This document shows positions 1 through 64,000 of a DNA stretch of 64,000 nucleotides, one piece after another. Position numbers and translations under genes: made by a program. Location of the stretch: contig ONKF01000003.1 of the NCBI GenBank assembly GCA_900318335.1, forward strand, positions 1 to 64,000, in the 5' to 3' direction. The notes beneath the pieces were generated by a model that was not told the DNA's origin, made no database searches, and worked only from the letters and a program-made list of their open reading frames with translations. This DNA comes from an uncultured Prevotellaceae bacterium. Its GTDB lineage: Bacteria > Bacteroidota > Bacteroidia > Bacteroidales > Muribaculaceae. Positions within the stretch are counted from its first letter, which is position 1, and each line of letters begins with the position of its first letter.

Positions 1-453
1 GCACCACGAGATGGTAGATTTATTGAGAGGATTGGTTCTTATAACCCCAACACTAATCCTGCTACCATCAGTTTGAATTTCGAACGTGCACTCTATTGGA
101 TCAACGTAGGTGCAATTCCCACCGACACTGTACGCAACATTCTCTCCCGCGAGGGTGTGATGCTGATGAAGCACCTCCAGGGTGGCGTCAAGAAGGGCGC
201 TTTCACCGAGGAAGAGGCTCAGAAGCGTTTCGAGGCCTGGAAGGCCGAGAAGCAGGCTAAGCTCGACGCTATCCGTAACAAGGCTCGCGACGACAAGAAG
301 GCTGCCGACAAGAAGACCATCGCCGAGGAGGCCAAGAAGAACGAGGCAAAGGCTGAGGCCGTAGCCAAGAAGAAAGCCGAGATCGCTGCCGCTAAGGCTG
401 CTGCCGAGGCTGAGGCACCCGCTGCTGAAGAGGCTCCCGCCGCTGAGGCATAA
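1..453 (+). CDS. rpsP: 30S ribosomal protein S16, 5'-truncated by the window edge
   Basis: The frame is open from base 1, so the true start lies upstream of the window. The visible protein begins [18 protein letters not shown] and continues through [18 protein letters not shown], which is the S16 core. S16 is a small primary-binding protein of the 30S subunit. After the conserved domain comes a long tail of about 75 residues made almost only of Ala, Lys and Glu, as is common in Bacteroidota S16 proteins and absent from the short E. coli form. The stop codon is the first part of a terminator hairpin, so transcription probably ends here. Confidence 0.96.
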
Positions 454-472
454 AAAGAACCCCGTTCTTTTT
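452..472 (+). terminator. Terminator overlapping the rpsP stop codon
   Basis: AAAAAGAAC (452-460) and GTTCTTTTT (464-472) form a perfect 9-bp stem with a CCC loop, and the 3' arm itself is the T-run. The hairpin starts inside the TAA stop codon. A second, weaker stem-loop with a GCAA loop (about 495-508) followed by TTTTT at 520-524 may act as a backup. Confidence 0.75.
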
Positions 473-572
473 AAAACCACAAGTTGCCGACTCCCAACCG
501 CAAGGTTGAGAGCCGGTGCTTTTTGTTATCCATGACCGCCACAGCCATCCCATGTCAAATATCAAGGCATCG

Positions 573-603
573 TTGTCTTTTTCAAAATATATACTTACCT
601 TTG
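573..603 (+). promoter_or_regulatory. Bacteroidota-type promoter for the ornithine cyclodeaminase-like gene
   Basis: TTG at 573-575 (-33) and TACCTTTG at 596-603 (-7, consensus TAnnTTTG) are 20 bp apart. The start codon at 641 would leave a leader of about 30 nt. Confidence 0.6.
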
Positions 604-640
604 TGCTCATAAATCATCACTCTAACAAACTTATTACAAG

Positions 641-1606
641 ATGGGCAATACCGTTAAGATCATTCGCCACCAAGATGTTGTTAACGCCGGCATCTCTCCC
701 AAACAATGCATTGAATGGGTAGAGGAATCCTTCATGATGAAATATGAGGCAACCTTGCCACCCAAAGTCAGTATTCATCCCCAAGGAGACGATTTCTTCA
801 ACACCATGCCGTGCCTCTTGCCTGAGCGCTATGGCCGTTTCACCATGAAGGAGGTACACCGCATTGCCGGCCAAGAGCCGTCCCTGGGCAGTGACATCCT
901 GGTCTATGACTCCAAGCAGGGCAACCTACTGGCCATCATGGACGGCGACTGGATCACCAACATGAGGACAGGTGCCGTCGCCGCGCTGTCGGCCAGGATG
1001 TTCAAGCCATCGGGATGCAATGAATATTCGTTTATCGGGCTGGGCAATACCGCCCGTGCCACTGCCTTGTGCCTTCTCGAGGACAATCGCGACCGCAAAG
1101 TGGTGTTCAGATTATTGAGGTACAAGGACCAAGCCGAGCTCTTCATGCAGCGCTTCAAGAACTATGACAATCTTGAAATAGAGATTGAAGACGACATCGA
1201 AACGCTGGTCAAGCAATCCAAAGTGCTCATTTCCTGTATCACCTCGGCCAATGGCATACTGTGTCCGGACGACAGCCTGTTCCAGCCCGGAATGTTGCTC
1301 ATCCCCGTCCACACACGCGGTTTCCAGAATTGCGATTTGTTCTTTGACAAAATATTCGGTGACGATACCGGTCACGTGCAAGGTTTCAAATACTTTTCAC
1401 GTTTCAAGAAATATGACGAATTGAGCCAAGTCCTGCTGGGCAACATCCCTGGACGAGAGAATGACACCGAGAGGATTATCTGCTACAACATCGGCCTGGG
1501 CCTACATGATGCCGTGTATTCCAGCCATCTGTATGACATGCTGGCCGACAATCCTGAAATTCCAAGTTTCAACCAAGACAAGGAAACCTCAAAATTCTGG
1601 ATCTAA
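641..1606 (+). CDS. Ornithine cyclodeaminase / mu-crystallin family protein
   Basis: The 321-residue protein has the family layout: a Lys in FTMKEVH (residue 70), the block MDGDWITNMRTGAVAALSA (about 100-118), and a Rossmann NAD(P)-binding loop GLGNTARATA (about 133-142). Members deaminate ornithine to proline or act as imine reductases or amino-acid dehydrogenases (for example SbnB, AlaDH-like enzymes), so the substrate cannot be read from sequence. It has its own promoter and stands convergent to the glycan operon, with a shared terminator between them. A link to the phospho-amino acid chemistry proposed for the fusion gene opposite is only a guess. Confidence 0.85.
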   Translation: MGNTVKIIRHQDVVNAGISPKQCIEWVEESFMMKYEATLPPKVSIHPQGDDFFNTMPCLLPERYGRFTMKEVHRIAGQEPSLGSDILVYDSKQGNLLAIMDGDWITNMRTGAVAALSARMFKPSGCNEYSFIGLGNTARATALCLLEDNRDRKVVFRLLRYKDQAELFMQRFKNYDNLEIEIEDDIETLVKQSKVLISCITSANGILCPDDSLFQPGMLLIPVHTRGFQNCDLFFDKIFGDDTGHVQGFKYFSRFKKYDELSQVLLGNIPGRENDTERIICYNIGLGLHDAVYSSHLYDMLADNPEIPSFNQDKETSKFWI

Positions 1607-1629
1607 TCCTCACCATTTCAAAAAACAAA

Positions 1630-1670
1630 CAATCGTTCCTGCGGTATTCTTTGCAGGAACGATTGTTTTC
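1630..1670 (+). terminator. Bidirectional terminator between convergent genes
   Basis: CAATCGTTCCTGC (1630-1642) pairs perfectly with GCAGGAACGATTG (1653-1665) around a 10-nt loop. The stem is followed by TTTTC on the plus strand and preceded by an A-rich run that serves as the T-run on the minus strand. Confidence 0.88.
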
Positions 1671-1688
1671 TAATCTGTGATATCAGTA

Positions 1689-3512
1689 TCAACAGTATGT
1701 CATCAGCGCATCGACCAGGCGGTCGTTGTCCTTCTTGTCACGAATTGCGATTCTCACAAAATTCTTACCCTCAAGACCAGTCTTGGTGTCGCAGTCTTTG
1801 ATCAGTATGTTATGGTCATTCAGCAACCTCTCGGTCAACTGCCTTGACGTGTAATGCTTGGTCACTTGACACAGGAAGTAATTGGCTTGTGAAGGGATGA
1901 CCCGTAGATAAGGGATTGAAGACAATTGCTTGGCAAAACGATTTCGCTCGTTCACAAAGTTCACACATGCATTCTTGTAGAAAGACTCATACTTGTTGAA
2001 AATCTGCATATAGAACTCGGCAAATGAGTTGATGTTCCAGATGGCTACATCCTTTTTCATCTTGTCCAGCAATGCGGTATCGGCTCCAGCCAGTACACCC
2101 AACCGAAGGCCGGGAACACCGTAAGACTTGCTGATGCTCTTCATCACCAACAACTCCGGGTATTGCTCAAGGATATCATCATTTAGCAGAGAATTTGCCG
2201 GTCCCTCGTCTGTAAAGTCCACAAACGACTCGTCGACAATCAGCCTGACACCACGTTGAGCACACCAGGCGGCTAAATCCAGCACATCCTGCTTGGGGAT
2301 GCAATTACCTGAAGGGTTGTCGGGATTGACAAGCAACAGTGCCTGAATATCCTTGGATTCATAGAATGCCCTTAAATCATCGGCTGAATAACGCAAATCC
2401 GGATTGTTTGGGTAAAATGGAACGATGGATTCCTTAGACAACCGGTGCGGATACTCTTCAAATGTCGGATACACGACACCCACTTTACTGTCTTGCTCCA
2501 GGAACTGTTCCATCAGGCTCTTAATCAACTCGGCTGCGCCGTTTCCCACGATGATATACTGACTGCTGACACCAAAATACTTGCCTGCCAATAATGAATT
2601 GACAGCCATGCCACTTGGATATTGAGTCAATAGCACATCAAAGTTGGCCCGCATTTCCTCGCGCATGCGTTTGGTCGGGAAAAACGGATTGACGAGATAA
2701 CAGAAATCCAGCATTTGCGGGAAACGCCAATAACCGCCGTAGCGAGCGTTATACTTCTGCAATCTGTCTTTCTCGGGTGAGAAAATGGCCTCAGCGATAT
2801 CTTTGTCCTGAACGTCATCAATCTCATACCACGGCTTGTCCCCGATGGGCAATGCCTTGAGATTGGCCTGATCCAGCAAGGTAATTACCCGCAGCACCTG
2901 CTCATAATACTCGTTATCACCCATCACCTTGCAATATGCGTCAAGGAACGGCACATAGACCCTTGTCGAGAAGTCCTTACTGAATTTATAGACATTTACC
3001 GTCTTGTAGTAAGTGTCCACTTCGGAGTATCTGAAAGCCTTCTTAGGAACAAAGTTCACGATATTGTTATCCTTATCGATGCGAACCATTGTGCCATCCA
3101 TCCAGGTTTCATACTTGGCTACCAAAGCCAAATTAGGGGATGGATCATCAAGTATCATCTGAAACATGCTGTCATCAAGAATCAAGTCGCTCTCGATGAG
3201 CAGTGTGTCATCTTCGGTCAACTTATCCTTCACGAGAGCAAGAGAATAGATGTTATTTGTCTTGTCGTAAATGGGATTGTTGGCATATTCAATATGTAAA
3301 CGGTCTTCATAACGGTTACCGATATGGTTTATCAATTCCTGACCTTTATAACCTACCACAATCACCAGACGTGACAAATTCAGGTGGCACAACTGTTCCA
3401 ACATGCGGTCTACCAACCTAATACCGTTGACAGGCAGCATACACTTGGTGTTATCACGGGTATACTTACCCAAACGACGGCCCATTCCTGCCGCTAAAAT
3501 TACTGCTTGCAT
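1689..3512 (-). CDS. Fused LicC-like nucleotidyltransferase and CobD/HisC-like PLP enzyme
   Basis: There are two domains in 607 residues. Residues 1-235 are a sugar-type nucleotidyltransferase: loop LAAGMGRRLGKYT (6-18), then NNPIYDKTNNIYSL (78-91) and ESDLILD, the pattern of LicC cytidylyltransferases for phosphocholine. Residues 255-607 are a fold-type I PLP enzyme: RYGGYW followed by LDFCYLVNP, NPDNPSGN (396-403), VDESFVDF (426-433) and the Schiff-base lysine K462 in SISKSYGVPGLRLG. The YGG start and DESF motif resemble CobD (threonine-phosphate decarboxylase) more than HisC. Inference: the PLP half makes an aminoalkyl phosphate and the N-terminal half activates it to a CDP derivative for the LicD protein encoded just upstream. 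Fusions of a cytidylyltransferase to an aminotransferase are known for 2-aminoethylphosphonate. It is last in the operon. Confidence 0.82.
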   Translation of the reverse strand: MQAVILAAGMGRRLGKYTRDNTKCMLPVNGIRLVDRMLEQLCHLNLSRLVIVVGYKGQELINHIGNRYEDRLHIEYANNPIYDKTNNIYSLALVKDKLTEDDTLLIESDLILDDSMFQMILDDPSPNLALVAKYETWMDGTMVRIDKDNNIVNFVPKKAFRYSEVDTYYKTVNVYKFSKDFSTRVYVPFLDAYCKVMGDNEYYEQVLRVITLLDQANLKALPIGDKPWYEIDDVQDKDIAEAIFSPEKDRLQKYNARYGGYWRFPQMLDFCYLVNPFFPTKRMREEMRANFDVLLTQYPSGMAVNSLLAGKYFGVSSQYIIVGNGAAELIKSLMEQFLEQDSKVGVVYPTFEEYPHRLSKESIVPFYPNNPDLRYSADDLRAFYESKDIQALLLVNPDNPSGNCIPKQDVLDLAAWCAQRGVRLIVDESFVDFTDEGPANSLLNDDILEQYPELLVMKSISKSYGVPGLRLGVLAGADTALLDKMKKDVAIWNINSFAEFYMQIFNKYESFYKNACVNFVNERNRFAKQLSSIPYLRVIPSQANYFLCQVTKHYTSRQLTERLLNDHNILIKDCDTKTGLEGKNFVRIAIRDKKDNDRLVDALMTYC

Positions 3513-3523
3513 TATACTATTGA

Positions 3524-4357
3524 TTATGTTTTTTTATAGAAAAATGATTTATCGTAAAACTCCAGGCGCTCGACGTGGTGATAGACATGGTCGAGGTCAT
3601 CAGGAAGTTGCATGTAGTCGCCAAACATGGTTTGCAGCATGTGATGGCTATTGCCAGGGACTGGGAGCTGGACGCCCTCAAACACGTGGGTGGTCAAGGG
3701 AAAGACGTCCCTCAAGTCGTAGATGTTGTGAAAAGGGATTCCGTAATCGCACATGAGCGCTTTGGTACCACTCAAACGGCTGATGCAACGCAACAACGGA
3801 AATGAAACATGACGATTGAACCAGGTCAGGACCCGAATCTTTTTCATTGATGATTCATTGCCGTCGCCCTTGCGGAAGAAGTTGTAAGCCACGCTCTGCA
3901 AGCGCAGTCGCTGAGTCCATGGAAGAAGCCTCTCCAGCGGGAAAATGTCGATGAAGATGCCCCGTTCCTTGAACACCTTGTCAAAATCGCCTTCATCAAG
4001 GAATGAACGCTTGTCCCTCAGTTTGCCGACAAAGAAAAAATAATTCTTGTCGGTATCGTTTGTTTGCAGGACAATGTTATCAGGCAACTCAGCAGGCAAA
4101 ACTTTCAACAACCGCTTATAATCACGACGCAGCATCGCCACATCAAGATCGTCGTCCCATGGAATGAAACCATCGTGACGGAATGCCCCCAACAAGGTGC
4201 CGCCATACAGGAAATATGGTATGTCATGCTTTTTACAGATTGCATCAAGCACTTCTACCATCTGGAGCATGACCATCTGTTGGCGGCGCAGGGGGGAGCC
4301 CTCGGGGTTGAATCTTGCCCTGAGTTCCTCTTGATTGAATGTTGCCTTGTCGCTCAT
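3524..4357 (-). CDS. LicD family phosphotransferase
   Basis: The 277-residue protein has the full LicD signature, YGGTLLGAFRHDGFIPWDD followed by DLDV (about 51-73), including the Asp cluster that binds metal. LicD proteins transfer phosphocholine or related phospho-amino alcohols from a CDP carrier to cell-surface glycans. No choline kinase (LicA) or choline transporter (LicB) lies nearby. The activating enzyme is the fused nucleotidyltransferase 11 bp downstream. It is cytoplasmic by sequence, with no signal peptide. It lies fifth in the minus-strand glycan operon, 21 bp after galE. Confidence 0.9.
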   Translation of the reverse strand: MSDKATFNQEELRARFNPEGSPLRRQQMVMLQMVEVLDAICKKHDIPYFLYGGTLLGAFRHDGFIPWDDDLDVAMLRRDYKRLLKVLPAELPDNIVLQTNDTDKNYFFFVGKLRDKRSFLDEGDFDKVFKERGIFIDIFPLERLLPWTQRLRLQSVAYNFFRKGDGNESSMKKIRVLTWFNRHVSFPLLRCISRLSGTKALMCDYGIPFHNIYDLRDVFPLTTHVFEGVQLPVPGNSHHMLQTMFGDYMQLPDDLDHVYHHVERLEFYDKSFFYKKT

Positions 4358-4378
4358 CAGGAGAATACCTATTTATTA

Positions 4379-5413
4379 CTACATGATGCCGCGTTCGCGG
4401 AGTTTCTTCTGCCAGTTCCAGGCGCTGAGCATGGTGTCGTCGAGAGAAATCTCGGCATGCCAGCCCAGGACCTCGTTGGCGCGTTTGGGATCGGCCCAGA
4501 TTTGGATGATGTCACCGGGGCGGCGGGGTGCGATCTTGTGGGGCACCTTCACGCCAGTGGCACGCTCGAATGAATGCAGCAGCTCGAGCACCGATGCGCC
4601 GTTGCCGGTACCGATGTTGAAGATTTCAAGCGCCTCATCGCTCTTGTCCTCAAGCATGCGTTCGAGAGCCTTGACGTGTGCCTTAGCCAGGTCCACAACG
4701 TTGATGAAGTCACGGATGCATGAACCGTCACGCGTGGGATAATCGTCGCCAAAGATGCTCAACTCCTTGCGCACGCCGATGGCGGTCTGGGTCAGGTAAG
4801 GCACCAGATTCTGGGGCACGCCGTTGGGCAGCTCGCCAATTTCGGCACTGGGATGTGCTCCGATGGGATTGAAGTAGCGCAACAGAATGGCCTTGATGGG
4901 GCTACCGCTGCGGATGACGTCGGCGATGATGTCCTCACAGATCTGCTTGGTGGCACCATAGGGCGAGGTGGCCTTCTTGGTAGGCGCGTCCTCGGTGATA
5001 GGATTCTTGTCGGGCTCACCGTAGACTGTGCACGAAGACGAGAAGACAAAGCCCTTCACACCAAACTCGGGCATCAGCTCCAGCAGGTTGAGCAGGATGT
5101 TGATATTGTTGCGATAGTACTTGATGGGCTTCTCGATGCTCTCGCCCACCGCCTTGCTTGCGGCAAAGTTGATGATACCACTGATGTCGGGGTTGTCCTC
5201 AAAGAGTTTGCGGACAACAGCGCGGTCGGTACAATCTCCCTTAACAAAGACGGGACGAATGCCAGTGATGCGCTCGATACCGTCCAACACCTCAATATTA
5301 CTGTTACTCAGGTCGTCGATGATGACTACCTCGTATCCTGCCTGTTGCAGTTCCACTGTCGTGTGGGAACCAATAAATCCGGTTCCACCAGTTACTAAAA
5401 TTTTACCTTTCAT
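4379..5413 (-). CDS. galE: UDP-glucose 4-epimerase
   Basis: The 344 residues match the usual GalE length. VTGGTGFIGSHT (7-18) is the NAD-binding loop, and PYGATK (151-156) holds the catalytic Tyr152 and Lys156 of extended short-chain dehydrogenases. The C-terminal half has the substrate-domain pattern RYFNPIGAHPS and TRDGSCIRDFINVVDLA. It interconverts UDP-glucose and UDP-galactose (or the N-acetyl forms). Its place in this operon, 23 bp after the flippase gene, suggests it supplies a nucleotide sugar for the same surface glycan. Confidence 0.95.
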   Translation of the reverse strand: MKGKILVTGGTGFIGSHTTVELQQAGYEVVIIDDLSNSNIEVLDGIERITGIRPVFVKGDCTDRAVVRKLFEDNPDISGIINFAASKAVGESIEKPIKYYRNNINILLNLLELMPEFGVKGFVFSSSCTVYGEPDKNPITEDAPTKKATSPYGATKQICEDIIADVIRSGSPIKAILLRYFNPIGAHPSAEIGELPNGVPQNLVPYLTQTAIGVRKELSIFGDDYPTRDGSCIRDFINVVDLAKAHVKALERMLEDKSDEALEIFNIGTGNGASVLELLHSFERATGVKVPHKIAPRRPGDIIQIWADPKRANEVLGWHAEISLDDTMLSAWNWQKKLRERGIM

Positions 5414-5436
5414 ATTATTTGATTGTTTATGATGAT

Positions 5437-6903
5437 TTATTTTTTATTTTTCTTGAAACGAGAGAGCAGAAACTCGATGCACTCCTCGAGGATTCTCGCG
5501 TGCAACATTTTCATCACCATGACATATAATGCCGCAGCGATGAGCACACGCGCGATCAGCAAGATGTACATATTGACGATAAAACGTGTCACAAGATAGG
5601 TAACACCCATCACAATAAGGGCAATGACCATAAAGGGGAGCAAGTCCCTGAGCATGCTCATGAAACGATAACCTATCTGCTTATAGGCAAACAGTTGCCA
5701 AGCCAGCAGCCACAAGATATTGATTGCTGCAAAGGCGATGACCATCGCTGTGATACCCATGCTATGGCACACCAGCACCGCAACGAGTGTGAGCGCGATT
5801 TGAGCAATGGTGAGCCACATGTAAACATCAGATTTGCCCTGGCTCAAAAACAGGTTCTGATAAACCGTGTAGAGCGGGATAAACGCACCACTGATGCACA
5901 GGATCTGCAACAGCGGGATACTGTGAATCCACTTGCTGCCAATGGCGAGAAGGATTACTTGTGGTGCCACAAGAGCCAAGCCGAACATGGTGGGGAATGC
6001 CAGGAACGCCGTGAAACGCAACATCTTGCCGAACACGCGGCGCTGGCGCTCGTTGTCGTCGGTAACGCGGGTAAGGACGGGCTGAGCCACCTGAGCAACG
6101 GTATTGGTGACCAGTTGATTGGCCATCGTGTTCCACTTGTTGGCCTGAGTGAAGTTACCCACGGCCTGGGCAGGGAACAAGCGGCCGAAGATGACGGTCA
6201 GCACATTGTTGTTGATAGTCGTCAGCACGGCTGTAATCAGCACTTTATAGCTGAATGAGAACATCTGCTTCACGGGCTTGAAGTCCACCTTGAAGGTTGG
6301 ACACCAGCGGGTATAATAATAGCGGCCAAAGCAGATCACCACATTATATAATATCTGCTGTGTTGCCAGGCTCCAGTAGGAGAAGCCCTTGAGAGCCATG
6401 ATTACCGCCACAGTGCCCGATATGACCAAGGCAGACAACGATGTAATGGCCTTCTCCTTCACCTTCAGGTTCCTGACAAGCATCGCATTGGGCGAAATTC
6501 CCAACGAGGCAAAAATAAACGCCAAGAACAAAAACCTGGAAAGCGAGACCAAACAAGGCTGGTGAAAAAACGCGGCAATCAACGGTGCACACAGGAACAG
6601 AATCAAGTACAGAAGAAGGCTCATTCCCACGTTGAACCAGAAGACCGAGTTGTAGTCGTTGTGCTTGATGTCCTTGATATTGACCAGTGCCACACCGAAG
6701 CCGCTCTCCTGCAGATTGTTGGCCAACAGCGTGAAGATGGCGAGCATGCCCACAATGCCGTATTCTCCAGGAGAAAGCAGGCGAGCCAGGAAGATACCGA
6801 TAATCAGGTTGAGCAGTTGCATACCGCCACTGCTCAGGAAGCCCCAGAACAATCCCTGGGCCGTTTTTTCCTTTAAGTTCTGATTATCGATGGCCTCGCT
6901 CAT
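5437..6903 (-). CDS. Wzx-type lipopolysaccharide/polysaccharide flippase
   Basis: The 488-residue protein is almost entirely hydrophobic, with about 12-14 predicted membrane spans. It begins with the typical KEKTAQGLFWGFLSSGG and FLARLLSPGEYG motifs of WzxC-like polysaccharide exporters (MOP superfamily). Such proteins flip undecaprenyl-linked oligosaccharides across the inner membrane. It ends with a basic tail. Its start codon overlaps the stop of the upstream phosphatase gene by 4 bp (ATGA), which suggests translational coupling. Confidence 0.9.
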   Translation of the reverse strand: MSEAIDNQNLKEKTAQGLFWGFLSSGGMQLLNLIIGIFLARLLSPGEYGIVGMLAIFTLLANNLQESGFGVALVNIKDIKHNDYNSVFWFNVGMSLLLYLILFLCAPLIAAFFHQPCLVSLSRFLFLAFIFASLGISPNAMLVRNLKVKEKAITSLSALVISGTVAVIMALKGFSYWSLATQQILYNVVICFGRYYYTRWCPTFKVDFKPVKQMFSFSYKVLITAVLTTINNNVLTVIFGRLFPAQAVGNFTQANKWNTMANQLVTNTVAQVAQPVLTRVTDDNERQRRVFGKMLRFTAFLAFPTMFGLALVAPQVILLAIGSKWIHSIPLLQILCISGAFIPLYTVYQNLFLSQGKSDVYMWLTIAQIALTLVAVLVCHSMGITAMVIAFAAINILWLLAWQLFAYKQIGYRFMSMLRDLLPFMVIALIVMGVTYLVTRFIVNMYILLIARVLIAAALYVMVMKMLHARILEECIEFLLSRFKKNKK

Positions 6904-7418
6904 TGTCTTGCCAGAATCAAATCAATCCACTCGCGCACGCAGGCATCACCACCGCGACGCTCCAGCACGCGGATGCCGGGAATTGCTTTCACCTTGTCAC
7001 AGGCGTCGGCAGGACAAGCCGCCCACCCCACTGCTGCCAACAGGTCATAGCAGTTGACATCGTCACCGACATAAGCCACCTGATCCAAGCTAATGCCCAT
7101 CTCGTCACAGATCTCTCGCGTGGCAGCCAGTTTGCCTCCATCACGAGCACTCTGCTTGAGGTAGTCAAGTCCCAGTTTGCGGGCACGGTTCACATTGATG
7201 GGCGTGTTCTCGCTCGTGACGATGCCCACCTTGACGCCCGTCTTCTGCAGCAATTGCAATCCCATGCCATCACGGGTGTTGAACTTCTTGAATTCGGTCC
7301 CATCAGTACCGTAGTACATACCGCCGTCAGTAAGCGTGCCATCGACATCGGTCAAAAACAACTTGATGTCACTGGGCCGGGGAACATAAGGAACGGAAAA
7401 TGGCTTAATGTCTATCAT
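6900..7418 (-). CDS. kdsC: KdsC/YrbI-type HAD phosphatase (probable Kdo-8-phosphate phosphatase)
   Basis: The chosen start gives 172 residues. The reading frame stays open further upstream but there it lies inside the GT2 gene, and the family begins near this Met. LFLTDVDGTLTDGG holds the HAD nucleophile D24 and acid D26. NTRDGMG and VGDDVNCYDLL complete the KdsC pattern. The enzyme removes phosphate from Kdo-8-phosphate in lipid A-core synthesis. Paralogs act on other nonulosonate phosphates, so the substrate is a family inference. It starts 1 bp after the GT2 stop and overlaps the flippase gene by 4 bp. Confidence 0.87.
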   Translation of the reverse strand: MIDIKPFSVPYVPRPSDIKLFLTDVDGTLTDGGMYYGTDGTEFKKFNTRDGMGLQLLQKTGVKVGIVTSENTPINVNRARKLGLDYLKQSARDGGKLAATREICDEMGISLDQVAYVGDDVNCYDLLAAVGWAACPADACDKVKAIPGIRVLERRGGDACVREWIDLILARQ

Positions 7419-7419
7419 A

Positions 7420-8367
7420 TCACTTGAGGTATTTCTCGATGTTATAACGCGGACGGTGCTTGTCCTCGGTATATATGCGCCCGATATAGGCAGCGATGAT
7501 GCTGAGGCAGATGAGCACACAACCACCCACAAACCAGATGGACAGCATCAACGAGGCCCAACCCTGGACACCGCGTCCCTGACACAGCGCCACAATCACA
7601 TAGGCCAGAATGCCCAGACTGATAAGCAGAAAACACATGCCTAAAATAAATATCAGCCTCAAAGGCTTGACACTGAACGAGGTGACACCATCGATGGCAA
7701 AGGAAAGCATCTTGCTTAACGGATACTTACTCTCGCCTGCTTGGCGCTCCAGACGGTCATAATACACCTTATCGGTCTTGTAGCCCAACAGAGGCACCAG
7801 GCCACGCAGGAACAGGTTGCGTTCCTCATACTGGCACAGGGCATCGACGGCACGGCGGCTCATCAACCTGAAATCGGCATGGTTATAGACCGACTTCACG
7901 CCCATGCTCGTCATGAACTTGTAGAACATCTGGGCGGTGGTGCGCTTGAAGAAGGTGTCGGTCGTGCGTTTGCGGCGCACACCATACACGATATCGCAGC
8001 CCTCGTTGAACTTCTTAACCATCTCGGGAATGGCGTTGATATCATCCTGGAGGTCGGCATCGATCGACACAGTGACGTCGGCATCCAGGCGGGCGGTGTC
8101 AAGACCTGCCATCAGGGCATTCTGGTGACCGACATTGCCTGCCAACTTCAGGCCACGGACATGAGCATCGGCCTCGGCATAACTGGCGATAATCTCCCAT
8201 GTGCGGTCGCGTGAGCCATCATTAACATAGAGGATGTAACTCCCCTCGCCCACCAGCCGTTCCCGCATCATGCCGTCGAGCAAGGCCCGCAGTTGCTGGT
8301 TGGTCTGCGGTAGCACCTCCTCCTCGTTGTAGCAGGGCACAACTATTGCTAAAATCGAGTTTTCCAT
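7420..8367 (-). CDS. Family 2 glycosyltransferase, polyprenyl-phosphate glycosyltransferase type
   Basis: The start at MENSILAIVVPCYNEEE (315 residues) is preferred over the longer frame because the promoter lies between the two. The GT2 fold shows VVPCYNEEE, YVNDGSRD and the metal-binding SIDADLQDD. The C-terminus has two strong membrane spans (about 230-255 and 270-300), as in GtrB, DPM1-like and ArnC proteins. These enzymes move a sugar from a nucleotide donor to a polyprenyl phosphate at the inner membrane. It is the first gene of the glycan operon. Confidence 0.9.
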   Translation of the reverse strand: MENSILAIVVPCYNEEEVLPQTNQQLRALLDGMMRERLVGEGSYILYVNDGSRDRTWEIIASYAEADAHVRGLKLAGNVGHQNALMAGLDTARLDADVTVSIDADLQDDINAIPEMVKKFNEGCDIVYGVRRKRTTDTFFKRTTAQMFYKFMTSMGVKSVYNHADFRLMSRRAVDALCQYEERNLFLRGLVPLLGYKTDKVYYDRLERQAGESKYPLSKMLSFAIDGVTSFSVKPLRLIFILGMCFLLISLGILAYVIVALCQGRGVQGWASLMLSIWFVGGCVLICLSIIAAYIGRIYTEDKHRPRYNIEKYLK

Positions 8368-8403
8368 TTTTATCTTATTGAATTGGTCACATAGACCAAC
8401 TTG

Positions 8404-8434
8404 CAAAGTTACAAGAAAAAAACGGACGATGCAA
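8404..8434 (-). promoter_or_regulatory. Promoter of the six-gene glycan operon
   Basis: On the minus strand, TTG (8434-8432) and TAACTTTG (8411-8404) are 20 bp apart, a good -33/-7 pair. The transcript would start near 8397, about 30 nt before the GT2 start. The -7 box is followed by CAAGTTGG, an extension also seen at three other promoters in the window. Confidence 0.7.
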
Positions 8435-8528
8435 TACATGTGACGCCACAAGAACGATTTTTTCAATGATTGATTAGGCTCATCATTTATTTTACAAGCA
8501 ATAAATGACAACAATTAATAATTTTTTG

Positions 8529-8536
8529 TAATTTTG
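8529..8536 (+). promoter_or_regulatory. -7 element upstream of yicC
   Basis: TAATTTTG matches TAnnTTTG and lies 29 bp before the yicC start. No clear TTTG is found at the expected -33 position. Confidence 0.45.
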
Positions 8537-8565
8537 CGGATTGAAGCTAAAAATCTAATTTTACA

Positions 8566-9447
8566 ATGATACTATCCATGACCGGATTTGGCAAAGCGGT
8601 AAAGGTATACAACAACAAGAAAATCACCGCCGAGGTCAAGTCGCTGAACAGCAAGCAACTGGATTTTGGGGTACGCACGCCTCAAAGTCACCGTGAGATT
8701 GAAATGGAACTGCGCAACATCGTTTCAAACGCGTTGATGCGTGGCAAAATTGATTTGTTTGTCTATTGTGAGCCCATCGAGGGCGCTACGTCAGGCACCA
8801 TCAACATCCCGATGCTGCAACAATACAAGCTGCAAATCGAGGAGATGGCTTCTGCCATGAACCTTCCCCAACCCGAGGACTGGTATGCCACACTGTTGCG
8901 CATGCCCGACGCACTCAAGACCGATGCCAAGGCCACCGAAGCCACCGAGGAGGAATTGGCCGTTGTAAAGGAAGTGGTAACCCAAGCCACCGAAAAGCTG
9001 ATTGCCTTCCGCCGCCAGGAGGGAGCAAGGCTTGCCGCCTTCTTTGAGGAGAAAATCGCCGCCATTCAAGAGCTGCTCAACGAGGTGCCCCGTTACGAGG
9101 AGCCTCGCACCCAGAAGATTAAAGCACGCATCCTGGACTCGCTCGCCAAGATTAAAGAGGTGGACTACGACAAGAACCGCTTTGAGCAAGAGCTCATCTA
9201 TTATATCGAGAAACTCGACATCACCGAGGAGAAAATCAGGCTGCAGAACCACCTGAACTATTTCCTTGAGACCATGCACAGCGAGGAGCCTGGCCAAGGA
9301 AAGAAATTGGGTTTCATCAGCCAGGAAATCGGCCGTGAGGTGAACACCATGGGCTCAAAGGCAAACCAGGCAGAACTGCAGAACCTAGTGGTCCGCATGA
9401 AGGACCACTTGGAGCAGATTAAGGAGCAAGTCCTGAATGTGCTGTGA
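8566..9447 (+). CDS. yicC: YicC/YloC family endoribonuclease
   Basis: The 293-residue protein opens with MILSMTGFGKA, the hallmark of the YicC family, and has the conserved C-terminal DUF1732 part (YIEKLDITEE, then GKKLGFISQEIGRE and NTMGSKA near 255-276). Family members in E. coli and Bacillus have been shown to be endoribonucleases that act on RNA. The middle is helical and charged. gmk lies two genes downstream, and the yicC-gmk association is common across bacteria, here with a small outer membrane protein gene inserted between them. Confidence 0.93.
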   Translation: MILSMTGFGKAVKVYNNKKITAEVKSLNSKQLDFGVRTPQSHREIEMELRNIVSNALMRGKIDLFVYCEPIEGATSGTINIPMLQQYKLQIEEMASAMNLPQPEDWYATLLRMPDALKTDAKATEATEEELAVVKEVVTQATEKLIAFRRQEGARLAAFFEEKIAAIQELLNEVPRYEEPRTQKIKARILDSLAKIKEVDYDKNRFEQELIYYIEKLDITEEKIRLQNHLNYFLETMHSEEPGQGKKLGFISQEIGREVNTMGSKANQAELQNLVVRMKDHLEQIKEQVLNVL

Positions 9448-9510
9448 TTTTTTGAAATTATAGAGTATAGAACTGTATAATTGATAATAACCTATATCAA
9501 CTGGAACGAT

Positions 9511-9999
9511 ATGAAAAAGTACATCTTCATGGCGATAATTGCCATAGCCACAATGTTTAATGTCCATGCCGAGAAGGGTAATGTTTCGGCAGGAGCTCAA
9601 TTCGTTTACGCATCCAAGCATTCCATGGCAGGCTTGGGTGTACAATTGCAGTGTGAGCCACTCACCAATTGGCGTCTCGCTCCCGAGTTCATCTATTTCT
9701 TCAAGAACAACGGTAGAACGGCCCTCAATGCGAACGTTAACGTGCATTACGTGATTCCCACAAGCAATTCATTTGCCCTCTACCCTCTCGTCGGTTTCAG
9801 TTATGGCCATTATACTGAAGATGTCAAAGCTGGTATCATCTCTGGCAGCGTCTCAGATGATCGTTGCGGCGCTAACGTAGGACTGGGCGCACAGTATCTA
9901 ATCAAAGAGCACCTGCATTTCTTCACCGAGCAGAGGTTCCAGATCATGAAGGACTTCAACCAATCGGTGACTGTTCTCGGTTTGAAGTACACATTCTAA
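9511..9999 (+). CDS. Small outer membrane beta-barrel protein
   Basis: The ATG at 9511 gives 162 residues that begin with a signal peptide (MKKYIFMAIIAIATMFNVHA, likely cleaved before EKG). A TTG upstream in frame is less likely because the signal peptide would be offset. The mature part alternates polar and hydrophobic residues, is rich in Gly/Tyr/Phe, and ends in an aromatic residue (LGLKYTF), as expected for an 8-stranded barrel inserted by BamA. The precise role is unknown. It lies between yicC and gmk, 12 bp before gmk. Confidence 0.75.
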   Translation: MKKYIFMAIIAIATMFNVHAEKGNVSAGAQFVYASKHSMAGLGVQLQCEPLTNWRLAPEFIYFFKNNGRTALNANVNVHYVIPTSNSFALYPLVGFSYGHYTEDVKAGIISGSVSDDRCGANVGLGAQYLIKEHLHFFTEQRFQIMKDFNQSVTVLGLKYTF

Positions 10000-10011
10000 T
10001 GTGCTGAATAG

Positions 10012-10584
10012 ATGGAACAAGGCAAACTGATCATTATCTCGGCCCCATCAGGATCGGGCAAGTCGACCATCATTGGCCGCATCATGCAGGACGAGTCGCT
10101 GCGGCTCGCTTTCTCGGTATCGGCCACTACCCGCCCCCGTCGCGGACAGGAAGTGCATGGCGTGGACTATTACTACAAGACCATCGAGGAATTCCAGCAG
10201 ATGATTGAAAATGATGAACTGGTGGAGTATCAGGAGGTCTATGAGGGTCGTTACTACGGCACCCCCAAGAGTGAGGTGGAACGCATCACGGGCATGGGTA
10301 AGAACGTGGTGCTCGACCTTGACGTGTTGGGTGGAGTGAATGTCAAGAGAATTTATGGCGACCGCGCCATCAGCATCTTCATCCAGCCACCCAGTGTCGA
10401 GGTGTTGCGCCAGCGGCTCATCAACCGCGGCACCGACAGCATGGAGGATATTAAGGCCCGCGTGGACAAGGCTGAATTTGAGATCAGCATCGGCCCGCAA
10501 TTTGACCACACCGTTATCAACGATGACCTTGACACCGCCGTTGCCGAGGTTCACGACCTCATCGCTGATTTCATCGCCCAATAG
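10012..10584 (+). CDS. gmk: Guanylate kinase
   Basis: The 190-residue protein has the P-loop SAPSGSGKST (10-19), the GMP-binding segment TTRPRRGQEVHGVDYYY, and VEYQEVYEGRYYGTP. It phosphorylates GMP to GDP using ATP, an essential step in nucleotide and (p)ppGpp metabolism. The length is close to the family norm. A terminator follows. Confidence 0.97.
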   Translation: MEQGKLIIISAPSGSGKSTIIGRIMQDESLRLAFSVSATTRPRRGQEVHGVDYYYKTIEEFQQMIENDELVEYQEVYEGRYYGTPKSEVERITGMGKNVVLDLDVLGGVNVKRIYGDRAISIFIQPPSVEVLRQRLINRGTDSMEDIKARVDKAEFEISIGPQFDHTVINDDLDTAVAEVHDLIADFIAQ

Positions 10585-10610
10585 TTATATCATTATAAAA
10601 AAGAATAAAT

Positions 10611-10658
10611 GACGGTTCTTCTGTGTTGCCTGGCTTCACAGAGGACCGTTACTTTTTA
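10611..10658 (+). terminator. Terminator after gmk
   Basis: GACGGTTCTTCTGTG (10611-10625) pairs with CACAGAGGACCGTT (about 10637-10650) with one bulge, around a loop containing TTGCCTGG, and is followed by ACTTTTTAT. Confidence 0.8.
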
Positions 10659-10732
10659 TCTGCCACATCTGCCCTGATTTTTTCGCGCCACTGGTAATTA
10701 ACGGGTAATTTGAAAAGAATGCCCAGGATTTT

Positions 10733-10764
10733 TTTGTCCCCATAGGCAAAAATTGTTATTTTTG
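10733..10764 (+). promoter_or_regulatory. Promoter of the nadD operon
   Basis: TTTG (10733-10736), a 20-bp spacer and TATTTTTG (10757-10764) form a canonical Bacteroidota promoter 30 bp before nadD. Confidence 0.72.
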
Positions 10765-10794
10765 CAGATTGGACATCAATAATCATCAAGCATA

Positions 10795-11391
10795 ATGAGG
10801 ATTGGTATATTTGGTGGGTCGTTTGACCCGATACATATTGGCCATGCGATTATCGCACAGCACATCATCAACAGTGGCATGGTGGACCGGTTGTGGTTCA
10901 TGGTGTCGCCGGTCAATCCGCTCAAGGTGGACAAGGAACGGCAAGTGTCTGACACTGACCGGCTGCGCATGGTTGAAATGGTGTCTCGGCCGATGGAGGG
11001 TGTTGAGACATCGGCTTTTGAATTCACAATGCCACGGCCATCTTACACAATTAATACGCTCAATGCCTTGCAAGCCAAATTCCCTGATGACGAGTTTTAC
11101 CTGGTCACCGGGGGCGATAACTGGCAAGTGTTTGACAAGTGGCGCAACAGTGATGAAATCCTGGACAAATACCACGTGCTCGTGTATCCCCGTCTGGGCT
11201 ATGATGTCGTGATTCCAGCGGAACTGCAAGACCGTGTGCAACTGGTGGATGCACCAATTATTGAGTTGTCGTCGACGATGGTGCGGGAACGGCTTGCCCA
11301 TGGACAAAGCGTCCGTTACTATATCCCCGACGAAGTGCTCAAGTACATCGAGCGACACGGGCTGTACCAGCGAAAAGAAAACAAAGATTAG
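10795..11391 (+). CDS. nadD: Nicotinate-nucleotide adenylyltransferase
   Basis: The 198-residue protein begins MRIGIFGGSFDPIHIGH, the nucleotidyltransferase (T/H)xGH core with GGSFDP loop. It has TGGDNWQVFDKW in the middle and the ISxTxxR-like ELSSTMVRERL near the end. It converts nicotinate mononucleotide and ATP to deamido-NAD. nadC, earlier in the same pathway, lies on the minus strand at 35.7-36.6 kb. It heads a short plus-strand group with the DUF5063 and M18 genes. Confidence 0.95.
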   Translation: MRIGIFGGSFDPIHIGHAIIAQHIINSGMVDRLWFMVSPVNPLKVDKERQVSDTDRLRMVEMVSRPMEGVETSAFEFTMPRPSYTINTLNALQAKFPDDEFYLVTGGDNWQVFDKWRNSDEILDKYHVLVYPRLGYDVVIPAELQDRVQLVDAPIIELSSTMVRERLAHGQSVRYYIPDEVLKYIERHGLYQRKENKD

Positions 11392-11448
11392 TCGGCATTC
11401 CCATCGGAGTGATGGGTGACAACTATATAAAACAGAATAATCTTATCA

Positions 11449-11949
11449 ATGGAGAAATTGACACCTAATGAATTGGCGTTTATCGCCCTTGCCAATGAAT
11501 ACTGCCACGCTCTGGAGCGTGCCAATGAGTGCGAGACGCGTGACCAGTTTGTGGCCCAGATGCTTAAACTGCTGCCTCGCCTGTATATCACCATCAATGA
11601 TATAGAGGATGATACCTATAGCGAGGAGTTTATCGACTCGGCGCTGGAGGAGGACGTGTATGACCTGGTGCGTGACCGTGTGGCACAGATTATGGCCGAA
11701 GAGGACATCTATCTGGAAGTATTCATGGAGGACATGAAATACAGCGACACACCCATCTCGGCATCGGTATCCGAGAACCTGGCCGACTTGTATCAGGAAT
11801 TCTTTAACCTCATTCACTCAATACAGGACGCCCTGACCGAGACCCAGCACGAGATGCTGTGCCAGTGTAAAATCAACTTCATCAACTACTGGGGGCAAAC
11901 CCTGTGTAATGTCCTCAGGGCACTGAACGCCATCTATTACGGAATATAA
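11449..11949 (+). CDS. DUF5063 family protein
   Basis: The 166 residues are acidic, all-helical and cytoplasmic (no signal, no membrane segment). The opening LTPNELAFIALANEYC and the internal LPRLYITINDIEDD pattern fit the Bacteroidota family DUF5063, whose function is unknown. It lies between nadD and an M18 aminopeptidase and probably shares their transcript. Confidence 0.75.
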   Translation: MEKLTPNELAFIALANEYCHALERANECETRDQFVAQMLKLLPRLYITINDIEDDTYSEEFIDSALEEDVYDLVRDRVAQIMAEEDIYLEVFMEDMKYSDTPISASVSENLADLYQEFFNLIHSIQDALTETQHEMLCQCKINFINYWGQTLCNVLRALNAIYYGI

Positions 11950-11973
11950 TCAAAATAAAAACAAACATATATT

Positions 11974-13272
11974 ATGAGCAAGACCAACAATTATGTGAAC
12001 TCACTGCTTGAGTTCCTCGATAACAGTCCGTGCAACTTCCTGGCAGTGGACACCGTGAAAAAAATCCTGACAGCCAATGGTTTTAAGGAGAAGAAAATCG
12101 ACGACCAGATGAGCGCCAAGGCTGGCGACAAGTTCTTTTTCACAAAGAATGACAGCGCCATATTTGCAGTTCAGGTGGGCAAGAAGAAGCCTGCTGACAC
12201 TGGCTTCAAGATTATTGCCGCTCACAGCGATTCGCCCTGCTTCAGGATCAAGCCCGCAAGCGAGATTCCCGGTGACGGTGGCATCCTGCGCCTGAACACC
12301 GAGGTCTATGGCGGCCCGATTCTCTACACATGGTTTGACCGTCCCCTGTCCCTTGCCGGACGTGTGCTGCTCAAGGGTAAGGACGCGCTGCATCCCGTTA
12401 CCAAGCTCATCAAGATTGACCGCCCGCTGATGTGCATCTCCCATCTGGCAATCCACTTCAACCGTGCCGTCAACGAGGGCAACCACCTGTCCAAGCAGAA
12501 GGACATGCTGCCCATTCTCGCCAAGATTAACAAGGACTTTGAGTGGCAGCACACACTGCTCAATCTCGTTGCCGACGAGTTGCAGGTCGAGGCTGCCGAT
12601 ATCCTTGACTTTGACCTGATGCTCTATGACGTGAGCAAGGCAAGCCTGTTCGGCTTGAACAATGAATTCATCTCGGCTGGCCGCTTGGATGACCTGAGCA
12701 TGGTGCATGCCGCCATCACTGCGATTACCGAGGCCGAAGATAAGGATGCCACGCTCGTTGCAGCCATCTTTGACAACGAGGAAACCGGCAGCGGCACCAA
12801 GCAGGGTGCCCACTCGCCCGTGCTTGGCAACATGCTGCTCAGGCTTGTCATGGCCCTGGGTGGAGACTTTGAGGACTTCAGTCGCGCCATTCACCGCTCG
12901 TTCATGGTATCGGCCGACAACGCCCATGCTTTCCATCCCAACTATCCGGAGAAATACGACCCAACCAACCATCCCGCATTGGGTGGCGGTCCTTGCATCA
13001 AGGTCAATGCCAACTGCAAGTACATGAGCGACGCCCACTCGGCAGCCATCTTCAAGAGCCTGTGCGAGGAGGCTGGTGCCCCGTTCCAGTACTTTGTGAA
13101 CCATAGCGATGTGGCTGGTGGTTCAACCCTGGGTAACATCCTCACGGGTCAGCTCGACATCGAGGGTGTTGACGTGGGCAATCCCGTGCTTGCCATGCAC
13201 TCGGTGCGCGAGACTGGTTCATGTGACGACCACGTGAACATGATCAAGGTGATGAAACAGTTCTTCTCATGA
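11974..13272 (+). CDS. M18 family metalloaminopeptidase (aspartyl aminopeptidase type)
   Basis: The 432 residues fit the M18 length. The two-zinc site can be read directly: H84 in AAHSDSP, D239-D240 in AGRLDDL, E269-E270 in DNEETGSG, D315 in SADNAHAFHPNY and H377 in NHSDVAGGSTLG. M18 enzymes are dodecameric cytoplasmic aminopeptidases that prefer acidic N-terminal residues and help recycle peptides. No signal peptide is present. Confidence 0.93.
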   Translation: MSKTNNYVNSLLEFLDNSPCNFLAVDTVKKILTANGFKEKKIDDQMSAKAGDKFFFTKNDSAIFAVQVGKKKPADTGFKIIAAHSDSPCFRIKPASEIPGDGGILRLNTEVYGGPILYTWFDRPLSLAGRVLLKGKDALHPVTKLIKIDRPLMCISHLAIHFNRAVNEGNHLSKQKDMLPILAKINKDFEWQHTLLNLVADELQVEAADILDFDLMLYDVSKASLFGLNNEFISAGRLDDLSMVHAAITAITEAEDKDATLVAAIFDNEETGSGTKQGAHSPVLGNMLLRLVMALGGDFEDFSRAIHRSFMVSADNAHAFHPNYPEKYDPTNHPALGGGPCIKVNANCKYMSDAHSAAIFKSLCEEAGAPFQYFVNHSDVAGGSTLGNILTGQLDIEGVDVGNPVLAMHSVRETGSCDDHVNMIKVMKQFFS

Positions 13273-13304
13273 GACAACTGAAGCCGCGTCACAACTGGCC
13301 TCTG

Positions 13305-13338
13305 GATTTTTAATCGGCCTAACGGCCGAGAAATTAAA
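13305..13338 (+). terminator. Probable hairpin terminator after the M18 gene
   Basis: TCGGCC (13314-13319) and GGCCGA (13324-13329) enclose a TAAC loop, with flanking TTTTTAAT and ATTAAA able to extend the pairing. There is no long T-run on the plus strand, so this could also be a processing hairpin in the leader of the next gene. Confidence 0.5.
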
Positions 13339-13385
13339 CAAAATTATTAATAAAATTAGAATAAAAATTTATTTTGTTTGATTTC

Positions 13386-13402
13386 TCCGTGCGTAGCACG
13401 GA
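13386..13402 (+). promoter_or_regulatory. Leader hairpin upstream of the ABC-F gene
   Basis: TCCGTGC-GTA-GCACGGA is a perfect 7-bp stem with a 3-nt loop. It is flanked by TTGATT (13378-13383) and TATAAT (13403-13408), which look like sigma70-type boxes rather than the usual -33/-7 pair. Only about 50 nt separate it from the start codon at 13452. Confidence 0.45.
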
Positions 13403-13451
13403 TATAATAATATGCCAGTATTTTGGCGCTGCTTCATACTTGGACAACGAT

Positions 13452-15320
13452 ATGGTTAGTTATTTGCAGGTCGAGGGATTAAGCAAGTCTTTTGGAGTCG
13501 ATGTGCTCTTTGAGGACTTGACATTCGGTGTGGCCGAGGGTGAGAAGATAGGCCTCATCGCCAAGAACGGCACGGGCAAGTCTACCCTACTCGACATCCT
13601 TGCCGGCATTGCCTCGGCCGACAGCGGAACGGTCATCTACCGCAATAACCTGCGCGTGGGTTACCTGCCCCAGCTGCCAGACCTGGGCGGTGCGCTGACT
13701 GTGCTTGATGCCTGTTTGCATGGTGACGATCCCCGCTCCGAAGCCATCCATGCCTATGAGGAGGCCTTGCGCACAGGTGACAGTGACGCCATGACAGTCG
13801 CTATCCAGGCAATGGACGCCAATACCGCATGGGACTATGAGGAGCGCTTTAAGCAGATTCTCACACAACTCAAGATAACTGACTATAATCAGCCAGTCAA
13901 GGAGTTGAGCGGTGGTCAGGTGAAGCGCGTTGCCCTGGCAAGATTGCTCATCGACGACCCCCAGATGCTCATTCTCGACGAGCCGACCAACCACCTCGAC
14001 ATCGACATGATCGAGTGGCTGGAGAACTACCTGCAACGTAGCCGTGTGACCCTGCTGATGGTGACCCATGACCGCTATTTCCTGGACAACATCTGCAACC
14101 GTATCCTCGAGATGGACCAGCACAGCATCTTCTCCTACAACGGCAACTATAATTACTACCTGGAGAAACGAGCCGAACGCATTGAGGCTCAAAATGCCCA
14201 AGTGGAACGGGCCCGCAACCTGTTGCGCACCGAGCTGGACTGGATGCGCCGCCAGCCCCAGGCCCGTGCCCACAAGGCACAGTACCGCATCGACGCTTTC
14301 TATGACCTGCAGGAACGAGCCCAGCAGCGGCGCGACGACGGTGAGGTTGAACTGAACGTCAAGAGTGCTTACATCGGCAAGAAGATTTTCACAGCCCACC
14401 ACGTCAGCAAGCGTTATGGCGACAAGGTGATTCTCGATGATTTCAACTACACGTTTGCCCGCTACGAGAAGTTGGGCATCGTGGGCGATAACGGTGTGGG
14501 TAAGACCACATTCATCAAGTTGCTGCTCGACATTGTCAAGCCCGACAGCGGTTATTTTGAGATTGGCGAAACGGTGAAGTTTGCCCACTACAGTCAGGAA
14601 GGAATGAAATTTGACGAGGGCAAGCGGGTGATTGACGCCGTCCGTGACGTGGCCGAGTACATCTACTTTGACGAGAAGCACCACTACACGGCCATGGCAT
14701 GGCTGAACCATTTCCTGTTCACACCTCAAGACCAGCAGAAGTTTATTGCCAAGTTGAGCGGTGGAGAACGGCGCAGGCTCTATCTTGCCATGGTGCTGAT
14801 GACCAAACCCAATTTCCTCATCCTGGATGAGCCGACCAATGACTTGGACATCTCCACTCTGGAAATCCTGGAGGAATACCTTTCACAGTTCAACGGGTGC
14901 GTCATCATCGTGAGCCATGACCGTTTTTTCATGGACCGCACAGTGGATCACACATTTGTCTTCACTGGTAACGGCCATGTCAAGGACTTTCCTGGTAACT
15001 ACAGCGAATATCGCGCCTGGAAGCAGCGCCATGAGCAGGAAGCCGCCCAACTGGCCAAGGAACAAGAAGTCGTTAAGCCCAAAGAGAACACATGGGCAAA
15101 CCGTAGCGAACAGAAACGCCTCACTTACAAAGAACAACGCGAACTCGAACAACTCAATGCCGACATGGAAGCACTCAATAAGGAAAAAGCCGAACTGGAT
15201 GCCTTGTTTGCCAGTGGTGAAACCCTTGACGATGTAGCTGCCAAGGCCGCCCGGTATCAGCAGGTCAAAGACCTCCTGGACGAGAAAGAACTACGATGGC
15301 TGGAACTCTCTGAGAGTTAG
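13452..15320 (+). CDS. ABC-F family ATPase (Uup-like)
   Basis: The start MVSYLQVEGLSKSFG gives 622 residues. The frame is open 26 codons further upstream but that part is unlike the family. It has two ABC domains and no membrane spans: Walker A AKNGTGKST (about 37-45) and GDNGVGKTT, signatures LSGGQVKR and LSGGERRR, Walker B LILDEPTNHLD and LILDEPTNDLD. A charged linker follows the first domain and a coiled-coil tail (NADMEALNKEKAELDAL) follows the second, as in Uup. ABC-F proteins act on ribosomes or on DNA intermediates; resistance-type members also exist, so the exact role is open. The stop codon runs straight into a heptad repeat. Confidence 0.92.
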   Translation: MVSYLQVEGLSKSFGVDVLFEDLTFGVAEGEKIGLIAKNGTGKSTLLDILAGIASADSGTVIYRNNLRVGYLPQLPDLGGALTVLDACLHGDDPRSEAIHAYEEALRTGDSDAMTVAIQAMDANTAWDYEERFKQILTQLKITDYNQPVKELSGGQVKRVALARLLIDDPQMLILDEPTNHLDIDMIEWLENYLQRSRVTLLMVTHDRYFLDNICNRILEMDQHSIFSYNGNYNYYLEKRAERIEAQNAQVERARNLLRTELDWMRRQPQARAHKAQYRIDAFYDLQERAQQRRDDGEVELNVKSAYIGKKIFTAHHVSKRYGDKVILDDFNYTFARYEKLGIVGDNGVGKTTFIKLLLDIVKPDSGYFEIGETVKFAHYSQEGMKFDEGKRVIDAVRDVAEYIYFDEKHHYTAMAWLNHFLFTPQDQQKFIAKLSGGERRRLYLAMVLMTKPNFLILDEPTNDLDISTLEILEEYLSQFNGCVIIVSHDRFFMDRTVDHTFVFTGNGHVKDFPGNYSEYRAWKQRHEQEAAQLAKEQEVVKPKENTWANRSEQKRLTYKEQRELEQLNADMEALNKEKAELDALFASGETLDDVAAKAARYQQVKDLLDEKELRWLELSES

Positions 15321-15362
15321 TTAGGAGTTAGGAGTTAGAAGTTAGGAGTTAGGAGTTAGGAG
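15321..15362 (+). repeat. Heptanucleotide tandem repeat (TTAGGAG)x6
   Basis: There are six head-to-tail 7-mers, TTAGGAG, with one substitution (TTAGAAG) in the third. The run is preceded by TTAG (15317-15320), which contains the ABC-F stop codon. Related 7-bp-period runs occur at 43009-43040, 46950-46984 and 47865-47892, each just after a gene end. Confidence 0.9.
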
Positions 15363-15407
15363 TTTTCTGACGGCTCATACTTATTCTAATAACGATTAAG
15401 GTAAATC

Positions 15408-16673
15408 ATGTACGGTCTGATTGACTGCAATAACTTCTTTGTTTCCTGCGAGCGGGTGTTCGACCCTCGGCTCAACGGTAAACAGGTCGTTGTCCTCTCC
15501 AACAACGACGGTTGCGTCATCGCCCGCAGCAATGAGGCCAAGGCAGCCGGCATTCCCATGGGCTGTCCCGCCTTCAAAATCAAGGAATATACCGACCCGC
15601 GGCAAGTTATCCAGTTGTCAGCCCGCCACATCATGTATAGAGACTTGTCCCAGCGTGTGATAAGCATCATGCGTCAAGAGGTCGAGAACGTGCAACAATA
15701 TTCAGTAGATGAGGCTTTCTTCAAGTTACCGCATGAGGATGTGGAAACCAGCCACCAAGTGATGGCCGAGGTGGTGAAAAAGGTCAAGCAGTATGTGGGC
15801 ATCCCCGTCAGTATTGGCTTTGCTCCGTCACGCACACTTGCCAAAATCGCCAACCACATCGCAAAAAAAGATCGCCGCATCACCGACGGCGTTTACTGGT
15901 TAGTACGGCCCGAGGCCATTGACATCATCCTGAGGCGCACTCCCATTGAGGACGTGTGGGGCATAGGACGGCGGTTGGCAGCCTCATTACAGGCCAAAGG
16001 CATCAAGACGGCAGGCGACTTTGTCAGAATGTCGCCTTCACTCGTGCGCTCACAATACTCAGTGACGCTGGAGCGCACCCAGCGCGAACTGATGGGCCAT
16101 GATTGCCAAATCGCCAACCCGGTGGATATCGCCCACAAAACAATCATGACGTCACGCACCTTTGGCAAGGTGCTTACCAACCGGGACGAGATTGCCGACG
16201 CCATCGTGAGTTTCGCCGAGCGAACCGCACGTCAATTGCGTGACGAGGGCAGCGTGGCCGGAAGCATCATGACCTATGTGCGCGGTGACCACTTCCGAGA
16301 AGATTTGCCCTTCTATTCCAACTCATGCCAACTGACCCTCGATACCCCGACAAGCGATACGATGACCATCGTGCGACAGGCACTCAATGCCTTTAACATC
16401 ATCTGGCGGGACGGGTTCGGTTACCGTAAGGCGGGAGTGATGGCACTCGACATCCAGCACGGCAGCGGCATACAACTGAACGTGTTTGACCCTGAAGACC
16501 ATGGAAAACTGCGCCGCCTCATGCGCAGCATCGATGGCATCAACAACATGTATGGGCGCCGCTCAATCAAGCTCGCTCCAGGTCTGCAACGCGGCGAGTG
16601 GGCACCCAACCAGAACCATTTCCAGCCCTTGAGCAAGACGCTGCATTTCTTCACCGGCATGATCGACCAGTGA
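15408..16673 (+). CDS. umuC: Y-family DNA polymerase, UmuC-like
   Basis: The 421-residue protein starts MYGLIDCNNFFVSCERVFDP, carrying the first catalytic Asp, and has YSVDEAFF with the second acidic pair. A helix-hairpin-helix (WGIGRRLAASLQAKGI) follows, and the C-terminal region (RSIKLAPGL, then W, then NHFQPLSK) is typical of UmuC rather than DinB. It would carry out translesion synthesis after DNA damage. UmuC normally needs processed UmuD, but no umuD is next to it. The neighbours are an ABC-F gene and a SIMPL gene. Confidence 0.92.
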   Translation: MYGLIDCNNFFVSCERVFDPRLNGKQVVVLSNNDGCVIARSNEAKAAGIPMGCPAFKIKEYTDPRQVIQLSARHIMYRDLSQRVISIMRQEVENVQQYSVDEAFFKLPHEDVETSHQVMAEVVKKVKQYVGIPVSIGFAPSRTLAKIANHIAKKDRRITDGVYWLVRPEAIDIILRRTPIEDVWGIGRRLAASLQAKGIKTAGDFVRMSPSLVRSQYSVTLERTQRELMGHDCQIANPVDIAHKTIMTSRTFGKVLTNRDEIADAIVSFAERTARQLRDEGSVAGSIMTYVRGDHFREDLPFYSNSCQLTLDTPTSDTMTIVRQALNAFNIIWRDGFGYRKAGVMALDIQHGSGIQLNVFDPEDHGKLRRLMRSIDGINNMYGRRSIKLAPGLQRGEWAPNQNHFQPLSKTLHFFTGMIDQ

Positions 16674-16700
16674 CGATATCAAACAACCCGTAAACAAATT

Positions 16701-16745
16701 GAATAGCCTGAAACATCTGATGTGATTCAGATATTCAGGCTATTC
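16701..16745 (+). terminator. Bidirectional terminator between umuC and the SIMPL gene
   Basis: GAATAGCCTGAA (16701-16712) and TTCAGGCTATTC (16734-16745) pair perfectly, with an inner ATCTGA/TCAGAT stem. It serves both convergent genes. Confidence 0.85.
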
Positions 16746-16773
16746 GGTTGTTGTATTAAATGTTAGAGAGGTG

Positions 16774-17478
16774 TCAGTTCTTGAGTGAGTAGGTGACGGT
16801 GGTCACTACGCGGACTTTCTTAATCCATGGGGTGTACTCGTCGCGGTTCTCGATGGAGAACTGACCCTGATCGGCACTGACAATCTTGTTGAGTTTGCTG
16901 TGGGAGTTTTTGGCAAATTGCTCAGCGGTTACCTGGGCATTCTCGATGGCTTCCTGCATCATCTTGGGTTTCATCTCCTTGAATGCCACAAACTCATACT
17001 GAATCTGGTTGTCATAACTGTCACCAGTGATTGCCACGCCTTCACGCAAGAGGTCACCCTGCTTGGCAATGAGTTGGCGCACTTGGTCCACATTCTTACT
17101 TGTCACGGTAAGCACCGAGGTGACGATGTAACGGAAACTCCTGTTAGATGAGTCATACTCACGGGCAGTCAAGTCAACCACCTGAGGAGCATTCTGGCTG
17201 ATTTCTTCTTCCTTTACACCACCCTTGATGAGGAAAGCCTTGATTTTGGCCTGTGTGGCACCGATGCGCTCATACAGTCCCGGCAGGTCATTTCCCACCT
17301 CCTTGGAGACGATGGGCCACGTCACTTTGTCGGCTTTCACTTCCTGCTCGGCAAGTCCTTTAACACTGACCTTGCGGTCCTTGCTTGCAAAATCATCAAT
17401 ACCAGCCTTGATAAACCAGCCCAGGCAAAAAACGCTCAACGCGAGGAGGGCTGCAGCAATGATTTCTTTCTGTTTCAT
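16774..17478 (-). CDS. SIMPL (DUF541) domain protein
   Basis: The 234 residues begin with one N-terminal membrane anchor or uncleaved signal ([16 protein letters not shown], about 8-23). A SIMPL domain follows, recognised by [17 protein letters not shown] near its start and [11 protein letters not shown] at the C-terminus. SIMPL proteins are periplasmic or membrane-tethered and form ring assemblies. Some are linked to oxidative stress protection, but the biochemical role is unknown. It is monocistronic, with a -7 box (TATCTTTG) 50 bp upstream. Confidence 0.88.
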
Positions 17479-17525
17479 AATTGCGCAATCAAAAAAAATG
17501 CAACGTGTTTATAAAATCTTGAACG

Positions 17526-17533
17526 CAAAGATA
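17526..17533 (-). promoter_or_regulatory. -7 element of the SIMPL gene
   Basis: TATCTTTG on the minus strand, followed by C, gives a leader of about 40 nt. No clear -33 TTTG is found at standard spacing. Confidence 0.5.
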
Positions 17534-17653
17534 ACTGCAAAAAGCGAGCCATATTGTGCAAAAAGCGCAAAAAATATCGCACAACGCCGAAATTTATTCA
17601 AAAATCCTATATTTATCGCAATTTTGATACGATTTATGGGATTCAGGCGTATA

Positions 17654-19219
17654 TCAACTCAGGTGAGTAGCGGCAAGGGCTTCGGCGCAGCGTTCGCCAT
17701 CGATGGCACTGGAAACGATTCCACCTGCATAGCCAGCCCCTTCGCCACAGGGATAGAGGCCTTGTATGGTAACGTGATGCAGCATCATGTTATCGCGGGG
17801 AATGCGCAGGGGGGACGAAGTGCGGGTCTCGACACCGATGACGGTGGCATCGTTGGTCAAGAAGCCACGGGCATTCTTGCCAAATACCTTAAAGCCCTTG
17901 CGCAAACGGTTAGCGACAAAAGGCGGCATCCACAGGTCGAGCCTCGAGGGTTGCACACCAGGCAGATAGGATGACGGGGGGATGTTGCGCGATGGCTTGC
18001 CATCGACAAAATCCTTCATGCGCTGCGCACCGGCAATCAAGGTATTGCCAGCCTCGGCAAAGGCGCGCCGTTCCATATCCTGCTGGAACATCATCATGGC
18101 AAGCACACCATATTTCTTATATTGATCGGGCAAGTCCTCGGGATGCAACTCAACGACCATGCCGGAGTTGGCCCAATGCGACCCACGGTTGCTCGGCGAC
18201 ATGCCGTTGACGACCAACCCGTCAGGCTCGCTCACTGCGGGCACCACAAAGCCACCGGGGCACATACAGAAGGAATACACGCCTCGATGGTCCACCTGAG
18301 TGACAAAGTTGTATTCGGCTGCAGGGAGGTAATCGCCACGACCCAGCACACTGTGATACTGGATTTGGTCGATGATGCGCTGGGGGTGCTCCAGGCGCAC
18401 GCCCACGGCGATACCCTTGGCCTCGACAGCGATGTTGCTGTCATGGAGCATCCGGTAGACGTCACGGGCCGAGTGACCTGTCGCAAGGATAACAGGCCCA
18501 TCAAACTGCTCGCCTGTAGCGGTCTCCACACCCGTCACCTTGCCATCCTGAACAGCAAGGCGAGTCACACGCGACTCGAAATGCACCTCACCACCACAAC
18601 GCAGGATAGTCTCGCGCATTGCCTTGATGACGCCAGGCAACTTGTCGCTGCCGATGTGAGGATGGGCGTCGATCAGGATATCCTCGCGTGCACCATGCTG
18701 GACAAAGATACCCAGCACACGGTCCACCGAACCGCGTTTCTTGCTGCGTGTATAGAGTTTGCCATCGCTGTAGGCTCCTGCCCCACCCTCGCCGTAGCAA
18801 TAGTTGCTCTCGGGGTCGACAATGCCTTCGCGCTGGATGCGTGAAGCATCCACACGGCGTTTCATCACATCCTTGCCACGCTCCAGCACAATGGGCTTGA
18901 TGCCCAACTCGATGAGCCTCAAGGCAGCAAACAGTCCACCAGGCCCCATACCCACGACAATCGCCTGGCGCTTGCCATCCACGGGTTTGTACTCGATGGG
19001 CGGCACCAGATAGTCCTGAGTCATAGGCTCGTCGATATAGACACGCACCTTGAGGTTGACAACCACATTGCGCTGGCGGGCGTCGATGGAGCGCTTCAAA
19101 ATCCTGATGCCCTGAATGCTCTGGGCAGGGATGTCGTTGTATTTAGCCAGGTGCTGGGCGATGTCACCCATACTCGCCGCAGTGCGCGGGTTGACGCGTA
19201 ATTGAAGTTCCTGAATCAT
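17654..19219 (-). CDS. FAD-dependent protein of the COG2509 family
   Basis: The 521-residue flavoprotein carries the dinucleotide-binding loop IVVGMGPGGLFAAL (about residue 88-101), then VLERGKDV, and the block NYCYGEGGAGAYSDGKL that marks this family. VILATGHSARDVY and CMCPGGFVVPA lie in the middle, and the second FAD contact GLYPCGEGAGYAGGI is near the C-terminus. An N-terminal domain of about 85 residues precedes the Rossmann fold, as usual for the family. The biochemical reaction is not known. It is cytoplasmic by sequence and divergent from the HAD gene, with overlapping promoters and a palindrome in between. Confidence 0.9.
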   Translation of the reverse strand: MIQELQLRVNPRTAASMGDIAQHLAKYNDIPAQSIQGIRILKRSIDARQRNVVVNLKVRVYIDEPMTQDYLVPPIEYKPVDGKRQAIVVGMGPGGLFAALRLIELGIKPIVLERGKDVMKRRVDASRIQREGIVDPESNYCYGEGGAGAYSDGKLYTRSKKRGSVDRVLGIFVQHGAREDILIDAHPHIGSDKLPGVIKAMRETILRCGGEVHFESRVTRLAVQDGKVTGVETATGEQFDGPVILATGHSARDVYRMLHDSNIAVEAKGIAVGVRLEHPQRIIDQIQYHSVLGRGDYLPAAEYNFVTQVDHRGVYSFCMCPGGFVVPAVSEPDGLVVNGMSPSNRGSHWANSGMVVELHPEDLPDQYKKYGVLAMMMFQQDMERRAFAEAGNTLIAGAQRMKDFVDGKPSRNIPPSSYLPGVQPSRLDLWMPPFVANRLRKGFKVFGKNARGFLTNDATVIGVETRTSSPLRIPRDNMMLHHVTIQGLYPCGEGAGYAGGIVSSAIDGERCAEALAATHLS

Positions 19220-19239
19220 AGTCGTGACGAATTATGCCA

Positions 19240-19277
19240 CAAAATTAGTGAAAATCGGGCGATTTTCAGTACATTTG
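19240..19277. promoter_or_regulatory. Face-to-face divergent -7 boxes with a palindrome between them
   Basis: The minus-strand -7 TAATTTTG occupies 19247-19240 (flavoprotein gene) and the plus-strand -7 TACATTTG occupies 19270-19277 (HAD gene). Between them, with one base on each side, is TGAAAATC-GGGC-GATTTTCA (19249-19268), a perfect 8-bp dyad. Any protein bound there would cover the -33 regions of both promoters. Confidence 0.65.
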
Positions 19278-19306
19278 CACCTTAAATCAACAACACAAGG
19301 ACTATC

Positions 19307-19966
19307 ATGAGCGAAATATCTAATCGACAGTGTGGCATACTGTGGGACCTGGACGGTGTATTGCTCGACAGTGAAGGCAAGTACAGCATCTTCTGGGCAA
19401 GAATGGAAGAGGAACACCCCACTGGCATAGACAACTTTGCCAGCTACATCAAGGGGTTCCACTTGAACCGCATCATGGGCTACTTTGAGAGCGAAGAAGT
19501 GCGGCAGCAGATATTGGACGAACTGTTGGCGTTTGAACGTGACATGGTGTATGAGTTTTTTCCTGGCGCTATCGAACTGGTCAAACAACTGCGCGCGGCC
19601 GGAATCCCGATGGCCATTGTTACGTCGAGCGACCGCAAGAAGATGCAGTCACTCTACAGCCAGCACCCCGAATTCCCCACCCTGTTTGACCACATCATCA
19701 CGGGCGACATGGTCACCAAGGCCAAACCCGACCCCGACTGCTACCTGATGGGTGCCAAGCTGTTGGGCATCGACATCAAGGACTGCATCGTGGTGGAAGA
19801 TTCGCGTAACGGCCTGATTGCCGGTCGTGAATCGGGTGCCAGGGTCATCGGCATCGCCACAACCCTGAGCCGTGAAGCCGTAAACGAGTTGAGCGACATG
19901 ACCCTTGACTCGATAGGTCAACTGAGTGTCGAGCAGATGCTTAACACACGTCGAATTGTGAAATAA
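19307..19966 (+). CDS. HAD superfamily hydrolase, beta-phosphoglucomutase-like
   Basis: The 219-residue protein shows GILWDLDGVLLDSE (nucleophile Asp and acid Asp, about 10-23), VTSSDRKK (motif II Ser), KAKPDPDCY (motif III Lys) and VVEDSRNG (motif IV acid). A helical cap between motifs I and II matches HAD subfamily IA members such as beta-phosphoglucomutase and small sugar phosphatases. The substrate is not predictable. It precedes the Fur-family gene, which appears to have its own promoter. Confidence 0.88.
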   Translation: MSEISNRQCGILWDLDGVLLDSEGKYSIFWARMEEEHPTGIDNFASYIKGFHLNRIMGYFESEEVRQQILDELLAFERDMVYEFFPGAIELVKQLRAAGIPMAIVTSSDRKKMQSLYSQHPEFPTLFDHIITGDMVTKAKPDPDCYLMGAKLLGIDIKDCIVVEDSRNGLIAGRESGARVIGIATTLSREAVNELSDMTLDSIGQLSVEQMLNTRRIVK

Positions 19967-19985
19967 TTTCAAAAGCAACAAATTC

Positions 19986-20017
19986 TTTGCTTGATTGCAA
20001 AAAACGTTGTACTTTTG
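19986..20017 (+). promoter_or_regulatory. Promoter of the Fur-family gene, close to the start codon
   Basis: TTTG (19986-19989), a 20-bp spacer and TACTTTTG (20010-20017) are canonical. Only 8 nt separate the -7 box from the ATG at 20026, so the mRNA is likely leaderless or nearly so. This also rules out the longer reading frame from 19987. Confidence 0.7.
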
Positions 20018-20025
20018 TCACATCG

Positions 20026-20541
20026 ATGAAAACCGTTCCAAATATCGAAGAATTCGCCAATAGCAACAACCCCGTTGTCCGCAAGTTCAGTGACTATCTG
20101 GACGAGCATGGCATGCGCCGGACCCCCGAGCGCTATGCCATACTGCACCGCATCATGAACACCAACGGCCACTTCACCATCGAGGAGTTGCAGCAGTTGA
20201 TCGACATGGACGGTTTCCGCGTGAGCCGCTCGACGGTTTACAATACCATCGAACTGCTCATCGAGGCCAAGATGTTGAGGCGCCATGTGTTTGAAGGCAT
20301 GCAGGCCCAGTATGAGCGCATCACACTGCCCCATACACACCTGGTCTGCACCACCTGTGGCAAGGTCAAGGAGGTGAGGGACAACAACTTTGCGGCCTTC
20401 ATGAACGCCCGCCGTTTTAACGCGTTCAACATCGACCACTACAGCCTGTACGTCTATGGCACGTGCAGCACATGTGCCCGCAAGTTGAAACGCAGCCGCC
20501 AGGAGGGCACAGACAAGAATACAAGACGACATCAATCATAA
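20026..20541 (+). CDS. Fur family transcriptional regulator
   Basis: The 171-residue protein has an N-terminal winged helix with FRVSRSTVYNTIELL (about 64-78) and a C-terminal dimer domain with the structural zinc site CTTC (108-111) and CSTC (147-150). HTHLVCTTCGKVKEV is a classic Fur/PerR/Zur motif. Metal type (iron, zinc or peroxide sensing) cannot be fixed from sequence. The start is set by the promoter just upstream. The perfect dyad at 19249-19268, one gene upstream, is a candidate site, but this is inference. Confidence 0.92.
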   Translation: MKTVPNIEEFANSNNPVVRKFSDYLDEHGMRRTPERYAILHRIMNTNGHFTIEELQQLIDMDGFRVSRSTVYNTIELLIEAKMLRRHVFEGMQAQYERITLPHTHLVCTTCGKVKEVRDNNFAAFMNARRFNAFNIDHYSLYVYGTCSTCARKLKRSRQEGTDKNTRRHQS

Positions 20542-20586
20542 TTTTTATACTAAATCTATTAACACTTTTAAAACCGTTAATTTATC

Positions 20587-21831
20587 ATGGCTAAAGTAAA
20601 ACCGTTCCGTGGCGTGAGACCGCCCAAAGAGTATGTAGAAAAAGTAGCTTCAAAGCCCTATGACGTGCTGTCGAGTGAAGAGGCACGTGCCGAGGCCGGC
20701 GACAACGAGATGAGTCTGTATCACATCATTAAGCCCGAAATAGACTTTGAGCCCGGTACTGGCGAGCATGAGCCTAAGGTCTATGACAAGGCCGTCGAGA
20801 ACTTCAAGAAGTTCCAGGACAAGGGTTGGCTGGTTCAGGATCCCGAGGAGTGCTACTACATCTATGCTCAGACAATGGATGGCCGCACCCAATACGGATT
20901 TGTGGTAGGTGCCAGCGTTGAGGACTACCTCACTGGCCACATCAAGAAGCATGAGCTCACCCGCCGTGAGAAAGAGGCCGACCGCATGCACCATATCGAG
21001 ATCAATAACGCCAACATCGAGCCGGTATTCCTTGCCTTCCCCGATAACACCACCCTGGAGGACATCATCGACCGCACTGCCCAGACCACTCCCGAGTATG
21101 ACTTCGTGAGCGAGGACGGCATCGGCCACACCCTGTGGGTCATCAAAGACAAGGAGACCATCGACACCATCACCCGCGAGTTCGGTGAGATTCCTTATCT
21201 GTATATCGCCGACGGTCACCACCGCACTGCCGCTGCTGCCCACGTTGGCGAGGAGAAGGCCAAGGCCGATCCCAACCACAACGGCATCGAGGAGTACAAC
21301 TACCTGCTGGCTGTATGCTTCCCCCAGTCCCACCTCAAGGTGATGGACTACAACCGCGTGGTTGTTGACCTGAACGGCAACACCGAGGAGCAGTTCCTGG
21401 AGAAGCTGGGTGAGAAATTCATCGTCGAGGAGAAGGGCACCGAAATCTACAAGCCCGCCAAGCTGCACAACTTCTCACTCTATCTGGGTGGCAAGTGGTA
21501 CTCGCTGACTGCCAAGGAAGGCACCTATGACGATAACGACCCCATCGGCGTTCTCGACGTGACCATCAGCAGCGATTACATCCTGCGCGACATCCTGGGC
21601 ATCACCGACCTGCGTACCGACAAGCGCATCGACTTCGTTGGCGGCATCCGCGGTCTGGGTGAGTTGAAGCAGCGTGTTGACAGTGGCGAGATGAAGATGG
21701 CTCTGGCCCTCTATCCCGTGACCATGAAGCAGATCATCGACATCGCCGACAGTGGCAAGATCATGCCTCCCAAGGCCACCTGGTTTGAGCCCAAGCTGCG
21801 CTCGGGTCTCATTATCCACAAGCTCGACTAA
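20587..21831 (+). CDS. DUF1015 family protein (SerK-like)
   Basis: The 414-residue cytoplasmic protein begins KPFRGVRPPKEYVEKV with KPYDVLS, and has the family motif YIADGHHRTAAAA (about 206-218). DUF1015 includes SerK, an ATP-dependent serine kinase described in archaea, but bacterial members have not all been tested and are often encoded near serine synthesis genes. No serA or serC is seen here. If it makes O-phosphoserine it could feed the aminoalkyl-phosphate route suggested for the glycan operon. That link is speculative. Confidence 0.85.
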   Translation: MAKVKPFRGVRPPKEYVEKVASKPYDVLSSEEARAEAGDNEMSLYHIIKPEIDFEPGTGEHEPKVYDKAVENFKKFQDKGWLVQDPEECYYIYAQTMDGRTQYGFVVGASVEDYLTGHIKKHELTRREKEADRMHHIEINNANIEPVFLAFPDNTTLEDIIDRTAQTTPEYDFVSEDGIGHTLWVIKDKETIDTITREFGEIPYLYIADGHHRTAAAAHVGEEKAKADPNHNGIEEYNYLLAVCFPQSHLKVMDYNRVVVDLNGNTEEQFLEKLGEKFIVEEKGTEIYKPAKLHNFSLYLGGKWYSLTAKEGTYDDNDPIGVLDVTISSDYILRDILGITDLRTDKRIDFVGGIRGLGELKQRVDSGEMKMALALYPVTMKQIIDIADSGKIMPPKATWFEPKLRSGLIIHKLD

Positions 21832-21859
21832 GGCATCATTCTTAACTGAAACCGATTAC

Positions 21860-21896
21860 GCGTTAATGGCTCCGTGCGAGTCATTAACGCTTTTTC
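21860..21896 (+). terminator. Terminator after the DUF1015 gene
   Basis: GCGTTAATG (21860-21868) pairs with CATTAACGC (21882-21890) and is followed by TTTTT. Confidence 0.88.
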
Positions 21897-21928
21897 ATGA
21901 ATGCCTGCAATAGAAAATCAGTAAAAAA

Positions 21929-21959
21929 TTTGAAATACTAATAAATTATCTTAACTTTG
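21929..21959 (+). promoter_or_regulatory. Promoter of the Omp28-like dockerin gene
   Basis: TTTG (21929-21932), 19 bp, then TAACTTTG (21952-21959). The predicted leader is about 80 nt, longer than most in the window. Confidence 0.72.
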
Positions 21960-22047
21960 CGGTTTGAAATAACCAATCTCATATTGTTTAACATCTAGAA
22001 TCTGAAATTTCAACTTATTGTATAACTTAATTTATTAAATCAGCTTT

Positions 22048-23076
22048 ATGAAAAAATCAAAACTTTTAATTTCGCTTGTAGCAGGACTCATGTCCCTTAC
22101 CGCTATTGCTAACACGCCCGTACACCGTCCGCTTATCGAGGAGTACACTGGCACATGGTGTGGCTGGTGCATTCGAGGCCTTGTGGGCATGGAATTGATG
22201 AGAGAAACCTTTGGTGACGATTTCATCGGTGTTGCCTACCACAATGGCGATGCTATGCAAGTCACGACCAACTATCCCAACAATGTCACTGGCTTCCCCT
22301 CTGCATTCTTGGAGAGGAACTACAGCATCGATCCCCTGTACGGTTTCGGCAATGTTTCCGGTGGAATCATTAATGACATGGAAGAGATGGCAGCCATTGA
22401 GGTTATAGCCGGCATTGACGTGACCGCCAAGTGGACCAGTGACGCCAAGACCGCCATCGATGTGAATGTGACCAGTTATTTCACATCTGATTACAACAAT
22501 GCCAATTACGCGATTGAAGTGATGCTTATTGCCGATGACCTGTATGGTACCGGTTCGGGTTGGAACCAGTCAAATTATTACTCGGGATATACCGAGTATG
22601 CCAAGGATGACTATCTGGGTCCATGGGTAAGGAAGCCGGCAACTGTCACTGGCCTTCACTTCAATGACGTGCTGGTGGGCTTCAGCGGCGCTATCGCTAA
22701 CAGCCTTCCCACTACCATCGTGGCCAATGAAGAATACAGCACCAACTACACGTTCGAACTGAGTAGGCTTCCCAAGCCCGCGCTTATCCAGAACAAGGAC
22801 AACCTGCATGTGATCGCCGTAGTTGTCTACAAGAACAACCGCAAAGCGATCAATGCCAACCGCTGCTATATCAGCGACTTTGCCCAGGTAATTCCCGGTG
22901 ATGTTGATGATAACGGCCTTGTCAACATTGACGACGCAGCCGCATTGCTCGACTACATCTTGAGCCGTGGCGAGACTCCTGCCAACGTCGCTAATTCTGA
23001 CTTGAACGGTGACGGTGCAGTAACCATTGAGGATGCTATTCTGCTTATGGACAACCTCTTGGGCGGAAACAGGTAA
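22048..23076 (+). CDS. Exported thioredoxin-fold (Omp28-like) protein with C-terminal dockerin-like domain
   Basis: The 342 residues start with a signal peptide (MKKSKLLISLVAGLMSLTAI, cleavage near AIA-NTP). Then EEYTGTWCGWCIRG (31-44) puts a CxxC motif at C38/C41 in a thioredoxin-like context, as in Omp28-related proteins. The middle is beta-rich. The last 59 residues (284-342) are two dockerin-type calcium loops, GDVDDNGLVNIDDAAALL and SDLNGDGAVTIEDAILLM, with Asp at the binding positions. It is probably periplasmic or surface-located. No cohesin is seen in the window, so the dockerin partner is unknown. The same tail type ends the C10 peptidase at 48 kb. Confidence 0.8.
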   Translation: MKKSKLLISLVAGLMSLTAIANTPVHRPLIEEYTGTWCGWCIRGLVGMELMRETFGDDFIGVAYHNGDAMQVTTNYPNNVTGFPSAFLERNYSIDPLYGFGNVSGGIINDMEEMAAIEVIAGIDVTAKWTSDAKTAIDVNVTSYFTSDYNNANYAIEVMLIADDLYGTGSGWNQSNYYSGYTEYAKDDYLGPWVRKPATVTGLHFNDVLVGFSGAIANSLPTTIVANEEYSTNYTFELSRLPKPALIQNKDNLHVIAVVVYKNNRKAINANRCYISDFAQVIPGDVDDNGLVNIDDAAALLDYILSRGETPANVANSDLNGDGAVTIEDAILLMDNLLGGNR

Positions 23077-23102
23077 TAGATACATTATAACCATCAAATC
23101 TT

Positions 23103-23138
23103 AAAAAGCGTTATCGAGGCAATCGATAACGCTTTTTT
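23103..23138 (+). terminator. Strong terminator after the Omp28-like gene
   Basis: AAAAAGCGTTATCGA (23103-23117) and TCGATAACGCTTTTT (23123-23137) form a perfect 15-bp stem with a 5-nt loop. Confidence 0.93.
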
Positions 23139-23181
23139 CCGTTTTTTATTAACAATGACACATTATTCTTAAAGAAAAATC

Positions 23182-23212
23182 TTGTTTTTGTGCTCGGCTT
23201 GCAGTATCTTTG
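23182..23212 (+). promoter_or_regulatory. Promoter of the dnaN operon
   Basis: TTG (23182-23184), a 20-bp spacer, then TATCTTTG (23205-23212), 53 bp before dnaN. Confidence 0.65.
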
Positions 23213-23265
23213 TAGGTTAAAAGACAAAACAACAAACATAATCACATATAAAGAGACATAACTAT

Positions 23266-24384
23266 ATGAAATTCAACGTTCAAAGTAAATTATTGCTTAC
23301 GCGCCTGAACGCAGTGAGCAAAGTGGTGAGCAGCAAGAACGCCTATGCCATTCTTGACAACTTCCTGTTTGAATTGCAAAGTGACCGCCTGGTTGTCACC
23401 GGCAGCGACATGGAAACGCGCCTGACCACCAACATCGAGGTCCAGAATGTGGAAGGTACCGGCAAGTTTGCCCTCGACGTCAAGCGCACAATCAATTCCT
23501 TGAAGGAGTTGCCCGACACAGCACTGGCATTTGAGATCAACGACGAGACCTTTGCAGTCAAGGTGACCTATCTGAACGGTTACTATGACGCGATGGCACT
23601 CAACGGTGACGAGTTCCCCGAGAAGGCCGCCAATGCCAATGACGTGAAGCAATTCACCCTGCCCGCCAAGAACATTGCCGCCGGCATCGGACACACCCTG
23701 TTTGCCGTGGGTAACGACGACATGCACCCCCAGTTCACGGGTATCTACTGGGACATCAAGCCTGACATGATTGTGTATGTGGCCAGTGACTCCCACAAGC
23801 TCGTCCGCTACCGTCAGACTGACGTGAAGCCCGACTTTGAGCGCAATTTCATCCTGCCCGCCAAGCCTGCCGCCATCCTGGCCAGCATCATCGACCGCAA
23901 CAGCGACGAGCCCATCAGCATCACTGTTGACGAGAACAGCGCCACGTTTGAGAACACTGACTATCAGCTCTCGTGCCGCTTTATCAATGGCCGCTATCCT
24001 AACTACAATTCTGTCATACCCGAGGATAACCCCTACACGATGGCCGTTGACCGCCAGACGCTGTTGAACGCCGTTCGCCGAGTAGCCGTATTTGCCAACG
24101 TGGGTGGTCTGGTGCGCCTCGACCTGAACCCCGACCACGTCGTGCTCACCGCCCAGGATGTGGACCACTCGACCGCTGCCGAGGAGACCATCAAGTGTGA
24201 ATACAACGGCGAGCCCATGAACATCGGTTTCAAGAGCGCCGACGTCATCGATGTTGTCAACAACATTGACTGTGAAGGCGTATTACTGAAACTGCTCGAT
24301 CCCGCCCGCGCAGGTGTGTTTGTACCCAGTGAGCAGAAGGCCGGTGAGGACCTCATCGTGCTCCAGATGCCCATGATGATCTAA
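23266..24384 (+). CDS. dnaN: DNA polymerase III beta subunit (sliding clamp)
   Basis: The 372 residues match the clamp length (three similar domains of about 120). The opening MKFNVQSKLLLTRLNAVSKV, the internal LPAKNIAAGIGHTLFAV and SCRFINGRYPNYNSVIP, and the C-terminal VLLKLLDPARAGVFVPSE and LQMPMM are all DnaN features. It forms the dimeric ring that tethers the replicative polymerase. Here dnaN heads an operon with a DnaQ-like exonuclease gene 12 bp downstream, then coaBC, DUF4835, recN and rlmB, an order common in Bacteroidales. Confidence 0.97.
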   Translation: MKFNVQSKLLLTRLNAVSKVVSSKNAYAILDNFLFELQSDRLVVTGSDMETRLTTNIEVQNVEGTGKFALDVKRTINSLKELPDTALAFEINDETFAVKVTYLNGYYDAMALNGDEFPEKAANANDVKQFTLPAKNIAAGIGHTLFAVGNDDMHPQFTGIYWDIKPDMIVYVASDSHKLVRYRQTDVKPDFERNFILPAKPAAILASIIDRNSDEPISITVDENSATFENTDYQLSCRFINGRYPNYNSVIPEDNPYTMAVDRQTLLNAVRRVAVFANVGGLVRLDLNPDHVVLTAQDVDHSTAAEETIKCEYNGEPMNIGFKSADVIDVVNNIDCEGVLLKLLDPARAGVFVPSEQKAGEDLIVLQMPMMI

Positions 24385-24396
24385 AGCAACCCTGGT

Positions 24397-25179
24397 ATGG
24401 AACTGAACCTGAAGCGCCCGCTCGTGGTGTTTGACTTGGAGTCAACGGGCCTCAACATTACCGAGGACCGCATCATCGAGTTGTCCTATGTCAAGGTTTA
24501 TCCTGATGGACATGAGGAGAGCAAGACCTACCGCTTCAACCCCGAAAAGGTGATTCCGCAGCAGGCCATCGACGTGCACCACATCACCAACGAGGACTTA
24601 AAGGACGAGCCAACCTTCAAGCAGCGTGCCCATGATATAGCCCGCGTGTTTGAGGGTAGCGACATCGCTGGTTTCAACAGCAACCACTTTGACATCCCGC
24701 TGCTGGCCCAGGAGATGAGCAAGGCTGGTGTCAACTTTGACCCCAGTCAGCACAAGTTCATCGATGTGCAGACCATCTTCCATAAGCGCGAAAAACGCGA
24801 CCTGGAGGCGGCTTGTATCTTCTACTGCGGCCATCCGATGGAGAACCACCACTCGGCTGCCGATGATGCCCGCACAACCCTGGAGGTGCTCAAAGCGCAG
24901 CTCGACCACTATGCCAACGATGCCGAGCCGCTCCAGAACGATGTGGACTTCCTGTCGCAGTACTCGACCCACAACCGCAATGTGGACCTGGCAGGACGCA
25001 TCATCTACAATGATCAAAAGCAGCCCGTGTTCAACTTCGGCAAGCATAAAGGCAAAACCGTCGAAGAGGTTTTCACCAAGTTGGACTACGGCTACTATGA
25101 CTGGATGATGAAGAGTGACTTTGCTGAGAACACCAAGCAGGTCATCACCAAACTGTATATCCAATACAAGAAAAAATAA
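24397..25179 (+). CDS. DnaQ-like 3'-5' exonuclease
   Basis: In this 260-residue protein residues 1-175 are a DEDDh exonuclease: VVFDLESTGLNI (Exo I, D and E), GFNSNHFDIPLL (Exo II) and HHSAADDARTTLEVL (Exo III with the catalytic His and Asp). The C-terminal 60 residues (NFGKHKGKTVEEV, then YYDWMM) form a small ExoX-like domain. It could serve as a proofreading subunit or as a separate repair exonuclease. Co-transcription with dnaN supports a replication role. Confidence 0.9.
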   Translation: MELNLKRPLVVFDLESTGLNITEDRIIELSYVKVYPDGHEESKTYRFNPEKVIPQQAIDVHHITNEDLKDEPTFKQRAHDIARVFEGSDIAGFNSNHFDIPLLAQEMSKAGVNFDPSQHKFIDVQTIFHKREKRDLEAACIFYCGHPMENHHSAADDARTTLEVLKAQLDHYANDAEPLQNDVDFLSQYSTHNRNVDLAGRIIYNDQKQPVFNFGKHKGKTVEEVFTKLDYGYYDWMMKSDFAENTKQVITKLYIQYKKK

Positions 25180-25198
25180 TCTTTTCCCGAGACGCATC

Positions 25199-26407
25199 AT
25201 GCTGAAAGGCAAACACATCATCTTAGGCATCACAGGCGGCATCGCTGCCTACAAGTGTGCAACGCTCACCCGCCTGCTGGTCAAGGCAGGTGCCGAGGTG
25301 CAGGTCATCATGACCCCTAACGCCAAGCAGTTCATACAACCGCTGACGTTATCTACCCTGAGCGGTAAGCCCGTCATCAGCGAGTTCTTTACCGCCAATA
25401 CCGGTCAGTGGAACAGTCATGTGGACTTGGGGCTCTGGGCCGACGCCCTGATTATCGCCCCCGCCACAGCATCCACCATCGGCAAGATGGCCAACGGTGT
25501 CGCCGACAATATGCTGGTGACCACCTACTTGTCGGCCAAGGCTCCGGTATTTGTAGCTCCGGCAATGGACCTGGACATGATGCGTCATCCCAGCACGGTG
25601 CGCAATATAGAGTTGCTGCGGTCTTACGGTAACCATATCATCGAGCCTGCCGAGGGAGAACTGGCAAGCCACCTCATCGGCAAGGGCCGCATGGAGGAAC
25701 CCGAGAACATCGTCAAGGCACTTGACGACTACTTTGCTGCAGGCGAGGACCTGCAAGGCAAACGAGTGCTTATCACTGCCGGCCCCACGGTCGAGAAAAT
25801 CGACCCCGTGCGCTACATCAGCAATTTCTCGTCAGGCAAGATGGGATTTGCCCTGGCCGAGGAATGCGCCAGCCGCGGTGCCGCGGTCACCCTTGTCGCC
25901 GGCCCAGTCACCCTCAAGACCAATCATCCCGCCATCGAACGAGTGGATGTCACCACCGCCATCGAGATGCACGATGCCGTGCTCAACGCTTTGCCCCAGA
26001 GCGATGCCGTCATCCTGTGTGCCGCTGTCGCCGATTACCGTGTTGAGAACGTCGCCGACAAGAAAATCAAGCGCGAGAAGGATGCCGCTCCCGTGATTAA
26101 ACTCACACCCAATCCCGATATTGCGCGAGCCGTGGGACAGGCCAAGCGCCCAGAACAAGTGACTGTGGGATTTGCACTGGAAACCGATAACGAACAAGTC
26201 AACGCACAAGGAAAAATGGAACGCAAGAACTTGAATTTCATCGTTATGAATTCCTTGCGTGACAAGAATGCCGGCTTCCAAGTGGATACCAATAAGGTGA
26301 CTATATTTACCGATCAGGGCGAGACGATCGAGGGCGACTGCAAGAGCAAGCGCGACGTAGCCCGTGACATTGTTGATGTTTTACACAAGTATTTGGCACA
26401 GAAATGA
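25199..26407 (+). CDS. coaBC: Bifunctional phosphopantothenoylcysteine decarboxylase / phosphopantothenate-cysteine ligase
   Basis: The ATG at 25199 gives 402 residues. The upstream open frame overlaps the exonuclease gene and is unrelated. The N-terminal half is a flavin-dependent decarboxylase: ILGITGGIAAYK, HVDLGLWADALIIAPATAST with the catalytic His, and APAMDLDMM. The C-terminal half is the ligase: ITAGPTVEKIDPVRYISN and FSSGKMG, with KIKREKD. It makes 4'-phosphopantetheine for CoA; coaE, the last step, is 6 kb downstream. It overlaps the next gene by 4 bp. Confidence 0.96.
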   Translation: MLKGKHIILGITGGIAAYKCATLTRLLVKAGAEVQVIMTPNAKQFIQPLTLSTLSGKPVISEFFTANTGQWNSHVDLGLWADALIIAPATASTIGKMANGVADNMLVTTYLSAKAPVFVAPAMDLDMMRHPSTVRNIELLRSYGNHIIEPAEGELASHLIGKGRMEEPENIVKALDDYFAAGEDLQGKRVLITAGPTVEKIDPVRYISNFSSGKMGFALAEECASRGAAVTLVAGPVTLKTNHPAIERVDVTTAIEMHDAVLNALPQSDAVILCAAVADYRVENVADKKIKREKDAAPVIKLTPNPDIARAVGQAKRPEQVTVGFALETDNEQVNAQGKMERKNLNFIVMNSLRDKNAGFQVDTNKVTIFTDQGETIEGDCKSKRDVARDIVDVLHKYLAQK

Positions 26408-27327
26408 AAAAGACATTATTGCTGATGCTGCTGGCGCTGATGAGCGCTTTTGCAGCCGTTGCCCAGGACGATGCAACCGAGCTCAATTGTGAGGTCGAAG
26501 TCAACAGCGACAAGATCACTAACGGCAGCAAGGATGTGTTCAACGAACTCAAGCAGGCCATTACCGATTATATGAACACAACCAAGTGGACCAACGCCAT
26601 CTTTGGTACCAACGAGAAGATATACTGCAAGCTGATGCTCACCCTGAGCTCATGGGACAATTCCACGGGTGCCATGGAGGGCGACCTTCAGATTCAGTCC
26701 CAGCGTCCGGTATATAACAGCAGCTACACCACAGCTGTCATCAACTTCAGGGACACCAAGGTGAAATTCCTTTATGAAACAGGTCAACAGCTGGTGTTCT
26801 CGGAGATGGAGATGGAGGATAACCTGACTGCCATCCTCAACTTCTGGGCCTACATGATCATCGCCATGGACTTTGACACATTTGAGCTCAATGGAGGTGA
26901 CCCGTATTATGAACGCGCGGCCCAGATTGTCCGCCTTGCCCAGAGCAGTGGCGAGAGCGGATGGAAAGCATTTGAAGACAACAATAACCGAAGCGCGGTG
27001 CTCAGCGCCTATACCGATAAGCAGACCTCCCCAATCCGCCAGATACTCTATGACTACCACCGCATGGGATTAGACCAGATGGTTGTCACTGTGGACAAGG
27101 GACGCTCGGCTATCACCCACACGCTCGAGAATTTGGGAAAGATTTATGAAGTGGCTCCGATGTCGGTGTGCCTGGCCATGTTCAAGGACGCCAAGCTTGA
27201 CGAGCTCATCAACGTGTACAGCAAGGCCAACACCAGCGAGAAGGAATCGGTCTATGAAATGCTGTATCAGGTATATCCCAGCGAGACCACCCGTCTTGAG
27301 GAAATCAAGAAAACTCCCACCAATTAA
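26404..27327 (+). CDS. DUF4835 family exported protein
   Basis: The 307 residues begin with a clear signal peptide (MKKTLLLMLLALMSAFAAVA, then QDD). The mature part has the DUF4835 pattern: ELNCEVEVNSDKI near the N-terminus, RPVYNSSYTTAVINFRD, and YYERAAQIVRLAQSSGESGWKAF. This family is restricted to Bacteroidota, usually sits between coaBC and recN as here, and is thought to act in the periplasm or outer membrane. The function is unknown. ATGA overlap with coaBC indicates coupling. Confidence 0.87.
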   Translation: MKKTLLLMLLALMSAFAAVAQDDATELNCEVEVNSDKITNGSKDVFNELKQAITDYMNTTKWTNAIFGTNEKIYCKLMLTLSSWDNSTGAMEGDLQIQSQRPVYNSSYTTAVINFRDTKVKFLYETGQQLVFSEMEMEDNLTAILNFWAYMIIAMDFDTFELNGGDPYYERAAQIVRLAQSSGESGWKAFEDNNNRSAVLSAYTDKQTSPIRQILYDYHRMGLDQMVVTVDKGRSAITHTLENLGKIYEVAPMSVCLAMFKDAKLDELINVYSKANTSEKESVYEMLYQVYPSETTRLEEIKKTPTN

Positions 27328-27364
27328 TAGTTTTCCTGAATGTGTGTCCACTTCATTGTGAACG

Positions 27365-29035
27365 ATGATTAAACAACTTCACATTTCTAACTATGCGCTT
27401 ATCGACAAACTCGACATCGGGTTTGACGATGGGCTAACCATCATCACCGGTGAGACAGGCGCCGGTAAATCCATCATCCTGGGAGCCCTGTCCCTCATCC
27501 TGGGAGAGCGGGCCGATTCAAAGGCGACCCGCGACACCTCCATCAAGACCGTGGTAGAAGCCACGTTTGATATCACAGGCTACAATCTGGAGCACTTTTT
27601 TAACGACAACGACATCGATTGGGACGAGCACGAATGCCTGTTGAGGCGTGAACTCTCGCCCAACGGCCGCTCGCGTGCATTCATCAACGACACACCCGTC
27701 GCACTTAACATCTTAAGGGAGCTGAGCACCCGTCTGCTTGACATACATTCCCAGCATAGCAATATGCTGCTGTCACAGCCCGCATTCCAGTTGTCTATCC
27801 TTGACAGCATCGCCAACAATGGCGACCTTTTAGAGAACTACCGCCAGAAGTATCAGCAATACAGGGAAGCGGAACGGCAACTGCTGGAGACCCGTCAAGC
27901 CATCGAAAAGATGCGGCAAAACGAGGACTATATCCGTTTCCAGCTCGACCAGCTGCAGGCCATGCAACTGCAACCCGACGAAGATCAGGAACTCGAAGCA
28001 CTGCAGAGCAAACTGAGCAACATCACCGAGTTGAAAGAAGCCCTGTGGAGCGTGGAAAACGAACTCGACAGTGAGGAAAACAGCATCCTGATGCGCCTCA
28101 CTACCGTTGCCCAACGGCTCGAGGATGCTGAGCGCAACCTGACTGATGTCGAAGGGATGGCTCAACGCGTGCGCTCTGCCCTCATCGAACTGAAAGACAT
28201 CGCTCAGGGAGTGACGTCTATCGTTGACACCCTCAACGACGATCCTGCCGAACTCGCCCGCGTTGATGACCGGCTGAACAGTATCTACACCCTGCAACGC
28301 AAGCACAACGCACAGGATGTCAACGCATTGATTGCCATCCAGCTGGATTATGAGCGCCAGCTGGGTGAGATTGAGCATAACGACGACATCATTGAGGAAC
28401 TGACGGCCCGTGTCAATGCCTGCAAGGAAGCTGCAAGCGAGATAGCCTCGCAGTTGTCGGCCAAGCGCCATGAAGCAGCCAGCCGCTTCGGCAAAGACCT
28501 GCTGTCACTGGCCATGCCATTAGGTATGAAGAACATCGCATTTGACGTCGCGTTTAACACTACAGACCTGAGCGCTAACGGCACCGACAGCGTGGAATTC
28601 ATGATGGCCTTCAACAAGAACCAGCGCCCTATGCCCGTCAAGGACACCGCCTCGGGTGGCGAGATTTCCCGTGTCATGCTGTGCATCAAAACCATCATTG
28701 CCCGCCACATGCAACTGCCCAGTATCATCTTTGACGAGGTAGATACCGGCGTGAGCGGTGATGTGGCAAACATGATAGGCGAGATGATGGCCGATATTTC
28801 CCGTACTATCCAGGTCATTGCCATCACCCACCTGCCCCAAGTGGCAGCCAACGGTGACCACCACCTGCGCGTGTTCAAGACCGACACCGATGTCGAGACC
28901 CTGACACGCGTCGAGCAACTCAACAGCGACGAGCACATCATGGAGGTGGCCCGAATGCTCAGCGGCAAGGACCTGAACCAGGCCGCTATCGACAACGCAA
29001 AATCACTCATTAACCACAAGCATAAAAATGATTGA
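27365..29035 (+). CDS. recN: DNA repair protein RecN
   Basis: The 556-residue SMC-like ATPase has MIKQLHISNYALIDKLDI, Walker A TGETGAGKSIILGAL (about 28-42), DSKATRD-like segment and LLDIHSQHSN, a long central coiled coil (about 160-390), the signature DTASGGEISRVMLC and Walker B IIFDEVDTGVSG, then ITHLPQVAA. RecN acts early in double-strand break repair. Its 3' end overlaps rlmB by 8 bp. Confidence 0.96.
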   Translation: MIKQLHISNYALIDKLDIGFDDGLTIITGETGAGKSIILGALSLILGERADSKATRDTSIKTVVEATFDITGYNLEHFFNDNDIDWDEHECLLRRELSPNGRSRAFINDTPVALNILRELSTRLLDIHSQHSNMLLSQPAFQLSILDSIANNGDLLENYRQKYQQYREAERQLLETRQAIEKMRQNEDYIRFQLDQLQAMQLQPDEDQELEALQSKLSNITELKEALWSVENELDSEENSILMRLTTVAQRLEDAERNLTDVEGMAQRVRSALIELKDIAQGVTSIVDTLNDDPAELARVDDRLNSIYTLQRKHNAQDVNALIAIQLDYERQLGEIEHNDDIIEELTARVNACKEAASEIASQLSAKRHEAASRFGKDLLSLAMPLGMKNIAFDVAFNTTDLSANGTDSVEFMMAFNKNQRPMPVKDTASGGEISRVMLCIKTIIARHMQLPSIIFDEVDTGVSGDVANMIGEMMADISRTIQVIAITHLPQVAANGDHHLRVFKTDTDVETLTRVEQLNSDEHIMEVARMLSGKDLNQAAIDNAKSLINHKHKND

Positions 29036-29786
29036 CAAGACCCAATACATCTATGGCATACATGCCGTGCTCGAAGCCTTCGAGGCCGGCAAGGACATTG
29101 ACAAGATCCTGCTGAGCAAAACGCTCAACGATGAAACCGCCCGTGAAATCAGTGACCGCGCAAGGCAACTGGGAGTACCGGTTCAACGCGTTCCGGTTCA
29201 GAAGATTGACCGCATCACCCGACGCAACCATCAGGGCGTGCTGGCTATGCTGGCCGCAGTAACCTATTACCGAGTCGAGGATCTGGTGCCGCAACTGTTT
29301 GACGAGGGTGTGAACCCATTTGTTGTCGTGCTCGATGGTGTGACCGACGTGCGCAACTTCGGCGCCGTGGCCCGCACCTGTGAGTGTGCCGGTGTCAATG
29401 CCATCGTCATCCCCGACCGCGAGAGCGTCAGCGTCAATGCCGATGCCGTCAAGACCTCGGCCGGAGCACTGAACTACTTGCCCGTGTGCCGTGAGCGCAA
29501 CCTTGTCAATGCCGTGAAACTGCTGCGCGACAGCGGTTTCAAGATTGTGGGCACCAGCGACAAGCAGCATCTGCCCTACACCAAGGCTGACTACACCGGT
29601 CCAGTCGCTATCGTACTTGGCTCGGAGGATAAGGGCATTTCACCCGAAATCATGAAGCTGTGTGACACCCAAGTGCTCATTCCCGAGTTTGGCAACATCA
29701 ACTCATTGAACGTGTCGGTGGCTGGCGGCATCATGATTTATGAAGTGGTCAGACAGCGCCTCAACGATGACCAGGGAGTGGAATAG
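29028..29786 (+). CDS. rlmB: 23S rRNA (guanosine-2251-2'-O)-methyltransferase, TrmH/SpoU family
   Basis: In this 252-residue protein the N-terminal substrate-binding domain begins IYGIHAVLEAFEAGKDIDKI. The SPOUT knot has VVLDGVTDVRNFGAVART (motif 1), IVLGSEDKGIS (motif 2) and IPEFGNINSLNVSVAGGI (motif 3). It methylates the ribose of a conserved G in the 23S peptidyl-transferase loop. It overlaps recN and is followed by the nusB promoter. Confidence 0.94.
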   Translation: MIDKTQYIYGIHAVLEAFEAGKDIDKILLSKTLNDETAREISDRARQLGVPVQRVPVQKIDRITRRNHQGVLAMLAAVTYYRVEDLVPQLFDEGVNPFVVVLDGVTDVRNFGAVARTCECAGVNAIVIPDRESVSVNADAVKTSAGALNYLPVCRERNLVNAVKLLRDSGFKIVGTSDKQHLPYTKADYTGPVAIVLGSEDKGISPEIMKLCDTQVLIPEFGNINSLNVSVAGGIMIYEVVRQRLNDDQGVE

Positions 29787-29796
29787 TGGCAGTTTT

Positions 29797-29828
29797 TTTG
29801 CCCAAACCGCCATTTTTCGCTAACTTTG
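29797..29828 (+). promoter_or_regulatory. Promoter of the nusB-yajC-ybbR group
   Basis: TTTG (29797-29800), 20 bp, then TAACTTTG (29821-29828), again extended by CAAGTT. It lies 23 bp before the nusB start. Confidence 0.78.
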
Positions 29829-29851
29829 CAAGTTCAAACATTCACATCATT

Positions 29852-30784
29852 ATGATAAATCGAGTTTTAATCCGCACCAAGGTTGTACAGAACCTGTACT
29901 CCTATATGCTCACCAAGCCTGAGCGCACATTATCCATGGCACTCAAGGACCTTGAGGCATGTCTTGACAAGACCTACGAGTTATACCACTACCTGTTGCG
30001 CCTGCCCGTGGAACTGACCCACATTCAGGACATGCGCATCGACGAGGCCCGTAACAAGTACCTGCCCACCGAGGAGGAGCGCAACCCCAACATGAAGTTT
30101 GTCAACAACCGCCTCGTCGCAGCCCTTGCTGCCGACGAGCAGTTGACGCAATATGCCAACGAGCACACTGTGACCTGGAACGATGATCCCATCTTTGAGC
30201 GCATCATGCTCGACAAGGTGCTCAAGAGTGACCTCTACAACGACTATATGTCGGATGACGAGGACAGCATGGCAGGCGACAGCCTGTTGTGGCAGCAGCT
30301 CATGAAGCAGGTCATTCTGCCCGACGAGAACATGGCCGACGCTATCGAGCAACGCTCGCTCTACTGGACCGAGGACGACATGGACCTGTTGGGGCAGTTT
30401 GTGTGCAAGACCTTCAGGCGTCTGGCCGATGGAGATAAGGATGCCATCATGCCCATGTTCAAGGACGATGAGGACAGCGACTTCGGCCGAGATCTGTTCA
30501 GTGCCACCGTTACCCAGATGCCCGAAAACAACCAGCTCATCGATGAACTGGTGCAGAGCAGCCGTTGGGACAAGGACCGTATCGTGCTCATGGACCGCAT
30601 CATCATGTGTACCGCCCTGGCCGAGTTGCGTTCGTTTGATAAGATTCCCACAGCCGTGACACTCAACGAATACATTGAACTGGCCAAGAACTTCAGCACC
30701 GCTGGCAGCGGCCAGTTTGTCAACGGTATCCTCAACAATGCCGTCAAGCAGATGCGCAAGGATGGCACCATCTTTAAGCAGTGA
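29852..30784 (+). CDS. nusB: Transcription antitermination factor NusB, long Bacteroidota form
   Basis: The start MINRVLIRTKVVQNLYSYM (310 residues) is chosen because the promoter lies inside the longer frame. The last 130 residues carry the NusB fold (KDRIVLMDRIIMCTALAELRSFD, then TLNEYIELAKNFSTAGSGQFVNGIL). NusB binds boxA RNA with NusE in rRNA antitermination. E. coli NusB is about 140 residues; the extra N-terminal 170 residues, acidic in the middle, are usual for this phylum. Confidence 0.92.
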   Translation: MINRVLIRTKVVQNLYSYMLTKPERTLSMALKDLEACLDKTYELYHYLLRLPVELTHIQDMRIDEARNKYLPTEEERNPNMKFVNNRLVAALAADEQLTQYANEHTVTWNDDPIFERIMLDKVLKSDLYNDYMSDDEDSMAGDSLLWQQLMKQVILPDENMADAIEQRSLYWTEDDMDLLGQFVCKTFRRLADGDKDAIMPMFKDDEDSDFGRDLFSATVTQMPENNQLIDELVQSSRWDKDRIVLMDRIIMCTALAELRSFDKIPTAVTLNEYIELAKNFSTAGSGQFVNGILNNAVKQMRKDGTIFKQ

Positions 30785-30834
30785 TATCTATAAATCAGCT
30801 ACACATTATTAATTAATAATATTAACAAGACATT

Positions 30835-31140
30835 ATGCTTTACACAATTTTATTGCAAGCAGCAAGCGAAGGCACCAGTGGTGCTGGAGCTGCTGGGTGG
30901 ATGAACATGCTCATGATTGTTGCCCTGATCGCTATTTTCTATTTCTTCATGATTGCCCCGCAGCGCAAGAGGGAGAAGAAAATCAACGAATTCCGCAACA
31001 ATATCAAGAAAGGCGACGAGGTGGTTACCATCGGCGGCATCCACGGACGCATCCGCGAAATCAAGGAGGACTCCTTTGTTCTCGAGATCAGCGACGGCGT
31101 ACGCATCACCGTTGACAAGAACGCCATTGCCATGTCGTAA
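30835..31140 (+). CDS. yajC: Preprotein translocase subunit YajC
   Basis: The 101-residue protein has one membrane span (about 25-41, MLMIVALIAIFYFFMIAP), then RKREKKINEFRNNIKKGDEVVTIGGIHG, the YajC signature, and a small soluble C-domain. It is part of the SecDF-YajC accessory complex. It lies between nusB and ybbR. Confidence 0.95.
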   Translation: MLYTILLQAASEGTSGAGAAGWMNMLMIVALIAIFYFFMIAPQRKREKKINEFRNNIKKGDEVVTIGGIHGRIREIKEDSFVLEISDGVRITVDKNAIAMS

Positions 31141-31173
31141 ACCCGTCTGCGGGACTGTTAAAAGTAGTAATAC

Positions 31174-32142
31174 ATGAACGTGAAACTCTGGGATAAGTTT
31201 AGAGAGAAGATGCAGGAATCCCCTCGCACGAGGTCGGTGCTCCTGTACATCAGCTTTGTCATCATCTCTGCCGTGTTCTGGAGTTTCCTGACCTTTAACC
31301 GCGACGTTCAGCTTGACGTCGAGGTGCCTGTCGAGATGAGTCTGCCCAAGAATGTGCATCTGCTCGCCAAGGTACCCGACACGCTGACGGTAACCGTCAA
31401 GGACCGCGGCTACAGGTTCCTCACCTACTTGTTTCAGAAGACGCCCAAGCTCACGCTACGTTTTACTGATTACAGCGACGGAAACAGCAATTTCAAGATA
31501 GACCAGAGCCACTTGAAAAAAGCCCTCGCCAGGATTCTTCACAAGAATGCGACTATCGTGAGTGTGCTGCCTGAGTCCATCAACATCAAGTTCACCGACT
31601 TGCCGGGCAAGAAGGTGCCGGTTAAAACCGACATCATCGTTGAACCGCGCGAGGACTACACGCGTTATGGGGCATTGATCCAGAGTCAAGACTCAGTGCT
31701 GGTGTTCAGTGATGCCAAAACCCTGAGCGAGATCAACGAAGTGTATACTTATCATGTCGAAGAGACCGACTTGACCGATACCCTGAGGCGCAGGGTCACC
31801 ATCGCCCCCATCAACGGGACCGTCATTGAGCCCCGCGCCATTGACATCGTTGTGCCCATCGAGAAGCTGAAGTCCCAAACCCGCAACGTCAAGATTGTCG
31901 TGCGCAATGCTCCACCGGGCGTGAAGATGCTTCTTTTCCCCAGCGATGTGGAGGTGACCTACCGCTCGCCAGTGAGCCGCATCACCGAGGATGCGGGTAT
32001 CACTGCAGTAGTCGATTACAACTCGGTGGACAACAGCACCCCAGGCAACAAGGTGAAAGTCATGATTGGCGAGACGCCGGCATCCTATCAGGACGTGAAG
32101 CTATCGCACGACAGTGTCGAGTATATTATCGAGAGGCATTAA
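31174..32142 (+). CDS. YbbR-like domain protein (CdaR-related)
   Basis: The 322-residue protein has one N-terminal membrane span (about 22-41) followed by beta-rich extracytoplasmic repeats. PVEMSLPKNVHLLAKVPDTL and RNVKIVVRNAPPGV mark YbbR units. In Firmicutes CdaR regulates the c-di-AMP cyclase CdaA, usually encoded next to it. No cyclase gene lies here, so regulation of c-di-AMP is only a family analogy. coaE follows after 3 bp. Confidence 0.82.
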   Translation: MNVKLWDKFREKMQESPRTRSVLLYISFVIISAVFWSFLTFNRDVQLDVEVPVEMSLPKNVHLLAKVPDTLTVTVKDRGYRFLTYLFQKTPKLTLRFTDYSDGNSNFKIDQSHLKKALARILHKNATIVSVLPESINIKFTDLPGKKVPVKTDIIVEPREDYTRYGALIQSQDSVLVFSDAKTLSEINEVYTYHVEETDLTDTLRRRVTIAPINGTVIEPRAIDIVVPIEKLKSQTRNVKIVVRNAPPGVKMLLFPSDVEVTYRSPVSRITEDAGITAVVDYNSVDNSTPGNKVKVMIGETPASYQDVKLSHDSVEYIIERH

Positions 32143-32145
32143 ACG

Positions 32146-32739
32146 GTGGAACTGATTGCGATTACTGGAGGCATAGGCAGCGGTAAGAGCGTTGTCTCGC
32201 GCATGATGGAAGTCATGGGCTATAACGTATATGACTGCGACTCACGTGCCAAGGGACTGATGACTGGCAACAGTGAAGTGCGTCAGCAGTTAATCAGCGC
32301 ATTCGGACAAGACACATATCTGCCCGACGGAAATATCAACCGCGAGCACTTGAGTGCTGTCGCATTTGCCGACGACAAGGCCCTGTCCCAGCTGAACGCC
32401 ATAGTTCATCCCGCCACGGCCCGTGACATGCAACGATGGGCCGGTGAGCAGGCTCAACAAGGTGCACGTGTAGCCTTTGTCGAAACGGCGCTACTGCGCA
32501 CAGCGGGCTTGGACAAAGTGGTCGACCAGGTGTGGCACGTTACGGCTCCTGCCGGCATACGTATCGACAGGGTGATGAAACGCAGCGGACTCACTGCTGC
32601 TCAGGTCGAGGCCCGCATCGCGTCCCAATCCCTTGAGGACAAGGTCGTTGATGGCGAGAATGAGATTGTCAACGATGGTGTCAGCGCCCTGTTGCCCCAG
32701 GTCATGAATTTACTACAACAGTCTAACAATGAACAATAA
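32146..32739 (+). CDS. coaE: Dephospho-CoA kinase
   Basis: The 197-residue protein starts at GTG. ELIAITGGIGSGKSVVSRMM is the P-loop start, followed by YDCDSRAKGLM and the lid/CoA-binding pattern HPATARDMQRW. It phosphorylates dephospho-CoA, the last step of CoA synthesis. The GTG start is the only one that gives the full P-loop. It is 3 bp after the YbbR gene, so translation is likely coupled. Confidence 0.94.
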   Translation: MELIAITGGIGSGKSVVSRMMEVMGYNVYDCDSRAKGLMTGNSEVRQQLISAFGQDTYLPDGNINREHLSAVAFADDKALSQLNAIVHPATARDMQRWAGEQAQQGARVAFVETALLRTAGLDKVVDQVWHVTAPAGIRIDRVMKRSGLTAAQVEARIASQSLEDKVVDGENEIVNDGVSALLPQVMNLLQQSNNEQ

Positions 32740-32785
32740 TTAAACAATATAATTACATTAACTTTAAATCAACATTATCACAATT

Positions 32786-33229
32786 ATGCTGAGAAAAATT
32801 TTATCCATCTCGGGTCGTCCCGGACTGTATAAACTCGTTTCCTATGGTAAGAACATGTTGCTCGTCGAGGGTCTCACCGACGGCAAGCGTTTCCCTGTAC
32901 ATTCACGCGAACGCGTGATGTCGCTGGGTGACATTTCCATCTTTACCACTGGCGAAGACCTGCCCCTGTCACAGGTGCTTGAGAATATCGGCAAGAAGTA
33001 TGACAACAAGGCGCTCGACGCAAAAGCTATCTCCACGCCCGACCAGCTGCACGAATTCATCGCTGGAGTCCTTGAGAACTGGGATGAAGAGCGCGTACAC
33101 AATAGCGATATCAAGAAGATCATCAACTGGTATAACGTCCTTATCGGTGCCGGCATCACCGACTTCTCGGTCAAGGAAGAGGAGGAAGAGGCCAATACCG
33201 AAGAGGCACCTGCCGAGAACAAAGAATAA
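32786..33229 (+). CDS. DUF5606 family protein
   Basis: The 147 residues are cytoplasmic. MLRKILSISGRPGLYKLVS and VEGLTDGKRFPVHSRERV are typical of DUF5606, a Bacteroidota family of unknown function, with a helical second half and an acidic Glu-rich tail. It follows coaE, as in many relatives. Confidence 0.85.
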   Translation: MLRKILSISGRPGLYKLVSYGKNMLLVEGLTDGKRFPVHSRERVMSLGDISIFTTGEDLPLSQVLENIGKKYDNKALDAKAISTPDQLHEFIAGVLENWDEERVHNSDIKKIINWYNVLIGAGITDFSVKEEEEEANTEEAPAENKE

Positions 33230-33253
33230 TAACAGCTATCAGCCAGAAGACAA

Positions 33254-33895
33254 ATGGCTAAATACGGCAAAAAGATACTCTATCTGGCAGCGGCGATACT
33301 CTTGTCGCTGCCAGTGGTATCATGCCATAGCACCAGCCGCAACACACACACCTACCGTCCTTACAGCGAGCGCCGCAACCGTGGCGGCTCGTCTCACGAT
33401 GACGGCTCATCAACCACCACATCACAGGAGAAGAAAAAGCCCATTCCCCAGAGCGCACATGGCCTGGTAAGCGACGAGTGGGCACGTCTTGACATCAAGT
33501 TGGGACGTCATGACAACAAGAAACTGTATAAAGAGCTAAAGAAATGGCTGGGCACCCCCTATGTCTATGCAGCCCACACCCGTGGCGAAGGCACCGATTG
33601 CTCGGGCATGGTCATGGAGGTTTATCAGGAGGTCTACGGCATCAAGGTGCACCGCAACTCGGCCAAGATGCTTGAGGAGAATTGCCGTGTCATCGACCTG
33701 GATGACCTGAAGGAAGGCGACTTGGTCTTCTTCTGCACCAGCGGTGACGGGCGCGTTTCTCACGTTGGGATATACCTCAAGGAAGGCAAGTTTGTGCACG
33801 CATCCTCGTCACGTGGCGTCTGTGTCGATGACATCCACCAGAACTACTACGCCACCCACTTTCACGCGGCCGGCCGGGTAACCACACGTCATTAA
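33254..33895 (+). CDS. NlpC/P60 family cysteine peptidase, probable lipoprotein
   Basis: In this 213-residue protein the N-terminus is a lipoprotein signal with LPVVSC (C24). A low-complexity Arg/Ser/Thr linker follows, then an NlpC/P60 domain: GTPYVYAAHTRGEGTDCSGM with the catalytic Cys, GRVSHVGIYL with the catalytic His, and FVHASSSRGV with THFHAAGRV at the end. Such enzymes cut gamma-D-Glu-diaminopimelate or related bonds in peptidoglycan. The gene ends overlapping the stop of the convergent SDR gene by 4 bp, with no visible terminator. Confidence 0.92.
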   Translation: MAKYGKKILYLAAAILLSLPVVSCHSTSRNTHTYRPYSERRNRGGSSHDDGSSTTTSQEKKKPIPQSAHGLVSDEWARLDIKLGRHDNKKLYKELKKWLGTPYVYAAHTRGEGTDCSGMVMEVYQEVYGIKVHRNSAKMLEENCRVIDLDDLKEGDLVFFCTSGDGRVSHVGIYLKEGKFVHASSSRGVCVDDIHQNYYATHFHAAGRVTTRH

Positions 33896-34611
33896 AGTTT
33901 CAGGAGACGCCACAGGGGTCGAGGAAGTCGACGCCACAGTGCAGTCAATATTGCGTAACGCCAGTCAATCACCATGACGTGGCGCTTGTTGTCGATGGCC
34001 TTAACGATTTGGCGGCTCACCTTTTCGGGACTGAGCATCATGGGGTAATGGAAATTATCGTTCAGCAAGTCGGTGTTAACAAAGCCAGGGCGAATATCGG
34101 TGAATCTGATTTTAAGGCCACGGGCATTTGCTTGCTGCTCAAGGGCTTGCAAATAGGTGTTCTGAAATGCCTTGGTGGCGGAATAGGATGGTGCGGGTCC
34201 GAGTCCCTTGGTTCCGCCAATCGATGTAATGGCAGCGATGTGCCCCTCGCCACGCTCGGCAAAATAGCGGTAGGCCTCCCCTATCATACGGGTAAATCCC
34301 AATCCATTGGTGTTGACTGTAGCGAGTTCAATGTCTGGTGTGAGGGTACGGTTCTGCTTGCCTATGCCTGAACTGTAGAAAAACAAGTCCATGCCGCCCA
34401 ACTGACTAATCAGGTCACGTAACCGCTCTGGAGCGTCATCGGTAGTGACATCAATTGTGGCCGTCACTACCCTATCGGGCGCCTCTTGTTTCAAGGCTTG
34501 CAGGCGGTCTTCACGACGGGCAGCGACCCCCACTTGGTAACCACGGGCTACATACAGCTTGGCCACTTCCAGCCCCATCCCCGACGAGGCACCGATAATC
34601 ACCACTCTCAT
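33892..34611 (-). CDS. Short-chain dehydrogenase/reductase
   Basis: The 239-residue protein has VVIIGASSGMGLEVAKLY (NADP-type Rossmann loop with RR at about 33-34), SSG segment IAAITSIGGTKG and catalytic YSATK. Classical SDR size. The substrate is unknown. It is last in a minus-strand group with nadC and the DAHP synthase fusion, 2 bp downstream of the latter, which suggests cotranscription but not a shared pathway. Confidence 0.88.
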   Translation of the reverse strand: MRVVIIGASSGMGLEVAKLYVARGYQVGVAARREDRLQALKQEAPDRVVTATIDVTTDDAPERLRDLISQLGGMDLFFYSSGIGKQNRTLTPDIELATVNTNGLGFTRMIGEAYRYFAERGEGHIAAITSIGGTKGLGPAPSYSATKAFQNTYLQALEQQANARGLKIRFTDIRPGFVNTDLLNDNFHYPMMLSPEKVSRQIVKAIDNKRHVMVIDWRYAILTALWRRLPRPLWRLLKL

Positions 34612-34613
34612 AT

Positions 34614-35702
34614 CTAATCTTTTTTCTCAAATAACGATAGCTGTTGACGGACGCTTTCCTCATGGATGGCCTGCATGACCCGCTGGGTGAAGTCTTGATT
34701 CAACCCAAGGTGGCTTGCCTCGTCGAGGCGAGCGTCAATCATGTCCTGATAGCGCTGAGGCTGGACCACACGCAGGTTGTTTTCTTTCTTGAAGCGTCCT
34801 ATCTCACGCGCCACGCTCATGCGCCGTGTCAACACGGCAAGCAGTTCGTGATCACAGTCGTCTATCTGCTGGCGCAGTAGGCTCAATTCGTCCTCGACCG
34901 GCACTCCCGAGCGCACCACCAAGCGTTGCAAGATGCCCTGCAACACGGCGGGTGTAACCTGCTGAGCGCTATCACTCAATGCTTTATCGGGTTCGCAATG
35001 GCTCTCAATCATTAAGCCGTCAAAACCGGTATCCAGGGCAATCTGGGACAACTGCTCCACATACTGGCGCTTGCCACCGATGTGTGACGGGTCGCACAGG
35101 ATAGTCATGTGAGGAGCCATACGGCGCAGATCAAACGGGATGTGCCACTGCGGGTCGTTGCGGTAGATGTGGGCGCCCGCCGAACTGAAACCGCGGTGAA
35201 CAGCACCCAACCGGGTGATGCCAGCTCCCATGATTCGCAACAAGGCACCAAGCCACAGGTCCAAGTCGGGATTGACGGGATTCTTGACCAGCACGGTAAC
35301 ATCATCGTGCCCCTGCAAGGCATCGGCAATGTCCTGCATGGCAAACGGATTGGCGCTCGTCCTGGCACCCATCCACAAGATATCGATGCCAGCATCGAGG
35401 GCCGCACGCACATGCTCAACAGTGGCAACCTCAGTCGCCACCGCCATGCCCGTTTCCCGCTTCACGGCCTGTAGCCATGCCAAGCCCTTGTCACCGACGC
35501 CCTCAAAACCGCCAGGCATCGTGCGGGGTTTCCAGATGCCCGCCCTGAACACCTTCACGCCCATCGCACTCAAAGCGTGGGCCGTGTCCAGGGTCTGGCG
35601 CTCGGTTTCGGCACTGCAAGGCCCGGCAATAATGATGGGCGAGCCGTCCCTCACACCGTTAAATCTCAACGGTTGTATGTCCTGTAGCGCATGGTAACTC
35701 AT
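34614..35702 (-). CDS. Bifunctional 3-deoxy-7-phosphoheptulonate synthase / chorismate mutase
   Basis: The 362 residues hold two domains. Residues 1-260 are a type I-beta DAHP synthase (IIAGPCSAETERQ, FRAGIWKPRT, WMGARTSANPF, LVKNPVNPD, and ILCDPSHIGGKR). Residues 265-362 are an AroQ-type chorismate mutase (DELSLLRQQIDDCDHELLAVL and RRMSVAREIGRFK). The fused enzyme links the first step of the shikimate pathway to the chorismate branch for Phe/Tyr, which usually allows feedback control by prephenate. This fusion is standard in Bacteroidales. Confidence 0.95.
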   Translation of the reverse strand: MSYHALQDIQPLRFNGVRDGSPIIIAGPCSAETERQTLDTAHALSAMGVKVFRAGIWKPRTMPGGFEGVGDKGLAWLQAVKRETGMAVATEVATVEHVRAALDAGIDILWMGARTSANPFAMQDIADALQGHDDVTVLVKNPVNPDLDLWLGALLRIMGAGITRLGAVHRGFSSAGAHIYRNDPQWHIPFDLRRMAPHMTILCDPSHIGGKRQYVEQLSQIALDTGFDGLMIESHCEPDKALSDSAQQVTPAVLQGILQRLVVRSGVPVEDELSLLRQQIDDCDHELLAVLTRRMSVAREIGRFKKENNLRVVQPQRYQDMIDARLDEASHLGLNQDFTQRVMQAIHEESVRQQLSLFEKKD

Positions 35703-35743
35703 TCAACCGGGAGCTCTCTTGATAAAATGCTATACTATAAGAA

Positions 35744-36592
35744 TCAGCAAGCCTTGAAACTCATGTCAAGGGACTTGATTGAATGCGTCAATGCACCCAC
35801 CGAGATATAATCCACTCCACACTCGCCATAGGCACGCAACGTGTCGATCGTGATGCCGCCACTGGACTCGGTCTCTACCCTACCATTGATAAGTTCCACA
35901 GCCTTACGGGTGTTCTCGACACTGAAGTTGTCGAGCATCACGCGGTCAACACCGCCGTGGTCGAGCACCTGCTGCAACTCATCGAAGTTGCGTACCTCGA
36001 TCTCGATTTTCAGATCCTTGCCATTGTCCTTGCACCACTGGTGGGCTTTCTCGATGGCAGGCACAATACCGCCGGCAAAGTCAACATGATTGTCCTTGAG
36101 CAGAATCATGTCAAACAGGCCGATGCGGTGGTTGCAGCCACCTCCGATCTTGACAGCTTCCTTCTCGAGAATGCGCATGCCGGGAGTGGTCTTGCGTGTG
36201 TCGAGCACTCTGGTCTTAAGGCCCTCGAGGCACTTGGCATAGCGGGCGGTGGTTGTGGCCACGCCGCTCATGCGCTGCATGATGTTGAGCATCAGGCGCT
36301 CGGTCTGTAACAGCGAGCGCACCTTGCCAGTCACAACAAAGGCGATGTCACCGGGCTTGACATGTGCACCATCCTCGATCATGACGTCCATCTGCAGCTC
36401 GGGGTCAAATTTCTCAAACACGCGGCGGGCGATTTCCACACCAGCCAGGATTCCCTCTTCCTTAACAATCAGTCGCTGGCGGCCCATCTCGTCGGCAGGG
36501 ATGCAGCACAAGGTGGTAGCGTCGCCATCACCGATGTCCTCGGCAAACGACAAGTCGATTAACGCATCAATCAGTTCTTCTCTTGTTTTCAT
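35744..36592 (-). CDS. nadC: Nicotinate-nucleotide pyrophosphorylase (carboxylating)
   Basis: The 282 residues match NadC (QPRTase). AEDIGDGDATTLCCIP at the N-terminus, LMLNIMQRMSGVATTTARY, RVLDTRKTTPGMR and ILLKDNHVDFAGG are the signature segments. It makes nicotinate mononucleotide from quinolinate and PRPP. The product is the substrate of NadD at 10.8 kb. It is first in the minus-strand group, with a -7 box TAATTTTG at 36633-36626. Confidence 0.96.
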   Translation of the reverse strand: MKTREELIDALIDLSFAEDIGDGDATTLCCIPADEMGRQRLIVKEEGILAGVEIARRVFEKFDPELQMDVMIEDGAHVKPGDIAFVVTGKVRSLLQTERLMLNIMQRMSGVATTTARYAKCLEGLKTRVLDTRKTTPGMRILEKEAVKIGGGCNHRIGLFDMILLKDNHVDFAGGIVPAIEKAHQWCKDNGKDLKIEIEVRNFDELQQVLDHGGVDRVMLDNFSVENTRKAVELINGRVETESSGGITIDTLRAYGECGVDYISVGALTHSIKSLDMSFKAC

Positions 36593-36625
36593 ATCATTTA
36601 ATCATTCGGTTTTATTTCTTGAGTA

Positions 36626-36662
36626 CAAAATTACGGATATTTCGGGGGATTTGCTAATTTTG
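36626..36662. promoter_or_regulatory. Divergent -7 boxes for nadC and rlmH
   Basis: TAATTTTG on the minus strand (36633-36626) points to nadC and TAATTTTG on the plus strand (36655-36662) points to rlmH. The -33 elements are not clear in either case. Confidence 0.5.
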
Positions 36663-36691
36663 TGGATAAATTTAATCAATTCGGCTCAATT

Positions 36692-37165
36692 ATGAAGATT
36701 ACACTTGCCGTCGTGGGCAAAACCGAGGTGGGTTTTGTGCGTCAAGGCATCGAGGAATATGTGAAGCGGCTGCAGCACTACGTGCAGTTCAACATCCAGT
36801 ACATCGGCGACGTGAAGGGCACGCGCAACATGAGCGAAGCCCAGCAGAAGGCTGCCGAGGGCAAACAGTTGCTCGCCGCCATCGAGACCAGCGACTATGT
36901 GGTTCTGCTCGATGAACATGGTACAGAACGCACCTCGATGGACTACAGCCAGTGGCTGCAGCGGCGCATGGCAAGCGGCAGCAAGCGGCTGGTGTTTGTT
37001 GTGGGCGGCCCATACGGATTCTCCCCCGAGGTGTATGACCGTGCCAACGAGAAGATCTCGTTAAGCAAGATGACGTTTCCCCACGAGTTGGTGAGACTCA
37101 TCTTTGTCGAGCAGCTCTACCGCGCATTCACTATCTTGAGACATGAGCCCTATCATCATGAATAA
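36692..37165 (+). CDS. rlmH: 23S rRNA (pseudouridine-1915-N3)-methyltransferase
   Basis: The start MKITLAVVGKTE gives 157 residues, the usual RlmH length (about 155); the upstream frame begins inside the promoter. It shows the SPOUT knot FVVGGPYGFSPEV and ISLSKMTFPHELVRL, and ends YRAFTILRHEPYHHE, the highly conserved RlmH C-terminus. It methylates a pseudouridine in helix 69 of 23S rRNA. Confidence 0.97.
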   Translation: MKITLAVVGKTEVGFVRQGIEEYVKRLQHYVQFNIQYIGDVKGTRNMSEAQQKAAEGKQLLAAIETSDYVVLLDEHGTERTSMDYSQWLQRRMASGSKRLVFVVGGPYGFSPEVYDRANEKISLSKMTFPHELVRLIFVEQLYRAFTILRHEPYHHE

Positions 37166-37188
37166 TCAATAGATAATCGAGATTGAAA

Positions 37189-38322
37189 ATGAGGAAGTCA
37201 AAGTTATACTTAATGCTGGTTTTGCTGCTGGGTATAGTGGTGGACGCCCATGGCAAGTCATACTATAACTCCATCAGCAACGAGTTTGGAGGCCTTTACC
37301 CCCATCCAGGCATGAGGATGCAGGGACGTTACAAGGCCATTGAGGGTGACCGCCTGGTTGACGAGAACGCGACCATGGCAACGGCCATGGGACTCGACAC
37401 TATCCATGTCACCAGTACGGCCTATCGCTACCAGTTGCGCCTTGCCAACACCAACAACAAGCAGGGTAAAACGCGTTCCATCAAGAATCCCATGACCGGC
37501 GAGAAGACCACCCTCACGAGCACCGAGTGGGGACTGGTTTTTAACCGCGATGACGACGGCAACTATTGCGCTGTGGTCCTCAGTTGCGACAACAGCGCCC
37601 CATTTGACGATATCACCGACAAGCGGTCGATGCACGTGAGCCTCGTTCAACACGCCAACAACGTGACGAAAACACTGGCTACTGCAGAGGTCACCCGCGG
37701 AGTATCACTCGAGGATGACCTGAACACCATCTGCGTTGATGTGGATGGGCGCAGCGTGAGTGTCTCGATAGGCAAGAAAGAACTTGAGAAAGTGATAGAG
37801 GCTGAGGTCATGCGCCCCGCTGGTGCTGTAAGAGTCGGTTATCTCGTGGGACCGGGCGCCAGTGTATCGATTGAACGTGCCGTGCTGACGATTGATAACG
37901 AAAAACAAGTTGCCGCAACCACGACATCCTGGACCACCGAAGCGCTGGATGAGCATTTCGCCCAAAGCGCTGATCCCGTAGAGGGCTACTGGAAATACCT
38001 TGACCGCGACATGCAGGACGACTGGCTCAGGCTAGGTGGACGTTACACCCTGGCCGTGGTGCAAGCAGATGAAGGTTATGACATTATCTACATCGATGGC
38101 GCCCAAGTCATGAAGTCACAATGGCAACCCGGCATGTTAAAGGGCCACTTCAGCAAGACCATCTTCAGCGGCAACTACGACCTCAAGTGGATTGATGCCA
38201 CAATGGAGCCCATCGACAAGGACGCTTACGCCACCATCGAGAACGGAGTTATCCTCACGTTGAATTTCCCAGTATACAAGAGCCAGGTGCGTTTTGCCAA
38301 GGTTATTGATAAAAAGCCCTAA
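37189..38322 (+). CDS. Exported protein of unknown function
   Basis: The ATG at 37189 gives 377 residues, starting with a signal peptide (MRKSKLYLMLVLLLGIVVDAHG). A TTG two codons earlier is also possible. I do not recognise the family. The N-terminal half (about 70-220) is beta-rich with WGLVFNRDDDGNYCAVVLS and TICVDVDGRSVSVSIGKKEL, which reads like a jelly-roll, concanavalin-like fold. The C-terminal half (about 240-377) has WKYLDRDMQDDWLRLGGRY and ends in beta strands. It is likely periplasmic or surface-located. It is 23 bp after rlmH, so it may share that promoter. Confidence 0.6.
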   Translation: MRKSKLYLMLVLLLGIVVDAHGKSYYNSISNEFGGLYPHPGMRMQGRYKAIEGDRLVDENATMATAMGLDTIHVTSTAYRYQLRLANTNNKQGKTRSIKNPMTGEKTTLTSTEWGLVFNRDDDGNYCAVVLSCDNSAPFDDITDKRSMHVSLVQHANNVTKTLATAEVTRGVSLEDDLNTICVDVDGRSVSVSIGKKELEKVIEAEVMRPAGAVRVGYLVGPGASVSIERAVLTIDNEKQVAATTTSWTTEALDEHFAQSADPVEGYWKYLDRDMQDDWLRLGGRYTLAVVQADEGYDIIYIDGAQVMKSQWQPGMLKGHFSKTIFSGNYDLKWIDATMEPIDKDAYATIENGVILTLNFPVYKSQVRFAKVIDKKP

Positions 38323-38335
38323 AATTTAACAATTA

Positions 38336-38367
38336 TTTGCAGGATTAGATTATTGTTACTACTTTTG
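38336..38367 (+). promoter_or_regulatory. Promoter of the first beta-barrel gene
   Basis: TTTG (38336-38339), 20 bp, then TACTTTTG (38360-38367), 41 bp before the start. Confidence 0.75.
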
Positions 38368-38408
38368 CGCCCGAATTTCAAGAAAATCAACATTTATTCT
38401 AATAGTAT

Positions 38409-39182
38409 ATGAAAAGGATTACTCTGATTATTGCTGCCATGTTTGCTATGGCACAGATTAATGCGGCTACCACCGATGCCGCTGTTAATAATGAATCTGC
38501 CACCGCTACCCAAGTAGCCGATGTAGTAGATCAAAACGAGGAAAGCATTGTCCGCCTCCCCTTTGCAAAAAAGGATGAAGACCAAAAACACTGGTCGATA
38601 ACCCCCAGTGGTTTCTATATGGGTCTGGGCGTTAAAAACGGCTTGGATATCATCAATAACACTTTTGAAGTTGGTCTGCTCAATGTCATTGCAGTCAACT
38701 ACAATAGCCTCCATGGTCAGAATGTGTCGTTAGGTGTTGGTATTCACCACCGCTCCTATAGCTTCAAGCGCCCCAACATGCTTGCAAGAGGCGAGAATAG
38801 CCAGATTGTCTTTGTTGACACTTATCCCACCGAGGCTGGTGACGCCATTAAGAAACGCTCGTCTAACCTGAACCTGTGGGCCGTGGAGTTCCCGCTCATG
38901 TTCAAACAGCGAATCGTCAAGAAACTCGACATTACCGTTGCCGGTATCCTGAACTGGAATGTGTTTGCCCGCGTGGATAACCACTATGAGATGAACAAGA
39001 TAGAATCCGAAACCCGCTTCAAGAATCTCAAGCAGAATAAGGTGAACTTTGACGTTATGGGTGCTCTCACATGGGATGACCTGGGTATCTATTGCCGCTA
39101 CACCCCCGGCAAGTTCTTCAAGGACGGCTTTGGTCCCAAAATCAATAACACTTGGACCCTGGGTCTTTTCCTTGCTTTGTAA
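38409..39182 (+). CDS. Outer membrane beta-barrel protein, paralog 1
   Basis: The 257-residue protein has a signal peptide (MKRITLIIAAMFAMAQINA), a short Ala/Thr linker, and a barrel-like mature domain from HWSITPSGFYMGLG onward with alternating strands and C-terminal LGLFLAL. It is clearly homologous to the protein at 40757-41614: both share NYNxLHGQ, FKRPN/LKRPN, LNWNVxA/MNWNVYA and IYCRYxP then GFGP. The pair flanks an ECF sigma/anti-sigma operon. The family is not identified beyond a general barrel (PorT-like) appearance. Confidence 0.72.
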   Translation: MKRITLIIAAMFAMAQINAATTDAAVNNESATATQVADVVDQNEESIVRLPFAKKDEDQKHWSITPSGFYMGLGVKNGLDIINNTFEVGLLNVIAVNYNSLHGQNVSLGVGIHHRSYSFKRPNMLARGENSQIVFVDTYPTEAGDAIKKRSSNLNLWAVEFPLMFKQRIVKKLDITVAGILNWNVFARVDNHYEMNKIESETRFKNLKQNKVNFDVMGALTWDDLGIYCRYTPGKFFKDGFGPKINNTWTLGLFLAL

Positions 39183-39205
39183 TTAACGAGACAAACGATT
39201 AATAG

Positions 39206-39245
39206 TCGGAGAATCCTGAAAAACATGGATTCTCCGATTTTTTTT
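39206..39245 (+). terminator. Terminator between barrel paralog 1 and the sigma factor gene
   Basis: TCGGAGAATCC (39206-39216) and GGATTCTCCGA (39227-39237) form a perfect 11-bp stem followed by eight T. Confidence 0.93.
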
Positions 39246-39248
39246 AGC

Positions 39249-39256
39249 TATTTTTG
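39249..39256 (+). promoter_or_regulatory. -7 element of the ECF sigma operon
   Basis: TATTTTTG lies directly after the T-run of the upstream terminator, 47 bp before the sigma gene. The -33 region falls inside the terminator hairpin and has no TTTG, so this promoter may be weak or need an activator or its own sigma factor. Confidence 0.5.
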
Positions 39257-39302
39257 TTACAAAAAGCCAAGGTTCACGTTTATTGAATAGAAACAAGTAA
39301 AG

Positions 39303-39815
39303 ATGAAGCAGACCGACCGCATAACCAGCGCTTTTACTACCCTACGGGAGCAGATGCTCTCGCTGGCCGAGCGCATCACGGGCAACCGTGACGATGCCGC
39401 CGATGCGGTCCAGGACGCCTTTGTCAAGCTGTGGCAGCAGCGGGACCGCTACAAGAATGCAAGCCATGCCAGCGGAGCCGGTATCGTAGCAGTAAAGACC
39501 GTGAGCATCGACCTTGCCCGACGCAACAGCCGCCATGTTGATGTTCCCGTTGAGCAAGCCTCCTGCGCTGCCACCGAGGATGTGAACGACGATGAACGAA
39601 GTCTTGCCTATCAGCAAGTGCGCAGCATCATCGATAATGACCTGTCCAGCAACCAGCGCTTGATTATCGACCTGAGGGAAGTGGAAGGGCTGGAGTTTGA
39701 CGACATCGCCCAGCGATTAGGGATGCAACCCGTCACCGTCAGGGTGGAACTGAGCCGTGCCCGCAAACGCGTGCGGGAAATTTACCAATCAAGACTAAAG
39801 GAGAAGAACTCATGA
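39303..39815 (+). CDS. ECF sigma factor
   Basis: The 170-residue protein has region 2 (LSLAERITGNRDDAADAVQD and AFVKLWQQRDRY, residues about 20-52) and region 4 (LREVEGLEFDDIAQRLGMQP and VTVRVELSRARKRV, about 122-160), with no region 1 or 3, as in extracytoplasmic-function sigma factors. It lacks a SusC/TonB-linked FecI context. The next gene overlaps by 4 bp and encodes a single-span protein, the usual anti-sigma arrangement. Confidence 0.92.
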   Translation: MKQTDRITSAFTTLREQMLSLAERITGNRDDAADAVQDAFVKLWQQRDRYKNASHASGAGIVAVKTVSIDLARRNSRHVDVPVEQASCAATEDVNDDERSLAYQQVRSIIDNDLSSNQRLIIDLREVEGLEFDDIAQRLGMQPVTVRVELSRARKRVREIYQSRLKEKNS

Positions 39816-40273
39816 ACAATTATCATCACATAAACACCCAAACTGAACTCGAACAGCTCATCGACCGCTACTATGATGGCGAGACCAGTGTTCAAGAGGA
39901 GCAGGAACTGAGGCAATGCCTTGCCGATTGCCCCTGGAGCAGTGAAGTGATCGATGGAGCCAGGTTCACGATGGGCTACTACGCCGCCCACACCAGCCAG
40001 CAACAGCGTGCCAAGCGCCGCAGCAACCGATTGCGCATGACGGGCATCGCAGCCACAATAGCCATCATCTTGGGCATCGGAGCATTCACCCTATGGCACC
40101 AGCAACAACCCGGTGACGTGTGTATCGCCTATGTTAACGGTCAAGTCGTCCAGGAAAATGAGCAGGTCATGGCCATGATAGCCGACGACCTGGAGAAGAT
40201 GGACAATGCGGCCGATGCCATGACCAATCAACTCTCCAGCTTGGGCGAAGCTATTGAACTTGACAATCAATAA
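39812..40273 (+). CDS. Probable anti-sigma factor, single-pass membrane protein
   Basis: The 153-residue protein has a cytoplasmic N-terminal part (about 1-72, DRYYDGETSVQEEQELRQCL, anti-sigma-like helices), one membrane span (about 77-95, GIAATIAIILGIGAFTLW), then a short periplasmic tail with VCIAYVNGQVVQE. No zinc HxxxCxxC motif is visible. The ATGA overlap with the sigma gene and the topology support the role. The signal sensed outside is unknown. Confidence 0.75.
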   Translation: MNNYHHINTQTELEQLIDRYYDGETSVQEEQELRQCLADCPWSSEVIDGARFTMGYYAAHTSQQQRAKRRSNRLRMTGIAATIAIILGIGAFTLWHQQQPGDVCIAYVNGQVVQENEQVMAMIADDLEKMDNAADAMTNQLSSLGEAIELDNQ

Positions 40274-40286
40274 AAAGACAACCGAT

Positions 40287-40733
40287 ATGAAACGAATCAC
40301 CATCATCATCCTGACGTGCCTGTTGACCACCATGGCAACCATGGCACAGACTGGCCTGAACATCAACCGCTTGTTTGACGGACGATACAAGAAAGCCGCC
40401 GGAGCCACCGAGATCATCGTCACCGGAGTTCAGGCCCGCGAAATCGGATTGACTGTCTATCACAGCCTGAGCGTGACAGACAAGAACCAAGCCGAACTTG
40501 TCGAGGGACTGGTTGTAAAAGACGGTGCGCATGCTGTCGACAAAGAAGTGGAATACCGCAACGGGCAACTCTATTACGGCTTCTACACGATGAAAAAGAG
40601 CAAACGCGACAACCGTTACATCTTCTACTTGAACCAGAACCTGGCTCGCAAATCTCCCAAAAACATCGTCACGCTCATCTATATGGAAGGGCTTGCCACC
40701 CAAGACGAAATCAAGAAACTCATTCGTAAATAA
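40287..40733 (+). CDS. Small exported protein in the sigma operon (possibly DUF6108-like)
   Basis: The ATG at 40287 gives 148 residues starting with a signal peptide (MKRITIIILTCLLTTMATMA, then QTGLN). The mature protein is about 128 residues, basic, with TEIIVTGVQAREIGLTVYHS and YYGFYTMKKSKRDNRYIFYL. It may belong to DUF6108, but I am not certain. It is 13 bp after the anti-sigma gene and 23 bp before the second barrel gene, so all four appear to form one transcript. Confidence 0.65.
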   Translation: MKRITIIILTCLLTTMATMAQTGLNINRLFDGRYKKAAGATEIIVTGVQAREIGLTVYHSLSVTDKNQAELVEGLVVKDGAHAVDKEVEYRNGQLYYGFYTMKKSKRDNRYIFYLNQNLARKSPKNIVTLIYMEGLATQDEIKKLIRK

Positions 40734-40756
40734 TCACTAAACTAAAACATAAGGAA

Positions 40757-41614
40757 ATGAAAAAGATTGTACTTTTATTCGCTACAATGCTTGCCATAGC
40801 TCAAGCACAGGCCGCTGCCCCCGATACAGTGACCGTCATCGAACAGCCCAAACAGGTCATCATCACCGAGACACCTACAGGTTCACTGATAAAGGTGATT
40901 GGATCAAAGGAAAAAGATGATTACAGTTTCACCTACACGATGCAACACTCGGGAAACGACACAGTACATACTTCGCAGTCCACCGACTGGGAGCTGAATC
41001 TGCCGTTCAAGAAGAGCAGCAACAAGGAGTACCACTGGAGCGTCGTTTGTTCGGGATTATATATCGGCGCAGGACTCGGCACATCCTTTAATCTGGTCAA
41101 CAACAGCTTCAACTGGGGTATCCTTAACATTGCCAGCCTCAATTATAACACCCTGCATGGGCAGCAATTCTCGATTGGAGTGGGCTATGACAACAAGCGC
41201 TTCTCGCTCAAGCGCCCCAATTGTTTTGTCATGGACGAGGAAACCGAAATCGTGGACACAGACTCTTATCCAGAAGGCACCATTGACAATTCATCGGTCC
41301 TCTCGGTCAGGACCATCCAATTTCCGCTCCAATTCCAGCAGTTCTTCGGGAAAAAATTCCACATCACACTGGCTGGGACCATGAACTGGAACGTTTATGC
41401 CAAGTGCAACACCCATTATAAGGTCAACAAGACCCACCACGACGTGTCTTATCGCGGAATCAAGCAGAACAAGTTGACCTTTGATGTCTTTGGCGCTTTG
41501 TCCTATAATCGCATTGGCATTTACTGCCGCTATAGCCCCTGCAGCGTGTTCAAGAAGGGATTCGGTCCCGAAATCAAGAACACATGGATGATGGGTGTTG
41601 CCATAGCCTTATAA
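40757..41614 (+). CDS. Outer membrane beta-barrel protein, paralog 2
   Basis: The 285-residue protein has a signal peptide (MKKIVLLFATMLAIAQAQA) and a longer linker than paralog 1 (about residues 20-85). The barrel domain from YHWSVVCSGLYIGAG to GVAIAL aligns along its length with the protein at 38409-39182. It ends the sigma operon and is a good candidate for the regulated or sensed envelope protein. A terminator follows. Confidence 0.72.
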   Translation: MKKIVLLFATMLAIAQAQAAAPDTVTVIEQPKQVIITETPTGSLIKVIGSKEKDDYSFTYTMQHSGNDTVHTSQSTDWELNLPFKKSSNKEYHWSVVCSGLYIGAGLGTSFNLVNNSFNWGILNIASLNYNTLHGQQFSIGVGYDNKRFSLKRPNCFVMDEETEIVDTDSYPEGTIDNSSVLSVRTIQFPLQFQQFFGKKFHITLAGTMNWNVYAKCNTHYKVNKTHHDVSYRGIKQNKLTFDVFGALSYNRIGIYCRYSPCSVFKKGFGPEIKNTWMMGVAIAL

Positions 41615-41631
41615 TTGACGGAGCTAACGGA

Positions 41632-41684
41632 AAAAACGAGGGTATTTCATAACACTTTTCTGTAATTATGGAATATCCCCGTTT
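41632..41684 (+). terminator. Bidirectional terminator after barrel paralog 2
   Basis: AAAAACGAGGGTATTTCATAA (first 20 bases at 41632-41651) pairs with TTATGGAATATCCCCGTTTT (41665-41684) with few mismatches. It stands between convergent genes. Confidence 0.82.
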
Positions 41685-41707
41685 TCCTGTTATTTATGTT
41701 CCTTCGG

Positions 41708-42346
41708 TTAGATGAAGGGGTTGAAGCGTTTTTCGTCGGCGACGGTGGTGGTGGGGCCGTGGCCAGAGGCTATGACGGTATCTTCGGGGAGCGTGTAGAT
41801 TTTCTCACGGATGCTGCTGAGCAGTTGTGCCATGTCTCCGCCCCACAGGTCGGTGCGTCCCACACTGCCATTGAAGATGGTGTCGCCACTGATGAGCAGC
41901 GCGCTCTGCGGCAGATAGAAGGCCAGACCGCCAGGGCTGTGGCCCGGGACGTGCAGCACTTGGATGGTCTCGTCGCCCAGCGGTATGGTGTCGCCATCGA
42001 CCAAGTCCCGATCAACGGTCAAGGGCTCAACCTCGATATTGATGCGGAAATGAGCCACTTGGTCGGGCAGTTCCTGCCCCAACTGGGCATCCAATACACT
42101 GCCGCACACGTCGGCGCCCGTCTTGTCGGCGAGCCAGCGGGCACTGGTGATGTGGTCGACATGCAGATGGGTCAACAGGATGTGTTTCACACTCAAGTTG
42201 TGCTCATCAATGAATTTGGTCACCATCTCGCGCTCACCGTCGCGCATCATGCCCGGATCAACAACCACGGCTTCGTGTGAAGCCTCGTCCCACAGGATGT
42301 ACATATTTTCGCCAAACGGGTTGACGGTCATCATTGTCGCATTCAT
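41708..42346 (-). CDS. MBL-fold metallo-hydrolase (glyoxalase II-like)
   Basis: The 212-residue protein has the metal motif LLTHLHVDHITS (THxHxDH), then HVPGHSPGGLAFYL and ISGDTIFNGSVGRTDL, and SGHGPTTTV. The size and order match YcbL-type hydroxyacylglutathione hydrolase-like proteins; the physiological thiol ester is not known. Its start shares one base with the rsmG stop (TAATG), so translation is probably coupled. Confidence 0.92.
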   Translation of the reverse strand: MNATMMTVNPFGENMYILWDEASHEAVVVDPGMMRDGEREMVTKFIDEHNLSVKHILLTHLHVDHITSARWLADKTGADVCGSVLDAQLGQELPDQVAHFRINIEVEPLTVDRDLVDGDTIPLGDETIQVLHVPGHSPGGLAFYLPQSALLISGDTIFNGSVGRTDLWGGDMAQLLSSIREKIYTLPEDTVIASGHGPTTTVADEKRFNPFI

Positions 42347-42966
42347 TATAACGGCAGATAAATCACTTTTTTGGTTTTGAAAAATTCTTCTTTGAAATAA
42401 TTCGAGAGTTCGTCAATGAGGACTTGATTCTTGAACTTGGCAATTTCAGCGTTCAGGTCACCACCCTTGAGGCAGAGCAGGCCATTAGGCACCGCATTAC
42501 GGTCCTCGCTGTCGATAAACCGCTTGACCAACGGCACCATGTCACCCAGGTCCATCACGGCACGGCTCACCACAAAGTCAAACTTCCCCTTTACCTCCTT
42601 GACATCGCCATGCTGGATGGTAACGTTCTTCAAGCCTATGCGTTCAGCAATATCCTGCGCCACACGCAGCTTCTTGCCGATGCGGTCTACCAGATGGAAG
42701 GTCACCTCGGGATAGTAGATGGCCAACGGGATGCCGGGGAATCCCCCACCCGTTCCCAAGTCCATTACCCGTGTGCCAGGCGTGAACTTGACAAATTTGA
42801 CCAGCCCCAGAGAGTGCAGGATGTGGTTCACCTCCAGATTGTCGATGTCCTTGCGGGAGATGACGTTGATCTTGGCGTTCCACTCGGGATAGAGGAGTTC
42901 GAGCTGCGCCATCTGCTGGCGTTGCTCCTCGGTCAGTTCAGGGAAATACTTCAGAATATGTTCCAT
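42346..42966 (-). CDS. rsmG: 16S rRNA (guanine-527-N7)-methyltransferase
   Basis: In this 206-residue protein the SAM-binding segment VMDLGTGGGFPGIPLAI and the downstream VDRIGKKLRVAQDIAERIGL and VVSRAVMDL are RsmG motifs. Loss of RsmG gives low-level streptomycin resistance in other bacteria. The likely promoter has a variant -7 (TACCTTAG) on the minus strand near 42994, the same 11-bp string that precedes the DUF3298 gene. Confidence 0.95.
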   Translation of the reverse strand: MEHILKYFPELTEEQRQQMAQLELLYPEWNAKINVISRKDIDNLEVNHILHSLGLVKFVKFTPGTRVMDLGTGGGFPGIPLAIYYPEVTFHLVDRIGKKLRVAQDIAERIGLKNVTIQHGDVKEVKGKFDFVVSRAVMDLGDMVPLVKRFIDSEDRNAVPNGLLCLKGGDLNAEIAKFKNQVLIDELSNYFKEEFFKTKKVIYLPL

Positions 42967-43008
42967 TGTTGCCTCACGCTAACTCGCTAAGGTAATAACA
43001 AGCGAATG

Positions 43009-43040
43009 CTAACTATTAACTATTCTCTATTAACTATTAA
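43009..43040 (-). repeat. Heptanucleotide tandem repeat downstream of the DUF3298 gene
   Basis: Read on the minus strand the run is TTAATAG-TTAATAG-AGAATAG-TTAATAG plus TTAG, starting 5 nt after the DUF3298 stop codon. A 30-nt block (43013-43042) is identical, in opposite orientation, to 46955-46984 after the fucosidase gene. Confidence 0.88.
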
Positions 43041-43045
43041 CTCAC

Positions 43046-43897
43046 TTAAAGTCTGTCGATAATGCTGTTGTCACACAGGTAATCCTTCAAGTCACTATAA
43101 GGGATCGTGATTTTGGGTTCCCCAATGGCCTCAACAGCCAGCTCATTGGGCAGATAGCTCCAGGTCACACCCTTGTCGTCAAAATAGAAGTTGCGGGTTA
43201 CAGTGATGTTCTCGACGTTGAAGTAGCCCATGTCGTTAAGCTGTTCGTTACCGGTGGCATTGTTCTGGGCAAGCAGCTGCGCCCTGAGCAACTGGCATAC
43301 GTCGGCCACGGCATCGTCGCGGAAGAGGCGGTTGACATCGATAAACGTCTGGCTCTCCACATCGAAGTTGTAGTAATGGTGGGTCACCGAAGTCACCTTG
43401 TCGTTCTTCTTCACCACATCGACGCGCTCAAATGTCACCACCCCGTTCTTGTTGTAGATGGGTGTAACGCGTGTGCTTGTAGCATACTTGAGTGTGTTGA
43501 GGTCATCACCCTCGGAAGCCTCGGCGGCCTCATCCACGCTGATGGGCTCGGCCATGAAGTCATACTGGTGCATGCTGTTGGCGACCACCTGGCGCATCGC
43601 ATCCTGCAGTGAGAGCGTGTCGCCCGATTCAAGCACATAGGCAGCAAACAGGCGTTGCAGGCTGTCGATAGCAGCTCCATCGACAGCAGTGACAGGATAA
43701 TCGATGGTGGCCTCGGCGATGATTGAGCAGCGCTCGCCATTGCTCATAGTGAAGCCCGACGTGTCGCTCATGTGCTGCGTCTTGACGGTAACTGCCGGTT
43801 TGCCGTTATCAGCATCACCCTGGGCCGACTTGCCACAAGAGAAGAGTAATGCGGTGACTGACAGCGCTATAAATAGAGAAAAAACCTTCGTTTTCAT
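43046..43897 (-). CDS. DUF3298 (RsiV-like) lipoprotein
   Basis: The start MKTKVFSLFIALSVTALLFS gives 283 residues with a lipobox ending at C21 (LLFSC). The longer frame upstream lacks this placement. The mature protein has a DUF4163-like N-terminal part (SIIAEATIDYPV) and a C-terminal DUF3298 domain (TRNFYFDDKGVTWSYLPNEL and ITIPYSDLKDYL). In RsiV this fold binds lysozyme; here it may bind an envelope ligand, but no sigma factor is adjacent. Confidence 0.83.
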   Translation of the reverse strand: MKTKVFSLFIALSVTALLFSCGKSAQGDADNGKPAVTVKTQHMSDTSGFTMSNGERCSIIAEATIDYPVTAVDGAAIDSLQRLFAAYVLESGDTLSLQDAMRQVVANSMHQYDFMAEPISVDEAAEASEGDDLNTLKYATSTRVTPIYNKNGVVTFERVDVVKKNDKVTSVTHHYYNFDVESQTFIDVNRLFRDDAVADVCQLLRAQLLAQNNATGNEQLNDMGYFNVENITVTRNFYFDDKGVTWSYLPNELAVEAIGEPKITIPYSDLKDYLCDNSIIDRL

Positions 43898-44047
43898 AGT
43901 TTCTTGGCTTAGTATGATGAGATTAATTTCGCTAAGGTACGATAAAATTGCCATAAATCAAGATGTGAAATGGATTTTTTTGCCGAACTTTGCAAAAAAC
44001 TGTTCGGTCACGCCAAGGCGAGGCCCCCTCTTATAACACTTTGAGAT

Positions 44048-44878
44048 ATGAAAATTGGAGAATACAACGAGTTGCGCATCAACCGTACGGTCGATTTCGG
44101 AGCCTATCTTATCGACGATGACACCCACGAAGTGCTGTTGCCCAAACGCTACCTCACCCCCGAAATGAAGGTGGGTGACACCATCCGCGTGTTTGTCTAT
44201 AACGACAGCGAGAACCGCCCCGTCGCCACCACCGAGCAGCCCTATGCCGTCGTCGGTGACTTTGCCCTGATGCGTGTCAAGGCGGTTAACAAGGTGGGCG
44301 CCTTCCTCGATTGGGGTCTGGTCGCCAAAGACCTGCTGGTACCCTTCAGCGAGCAACGGGTTGACATGAAAGTGGGCCGCAGCTACATTGTGCGTGTCTA
44401 TCTGGATGAGGCCAGCCACCGCATCGTCGCCAGTGCCAAACTCGCCAAATTCCTCAACCAGACTGACCCCGACTATTACCATCGCGAGAAAGTGGAAGTG
44501 CTGGTGACGCAGCGCAGCGACCTGGGCTACCGCGTGATTGTCGATAACGCCCATTGGGGCCAAATCTACCAGAACGAGATTTACCAGGATGTCAACGTCG
44601 GCGACAGGCTGACCGCCTTCGTCAAGCAGGTGCGTCCTGACGGCAAGGTTGATGTCACCCTGGCCAAGATTGAGAAAATGCGCGTCGATGACCTCGCCGA
44701 CCGCATCCTCGACTACCTCAATAGCCACAACGGCGAGATGACCCTCACCGACAAGAGCGACCCCGACGACATCAATAAAGCCTTCAGCTGCAGCAAGAAA
44801 GACTTCAAGAAAGCCCTGGGCCTGCTCTACAAGCAACAGAAAATCGCCCTTGGTGACACTGTCAAGCTCACCAAATAA
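44048..44878 (+). CDS. S1-domain RNA-binding protein, CvfB-like
   Basis: The 276-residue protein has an N-terminal domain (INRTVDFGAYLIDDDTHEVLLP) with S1-like repeats (VKAVNKVGAFLDWGL and LVPFSEQ) and a C-terminal winged helix (GEMTLTDKSDPDDINKAF and SKKDFKKALGLLYKQQKI). This is the CvfB/YitL layout: three S1 units plus a winged helix. CvfB binds RNA and affects virulence gene expression in Staphylococcus. It is monocistronic, and a terminator follows. Confidence 0.9.
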   Translation: MKIGEYNELRINRTVDFGAYLIDDDTHEVLLPKRYLTPEMKVGDTIRVFVYNDSENRPVATTEQPYAVVGDFALMRVKAVNKVGAFLDWGLVAKDLLVPFSEQRVDMKVGRSYIVRVYLDEASHRIVASAKLAKFLNQTDPDYYHREKVEVLVTQRSDLGYRVIVDNAHWGQIYQNEIYQDVNVGDRLTAFVKQVRPDGKVDVTLAKIEKMRVDDLADRILDYLNSHNGEMTLTDKSDPDDINKAFSCSKKDFKKALGLLYKQQKIALGDTVKLTK

Positions 44879-44953
44879 CGGATTTCATTTGCCTAAGCTG
44901 GAAACAGCGAAGATACTCTTTTCAAGAGAAACGCTAACATGCGATTAACATAA

Positions 44954-44988
44954 GAACAGCTCACCTGGAACGGTGGGCTGTTCTTGAT
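44954..44988 (+). terminator. Terminator after the CvfB-like gene
   Basis: GAACAGCTCACC (44954-44965) pairs with GGTGGGCTGTTC (44972-44983) with one G-U pair, followed by TTGATATTT. Confidence 0.75.
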
Positions 44989-45006
44989 ATTTAACGGTAA
45001 TTATCC

Positions 45007-45324
45007 TTATTCTTTATTTATCTCGATGCCTATACTCTCGAATTCGTCATGATATTTGTTATATAATTCTTCCATTTTCTCGACAGGCGTCGATGTTATA
45101 TTGAAAATAGAGTCATCAGAAAGGACTTTGGCTATCAAGATTTCTTTAGCTTTCTCTTTTTCACCGATACTTAATAAGAACTTGATTTTTGTGCTATAAT
45201 CCTCATCCCTAACTATATGGCTTTTTATTTTACGAACATCGTTACACATGCCCCAGACCTTAAAGAGCAAGATCAAGCATAAAACGACCCAAACTATATA
45301 AACAAAATAAGCAAAAGCCTCCAT
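45007..45324 (-). CDS. Small single-span membrane protein of unknown function
   Basis: The 105-residue protein has one membrane span (about 5-24, AYFVYIVWVVLCLILLFKVW) followed by a charged helical cytoplasmic part with YSTKIKFLLSIGEKEKAKEI and EKMEELYNKYHDEFESIGI, which may form a coiled coil. I do not recognise a family. The gene is visibly AT-richer than its neighbours. It has its own -7 box (TATCTTTG, minus strand 45362-45355) and stands alone between terminators. Confidence 0.6.
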   Translation of the reverse strand: MEAFAYFVYIVWVVLCLILLFKVWGMCNDVRKIKSHIVRDEDYSTKIKFLLSIGEKEKAKEILIAKVLSDDSIFNITSTPVEKMEELYNKYHDEFESIGIEINKE

Positions 45325-45354
45325 AATAATAACTATTAATTGGTTAATAATTTA

Positions 45355-45362
45355 CAAAGATA
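45355..45362 (-). promoter_or_regulatory. -7 element for the small membrane protein gene
   Basis: TATCTTTG on the minus strand, 31 nt before the start codon. No clear -33. Confidence 0.45.
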
Positions 45363-45435
45363 CAATAAATACCAATATTTTGAAAGACCTTTCTAAAAAA
45401 AGCATGCGAAGGTGGCAAGTGAGCGGACCACATCT

Positions 45436-45467
45436 TTTGTGTCTATTCAAAAAAACTACTATCTTTG
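45436..45467 (+). promoter_or_regulatory. Promoter of the fucosidase gene
   Basis: TTTG (45436-45439), 20 bp, TATCTTTG (45460-45467), 27 nt before the start. Confidence 0.75.
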
Positions 45468-45493
45468 CCCTGTAAAGATAAAATGAAGATTTC

Positions 45494-46960
45494 ATGAGAC
45501 ATAGATTATTATTGTCAATCGTGGCGAGTCTGGCCGTATTGGGTGCTTCGGGTGATAACAGTGTGGCGCCTGAGGCGGTTGGGCCGGTGCCGACCGAGGC
45601 GCAGGTGGAGTGGCAACGGCTGGAGACGTATGCGTTTATACACTTCGGGCCGAACACGTTTACAGATAAGGAATGGGGGTATGGCGACACGCCCGCCGAT
45701 GCGTTCAACCCTACCCGACTCGACTGCGAGCAGTGGGTGCAGACCATCGTCAAGGCAGGCATGAAGGGCGTGATCCTGACGTGCAAGCACCATGACGGTT
45801 TCTGCCTGTGGCCCAGCCGATATACCGACTACAGCGTAGCCAATTCGCCATTTAGGGGCGGCAAGGGTGACGTGGTGCGTGAATTGTCGGAAGCATGCAA
45901 GAAGTACGGAATCAAGTTTGGCGTCTATCTCTCGCCGTGGGACAGGCATCAGGCCAGCTACGGCTCACCCGCATATGTCACCTATTATTACAACCAACTC
46001 GAGGAACTGATGACCCAGTATGGCGACGTGTTTGAAGTGTGGTTTGACGGCGCCAACGGAGGCGACGGATGGTATGGCGGTGCAAGCGAGAAGCGAGAGA
46101 TTGACCGCAGCACCTATTACAACTATCCCAAGGCGTGGGGCATCGTGAACCGCCTGCAGCCCAAGGCGGTCATCTTCTCGGATGGAGGTCCCGGCTGCCG
46201 CTGGGTGGGTAACGAGAAAGGCTATGCCAACCCGACGAACTGGTCCTTCCTGCGCATCAAGGAGGTCTATCCCGGCTACCCTCAATATGAGGAGCTGCAA
46301 TCGGGTCATGCCGACGGTGATGCGTGGTGTGCCAGCGAGTGTAATACGAGTATCCGTCCGGGGTGGTTCTATCACGAGAGCGAGGACGATAAGGTAAAGA
46401 CCGTTGATGAACTGACCGACCTGTATTACCGCAGTGTGGGCCACAACGGCACATTCCTGCTCAACTTTCCCGTGGATCGTGACGGCCTTATCCATCCTAC
46501 CGACTCGGCGATTGCCGTGCAATGGCATGAGCGCATCAGCCGTGAACTGGGCAACAACCTGTTGGCCGGTGCAAAATTCACTGCCACAGATACCCGCAAC
46601 AAGGGTTTTAACGCCTCGATGATGGGTGACGGGGATTGGGAGACCTACTGGGCACCCAAGGATGGCGTGACCGCTGCCGACATCGAAATCAAGACCAAAA
46701 ATGATGTGACCCTGAACTGCATCATGCTTCAGGAATACATTCCGCTGGGACAGCGCGTCAAGGAGTTTGTCATCGAGTATAAGACCTGCTGTGGCAAGTG
46801 GGTGCCCGTTCTGGTTGATGAGGAAACGACAACCATCGGCTACAAGCGCATCGTGCGCTTCCACGAGAAGACCGCCAGCGAATGGCGCGTGCGCATTCTC
46901 GACAGCCGTGCATGCCCGTGCATCAACAATGTCGAGGGATACTATTTAGGGAATAGTTAA
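45494..46960 (+). CDS. GH29 alpha-L-fucosidase, exported
   Basis: The 488 residues begin with a signal peptide (MRHRLLLSIVASLAVLGASG). The GH29 barrel shows WQRLETYAFIHFGPNTFTDK, LTCKHHDGFCLWPS (about 95-108), FGVYLSPWDRH and the catalytic nucleophile D185 in EVWFDGANG. The C-terminal 110 residues resemble an F5/8-type (discoidin) domain (ASMMGDGDWETYWAPK, then WRVRILDSRACPCI). It would release fucose from host mucin or milk-type glycans in the periplasm. No SusCD pair or other glycosidase is adjacent, so it is an orphan locus. The last codons and stop fall within a heptad repeat. Confidence 0.93.
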   Translation: MRHRLLLSIVASLAVLGASGDNSVAPEAVGPVPTEAQVEWQRLETYAFIHFGPNTFTDKEWGYGDTPADAFNPTRLDCEQWVQTIVKAGMKGVILTCKHHDGFCLWPSRYTDYSVANSPFRGGKGDVVRELSEACKKYGIKFGVYLSPWDRHQASYGSPAYVTYYYNQLEELMTQYGDVFEVWFDGANGGDGWYGGASEKREIDRSTYYNYPKAWGIVNRLQPKAVIFSDGGPGCRWVGNEKGYANPTNWSFLRIKEVYPGYPQYEELQSGHADGDAWCASECNTSIRPGWFYHESEDDKVKTVDELTDLYYRSVGHNGTFLLNFPVDRDGLIHPTDSAIAVQWHERISRELGNNLLAGAKFTATDTRNKGFNASMMGDGDWETYWAPKDGVTAADIEIKTKNDVTLNCIMLQEYIPLGQRVKEFVIEYKTCCGKWVPVLVDEETTTIGYKRIVRFHEKTASEWRVRILDSRACPCINNVEGYYLGNS

Positions 46961-46984
46961 TAGTTAATAGAGAATAGTTAATAG
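46950..46984 (+). repeat. Heptanucleotide tandem repeat covering the fucosidase stop codon
   Basis: GGAATAG-TTAATAG-TTAATAG-AGAATAG-TTAATAG are five 7-mers. The first two supply the final Asn-Ser codons and the TAA stop (46958-46960) of the fucosidase. Bases 46955-46984 are identical to the inverted block at 43013-43042. Confidence 0.9.
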
Positions 46985-47008
46985 ATTGGATTTCTAATTC
47001 ATGAGGAT

Positions 47009-47845
47009 ATGGGACAAGTGAGTGAAAAGGCAATGGGGATTGCCGAGGAGATTGCCAAGCGGTCGGAGACTGAACATTATCGACTGGTGTTGAATGAGGA
47101 ACGCGAGGCGGAGATAACCGGCAGCAAGATCGGTGGAAAGCCCTATTGGCCTGTGGGCAAGGATTTCCCCGTGGATGACGCCGGCAACAAGATGCTGCTG
47201 CTGATGCAAGTCAACTGTGAAGAGGCGGGGCTGAAATCACCCCTGCCCGAGCATGGGATGCTGCAGTGGTTCATCGGCCTGAATTCCGAGCGGATGTATG
47301 GCTGCAAAGGCAATTACAACGAGGATGGCTCAGGAGTTCGCATCGTCTATCACGAGACTGTTGAGGAGAACGCAATGCCAAAGGATGCACCGGCCCACAA
47401 CACCGTTGACCCCATGCTCACGCCCGTTAAGCGAGAAGTCGCCATCGATGTGTTGGCCGAACAGACCTCGATGGGAGTGAATGACGGGCATTTCAACCGC
47501 CTGTTTGCCGACATCGTCAAGGATATCACGGGAGAAGATACGGGCAACAAGCAGTGGTATGAGTGCTTGGATAACGAGGAGTGCTTGTACCTCGAGCAGC
47601 AAGCAGGCATGAAGCGCCCGTGCCACCAGATGCTGGGCTACCCTGTATATAGCCAAGACGAAGCGCGCCGTGACATGGAATACCACGACACGCTATTGTT
47701 CCAATTAGATTCCCAATTCTCGACCAAGGGTCAAGACGAACTTGTCATGTGGGGCGACATGGGCAGCGGCTTCATCTTTATCAATCACGATGACCTTGCC
47801 GCCCTGGATTTCACCCACATTTACTACTGCTGGGATTGCGGGTAG
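47009..47845 (+). CDS. DUF1963 (YwqG-like) protein
   Basis: The 278-residue cytoplasmic protein has the YwqG layout: SKIGGKPYWPVGKDFPVDD and MLLLMQVNCEEAG near the N-terminus, GMLQWFIG, HQMLGYPVYSQDEARR and LLFQLDS, GDMGSGFIFINHDDL, ending in a CWDCG. DUF1963 proteins are widespread and of unknown function. It lies 48 bp after the fucosidase stop with the heptad repeat between them. Confidence 0.85.
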   Translation: MGQVSEKAMGIAEEIAKRSETEHYRLVLNEEREAEITGSKIGGKPYWPVGKDFPVDDAGNKMLLLMQVNCEEAGLKSPLPEHGMLQWFIGLNSERMYGCKGNYNEDGSGVRIVYHETVEENAMPKDAPAHNTVDPMLTPVKREVAIDVLAEQTSMGVNDGHFNRLFADIVKDITGEDTGNKQWYECLDNEECLYLEQQAGMKRPCHQMLGYPVYSQDEARRDMEYHDTLLFQLDSQFSTKGQDELVMWGDMGSGFIFINHDDLAALDFTHIYYCWDCG

Positions 47846-47864
47846 GATGCTCGTTGAACTCGCA

Positions 47865-47892
47865 GTTTAAAGATTAAGGTTTAGAGTTTAAA
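47865..47892 (+). repeat. Degenerate heptanucleotide repeat after the DUF1963 gene
   Basis: GTTTAAA-GATTAAG-GTTTAGA-GTTTAAA are four 7-mers beginning 19 nt after the stop codon. They share the period and TTA core, though not the sequence, of the other three runs. Confidence 0.7.
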
Positions 47893-47925
47893 GAAGCATC
47901 CGCATTCTTGTGAGAATCACGCTAA

Positions 47926-47974
47926 GCCGCGAAGTCGCTAAGTTTTGATATTATCATCTTGGCGGCTTCGCGGC
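47926..47974. terminator. REP-like inverted repeat between convergent genes
   Basis: GCCGCGAAGTCGCTAAG (47926-47942) and CTTGGCGGCTTCGCGGC (47958-47974) are arms of a 17-bp stem with two mismatches and a 15-nt loop. The preceding CACGCTAA and CGCTAAG modules recur at 42975-42991. It probably ends both the DUF1963 and C10 peptidase transcripts. Confidence 0.65.
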
Positions 47975-47999
47975 GTCATGTAAGGTTCAATTAGCAGTA

Positions 48000-49298
48000 C
48001 TACAATTTACCTGAGAGGAGCTGGTCGATCAGCTCGGTCGCATCATCAATGCCGACACGGCCATCGGTATTGAAGTCGGCTGCATCGTTTCCTGTGGCAT
48101 GGCCAGACAAGAGGAGGTCAATGAGCTCGGTCACATCGTCGATACCAATTTTGCCATCGCCAGTCACGTCGCCAGGGATAATGTCACGGTTTGGATAAAG
48201 GCCGATGTACATGGCCTGCCAGTCGTCGTAGGTGTACTGCTGGACCGCGAGCAGTGCGACATCAAAATAACCGTTTTCAAACCCATACCAGCCCCAGTTC
48301 ACGTGAACCAAGCCATTCTCGTCATAACCGTCGATAATGAAATTGTGTCCCGCAAGGATGCCTTCCTCAAGGTTGATGTCCTTGGCCGAATAGAATATCG
48401 GATTGCCCGATGACAGGATACCGTAAATCATCTCCATCCAAGTTGGCTCATCATAGCGGGAACGGGGAACGTAGTGGGCTGTGTCATTGAAGTTGAAATG
48501 ATTAATGAAGGCATTGAGCAAGCGCTCGTCGGTAGTGCCTCCGCCCAGGTTGTTCCAGGTCGTTTGGGAAGCGACACCGCAATGATAGCACAACTCAGCG
48601 ACAGCCTTGCCTTGCTCGGGGGTGTATTCGCCCTGATAATCGTCAATCATGTTATCCCAGTCATAGGTCGCCGATTCAAAATCGACATGAAGCGTGACAT
48701 TAGCCTGATCATACTTCACCGTGACCGATTCCTCACCGACACCATGCTTGGGAAACTTGTAGTAATTCAGATACTGAGCCATAGCCAGAGGGCCACAACC
48801 CACGGAATAATGCCCCATCTCGGGCGTGTAGGTTCCATACAGGCCATAGTCTGACACATAGGTATCAAACGGACACATGAACTTGAACGGTTCGCGCTGC
48901 CCCCAGATGGTGGTTAAGAGCGGTTGCACCGATGGCTTGAAACGGCTTGGATCAGGCTTGGTGGTTTCGCGCATGGGAGCAGATTGTAGCAGCACTTTTC
49001 TTGTGGCATTCAGCCACCAGTTGAAACCGGGATTATTATCCGACAGATTCAGGTAACCCGTGCGGGAATAGGCCAAAACTGTGGGGTTTTCCTTATCACT
49101 CGAGACGATGGCAAAGCCACCACCCGCTTGACGATAGGCAGTCATGCCAGGATAATAAGCCACAAGCTCAAGAGGACGCGAGGACCTGAGAACACGGCTG
49201 GCCGCGGCACGCATCGGCGCATCAGCATCGCTACCAGCCCACGCTGACGTCGATAACGATGCCAGCAAAATCAGCAATAAAAACTTAAAACGAGTCAT
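48000..49298 (-). CDS. C10 (streptopain-like) cysteine peptidase with C-terminal dockerin-like domain
   Basis: The 432 residues start with a signal peptide (MTRFKFLLLILLASLSTSAWA). A propeptide-like region (about 30-120) includes GGGFAIVSSDKENPTVLAYS. The catalytic Cys168 lies in YSVGCGPLAMAQYLNYY and His318 in AGHNFIIDGYD, with VNWGWYG after it, as in streptopain and interpain. Residues 376-432 are two dockerin-type loops, GDVTGDGKIGIDDVTELIDL and ADFNTDGRVGIDDATELI. The enzyme is likely secreted as a zymogen. The dockerin may anchor it or pair with an unknown partner. Confidence 0.9.
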   Translation of the reverse strand: MTRFKFLLLILLASLSTSAWAGSDADAPMRAAASRVLRSSRPLELVAYYPGMTAYRQAGGGFAIVSSDKENPTVLAYSRTGYLNLSDNNPGFNWWLNATRKVLLQSAPMRETTKPDPSRFKPSVQPLLTTIWGQREPFKFMCPFDTYVSDYGLYGTYTPEMGHYSVGCGPLAMAQYLNYYKFPKHGVGEESVTVKYDQANVTLHVDFESATYDWDNMIDDYQGEYTPEQGKAVAELCYHCGVASQTTWNNLGGGTTDERLLNAFINHFNFNDTAHYVPRSRYDEPTWMEMIYGILSSGNPIFYSAKDINLEEGILAGHNFIIDGYDENGLVHVNWGWYGFENGYFDVALLAVQQYTYDDWQAMYIGLYPNRDIIPGDVTGDGKIGIDDVTELIDLLLSGHATGNDAADFNTDGRVGIDDATELIDQLLSGKL

Positions 49299-49317
49299 AA
49301 TAGTAGATAATGAGAGA

Positions 49318-49331
49318 TAAATGATAAATGA
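49318..49331 (+). repeat. Two tandem heptamers TAAATGA upstream of the C10 peptidase
   Basis: TAAATGA occurs twice in tandem (49318-49331) within a run of similar AT-rich 7-mers (49304-49337) between the C10 start and the nrdJ terminator. The period matches the other heptad sites but degeneracy makes a link uncertain. Confidence 0.4.
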
Positions 49332-49345
49332 TGATTATAAAACAA

Positions 49346-49379
49346 GGTGTACCCTATCATCGCTTGGACAGGGTACACC
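49346..49379 (-). terminator. Terminator of nrdJ
   Basis: GGTGTACCCT (49346-49355) and AGGGTACACC (49370-49379) form a perfect 10-bp stem. On the minus strand it is followed by TTGTTTTAT, 44 nt after the nrdJ stop. Confidence 0.85.
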
Positions 49380-49422
49380 ACAATGTAACGTATTTTGCCT
49401 TTCACATTAAATATCTGGGGGG

Positions 49423-51999
49423 TCAACCGCAGCGAGAGGTGCCGCAGTTGGTGCAGATGAGGCAGCCTTCCTGATAAACCAGGGTGTCCTGGCCACAGTT
49501 GGGACACCGCTCGGCAGCAGCCTCACCATTGTGGATGTAGCGCTTCAATGCACGCTCTACACCCATCTTCCAGGTGTTGATCGACTGGCTGTCCAGCTCC
49601 AGGCTGCTCACGAGCTTGAGTACCTGAGGAATGGGCATTCCATACCTCAAGACACCCGAGATGAGCTTAGCATAGTTCCAGAATTCGGGATTGAACTTCT
49701 CGCTCAGGCCCTCGATAGTGGTCTTGAAACCGCGCTTGTTGATGAACTGGAAGTCATAACGCTTCACGCCATCCTCGCCCACGGCCTTGATGATCTTACC
49801 CTTGGTAACCGACTTGGGACAGAAGATGCCCTCGTCATCGTCGGCAATACCGGTGAAAATCTCGTAGGGACGGCCGTCAATCAAGCCGATAAAGGCAATC
49901 CATTTCTCCTTCTTGTTCTGGAAACGCACGACGTCGGCCTCGAGTTCGACGGGACGTTTCAGGATGTGCTCTTCCTCGGCAATGTAACGTGCAGCGCCCT
50001 GCTCACCCTCGGCCTCCTTGGCCTTCTTCTCCTCTTTCTTCTTGTCGCTATCGCTCAGTGCCACGAGCACGCCTGTACGAGAGCCGTCGCGGTAAACGGT
50101 GCAACCCTTACAGCCGCTGCGCCATGCCTCGGCATAGAGTTTGCCCACCATTTCCTCGCTGATGTCGTTGGGCAGGTTGATGGTCACGCTGATGCTGTGG
50201 TCCACCCACTTCTGCACCTCGCCCTGCATCCTCACCTTGTTAACCCAGTCCACGTCGTTGGCAGTGGCCTTGTAATAGGGAGAGCGCTCAATGATGGCAT
50301 TGAGTTCCTCCTGGGTGTAGTCGCGGCGCACGGGGATGTTGTTGATGTTCATCCAGGTCACCAGCTTGTGGTGATAGACGATGAATTCCTCAAACGAATC
50401 GCCATTCTCGTCAACCAGGTCAACATGGACATCCTTGTCGCTGGGGTTGACCTTGCGGCGGCGCTTATAGACAGGCATGAACACAGGCTCGATACCCGAG
50501 GTCGTCTGGGTCAGCAGACTGGTTGTTCCCGTGGGGGCGATGGTCAGGCAAGCGATGTTGCGGCGGCCATACTTCACCATGTCCTCATAGAGCTCAGGAC
50601 TCGCCTCACGGATACGGGTGATATAAGGATTATTGAATTCACGTTTAGCGTCATAGATCTCAAATGCGCCACGCTCCTTGGCCATCTGTACCGACGAGCC
50701 GTAGGCAGCCAGTGCAAGCGCCTTGTGGACACTTACAGAGAACTCGGTAGCCTTGGGGGTGCCGTAGGTCAAGCCCATGGCGGCAATCATGTCGCCCTCG
50801 CCAGTGGTACCCACACCAGTACGGCGGCCCTTGAGGGTCTTGGTGCGGATCTTGTTCCACAAGTTGAGCTCGGTCGTCTTGACTTCCTGAGTCTCGGGGT
50901 CGGACTTGATCTTATCGAGAATCTTCTCGATTTTCTCCATTTCCAGATCGATGATGTCGTCCATCATGCGCTGGGCGCAAGCCACGTGCTCTGCAAACAT
51001 GTCGAAGTCGAAGTAGGCCTCGGGCGTGAAGGGGTTCTTCACGTAGCTATAGAGGTTGATGGCGATCAAGCGGCAGCTGTCGTAGGGGCACAGGGGAATC
51101 TCGCCACAGGGGTTGGTCGAGATGGTCTTGAAGCCCAGGTCGGCATAGCAGTCGGGCACCGACTCACGGGTGATGGTGTCCCAGAAGAGAATGCCGGGCT
51201 CGGCGCTCTTCCATGCGTTGTGGACAATCTTGGCCCACAGCTTGGCAGCGTCGATGTCCTGCTCATAAACGGGCTTGTCGCTGTCGATGGGATATTGCTG
51301 GTGATAGGGCTTGCCCTCGATGGCGGCTTTCATGAAGTCGTCGTCGATGCGAACCGACACGTTGGCGCCAGTCACCTTGCCCTCGACCATCTTGGCGTCG
51401 ATAAACGACTCGGCATCAGGATGCTTGATGCTCACGGTGAGCATCAGGGCGCCACGGCGTCCGTCTTGAGCTACCTCGCGGGTGCTATTGCTGTAACGCA
51501 CCATGAAGGGGACCAGACCAGTCGAGGTTAACGCGCTGTTCTTGACGGGAGAACCCTTGGGGCGGATGTGTGACAAGTCATGACCTACACCACCACGGCG
51601 CTTCATGAGCTGCACCTGTTCCTCGTCAATCTTGAGAATGCCACCGTAGCTGTCGGGTTCACCGTCAAGACCCACGACAAAGCAGTTGCTCAACGAACCC
51701 ACCTGGAAATTGTTGCCGATGCCAGCCATGGGGCTGCCCTGCGGCACGATGTAGCGGAAGTGGCTCATCAACTCAAACAGTCGGTCCTCGCTAAGAGGAT
51801 TGGGATACTTTTTCTCGATACGGGCAATCTCGCGGGCGATACGGTGGTGCATATCGTCAGGGGTCAACTCATAGAGGTGACCGAAGGAATCTTTCAGCGC
51901 ATATTTGGTAGCCCATACCCTGGCGGCGAGTTCATCGCCATCAAAGTACTTTAATGAGGCTTCATAGGCCTGCTGGTAATTGTAGGTTTTTGGTTCCAT
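49423..51999 (-). CDS. nrdJ: Adenosylcobalamin-dependent (class II) ribonucleotide reductase
   Basis: The 858-residue protein has GSLSNCF (C106) and TNPCGEIPL (C298, E300), which give the active-site cysteines and Glu; IAPTGTTSLL (phosphate-binding region); and a C-terminal zinc-ribbon tail CPNCGQDTLVY with CTNCGTSRC. No ATP-cone is seen at the N-terminus. The enzyme reduces ribonucleotides with a B12-derived radical and works with or without oxygen. The predicted leader is only about 80 nt and contains no recognisable cobalamin riboswitch. Confidence 0.96.
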   Translation of the reverse strand: MEPKTYNYQQAYEASLKYFDGDELAARVWATKYALKDSFGHLYELTPDDMHHRIAREIARIEKKYPNPLSEDRLFELMSHFRYIVPQGSPMAGIGNNFQVGSLSNCFVVGLDGEPDSYGGILKIDEEQVQLMKRRGGVGHDLSHIRPKGSPVKNSALTSTGLVPFMVRYSNSTREVAQDGRRGALMLTVSIKHPDAESFIDAKMVEGKVTGANVSVRIDDDFMKAAIEGKPYHQQYPIDSDKPVYEQDIDAAKLWAKIVHNAWKSAEPGILFWDTITRESVPDCYADLGFKTISTNPCGEIPLCPYDSCRLIAINLYSYVKNPFTPEAYFDFDMFAEHVACAQRMMDDIIDLEMEKIEKILDKIKSDPETQEVKTTELNLWNKIRTKTLKGRRTGVGTTGEGDMIAAMGLTYGTPKATEFSVSVHKALALAAYGSSVQMAKERGAFEIYDAKREFNNPYITRIREASPELYEDMVKYGRRNIACLTIAPTGTTSLLTQTTSGIEPVFMPVYKRRRKVNPSDKDVHVDLVDENGDSFEEFIVYHHKLVTWMNINNIPVRRDYTQEELNAIIERSPYYKATANDVDWVNKVRMQGEVQKWVDHSISVTINLPNDISEEMVGKLYAEAWRSGCKGCTVYRDGSRTGVLVALSDSDKKKEEKKAKEAEGEQGAARYIAEEEHILKRPVELEADVVRFQNKKEKWIAFIGLIDGRPYEIFTGIADDDEGIFCPKSVTKGKIIKAVGEDGVKRYDFQFINKRGFKTTIEGLSEKFNPEFWNYAKLISGVLRYGMPIPQVLKLVSSLELDSQSINTWKMGVERALKRYIHNGEAAAERCPNCGQDTLVYQEGCLICTNCGTSRCG

Positions 52000-52084
52000 G
52001 TCTTATTTTTCAGGTTTTTACTTTTTCTTAATACTGTAAATGAGGAAATTGCGCACAAGTTGTCATTATCGCGCAAAATCCTCG

Positions 52085-52115
52085 CAAAGATAATACGATT
52101 ATTTCTATCCACAAA
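52085..52115 (-). promoter_or_regulatory. Promoter of nrdJ
   Basis: On the minus strand TTTG (52115-52112), 19 bp, then TATCTTTG (52092-52085). Confidence 0.75.
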
Positions 52116-52265
52116 ATTTAGGACAAAAATAATAAAGTTTTTCAAAAATAATTTCAATCAGCTGATTTTCAAGGTATTAATATTTTTGATTCATGAAAAA
52201 GTTTACCAAAAGATAAACCCCACCGACAATAAAGTATCTCAATATTAAATACTTGCAAAAAACAA

Positions 52266-52290
52266 GGGCATTCCCGCAATGGAAATGCCC
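52266..52290 (-). terminator. Terminator of the OmpA lipoprotein gene
   Basis: GGGCATTTCC and GGAATGCCC pair on the minus strand around a short loop with one bulge, followed by TTGTTTTTTG. Confidence 0.8.
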
Positions 52291-52329
52291 CAAAATCAAA
52301 TCTTACTGGAAATGATTAACTCCTACTAA

Positions 52330-53019
52330 TTACTTGAGGGTGCCGTCCTGAGCGGCCTTGATCATGTCCTCGTTAGCGGTGATGTAGATCTCAACGCGAC
52401 GGTTCTGGGCGCGACCTGCCTCGGTGTCATTGCTGGCAACGGGATAGTCATAGGCCAGACCCTTGCTGGTCATGCGTGCAACGGGAACACCGGCATTGGT
52501 CAGGTAGTTCTTCACCTCGGTAGCGCGGGCGTTGGACACCTTCTCATTGGCAGCGCGGGTACCCACGTTGTCGGTGTGACCGTAGATCTGAACGTCGGTC
52601 TGGGGGTTGCTCATGAGCGAAGCGGCAAACTTGTCGAGTGAGCTCTTGGCGTCATCACCCAGCTTGGAGCTATTGAAACCGAACAGAATACCATTGTCGA
52701 AGGTCACCTTGATGGCCTCGAAGCCATTGACGTCGGTGCAGGTGTCAACCTGTGCGCCAGCGATCTGAGCCAACTCACGAGCCTGCTTGTCCATCTTCTT
52801 GCCGATGAGTGTACCGGCAACACCGCCAGCCACAGCACCGATAGCACCACCGATAGCGGCGCCCTTGCCCTTACCGATGAGAGCACCGATGCCAGCACCG
52901 ATAGCAGCACCACCGCCACCGCCGATGAGACCACCCTTAGAAGCGTTGTTCATTGAACCACAGCCCGAAATACCGAGCATCAACATAGCACTCAATAATA
53001 AGCATAAAGTCTTTTTCAT
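52330..53019 (-). CDS. OmpA family lipoprotein with glycine-zipper region
   Basis: The 229-residue protein has a lipobox at C20 (LGISGC). Residues 28-78 are Gly/Ala-rich (GGAAIGAGIGALIGKGKGAA and repeats), a glycine-zipper that could insert in a membrane. The C-terminal OmpA domain (about 105-215) has FGFNSSKLGDDAKSSLDKFA and YGHTDNVGTRAANEKVSNAR, which bind peptidoglycan. It resembles YfiB/YiaD proteins. It ties the outer membrane to the wall. A -7 box TATATTTG lies at 53078-53071. Confidence 0.92.
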   Translation of the reverse strand: MKKTLCLLLSAMLMLGISGCGSMNNASKGGLIGGGGGAAIGAGIGALIGKGKGAAIGGAIGAVAGGVAGTLIGKKMDKQARELAQIAGAQVDTCTDVNGFEAIKVTFDNGILFGFNSSKLGDDAKSSLDKFAASLMSNPQTDVQIYGHTDNVGTRAANEKVSNARATEVKNYLTNAGVPVARMTSKGLAYDYPVASNDTEAGRAQNRRVEIYITANEDMIKAAQDGTLK

Positions 53020-53070
53020 TGTTCTGTAATATTTAATGAATAATGTGAGTTATCAAATCTTTACAACTTG

Positions 53071-53078
53071 CAAATATA
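53071..53078 (-). promoter_or_regulatory. -7 element of the OmpA lipoprotein gene
   Basis: TATATTTG on the minus strand, followed by CAAGTTG. The 15-bp string TATATTTGCAAGTTG is identical at the S9 peptidase promoter (62337-62323). No clear -33. Confidence 0.55.
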
Positions 53079-53210
53079 GTAAATAATTTTCAATGACCAC
53101 CCGATTAGACAAAAAAAACACTTTCACGTTTAAAAGACTACGATTTTTAGTCTTATGGTTCAGGCATACACTTCAGAGTGCACAAATCGATGGGAACGGA
53201 CCAAAAACAA

Positions 53211-53243
53211 TCACGCGGCAAACCCCGAAAGGCTGCCGCGTGA
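53211..53243 (-). terminator. Terminator of fbp
   Basis: TCACGCGGCA (53211-53220) and TGCCGCGTGA (53234-53243) form a perfect 10-bp stem followed on the minus strand by TTGTTTTTGG. Confidence 0.88.
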
Positions 53244-53272
53244 TGTGATATAGAACCTACAAGTGACAGGTA

Positions 53273-55282
53273 TCAGCGCTTGTTGGTGATGGGGCGGAGA
53301 TTGCGCTCCTTGAGGTCACCAGAGCGATAGGCGTCGAGGAGTTCCTTGAGGTCCTCGATCTGGGACTGGAGCTCGATGCCGATATCGGTGTCCTTGACGC
53401 GCATGCGGTGGTTGGTGAGCTCGACCAGGCTGCGGGTGGACTTGATGTCCTGGCCCAGGCGCACGGCCTCGTCGATTGACGAGAAGGGCTCGTGCTGCAC
53501 GAGTTCAAAGCCGCGGGAGTGGTAAACGAGGGTGTAGCCTGCGATGCCGGTCTCGGGCTGATAGGCCTTGGAGAAGCCGCCGTCGATCACCATGAGTTTA
53601 CCGCTCGCCTTGATGGGATTCTCACCCTTGATGGTCTTGACGGGCACATGGCCGTTGATGATGTGGCGGTGCTCGCCCTCGACACCAAACTCGTCGAGGA
53701 TGGCGTCAACGACCTGAGCATTGTCACGCATGGTGTAGTAGTAGCCCTTGACCTCCTTGTGGGTATCCTTGTCGGCAATGAAGTAGCGCTCAAAGGTTGC
53801 CATCTTGCTCTTGTCGAATGCGGGTGAATCGGGTCCGCACCACAGGTACCACAGGTAGTCGAGCGCAAATTCATGCTCATCGGGATCCTCACAGCCGAAG
53901 TAGGCGCTGCGGATAAGGTTACCGGCACGCTTGAGCAGAGCCTTGCCATGGAACTTCTCTCCACGAATCATGACATCCTTGAGGGTGCCGTCCTCGTTGA
54001 GGGGGATAGACGCGTGATAGAGCAGGTTGCCATTGGCTATCGTATAGAGGCAGCCATTGCGGAACATGCACTTCATGTGCTTGTGCAGCTTCTCGCTCTC
54101 GGTGAACGACTGGTGAAGCTTGGTGACAATGGATTCCTCTTCGGGTGTCAACTTGTAGGGATGCTTGGGATCGACAGTCGGGAAATTGGTGTCGAGCAAC
54201 TCATATTCCTTACCAGCAATCGTGATAGTGCCCTTGGCAAGGTCCATCTTGTCAAGCAAGAGGCGGTCTTTCATGCCGAAGTCGGGACGACGCTTGATGG
54301 CAGCAGCCTCGAGTTTGAACTGGATGATGCTGATGGCCTTGTGCATCTGGGCCACGAGCTGAGCGGTGCGGGCACGCTCAGGATCGTTGGCGCTGCCGTC
54401 CTTGGGAAGGAAACGCTCACAGGGGTCGTTGGCATAGGTATCGATGGCGAAGGTGGCCAGGGGCAACAGGTTGATGCCATAGCCATCCTCAAGCACACCG
54501 TGGTTGCCGTAGCGCAGCGCAATGCGCAGTACATTGGCAATGCTGCAATCGTTGCCCGATGCGGCGCCCATCCACAGGATGTCGTGGTTACCCCACTGGA
54601 TGTCGAAGTTATGGAAGTTGCCCAGGACGTCCATGATCTTGTCGGGACTGGGACCACGGTCGTAAACGTCGCCCAGGATGTGGAGCATATCGATGGTCAA
54701 CTGCTGGATGAGGTTACACATCGCAGCAATGAAGTCATCAACGCGGTGGGTCGAGATGATGGTGCGGATAATCACATCAACATAGGCCTGCTTGTTGGGA
54801 TCGCTGCTGTGCTCATGCAAGAGCTCCTGGATGATATAGGAGAAATCCTCGGGCAGGGCTTTGTGGACCTTGGAGCGGCTGTACTTGGAAGACACATTGC
54901 GGCATACCTTCACCAGTCGGTTGATGGTGATGAAATACCAGTCGTTGAGTTCTTCCTTGTCGGTAATCTCATCCTTGACGAGTTCAAGTTTCTCGGTCGG
55001 ATAGTAGATAAGGGTACACAGGTCCTTCTGCTCACGGGTGCTCAGCGAGTCATTGAAGATTTCACCCACCTTGCGCTTGATGGTACCGCTGGCGTTGCGC
55101 AGCACGTGCTGGAAAGCCAGATACTCGCCGTGGAGGTCGGCCAGGAAGTGCTCGGTGCCCTTGGGCAGGTTCAGGATAGCCTCGAGGTTAATAATCTCGG
55201 TGCTGGCGGTTGCCACATTTGGGAAACTGCGGGATAGCAGTTTCAGGAAATAGAGGTCACGTTTTCTTTTTTTAGGTTTCAT
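53273..55282 (-). CDS. fbp: Class III (Firmicutes-type) fructose-1,6-bisphosphatase
   Basis: The 669-residue protein carries calcineurin-like metallophosphatase motifs: HFLADLHGEYLAF, ILGDVYDRGPSPDKIMD and WGNHDILWMGA. The C-terminal segment shows HIINGHVPVKTIKGENP and MVIDGGFSKAYQ. The length and order match the large FBPase_2 family found in Firmicutes and Bacteroides. It converts fructose-1,6-bisphosphate to fructose-6-phosphate in gluconeogenesis. It is monocistronic. Confidence 0.95.
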   Translation of the reverse strand: MKPKKRKRDLYFLKLLSRSFPNVATASTEIINLEAILNLPKGTEHFLADLHGEYLAFQHVLRNASGTIKRKVGEIFNDSLSTREQKDLCTLIYYPTEKLELVKDEITDKEELNDWYFITINRLVKVCRNVSSKYSRSKVHKALPEDFSYIIQELLHEHSSDPNKQAYVDVIIRTIISTHRVDDFIAAMCNLIQQLTIDMLHILGDVYDRGPSPDKIMDVLGNFHNFDIQWGNHDILWMGAASGNDCSIANVLRIALRYGNHGVLEDGYGINLLPLATFAIDTYANDPCERFLPKDGSANDPERARTAQLVAQMHKAISIIQFKLEAAAIKRRPDFGMKDRLLLDKMDLAKGTITIAGKEYELLDTNFPTVDPKHPYKLTPEEESIVTKLHQSFTESEKLHKHMKCMFRNGCLYTIANGNLLYHASIPLNEDGTLKDVMIRGEKFHGKALLKRAGNLIRSAYFGCEDPDEHEFALDYLWYLWCGPDSPAFDKSKMATFERYFIADKDTHKEVKGYYYTMRDNAQVVDAILDEFGVEGEHRHIINGHVPVKTIKGENPIKASGKLMVIDGGFSKAYQPETGIAGYTLVYHSRGFELVQHEPFSSIDEAVRLGQDIKSTRSLVELTNHRMRVKDTDIGIELQSQIEDLKELLDAYRSGDLKERNLRPITNKR

Positions 55283-55390
55283 AGTTATGCTATAGCTTAA
55301 GTTTAAGGTATAATTATATCTAAATAACGTCGATAGTTAAAAAATATTATTTGGGCAGTGAAAAATCGTTCCAACCCTCAAAGACTGGGG

Positions 55391-56716
55391 TCAAGACGAC
55401 TTAATCGAGATTCTCACTTTCTTGCCCTTGATGCGGGCATTCTGGAGGTTCTTCAGCACCGCCTGGGCGCTACTGCGGGGTACTGCGGCCAGGGAGTAGT
55501 GGTCACGTACGTCGATACGGCCAATGGCACTGGCCTCGATGCCACCATTGCCGGCAATGAAGCCCATAATGTCGCCACGGGACAGTTTCTCCTTCTTGCC
55601 TGCCTGGAAATAGAGGGTCGCCATAAGCGCCCGAGGCATTTTCTCGGCAGGGTCCAGTTCCATCGGCCCGTCAATAGCCACCCACTCGGGCAGTTGCTCG
55701 GCGGGAGCTGTGATGACATAGGCATGGCCCGTGGCATCGATGCGCGCTGTGCGGCCATTGCGGTGGATGTAGGCCTGCTCGCTCACTGGCAGATGGTAGT
55801 GGACGATGTGTTCGACCGTGTCGATGTCCAGGCCACGTGAGGCCAGGTCGGTGGAAACAAGCACAGTAACGCTGCCGTTATTGAGCATGGCGACAGCCTG
55901 CTCACGGTCCTGCTGCTCGAGGGCGCCATGATAGATGCCCGCATCGATGCGATTCTTGAGAAGATACTGGTGGATGCGCTCCACGCTCTCGCGGTAGTTG
56001 GCAAACACGATTGTCTTGCCTCCACCCAGGGTGAGCAGCAGCTGGCGCAGGGTATCGAGTTTGTCCTTGCTATCGGCCATGACCTGATGAACCGTGATGC
56101 GCTCGGAGGGCTGTTCCCCTTGACCTAACATATTGATGGTCGTGGCATTGTGCAGACGCACATATTCAGGCACGGGATAGAGGACCGTTGCCGAGGCCAG
56201 GATGCGGCGGTTCAGTCGGGGCATGTGCTTCAACAGGCGGCGCATCTCGTCCTCAAAACCCAACTCCAGCGACTTGTCCATCTCGTCGAGCACCAGCAGG
56301 CGCGTGCCTCTCAGGTCGATGTGGCCGCGGTTTTGGTGGTCGAGCAGGCGTCCGGGAGTGGCGACGATGACATCGGGCGTGACAGCAAGCGAGGTCTTCT
56401 CGTCGGCGACGTCATGGCCACCATAACATGGGGTCACCTTGTAACCCGATGCCAACTGGCGAAGGATTTCGGCAGTCTGCATCACCAATTCACGTGAGGG
56501 AGCCAAGATGACAGCCTGGAGCTGCTGCATGGGCGGCTTGAGAGCCTGAAGGACACACAAGGCAAAGGCCAGCGTCTTGCCCGTCCCCGTGGGAGAATAC
56601 AGGACGAGGTCTCCCCCGCCCGACTTCCACGCGTCGAGAGCCTGCCGCTGCATCTCGTTGAGTTCACTGATGCCCATGCGTTCCTTGACCGTCAGCAAGA
56701 TTTCTTTTTCCTTCAT
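55391..56716 (-). CDS. DEAD-box RNA helicase, DbpA-like, with DEMD in motif II
   Basis: The 441-residue protein has the Q-motif region (GISELNEMQRQAL), Walker A SPTGTGKT (41-48), motif Ib TPGRLLD, motif II VLDEMDKS (D144-E145-M146-D147, Met in place of Ala), SAT (175-177), motif V STDLASRGLDI and motif VI HRNGRTAR. The last 75 residues look like a DbpA C-terminal RNA-binding domain (SRGDIMGFIAGNGGIEAS and GRIDVRDHYSLAAV), which targets 23S rRNA in ribosome assembly. Confidence 0.9.
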   Translation of the reverse strand: MKEKEILLTVKERMGISELNEMQRQALDAWKSGGGDLVLYSPTGTGKTLAFALCVLQALKPPMQQLQAVILAPSRELVMQTAEILRQLASGYKVTPCYGGHDVADEKTSLAVTPDVIVATPGRLLDHQNRGHIDLRGTRLLVLDEMDKSLELGFEDEMRRLLKHMPRLNRRILASATVLYPVPEYVRLHNATTINMLGQGEQPSERITVHQVMADSKDKLDTLRQLLLTLGGGKTIVFANYRESVERIHQYLLKNRIDAGIYHGALEQQDREQAVAMLNNGSVTVLVSTDLASRGLDIDTVEHIVHYHLPVSEQAYIHRNGRTARIDATGHAYVITAPAEQLPEWVAIDGPMELDPAEKMPRALMATLYFQAGKKEKLSRGDIMGFIAGNGGIEASAIGRIDVRDHYSLAAVPRSSAQAVLKNLQNARIKGKKVRISIKSS

Positions 56717-56742
56717 TACCTTAAAAAAATTGTATTATGCCA

Positions 56743-56801
56743 CAAAGTTAGTCAATATTACCCATTTGGGGGCTGCAAAAAAGTAATTTTTACTACTTTT
56801 G
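56743..56801. promoter_or_regulatory. Divergent -7 boxes for the helicase and metallophosphoesterase genes
   Basis: TAACTTTG on the minus strand (56750-56743) serves the helicase and TACTTTTG on the plus strand (56794-56801) serves the phosphoesterase. TTTG candidates for -33 exist on both strands but at about 25 bp, longer than the usual spacing. Confidence 0.5.
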
Positions 56802-56821
56802 CGCAAAAACAGAATCTGAAT

Positions 56822-57907
56822 ATGGCAAAATTCTTTATTGTCGCGTTGACCGTGATGCTGGTCATGCAAGGTTATGTGTCATGGCACGTGTGGCGCTTGC
56901 TGCCGTTCTCGACGCCCGTCAAGGTAGTCATCGTGCTGCTGATGCTGCTGGCGCTGTGTTGCATGGTGATGCAGTTCAAGAGTGACAGCCTGCCCCTGGG
57001 CATGGCTACAGCGATGTATGAAATCGGCAACTCATGGTTGATCATCATGTTTTACCTGCTCATGGCATTCCTGGTGCTTGACATCGGGCGGCTGGTCCAC
57101 CTGGTACCCGCCACATGGCTTAAGGCCAATGGCATCACATCGCTGGTCATGACAGGCGTGATGCTGGTGACCTTTATCGGCGGCAACATCCATTACCATA
57201 ATAAGCAGCGCCAGGAAATCAACCTGACGACCAGTAAGCATCTGGACCGTCCCTTGAAAATCGTCATGCTGAGTGACCTGCATGCGGGTTTCCACAATCC
57301 CCGCACCGAAGTGGGCCGCTGGGTGAATATGATCAATGCCGAACAGGCCGACCTCATTCTCATCGCTGGCGACATCATCGACGGAAATGTGCGCCCCCTG
57401 AAGGCCCAAGGCACTGCCGAGGAATTGAAGCGTCTGAATGCCCCGGCCATCGCGTGCCTGGGCAACCACGAATACATCACCGGGCTGAACAAGGCGCTTG
57501 ACCTGCTGAACGAGACCGGCATCCGCATCCTGAGGGATGACACCTTGAGCATGGGAGGGGTAACCATTGTGGGCCGTGATGACCGCAGCAACCGCCACCG
57601 CAAGAGCGTGGAACAGCTGATGCAGGGCATCAACCGTGGAAATTACGTCATCCTGCTCGACCACCAGCCCTACCACCTGGAAGAAGCCGAGCAGAATGGT
57701 GTGGACCTGCAGCTGAGCGGCCATACCCACCGCGGCCAGGTGTGGCCATTGAACTGGGTGACCAAGAAGATGTATGAGTGTGATTACGGACAGTGGCGGC
57801 GCGGAGGCACCGACTATTACGTGAGCTCGGGCATGGGAATCTGGGGAGGAAAGTTCCGCATCGGCACCGATTCGGAGTACGCCGTCATTACCGTTACCCC
57901 TGAATAA
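56822..57907 (+). CDS. Membrane-anchored metallophosphoesterase (YkuE-like)
   Basis: The 361-residue protein has about four N-terminal membrane spans (residues 5-125), then a calcineurin-like phosphoesterase domain: MLSDLHAGFHNP, ILIAGDIIDG, ACLGNHEYI, GRDDRS and LSGHTHRGQVWP. The domain probably faces the periplasm. The substrate is unknown; relatives act on lipid-linked phosphates or nucleotides. Its stop codon abuts the stop of the convergent AraC gene (TAATTA) with no terminator. Confidence 0.9.
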   Translation: MAKFFIVALTVMLVMQGYVSWHVWRLLPFSTPVKVVIVLLMLLALCCMVMQFKSDSLPLGMATAMYEIGNSWLIIMFYLLMAFLVLDIGRLVHLVPATWLKANGITSLVMTGVMLVTFIGGNIHYHNKQRQEINLTTSKHLDRPLKIVMLSDLHAGFHNPRTEVGRWVNMINAEQADLILIAGDIIDGNVRPLKAQGTAEELKRLNAPAIACLGNHEYITGLNKALDLLNETGIRILRDDTLSMGGVTIVGRDDRSNRHRKSVEQLMQGINRGNYVILLDHQPYHLEEAEQNGVDLQLSGHTHRGQVWPLNWVTKKMYECDYGQWRRGGTDYYVSSGMGIWGGKFRIGTDSEYAVITVTPE

Positions 57908-58810
57908 TTATTTCCACTTCTTGGGAGAAACGCCGACGGCTTCCTTGAAGTACTTGCCGAAGAATGACTGGTTGGGAAAATGCAGTTCGTCGGCTACCTG
58001 CTGTACGGTGTAGCGGCCACTGCGCAGCATCGTTTTGGCGTCAAGAATAACATAATCCTTGATCCATTGCGAGGGATGGCGGCCCGTCTCGCTGTACACA
58101 ACATGAGACATATACTTGAGCGAGAGGCAAAGTTGGGCGGCATAGAATCCCAACTCGCGGTGCTCACGGTAATTGTCGGCCACACATTGCAGAAAGTTAG
58201 ACACGATTTCATCCTGGCGTGAAGTCTTGGCACTCACATCGGCTTGGTTGACCGCCCTATTCTCAATGATACTGGCTATCAGGCAGATACAATGGTTAGC
58301 AGACTCCTCCACCAACGGGGAGAAAGCCTTGTCGGTCAAGATAGTGCGCAGCATCTTGTAGGACTGGATGAGCATATCGAGCTGCTGTGGAAGCAGCGTC
58401 ACATGGGCCACCTGCAAAGCATAGAGTCGGTGCACGTTGAGCTGCTGATAGGACGGGACAATACCCAAGTCATGCCGTTTGAAAGACAAAACGATAAACT
58501 TGGCATCACTGTCAGAATCGGCCCTCTCAATGATGGTTCCAGCTGTGATGACAGCACACATGCCCGCCGTCATCACATAATCACGGAAATTCACGCTGAA
58601 CCGCAAGGTACCCTCCACCAAGATAAGGATATAGTTCTTAGTCAACTTTATGGGATAGGGTTTATGATAGGCCTGTATCTCCTGGATTGACCATGTGCGC
58701 ATGGGCACCTCGAGATTATCCATCACGAAGTATTTGTCCTCCATCCTAATGGCATTTTGGTTGGCCGACATCATCAATAAGTCCAGCGATTGAATTGAGA
58801 AATCCTTCAT
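57908..58810 (-). CDS. AraC family transcriptional regulator
   Basis: The 300-residue protein (start at 58810) has an N-terminal cupin-like sensor (about 30-160, YILILVEGTLRFSVNFRDYV) and a C-terminal double helix-turn-helix (LCLSLKYMSHVVYSETGRHP, then VQQVADELHFPNQSFFGKYF and KEAVGVSPKKWK). An AAGGA motif 8 nt upstream favours 58810 over the ATG at 58816. The TTG further up lies in the -7 box TACTTTTG (58842-58835). Inducer and targets are unknown. DUF486 is encoded divergently. Confidence 0.9.
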   Translation of the reverse strand: MKDFSIQSLDLLMMSANQNAIRMEDKYFVMDNLEVPMRTWSIQEIQAYHKPYPIKLTKNYILILVEGTLRFSVNFRDYVMTAGMCAVITAGTIIERADSDSDAKFIVLSFKRHDLGIVPSYQQLNVHRLYALQVAHVTLLPQQLDMLIQSYKMLRTILTDKAFSPLVEESANHCICLIASIIENRAVNQADVSAKTSRQDEIVSNFLQCVADNYREHRELGFYAAQLCLSLKYMSHVVYSETGRHPSQWIKDYVILDAKTMLRSGRYTVQQVADELHFPNQSFFGKYFKEAVGVSPKKWK

Positions 58811-58834
58811 ATTCATTATCCTTGAAAGGTCATG

Positions 58835-58842
58835 CAAAAGTA
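58835..58842 (-). promoter_or_regulatory. -7 element of the AraC regulator gene
   Basis: TACTTTTG on the minus strand, about 24 nt before the chosen start codon. No standard -33. Confidence 0.5.
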
Positions 58843-58983
58843 GTCATTATTGGACAAAAAAAAAACAATTTGCGCCTTATATTTTATTTTTCATGACATT
58901 TAGGACAAAATTATAGTTTTAGAGCAGTAATATACATAAAATAAATATGTCATAGCCGTAGATGCCTTGTCAGAATTAATTAC

Positions 58984-58991
58984 TACTTTTG
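58984..58991 (+). promoter_or_regulatory. -7 element of the DUF486 gene
   Basis: TACTTTTG, 41 nt before the DUF486 start. The nearest TTG (58967-58969) is only 14 bp upstream. Confidence 0.5.
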
Positions 58992-59032
58992 CGGCTCGAA
59001 ATAAAAACAGAAAAAAAAGAGTATAACGTCTC

Positions 59033-59413
59033 ATGCTACACCTGCAACAATTCTACACCATCGGACTGCTCATCGTGTCCAACGTCTTTATGACCTTTGC
59101 GTGGTACGGCCATCTGAAACTGCAACAGCTCAAGATTTTCACCGACAACACACCGCTGTATGTCGTCATTCTCCTGTCGTGGTTGCTTGCACTGCCCGAG
59201 TATTCCTGCCAGGTACCCGCCAACCGCATCGGCTTTGACGGCAACGGTGGCCCGTTTAACCTCATGCAGTTAAAGGTGATTCAGGAAGTGGTGTCACTGG
59301 CCGTGTTCACGTTGTTCGTAACTGTGTTTTTCAATGGTGAGTCCTTGCGCTGGAATCACCTTGCCGCCTTCATCTGCCTGATTATGGCGGTGTTCTTTGT
59401 ATTCCAGAAGTAA
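59033..59413 (+). CDS. DUF486 (DMT superfamily) membrane protein
   Basis: The 126-residue protein has four membrane spans. FMTFAWYGHL and ILLSWLLALPEYSCQVPANR followed by GPFNLMQLKVIQEV are DUF486 motifs, and the protein has the size of small multidrug-type DMT transporters. The cargo is unknown. It is divergent from the AraC gene and may be its target. Confidence 0.9.
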   Translation: MLHLQQFYTIGLLIVSNVFMTFAWYGHLKLQQLKIFTDNTPLYVVILLSWLLALPEYSCQVPANRIGFDGNGGPFNLMQLKVIQEVVSLAVFTLFVTVFFNGESLRWNHLAAFICLIMAVFFVFQK

Positions 59414-59428
59414 GGCTACAACGGGTCA

Positions 59429-59983
59429 TTACGGCCTGAAAAGGGCGGTGACGAGCGTGATGTGTTTGGAGAGTGAACCGTCGGTGCTCCATTCCAGGTC
59501 AATCCCCAAGAGGTCACGGGTAATGGCCTCGACATCAAAGCCCACAGACTCTAACGAATGGCGCATCTTCCCGGGATGGCGGCAAGGCTTGCCCTCGGGA
59601 CGTGTACACCCCTCGGGGCACAACACGCAACGGAAGGTGAAGCAGCAGCTGCCAGGTGTCTCCCGCTCCATCCCGTAGAGCCGCGGCAACAATTCCTGCC
59701 ATACCTTCTCCATAGCCTGCTTGCCGGCTGCGGTGGCCTGCTCGGGCGTCTTGCACGCCGCAAGTGTCTGCTCGTCAAACTCGATGGTCGTTCCCATCAC
59801 CATCACTGTCTTGAAACCCTCGCTGCGGGTTCTCGGGTCGAAATCAAAAGGCGGACAATTCCACGACTTGCCATACCCCGGACACTCGCGGCAGTAGGCA
59901 TCAAACCGCTCCACATCGCGATAGCGGCTGATAAACTCATCGGCGCAGATGGTCGCCTGACTGGTGGTCACTGTATAACTCAT
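59429..59983 (-). CDS. DUF2284 cysteine-rich metal-binding protein
   Basis: The start MSYTVTTSQATICADEF gives 184 residues. It has many Cys residues in family positions: YCRECPGYGKSWNCPPF near the N-terminus and CCFTFRCVLCPEGCTRPEGK with PCRHPGKMRHSLE near the C-terminus, suggesting an iron-sulphur or zinc site. DUF2284 has no known role. A -7 box TACTTTTG ends only 5 nt before the ATG, so the message may be leaderless. Confidence 0.85.
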   Translation of the reverse strand: MSYTVTTSQATICADEFISRYRDVERFDAYCRECPGYGKSWNCPPFDFDPRTRSEGFKTVMVMGTTIEFDEQTLAACKTPEQATAAGKQAMEKVWQELLPRLYGMERETPGSCCFTFRCVLCPEGCTRPEGKPCRHPGKMRHSLESVGFDVEAITRDLLGIDLEWSTDGSLSKHITLVTALFRP

Positions 59984-59988
59984 AGGCA

Positions 59989-59996
59989 CAAAAGTA
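59989..59996 (-). promoter_or_regulatory. -7 element immediately before the DUF2284 start
   Basis: TACTTTTG (minus strand) lies 5 nt from the ATG at 59983. The transcript would begin at or near the start codon. -33 is not clear. Confidence 0.5.
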
Positions 59997-60061
59997 CAAT
60001 AAATATCTGAAAAAAGGGAGGCCACGACGGTCTCCCTTTCTTCATTTCATGCAAATTGGCA

Positions 60062-62269
60062 TCAGTTCTTTTTCTCCTCAACGGCAGGAGCAGGCGCTGC
60101 AGCAGCCTTAGCGGCGTTGATGGAGTCCATCTCGGCCTTGTACTGCTTAGCGGCCTCGCTGCCCGGCTTCAGCCAAGTGTCGAGCCAGCGGAAGAACTCA
60201 CGCTGCCACAAGATGCTGTTCTGGGGCTTGAGAATCCAGTGATTCTCATCGGGGAAGAGCAGCAAGCGAGCGGGCAGACCCTTGATCTTGGCGGCATTGA
60301 ATGCCTGGCAAGCCTGGGTGAAGACGATACGGTAGTCGAGTTCGCCAGCGGTACACATGATGGGGGTATCCCAATTCTGAACGTAGTTCTTGGGATTGGC
60401 CTGGGTATAGGAGCGCTGTGCGGTAGCGTTGCCCTTATCCCAGAAGGCGCCACCCAGATCCCACTGTACAAACCACATCTCCTCGGTCTCGAGATACTGG
60501 GCCTCGAGGTTGAAGATACCAGCGTGGGCCAGGAAGCAGGCAAAGCGCTTGTTGTGGTTACCAGCAAGGAAGTAAACCGAGTAGCCACCGTAGCTTGCAC
60601 CCACGGCACCGATGTGGTCACCATCGATGTAAGGCTCCTTCTTCATGTAGTCAACTGCAGCGATGTAGTCGCGCATGTTCTGGCCACCGTAATCGCCACT
60701 GATCTGGGCGTTCCACTCGGTACCGAAGCCCGGCAGGCCGCGGCGGTTGGGCAGGATAACGATATAGCCGTTGCTTGCCATGATGCGCATATTCCAGCGG
60801 TAGCTCCAGAACTGGCTTACAGGCGACTGGGGACCACCCTCGCAGAAGAGGATAGCGGGATACTTCTTGTTGGGATCGAAGTTGGGCGGGTAGCAAACCC
60901 AAGTGGTCATCAGCTTGCCATCGGTGGTGGGCACCATGCGCTTCTCGATGCCGATGGGGTCAACCTGGGCGAGCATCTCGTCGTTGACATGGGTGAGCTG
61001 AACGGGTTCCTTACCCATCTGCACGCTATAGATCTCGTTGGGGGTCTGATAGCTGTGCTGGCAAGTGATCACGGTATCGCCAGCGAATGCCAGACCGTCG
61101 TAGTCGCAAACGCCCATAGCGATGGTGTCAACCTTCTGGGTAGCGACATCCATGCGGAAAATGGGCTGCACGCCCTGGAACGGGCAGATGAAGTAGATGG
61201 CCTTCTCGTCGGGCGACCAAGCGATAGCGTCAACGCTGTAGTCCCAGTTGGCGGTCAGGTCTTTCTTGTTGCCGGCAGCATCCATAAAGAAGATGCGGTT
61301 CTTGTCGGCCTCATAGCCGTCGTGCTCCATCGAGAGCCATGCCATCTCACCCTTGCTGTTGATGATGGGATAGGTGTCGTAACCCATCATGCCCTGGGTG
61401 AGGTTTTCGGTTTTTCCAGTCTCGAGGTCATAGCGGTACAGGTCGCTGTTGGTCGAGAAAGCATAGTCCTTGCCGGTCTTCTTGCGGCAGACATAGACGA
61501 GGCTCTTGCTGTCGGGGGTCCAAGCCAGTGACTCGATACCACCCCAAGGCTTCATGGGCGACTCGTAGGGTTCACCCTCGAGCACGTCCTTGACGTTACC
61601 AGCCTTGCTGCCGTCAAAGTCGGCTACAAAGGGATGAGGAACAGTGGTTACCCACTCGTCCCAATGCTTGTACATCATGTCGTCATAGAGCTTGCCCGTG
61701 GTCTTGTCCAGATCGGGATACACGTCCTGAACCGTCTTGCCATACTTGACCTGGGAAATCATGACCACACGCTTCTCGTCGGGAGAGAACACAAAGCCCT
61801 CGATGCCGTCCTCGACGTCGCTCACGCAGTTGCGGCCACCGCCATCGGCATTCATGGTCCAAAGCTGAGGCGTTGAGTTCTCGCCCTCCTCGGCATAGAT
61901 AAAGGCGATTTTCTTGCCGCCGTCAATCCACACGTAGTTGCTCTCGCTCTTGGGCGTGTTGGTGATCTGGCGAGCGTTGCTGCCATCGATGTCCATCACC
62001 CACAGGTCGCAGTTGCCCTTGTTGGAGGCGATATCATAATAGGTCACGCCATAAAGGATCTTTTTACCGTCGGGAGAGACTTGCGGTCCGCCCACGCGGC
62101 CCAGCTGGTTGAGGAATTCGGGAGTGAACTCTTTCTTTTCCATTTTACCGGAAGTTTTCTCGGTAGCGGGAGCCTGACCCGGAGCTGCCGTTTCCTGCTT
62201 GGAGCAGGTCGATGAGCTCAACAGGGCCAATGCCGCAACCGACATTGCTGTTAACTTTGCTAATTTCAT
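60062..62269 (-). CDS. S9 family prolyl oligopeptidase-like peptidase (DPP5-like)
   Basis: The 735 residues have an N-terminal signal with a Cys at 22 (SSSTCSKQE), possibly a lipoprotein. A seven-bladed propeller (about 55-470, repeats such as VSPDGKKILYGV and WSPDEKAIYFI) is followed by an alpha/beta hydrolase with Ser559 in GASYGGY, Asp645 in AGELDYR and His677 in DENHWI. The size and motifs match dipeptidyl-peptidase 5 of Porphyromonas. It cleaves dipeptides from peptides in the periplasm. The last 25 residues are an Ala/Pro/Glu/Lys tail. Confidence 0.92.
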   Translation of the reverse strand: MKLAKLTAMSVAALALLSSSTCSKQETAAPGQAPATEKTSGKMEKKEFTPEFLNQLGRVGGPQVSPDGKKILYGVTYYDIASNKGNCDLWVMDIDGSNARQITNTPKSESNYVWIDGGKKIAFIYAEEGENSTPQLWTMNADGGGRNCVSDVEDGIEGFVFSPDEKRVVMISQVKYGKTVQDVYPDLDKTTGKLYDDMMYKHWDEWVTTVPHPFVADFDGSKAGNVKDVLEGEPYESPMKPWGGIESLAWTPDSKSLVYVCRKKTGKDYAFSTNSDLYRYDLETGKTENLTQGMMGYDTYPIINSKGEMAWLSMEHDGYEADKNRIFFMDAAGNKKDLTANWDYSVDAIAWSPDEKAIYFICPFQGVQPIFRMDVATQKVDTIAMGVCDYDGLAFAGDTVITCQHSYQTPNEIYSVQMGKEPVQLTHVNDEMLAQVDPIGIEKRMVPTTDGKLMTTWVCYPPNFDPNKKYPAILFCEGGPQSPVSQFWSYRWNMRIMASNGYIVILPNRRGLPGFGTEWNAQISGDYGGQNMRDYIAAVDYMKKEPYIDGDHIGAVGASYGGYSVYFLAGNHNKRFACFLAHAGIFNLEAQYLETEEMWFVQWDLGGAFWDKGNATAQRSYTQANPKNYVQNWDTPIMCTAGELDYRIVFTQACQAFNAAKIKGLPARLLLFPDENHWILKPQNSILWQREFFRWLDTWLKPGSEAAKQYKAEMDSINAAKAAAAPAPAVEEKKN

Positions 62270-62329
62270 AATTGTTGCTGTTAATGATATATTATTGCGT
62301 TAAATTTGGTTTCCTAATGTTTCAACTTG

Positions 62330-62337
62330 CAAATATA
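62330..62337 (-). promoter_or_regulatory. -7 element of the S9 peptidase gene
   Basis: TATATTTG on the minus strand, extended by CAAGTTG exactly as at the OmpA promoter. Leader about 55 nt. Confidence 0.55.
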
Positions 62338-62419
62338 ATCATTTATCAGCAACAAACGACAATTCAGTAGAGAAAAACAGGCCACTCCACACTTTTAATC
62401 ATTCTATTATGAGGGTGAG

Positions 62420-62535
62420 CAATCAAAAACGGTTGCTTTCCCAATAAACAACCCTTACCGATTGTTTCCTTCACCCACGAACGGAAAAAGCAACTAAAAA
62501 TGGTTGTTTTGATAAAAAACAACTAAAAACGGTTG
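62420..62535. promoter_or_regulatory. Four palindromic sites CAAC-N8-GTTG, probable operators
   Basis: Sites: CAAT-N8-GTTG (62420-62435), CAAC-N8-ATTG (62449-62464), CAAC-N8-GTTG (62491-62506) and CAAC-N8-GTTG (62520-62535). Start-to-start distances are 29, 42 and 29 bp. Sites 1, 3 and 4 share the inner AAAAA[CT]G. Site 4 contains the -33 TTG. The helix-turn-helix protein encoded just downstream is the obvious candidate binder. Confidence 0.7.
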
Positions 62536-62563
62536 CTATTTCCGAAGATATTATCTATATTTG
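62533..62563 (+). promoter_or_regulatory. Promoter of the SatD-like/DUF3307 operon
   Basis: TTG (62533-62535) within palindrome 4, 20 bp, then TATATTTG (62556-62563), 21 nt before the start codon. Confidence 0.68.
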
Positions 62564-62584
62564 CAGCAGAAACATAAAAAAACG

Positions 62585-63232
62585 ATGAAAAATATGATAA
62601 AAGGAGTAATCACAGGAGACATCGTGGGGTCGACAAACATCAAGACCGAATACCGGGCTAACTTGCTGAATTGCTTGAACACGATGAAGGAAGAACTGCA
62701 ATGCGTATCGCCGTTCACGATGGAACTGTTCCGCGGCGACAGTTTCCAGTTGCTGGTTGAAGACCCTGCTGCGGCCCTCAAAGTCGCAATCCTGCTGCGG
62801 GCTGGACTCATCCACCACACCCCCGACAAGGAGAACGGAATGTGGGACGCGCGCATCTCGCTGGGAATAGGAGAAGTGCAGTTCATGGCGGACAGCATCG
62901 TGACCTCGGATGGTGAGGCGTTCCAGTATTCAGGCCGTCAACTCGACACGATGAACAAGATGCGCCTGGCCGTCAAGACCCCCTGGAATGACGTTGACCA
63001 AGAGCTGGAAGTGTCCACGGCATTTGTCGATGACATCATCAAGAGATGGTCAGCCAAACAAGCTGGCATGATCTACTTGTCGCTCAAGACCGACAACCCC
63101 AAGAAAAAAGTCGCCGAATATATCGGCACCTCGGTCCAAAACGTGCGCAACGTGCTCTCATCGGCACGTGAGCCACTCATCAGAATGTATCTTGAACGCT
63201 ACTGCAAAATCATCACCGACCATCTGACCTAA
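62585..63232 (+). CDS. SatD-like protein: cyclase-like fold with C-terminal helix-turn-helix
   Basis: The start at 62585 gives 215 residues (the longer frame begins in the -7 box). The N-terminal part has VITGDIVGST (D12), FRGDSFQLL (D52) and RISLGIGEV (90-98). These three blocks resemble the metal-binding and core strands of class III nucleotide cyclases and of SatD proteins. The C-terminal part has KKKVAEYIGTSVQNVRNVL (about 173-191), which reads as a helix-turn-helix. Whether it makes a nucleotide or only binds one is unknown. It pairs with the DUF3307 gene 8 bp downstream; SatD and DUF3307 are often neighbours. Confidence 0.65.
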   Translation: MKNMIKGVITGDIVGSTNIKTEYRANLLNCLNTMKEELQCVSPFTMELFRGDSFQLLVEDPAAALKVAILLRAGLIHHTPDKENGMWDARISLGIGEVQFMADSIVTSDGEAFQYSGRQLDTMNKMRLAVKTPWNDVDQELEVSTAFVDDIIKRWSAKQAGMIYLSLKTDNPKKKVAEYIGTSVQNVRNVLSSAREPLIRMYLERYCKIITDHLT

Positions 63233-63240
63233 AGGATAAT

Positions 63241-63966
63241 ATGACAAATATTCTGCTTCTACTCAAGCTGCTGTCGTCGCATGTCATAGCCGACTTCTTC
63301 CTCCAATTTGACTGGCTTTGTAAGGGCAAACGCGAGGAAGGCATGCGTGGAATAGCCTTCCAGGCCATCCATGCGCTAATCCATGCCGCCTGTGCCTATG
63401 TGCTGGTGGGCGACTGGTGTGGATGGATCATTCCGCTGGTGATTTTCATCACCCACATCATCATCGACATCACCAAGGTCAAATGGTTCCCAACCAGTAC
63501 CATCGCATTCCTGATCGACCAGCTGGCCCACATTGCCGTCATGATAGGATTGTGGTGGGCACTCTATGCCGATCAAGGCATAGAGTTGGCATGGTTGAGC
63601 GGTATCGCACAGTCGGGCACTTTCTGGGCCATCCTGATCGGTTATATGCTGATGCTCAAGCCCTCGTCGCTGCTCATCAGCATGTTCATCAAGGGATGGA
63701 CCCCGTCCAATGGCATGCAGGCCCAGGGTATGCCCAACGCAGGGAAATGGATCGGATATATCGAGCGGGTGCTTATTCTGACTTTTGTCATCACCGGGAA
63801 CATCGAGGCCGTCGGATTCCTGCTCGCAGCGAAATCCATCTTCCGCTTCGGTGACCTGAACAAGGCTCGTGAGATTAAGATCACAGAGTATGTCCTGCTT
63901 GGCACACTGGCCAGTTTCTCGATAGCGTTGTTGACCGGCTTTGCCATCAATATGTATATACATTAA
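63241..63966 (+). CDS. DUF3307 multi-span membrane protein
   Basis: The 241-residue protein has about six membrane spans. The family motif near the start is LLSSHVIADFFLQFDWLCKG, followed by FQAIHALIHAACAYVL and IFITHIIIDITKVKW, rich in His and Asp within or near membranes, which could form a metal site. The second half (FWAILIGYMLMLKPSSLLIS and GYIERVLILTFVITGN) extends the short DUF3307 core. The function is unknown. It lies 8 bp after the SatD-like gene. Confidence 0.85.
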   Translation: MTNILLLLKLLSSHVIADFFLQFDWLCKGKREEGMRGIAFQAIHALIHAACAYVLVGDWCGWIIPLVIFITHIIIDITKVKWFPTSTIAFLIDQLAHIAVMIGLWWALYADQGIELAWLSGIAQSGTFWAILIGYMLMLKPSSLLISMFIKGWTPSNGMQAQGMPNAGKWIGYIERVLILTFVITGNIEAVGFLLAAKSIFRFGDLNKAREIKITEYVLLGTLASFSIALLTGFAINMYIH

Positions 63967-63984
63967 CCAATTTCCACCATAACT

Positions 63985-64000
63985 ATGAAAAAAGTCATTT
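63985..64000 (+). CDS. Start of a further gene, cut by the window edge
   Basis: ATG AAA AAA GTC ATT begins 18 nt after the DUF3307 stop and reads MKKVI, a typical signal-peptide start. Only 16 bases are visible, so the product cannot be named. Confidence 0.4.

Follow-up and report, generated by a model that had tools for sequence, protein, structure and literature searches.

A candidate mobile cassette of a SatD-like protein with a predicted cyclase fold and a DUF3307 membrane protein, preceded by fixed-pitch palindrome arrays

The gene pair and its operator array

The window, that is, the whole analysed stretch of 64,000 nucleotides from an uncultured Prevotellaceae bacterium, carries close to its right end a short cassette in which a series of palindromes precedes a satD-like gene and a DUF3307 gene. 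Its features are the following.

62360..63984, plus strand: whole cassette (array, satD-like gene and DUF3307 gene); the left edge is approximate
62420..62435, no strand: operator palindrome 1, CAATCAAAAACGGTTG; same position kept in the orthologous loci L002-L005
62449..62464, no strand: operator palindrome 2, CAACCCTTACCGATTG; 29 bp from site 1, checked in L002-L005
62491..62506, no strand: operator palindrome 3, CAACTAAAAATGGTTG; centre at about -70 from the inferred transcription start
62520..62535, no strand: operator palindrome 4, CAACTAAAAACGGTTG; 29 bp from site 3, centre at about -41
62556..62563, plus strand: -7 promoter box TATATTTG; its register to the array was tabulated
62585-63232, plus strand: SatD-like protein, 215 aa, an open reading frame with a predicted fold; the alternative ATG at 62594 suits the orthologs better
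63241-63966, plus strand: DUF3307 protein, 241 aa, presumed effector; PF11750, 63.8 bits against a cut-off of 23

The sequence-only reading of this DNA had described four CAAC-N8-GTTG palindromes, two of them with one changed base, the last one supplying the TTG of a promoter. These were found as claimed at 62420-62535: the sites (n = 4) start at 62420, 62449, 62491 and 62520, with spacing of 29, 42 and 29 bp, two are perfect and two have one changed base, and the GTTG of palindrome 4 is the source of the promoter TTG at approximately -33. The promoter itself is also borne out, with TATATTTG at 62556, which we take to be a Bacteroidota-type -7 box. Single CAAC-N8-GTTG sites are not rare in the window (50 matches at one mismatch or less, 32.5 expected; 1 of 100 shuffles is as high). 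Nowhere else in the 3.15-Mb genome is there a perfect 29-bp tandem of such sites; with three mismatches or fewer allowed, the tandem occurs in 26 places, compared with 20 for a reversed control pattern.

The four-site array is common to four of the five close orthologs (L002-L005), with steps of 29-36-29, 29-42-29, 29-45-29 and 29-41-29 bp; in the fifth (L001) the contig starts 243 bases upstream of the gene, and no array is seen within this segment. Thus, the symmetric layout of two pairs noted in the window holds for both 29-bp steps, which are fixed, but not for the middle step of 42 bp, which varies. As the outer steps are constant and the middle one is variable, the 29-bp distance may be held by contacts between neighbouring bound proteins.

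The SatD-like protein, as modelled from a 24-row alignment (pLDDT 92.5), is predicted to combine a nucleotidyl-cyclase fold (residues 1-135) with a helix-turn-helix (residues 157-214). The core of the model is of the cyclase type; class III adenylyl cyclases are its closest structures, and the GGDEF and Cas10 palms come almost as close. Of 55 rows, not thinned for relatedness, 53 have D12 and the other two have Glu in its place, and D52 and R90 are present in all 55. The D12 and D52 regions align in HMMER with TDIEES and GDGF of Ma1120, the match being weak (E 0.2). Position 114 is variable and position 118 is Arg in 37 of 55 rows; their equivalence to the class III catalytic Asn-Arg was placed by eye. 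The N-terminal domain is predicted to have a class III cyclase fold with both metal aspartates. The cyclase-like blocks around D12 and D52 and the C-terminal helix-turn-helix, which had been recognised from the letters, are thus recovered in the predicted fold and in its comparison with class III cyclases, and we infer that the protein is a nucleotide-binding sensor.

In 13 of the 24 relatives the helix-turn-helix weakly matches models of sigma-70 region 4. In Pfam the window protein has no match better than E 0.12, and PF16264 (SatD) over its curated cut-off is absent both for this protein and for its whole genome. Among the relatives, 12 of the 24 rows of the alignment (A1) match PF16264 at E 1 or better (best 9.8e-8), and the SatD of locus L019 scores 53.5 bits, over the cut-off of 29. 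Judged by these matches, the window protein is related to SatD and lies outside the curated PF16264 family. Neither the SatD-like nor the DUF3307 protein matches any family of PADLOC-DB 2.0.0 at E up to 1.

For the DUF3307 protein, the proposed six membrane spans were not upheld, the hydropathy profile showing seven hydrophobic peaks. The membrane His/Asp residues had also been pointed out. Members from plasmids and chromosomes (n = 21) share H14, D18, Q22, Q94, H97, E175, R176, K198, R202, E216 and Y217 without exception, and H44, H72, D76 and D93 almost without exception. Four predicted helices carry i, i+4 pairs (H14/D18, H44/H48, H72/D76 and D93/H97), and this arrangement of His and Asp points to a possible intramembrane metal site. 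The model of the protein is of middling quality (pLDDT 74.3) and gave no convincing match among solved structures.

Palindrome arrays across the family

Loci with homologous genes were gathered from plasmids, viral contigs, genomes of the same family (13 of 149 positive) and genomes of the same order (39 of 247 positive). Within the 200 bp that precede the satD-like gene of each locus, the census (n = 57) looked for two copies of one dyad separated by a lag of 18-60 bp; an array was called at a score of at least 20 at lag 28 or 29, and each locus was shuffled 40 times. The census excludes L001 and L027, which lie at a contig edge, L009 and L014 as near-duplicates, and L020 and L033 as the window itself; it also omits 13 of the 43 satD places in the 247 same-order genomes, for which no loci were made.

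At 44 of the 57 loci we observed at least two copies of one palindrome at the 28/29-bp pitch upstream of the satD-like gene, compared with 1.78 expected from the shuffles. Lag 29 was seen at 31 loci and lag 28 at 14, the double steps of 58 and 56 bp at 16 and 6, respectively, and every remaining lag between 18 and 60 bp at four loci at most. Coding-sequence controls at lags 28/29 yielded none (0/57 and 0/56). L011, L038, L040 and L042 (4/57) have their array in the interval that separates the two genes, so that only DUF3307 is downstream of it, and in L016 it is placed further upstream of the satD-like gene. A clear array by the census rules is missing in eight loci (L010, L018, L054, L058, L019, L022, L051 and L024); L019, L022 and L051 score 19, one point below the threshold, and L024 passes it only if 320 bp are taken.

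The letters of the palindrome vary among lineages, but the pitch of 28-29 bp does not. The sites are of the type CAACC or CAACT in the window's group, CAACC in E. kobei and Sphingomonas, ATAAG, ATCG, ATAACC or ATAGG at other chromosomal loci, TAGCC in Vibrio and GGCC in two viral contigs. The palindromes upstream of homologous pairs are therefore kept not only in four of the five close orthologs but across the family, and the array of the window is, on this comparison, a local case of a family-wide design. Since the pitch is the same despite the other palindrome sequences, the SatD-like protein likely grips the arrays. The most regular array seen is that of L049, where five ATCG-N10-CGAT palindromes without a mismatch follow one another upstream of satD at intervals of exactly 28 bp.

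If the SatD-like protein reads the array, the operator should change together with its recognition helix. Partial Mantel tests were run on 43 of the 48 loci scoring at least 24, thinned at 85% identity (5000 permutations; L003 was removed by hand due to a stray site in its consensus, and the site registers were chosen by script). The operator distance is correlated with the recognition-helix distance when the N-domain is removed (partial r 0.325, p 0.0002, which is the permutation floor), and not with the N-domain distance when the recognition helix is removed (partial r -0.005, p 0.54). Thus, the operator tracks the recognition helix and not the N-terminal domain, and the SatD-like protein itself is very likely the reader of the array. 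That it regulates the pair is well supported by such comparisons, and the four loci with the array upstream of DUF3307 alone give stronger support for control of the membrane partner. Of the autoregulated two-part system proposed for the locus, the regulation of the pair is supported by the arrays, the helix co-variation and the four between-gene arrays, and synthesis of a signal is no more than a proposal.

Pairing, mobility and neighbourhood

The satD-like and DUF3307 genes are adjacent in 54 of 58 loci, DUF3307 fragments being counted. As for the exceptions, in L035 the DUF3307 frame overlaps the end of satD, L051 and L054 are without DUF3307, and L058 is a fragment; in L051 and L054 DUF3307, a clear array and D12 are all missing together. 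PF11750 has 39 places in the 247 same-order genomes, and at 34 of these a satD place adjoins (the others are in G347, G277 and G313, and two in G198); 9 of the 43 satD places have no PF11750 match alongside. All 17 plasmid records with DUF3307 have an adjoining satD-like gene. At two loci (L085:7671-10753 and L088:6137-8328) a GH2 glycosidase directly follows the satD-like gene, replacing DUF3307; the SatD-like proteins of both have Glu for D12 and Met for G51, and a clear array is absent upstream.

The pair is found on several kinds of mobile DNA. E. coli and Klebsiella have near-identical plasmids of 3,770 bp, which are annotated with little besides Rop, mobilisation functions and the pair. 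One of them, the cryptic plasmid pEC34A (L006, 3770 bp), is mostly taken up by the pair and is near-identical in five Klebsiella records; a search of 5,426 complete E. coli genomes gave no match. On a 10-kb Pseudomonas plasmid the pair lies beside integrases and toxin-antitoxin genes. In viral contigs, with labels assigned by eye, it is situated among phage structural genes (L015) or in a slot before lysis and terminase genes (L016 and L017). The contig L121 belongs to the same phage kind as the latter two, and its DUF3307 follows an open reading frame that resembles the end of a satD-like gene cut by the contig start; the viral contig L124 has a shortened DUF3307 frame and lacks the satD-like gene. 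In L016, L017, L121 and L124 this appears, by the same labels, to be a variable slot of one phage kind, with the pair as one of several fillings.

Of 31 genomes of the window's genus, 5 have the satD-like gene, the window's own genome among them. Among genomes where both flanking genes are neighbours, to which this comparison is limited, the site is empty in G396, G397, G413 and G405, the matches to the flanking S9 peptidase and GH92-like genes (the latter label given by eye) ending 157-219 bp apart, and the cassette is present between these flanks in G000 and G407. In G393 the cassette adjoins the S9 peptidase gene, and the contig ends there. The genome G397 has a distant satD-like copy elsewhere (C24:36261-36845), and this copy, together with the empty site at the window's locus, is a sign of repeated gain. 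By these comparisons the pair is a compact mobile cassette with a patchy distribution. Near the S9 peptidase gene the window also carries a DUF2284 predicted metal-binding protein (59429-60025, minus strand).

Some copies lie within defence loci. The pair is located inside a Type I restriction operon in L074 (hsdM-hsdS-[satD-DUF3307]-hsdR-pAgo) and in L078 (hsdR-HEC-09-hsdS-[satD-DUF3307]-hsdM). The former locus (L074:1965-11931) is densely packed with defence genes, the operon with the pair being accompanied by a prokaryotic Argonaute (pAgo model, E 4.6e-270). In L080 and L082 the pair is beside hsdR; L082 also has AbiLi, and a stop codon is present within its DUF3307 gene. On a Sphingomonas plasmid the pair adjoins genes annotated as a Pycsar effector and cyclase.

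For 20 loci with a control from the same contig, the 120 neighbour open reading frames (of the 140 nearest ones, six of seven per locus) matched 280 PADLOC models at E 1e-5, compared with 53 for 106 of 132 control frames; the two sets are not fully matched, as long control frames were left out, and PADLOC models overlap heavily. The models inspected by name were the best 25 of the 280 and the best 25 of the 53. The 20 largest neighbour frames, taken without a control, include four Type I restriction subunits and one mad3-like ATPase, six more match other PADLOC models, several of them broad, and nine have no PADLOC match. The surroundings of the window's copy are ordinary metabolic genes (named by eye), and several other copies adjoin housekeeping genes. 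Hence the loose likeness to defence pairs suggested by the sequence-only reading is reinforced by the plasmids, viral contigs and restriction operons, but it does not extend to the metabolic neighbours of the window's copy or to PADLOC, where the pair has no match.

Possible function of the pair

The interpretation that we favour, at slightly better than even confidence, is a mobile cassette in which a SatD-like repressor with a cyclase fold and a helix-turn-helix, bound to arrays with the 28-29-bp pitch, would restrain a DUF3307 protein probably harmful to the cell. Based on sequence comparison, this is the best explanation of the pairing, of the arrays with their pitch and variation, of the helix co-variation, of the metal aspartates and of the patchiness, the fold being a predicted one. 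The pair would then probably be a nucleotide-responsive repressor with a membrane effector, of the defence or toxin-antitoxin type. The cyclase domain would bind a nucleoside triphosphate or a related nucleotide, and in this state would make operator binding cooperative between neighbouring dimers. A changed nucleotide pool, caused by phage infection or other stress, would free the array, and the resulting burst of DUF3307 could, via its intramembrane His/Asp pairs, disrupt the membrane and stop growth, such arrest serving as a defence or toxin-antitoxin function.

According to PMC11323703, satD alone among the genes of S. pyogenes is accessory (178/249) and nonetheless essential. We read this combination as a mark of restraint on a harmful partner, and by analogy it is as expected of satD in such a role; the module would thus offer a mechanism for the puzzle. 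Two families that had no known function would also become a single module open to testing, which occurs on chromosomes as well as on plasmids and viral contigs; it would comprise a candidate membrane effector and perhaps a new class of repressor that uses the cyclase fold to respond to nucleotides. The 28/29-bp palindrome pitch is a sequence-independent signature that can find further members, and we suggest that palindrome arrays of fixed pitch may be a general mark of cooperative repressors gated by nucleotides.

A more specific variant, tentative and rather improbable as a whole, is that SatD-like dimers sit every 28-29 bp, or about 2.7 helical turns, and are joined via their nucleotide-filled cyclase domains into a filament winding along the promoter. 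Loss of the bound nucleotide in phage attack would melt the filament and free DUF3307 as a membrane-attacking effector. If the pitch were set by protein-protein contacts, the DNA letters could drift among lineages and the spacing could not.

Alternatively, the pair could belong to ordinary physiology, as an envelope- or acid-stress regulator with a membrane target and no role in conflict. The family name comes from the S. mutans sat genes, linked to acid tolerance as cited in PMC11323703, and the neighbours of the window's copy and of several others are ordinary. However, presence in so few genomes of the genus, the empty sites, the 3.77-kb plasmids, the variable slot of viral contigs and the nesting inside restriction operons all argue against this, and we consider it unlikely.

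Pycsar systems consist of a cyclase plus a membrane effector. The pair is similar in that the SatD-like protein has a predicted cyclase fold, both metal aspartates being present in nearly all rows, and in that its partner, adjoining in most loci, is a membrane protein; one plasmid copy lies next to an annotated Pycsar effector and cyclase. In that case the cyclase domain would make a nucleotide signal sensed by DUF3307, and the helix-turn-helix would merely tune expression. Nevertheless, the SatD-like protein, unlike Pycsar, has a DNA-binding end and an operator array whose co-variation with the recognition helix indicates that DNA reading matters; residue 114, which by eye corresponds to the class III catalytic Asn, is variable; and neither protein has a PADLOC match. 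Signalling of this type is, in our opinion, quite unlikely.

About equally doubtful is that the SatD-like protein acts as an activator, a dimer at -41 recruiting RNA polymerase so that a signal switches the pair on. The promoter register was tabulated for 39 loci whose array lies upstream, taken from chromosomes and from viral contigs of the Bacteroidota type, using the last TAnnTTTG box and the site nearest -30; nine of the 39 have no such box, and the counts stand without a shuffle control. The site is centred at -39 to -41 in 13 of the 30 loci with a box, five of these being the window and close orthologs, and mostly there is a second site approximately 28-29 bp upstream. A centre at -41 is also a classical activator position. 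Seven of the 30 loci, however, have their site between the promoter boxes, with its centre at -19 to -23, and ten have it elsewhere. Both of the preferred registers are inside the polymerase footprint, and hence repression is favoured. The satD essentiality reported in PMC11323703 also fits a repressor of a harmful gene better.

Finally, that the array is bound by another host regulator and not by the SatD-like protein is very improbable, since the operator co-varies with the SatD recognition helix beyond relatedness, the genome has no perfect array other than that of the window, and copies of the cassette on plasmids and viral contigs bring the array with them.

In the literature searched, DUF3307 was found in a single paper, as the best hit of a phage open reading frame, and never together with SatD. 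The module is thus undescribed as far as this literature shows, in agreement with the earlier remark that no function was known for the pair. According to the available text of PMC12255303, the nearest regulatory parallel is RptR, a repressor encoded by the first gene of its island and strongly linked to Type I restriction systems, which, like the array of the window, involves a promoter-proximal series of palindromes (three for RptR). It differs in being a 9-kDa all-helical protein with a 6-bp palindrome in 9-bp repeats, and that text mentions no cyclase domain or membrane partner. The next parallel is the WYL repressors CapW and BrxR, described in the available part of PMC9122588 as palindrome-binding repressors of a cell-killing immune operon, thought to be released by a ligand; they differ in the WYL sensor domain and in their CBASS or BREX targets. 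The SatD proteins of streptococci and fusobacteria (PF16264; PMC11323703, PMC10326533) are linked to the window protein by its relatives, which match their model, and differ in that the portions of these sources at hand describe no array or partner. A Fusobacterium SatD over the PF16264 cut-off also precedes a DUF3307 gene.
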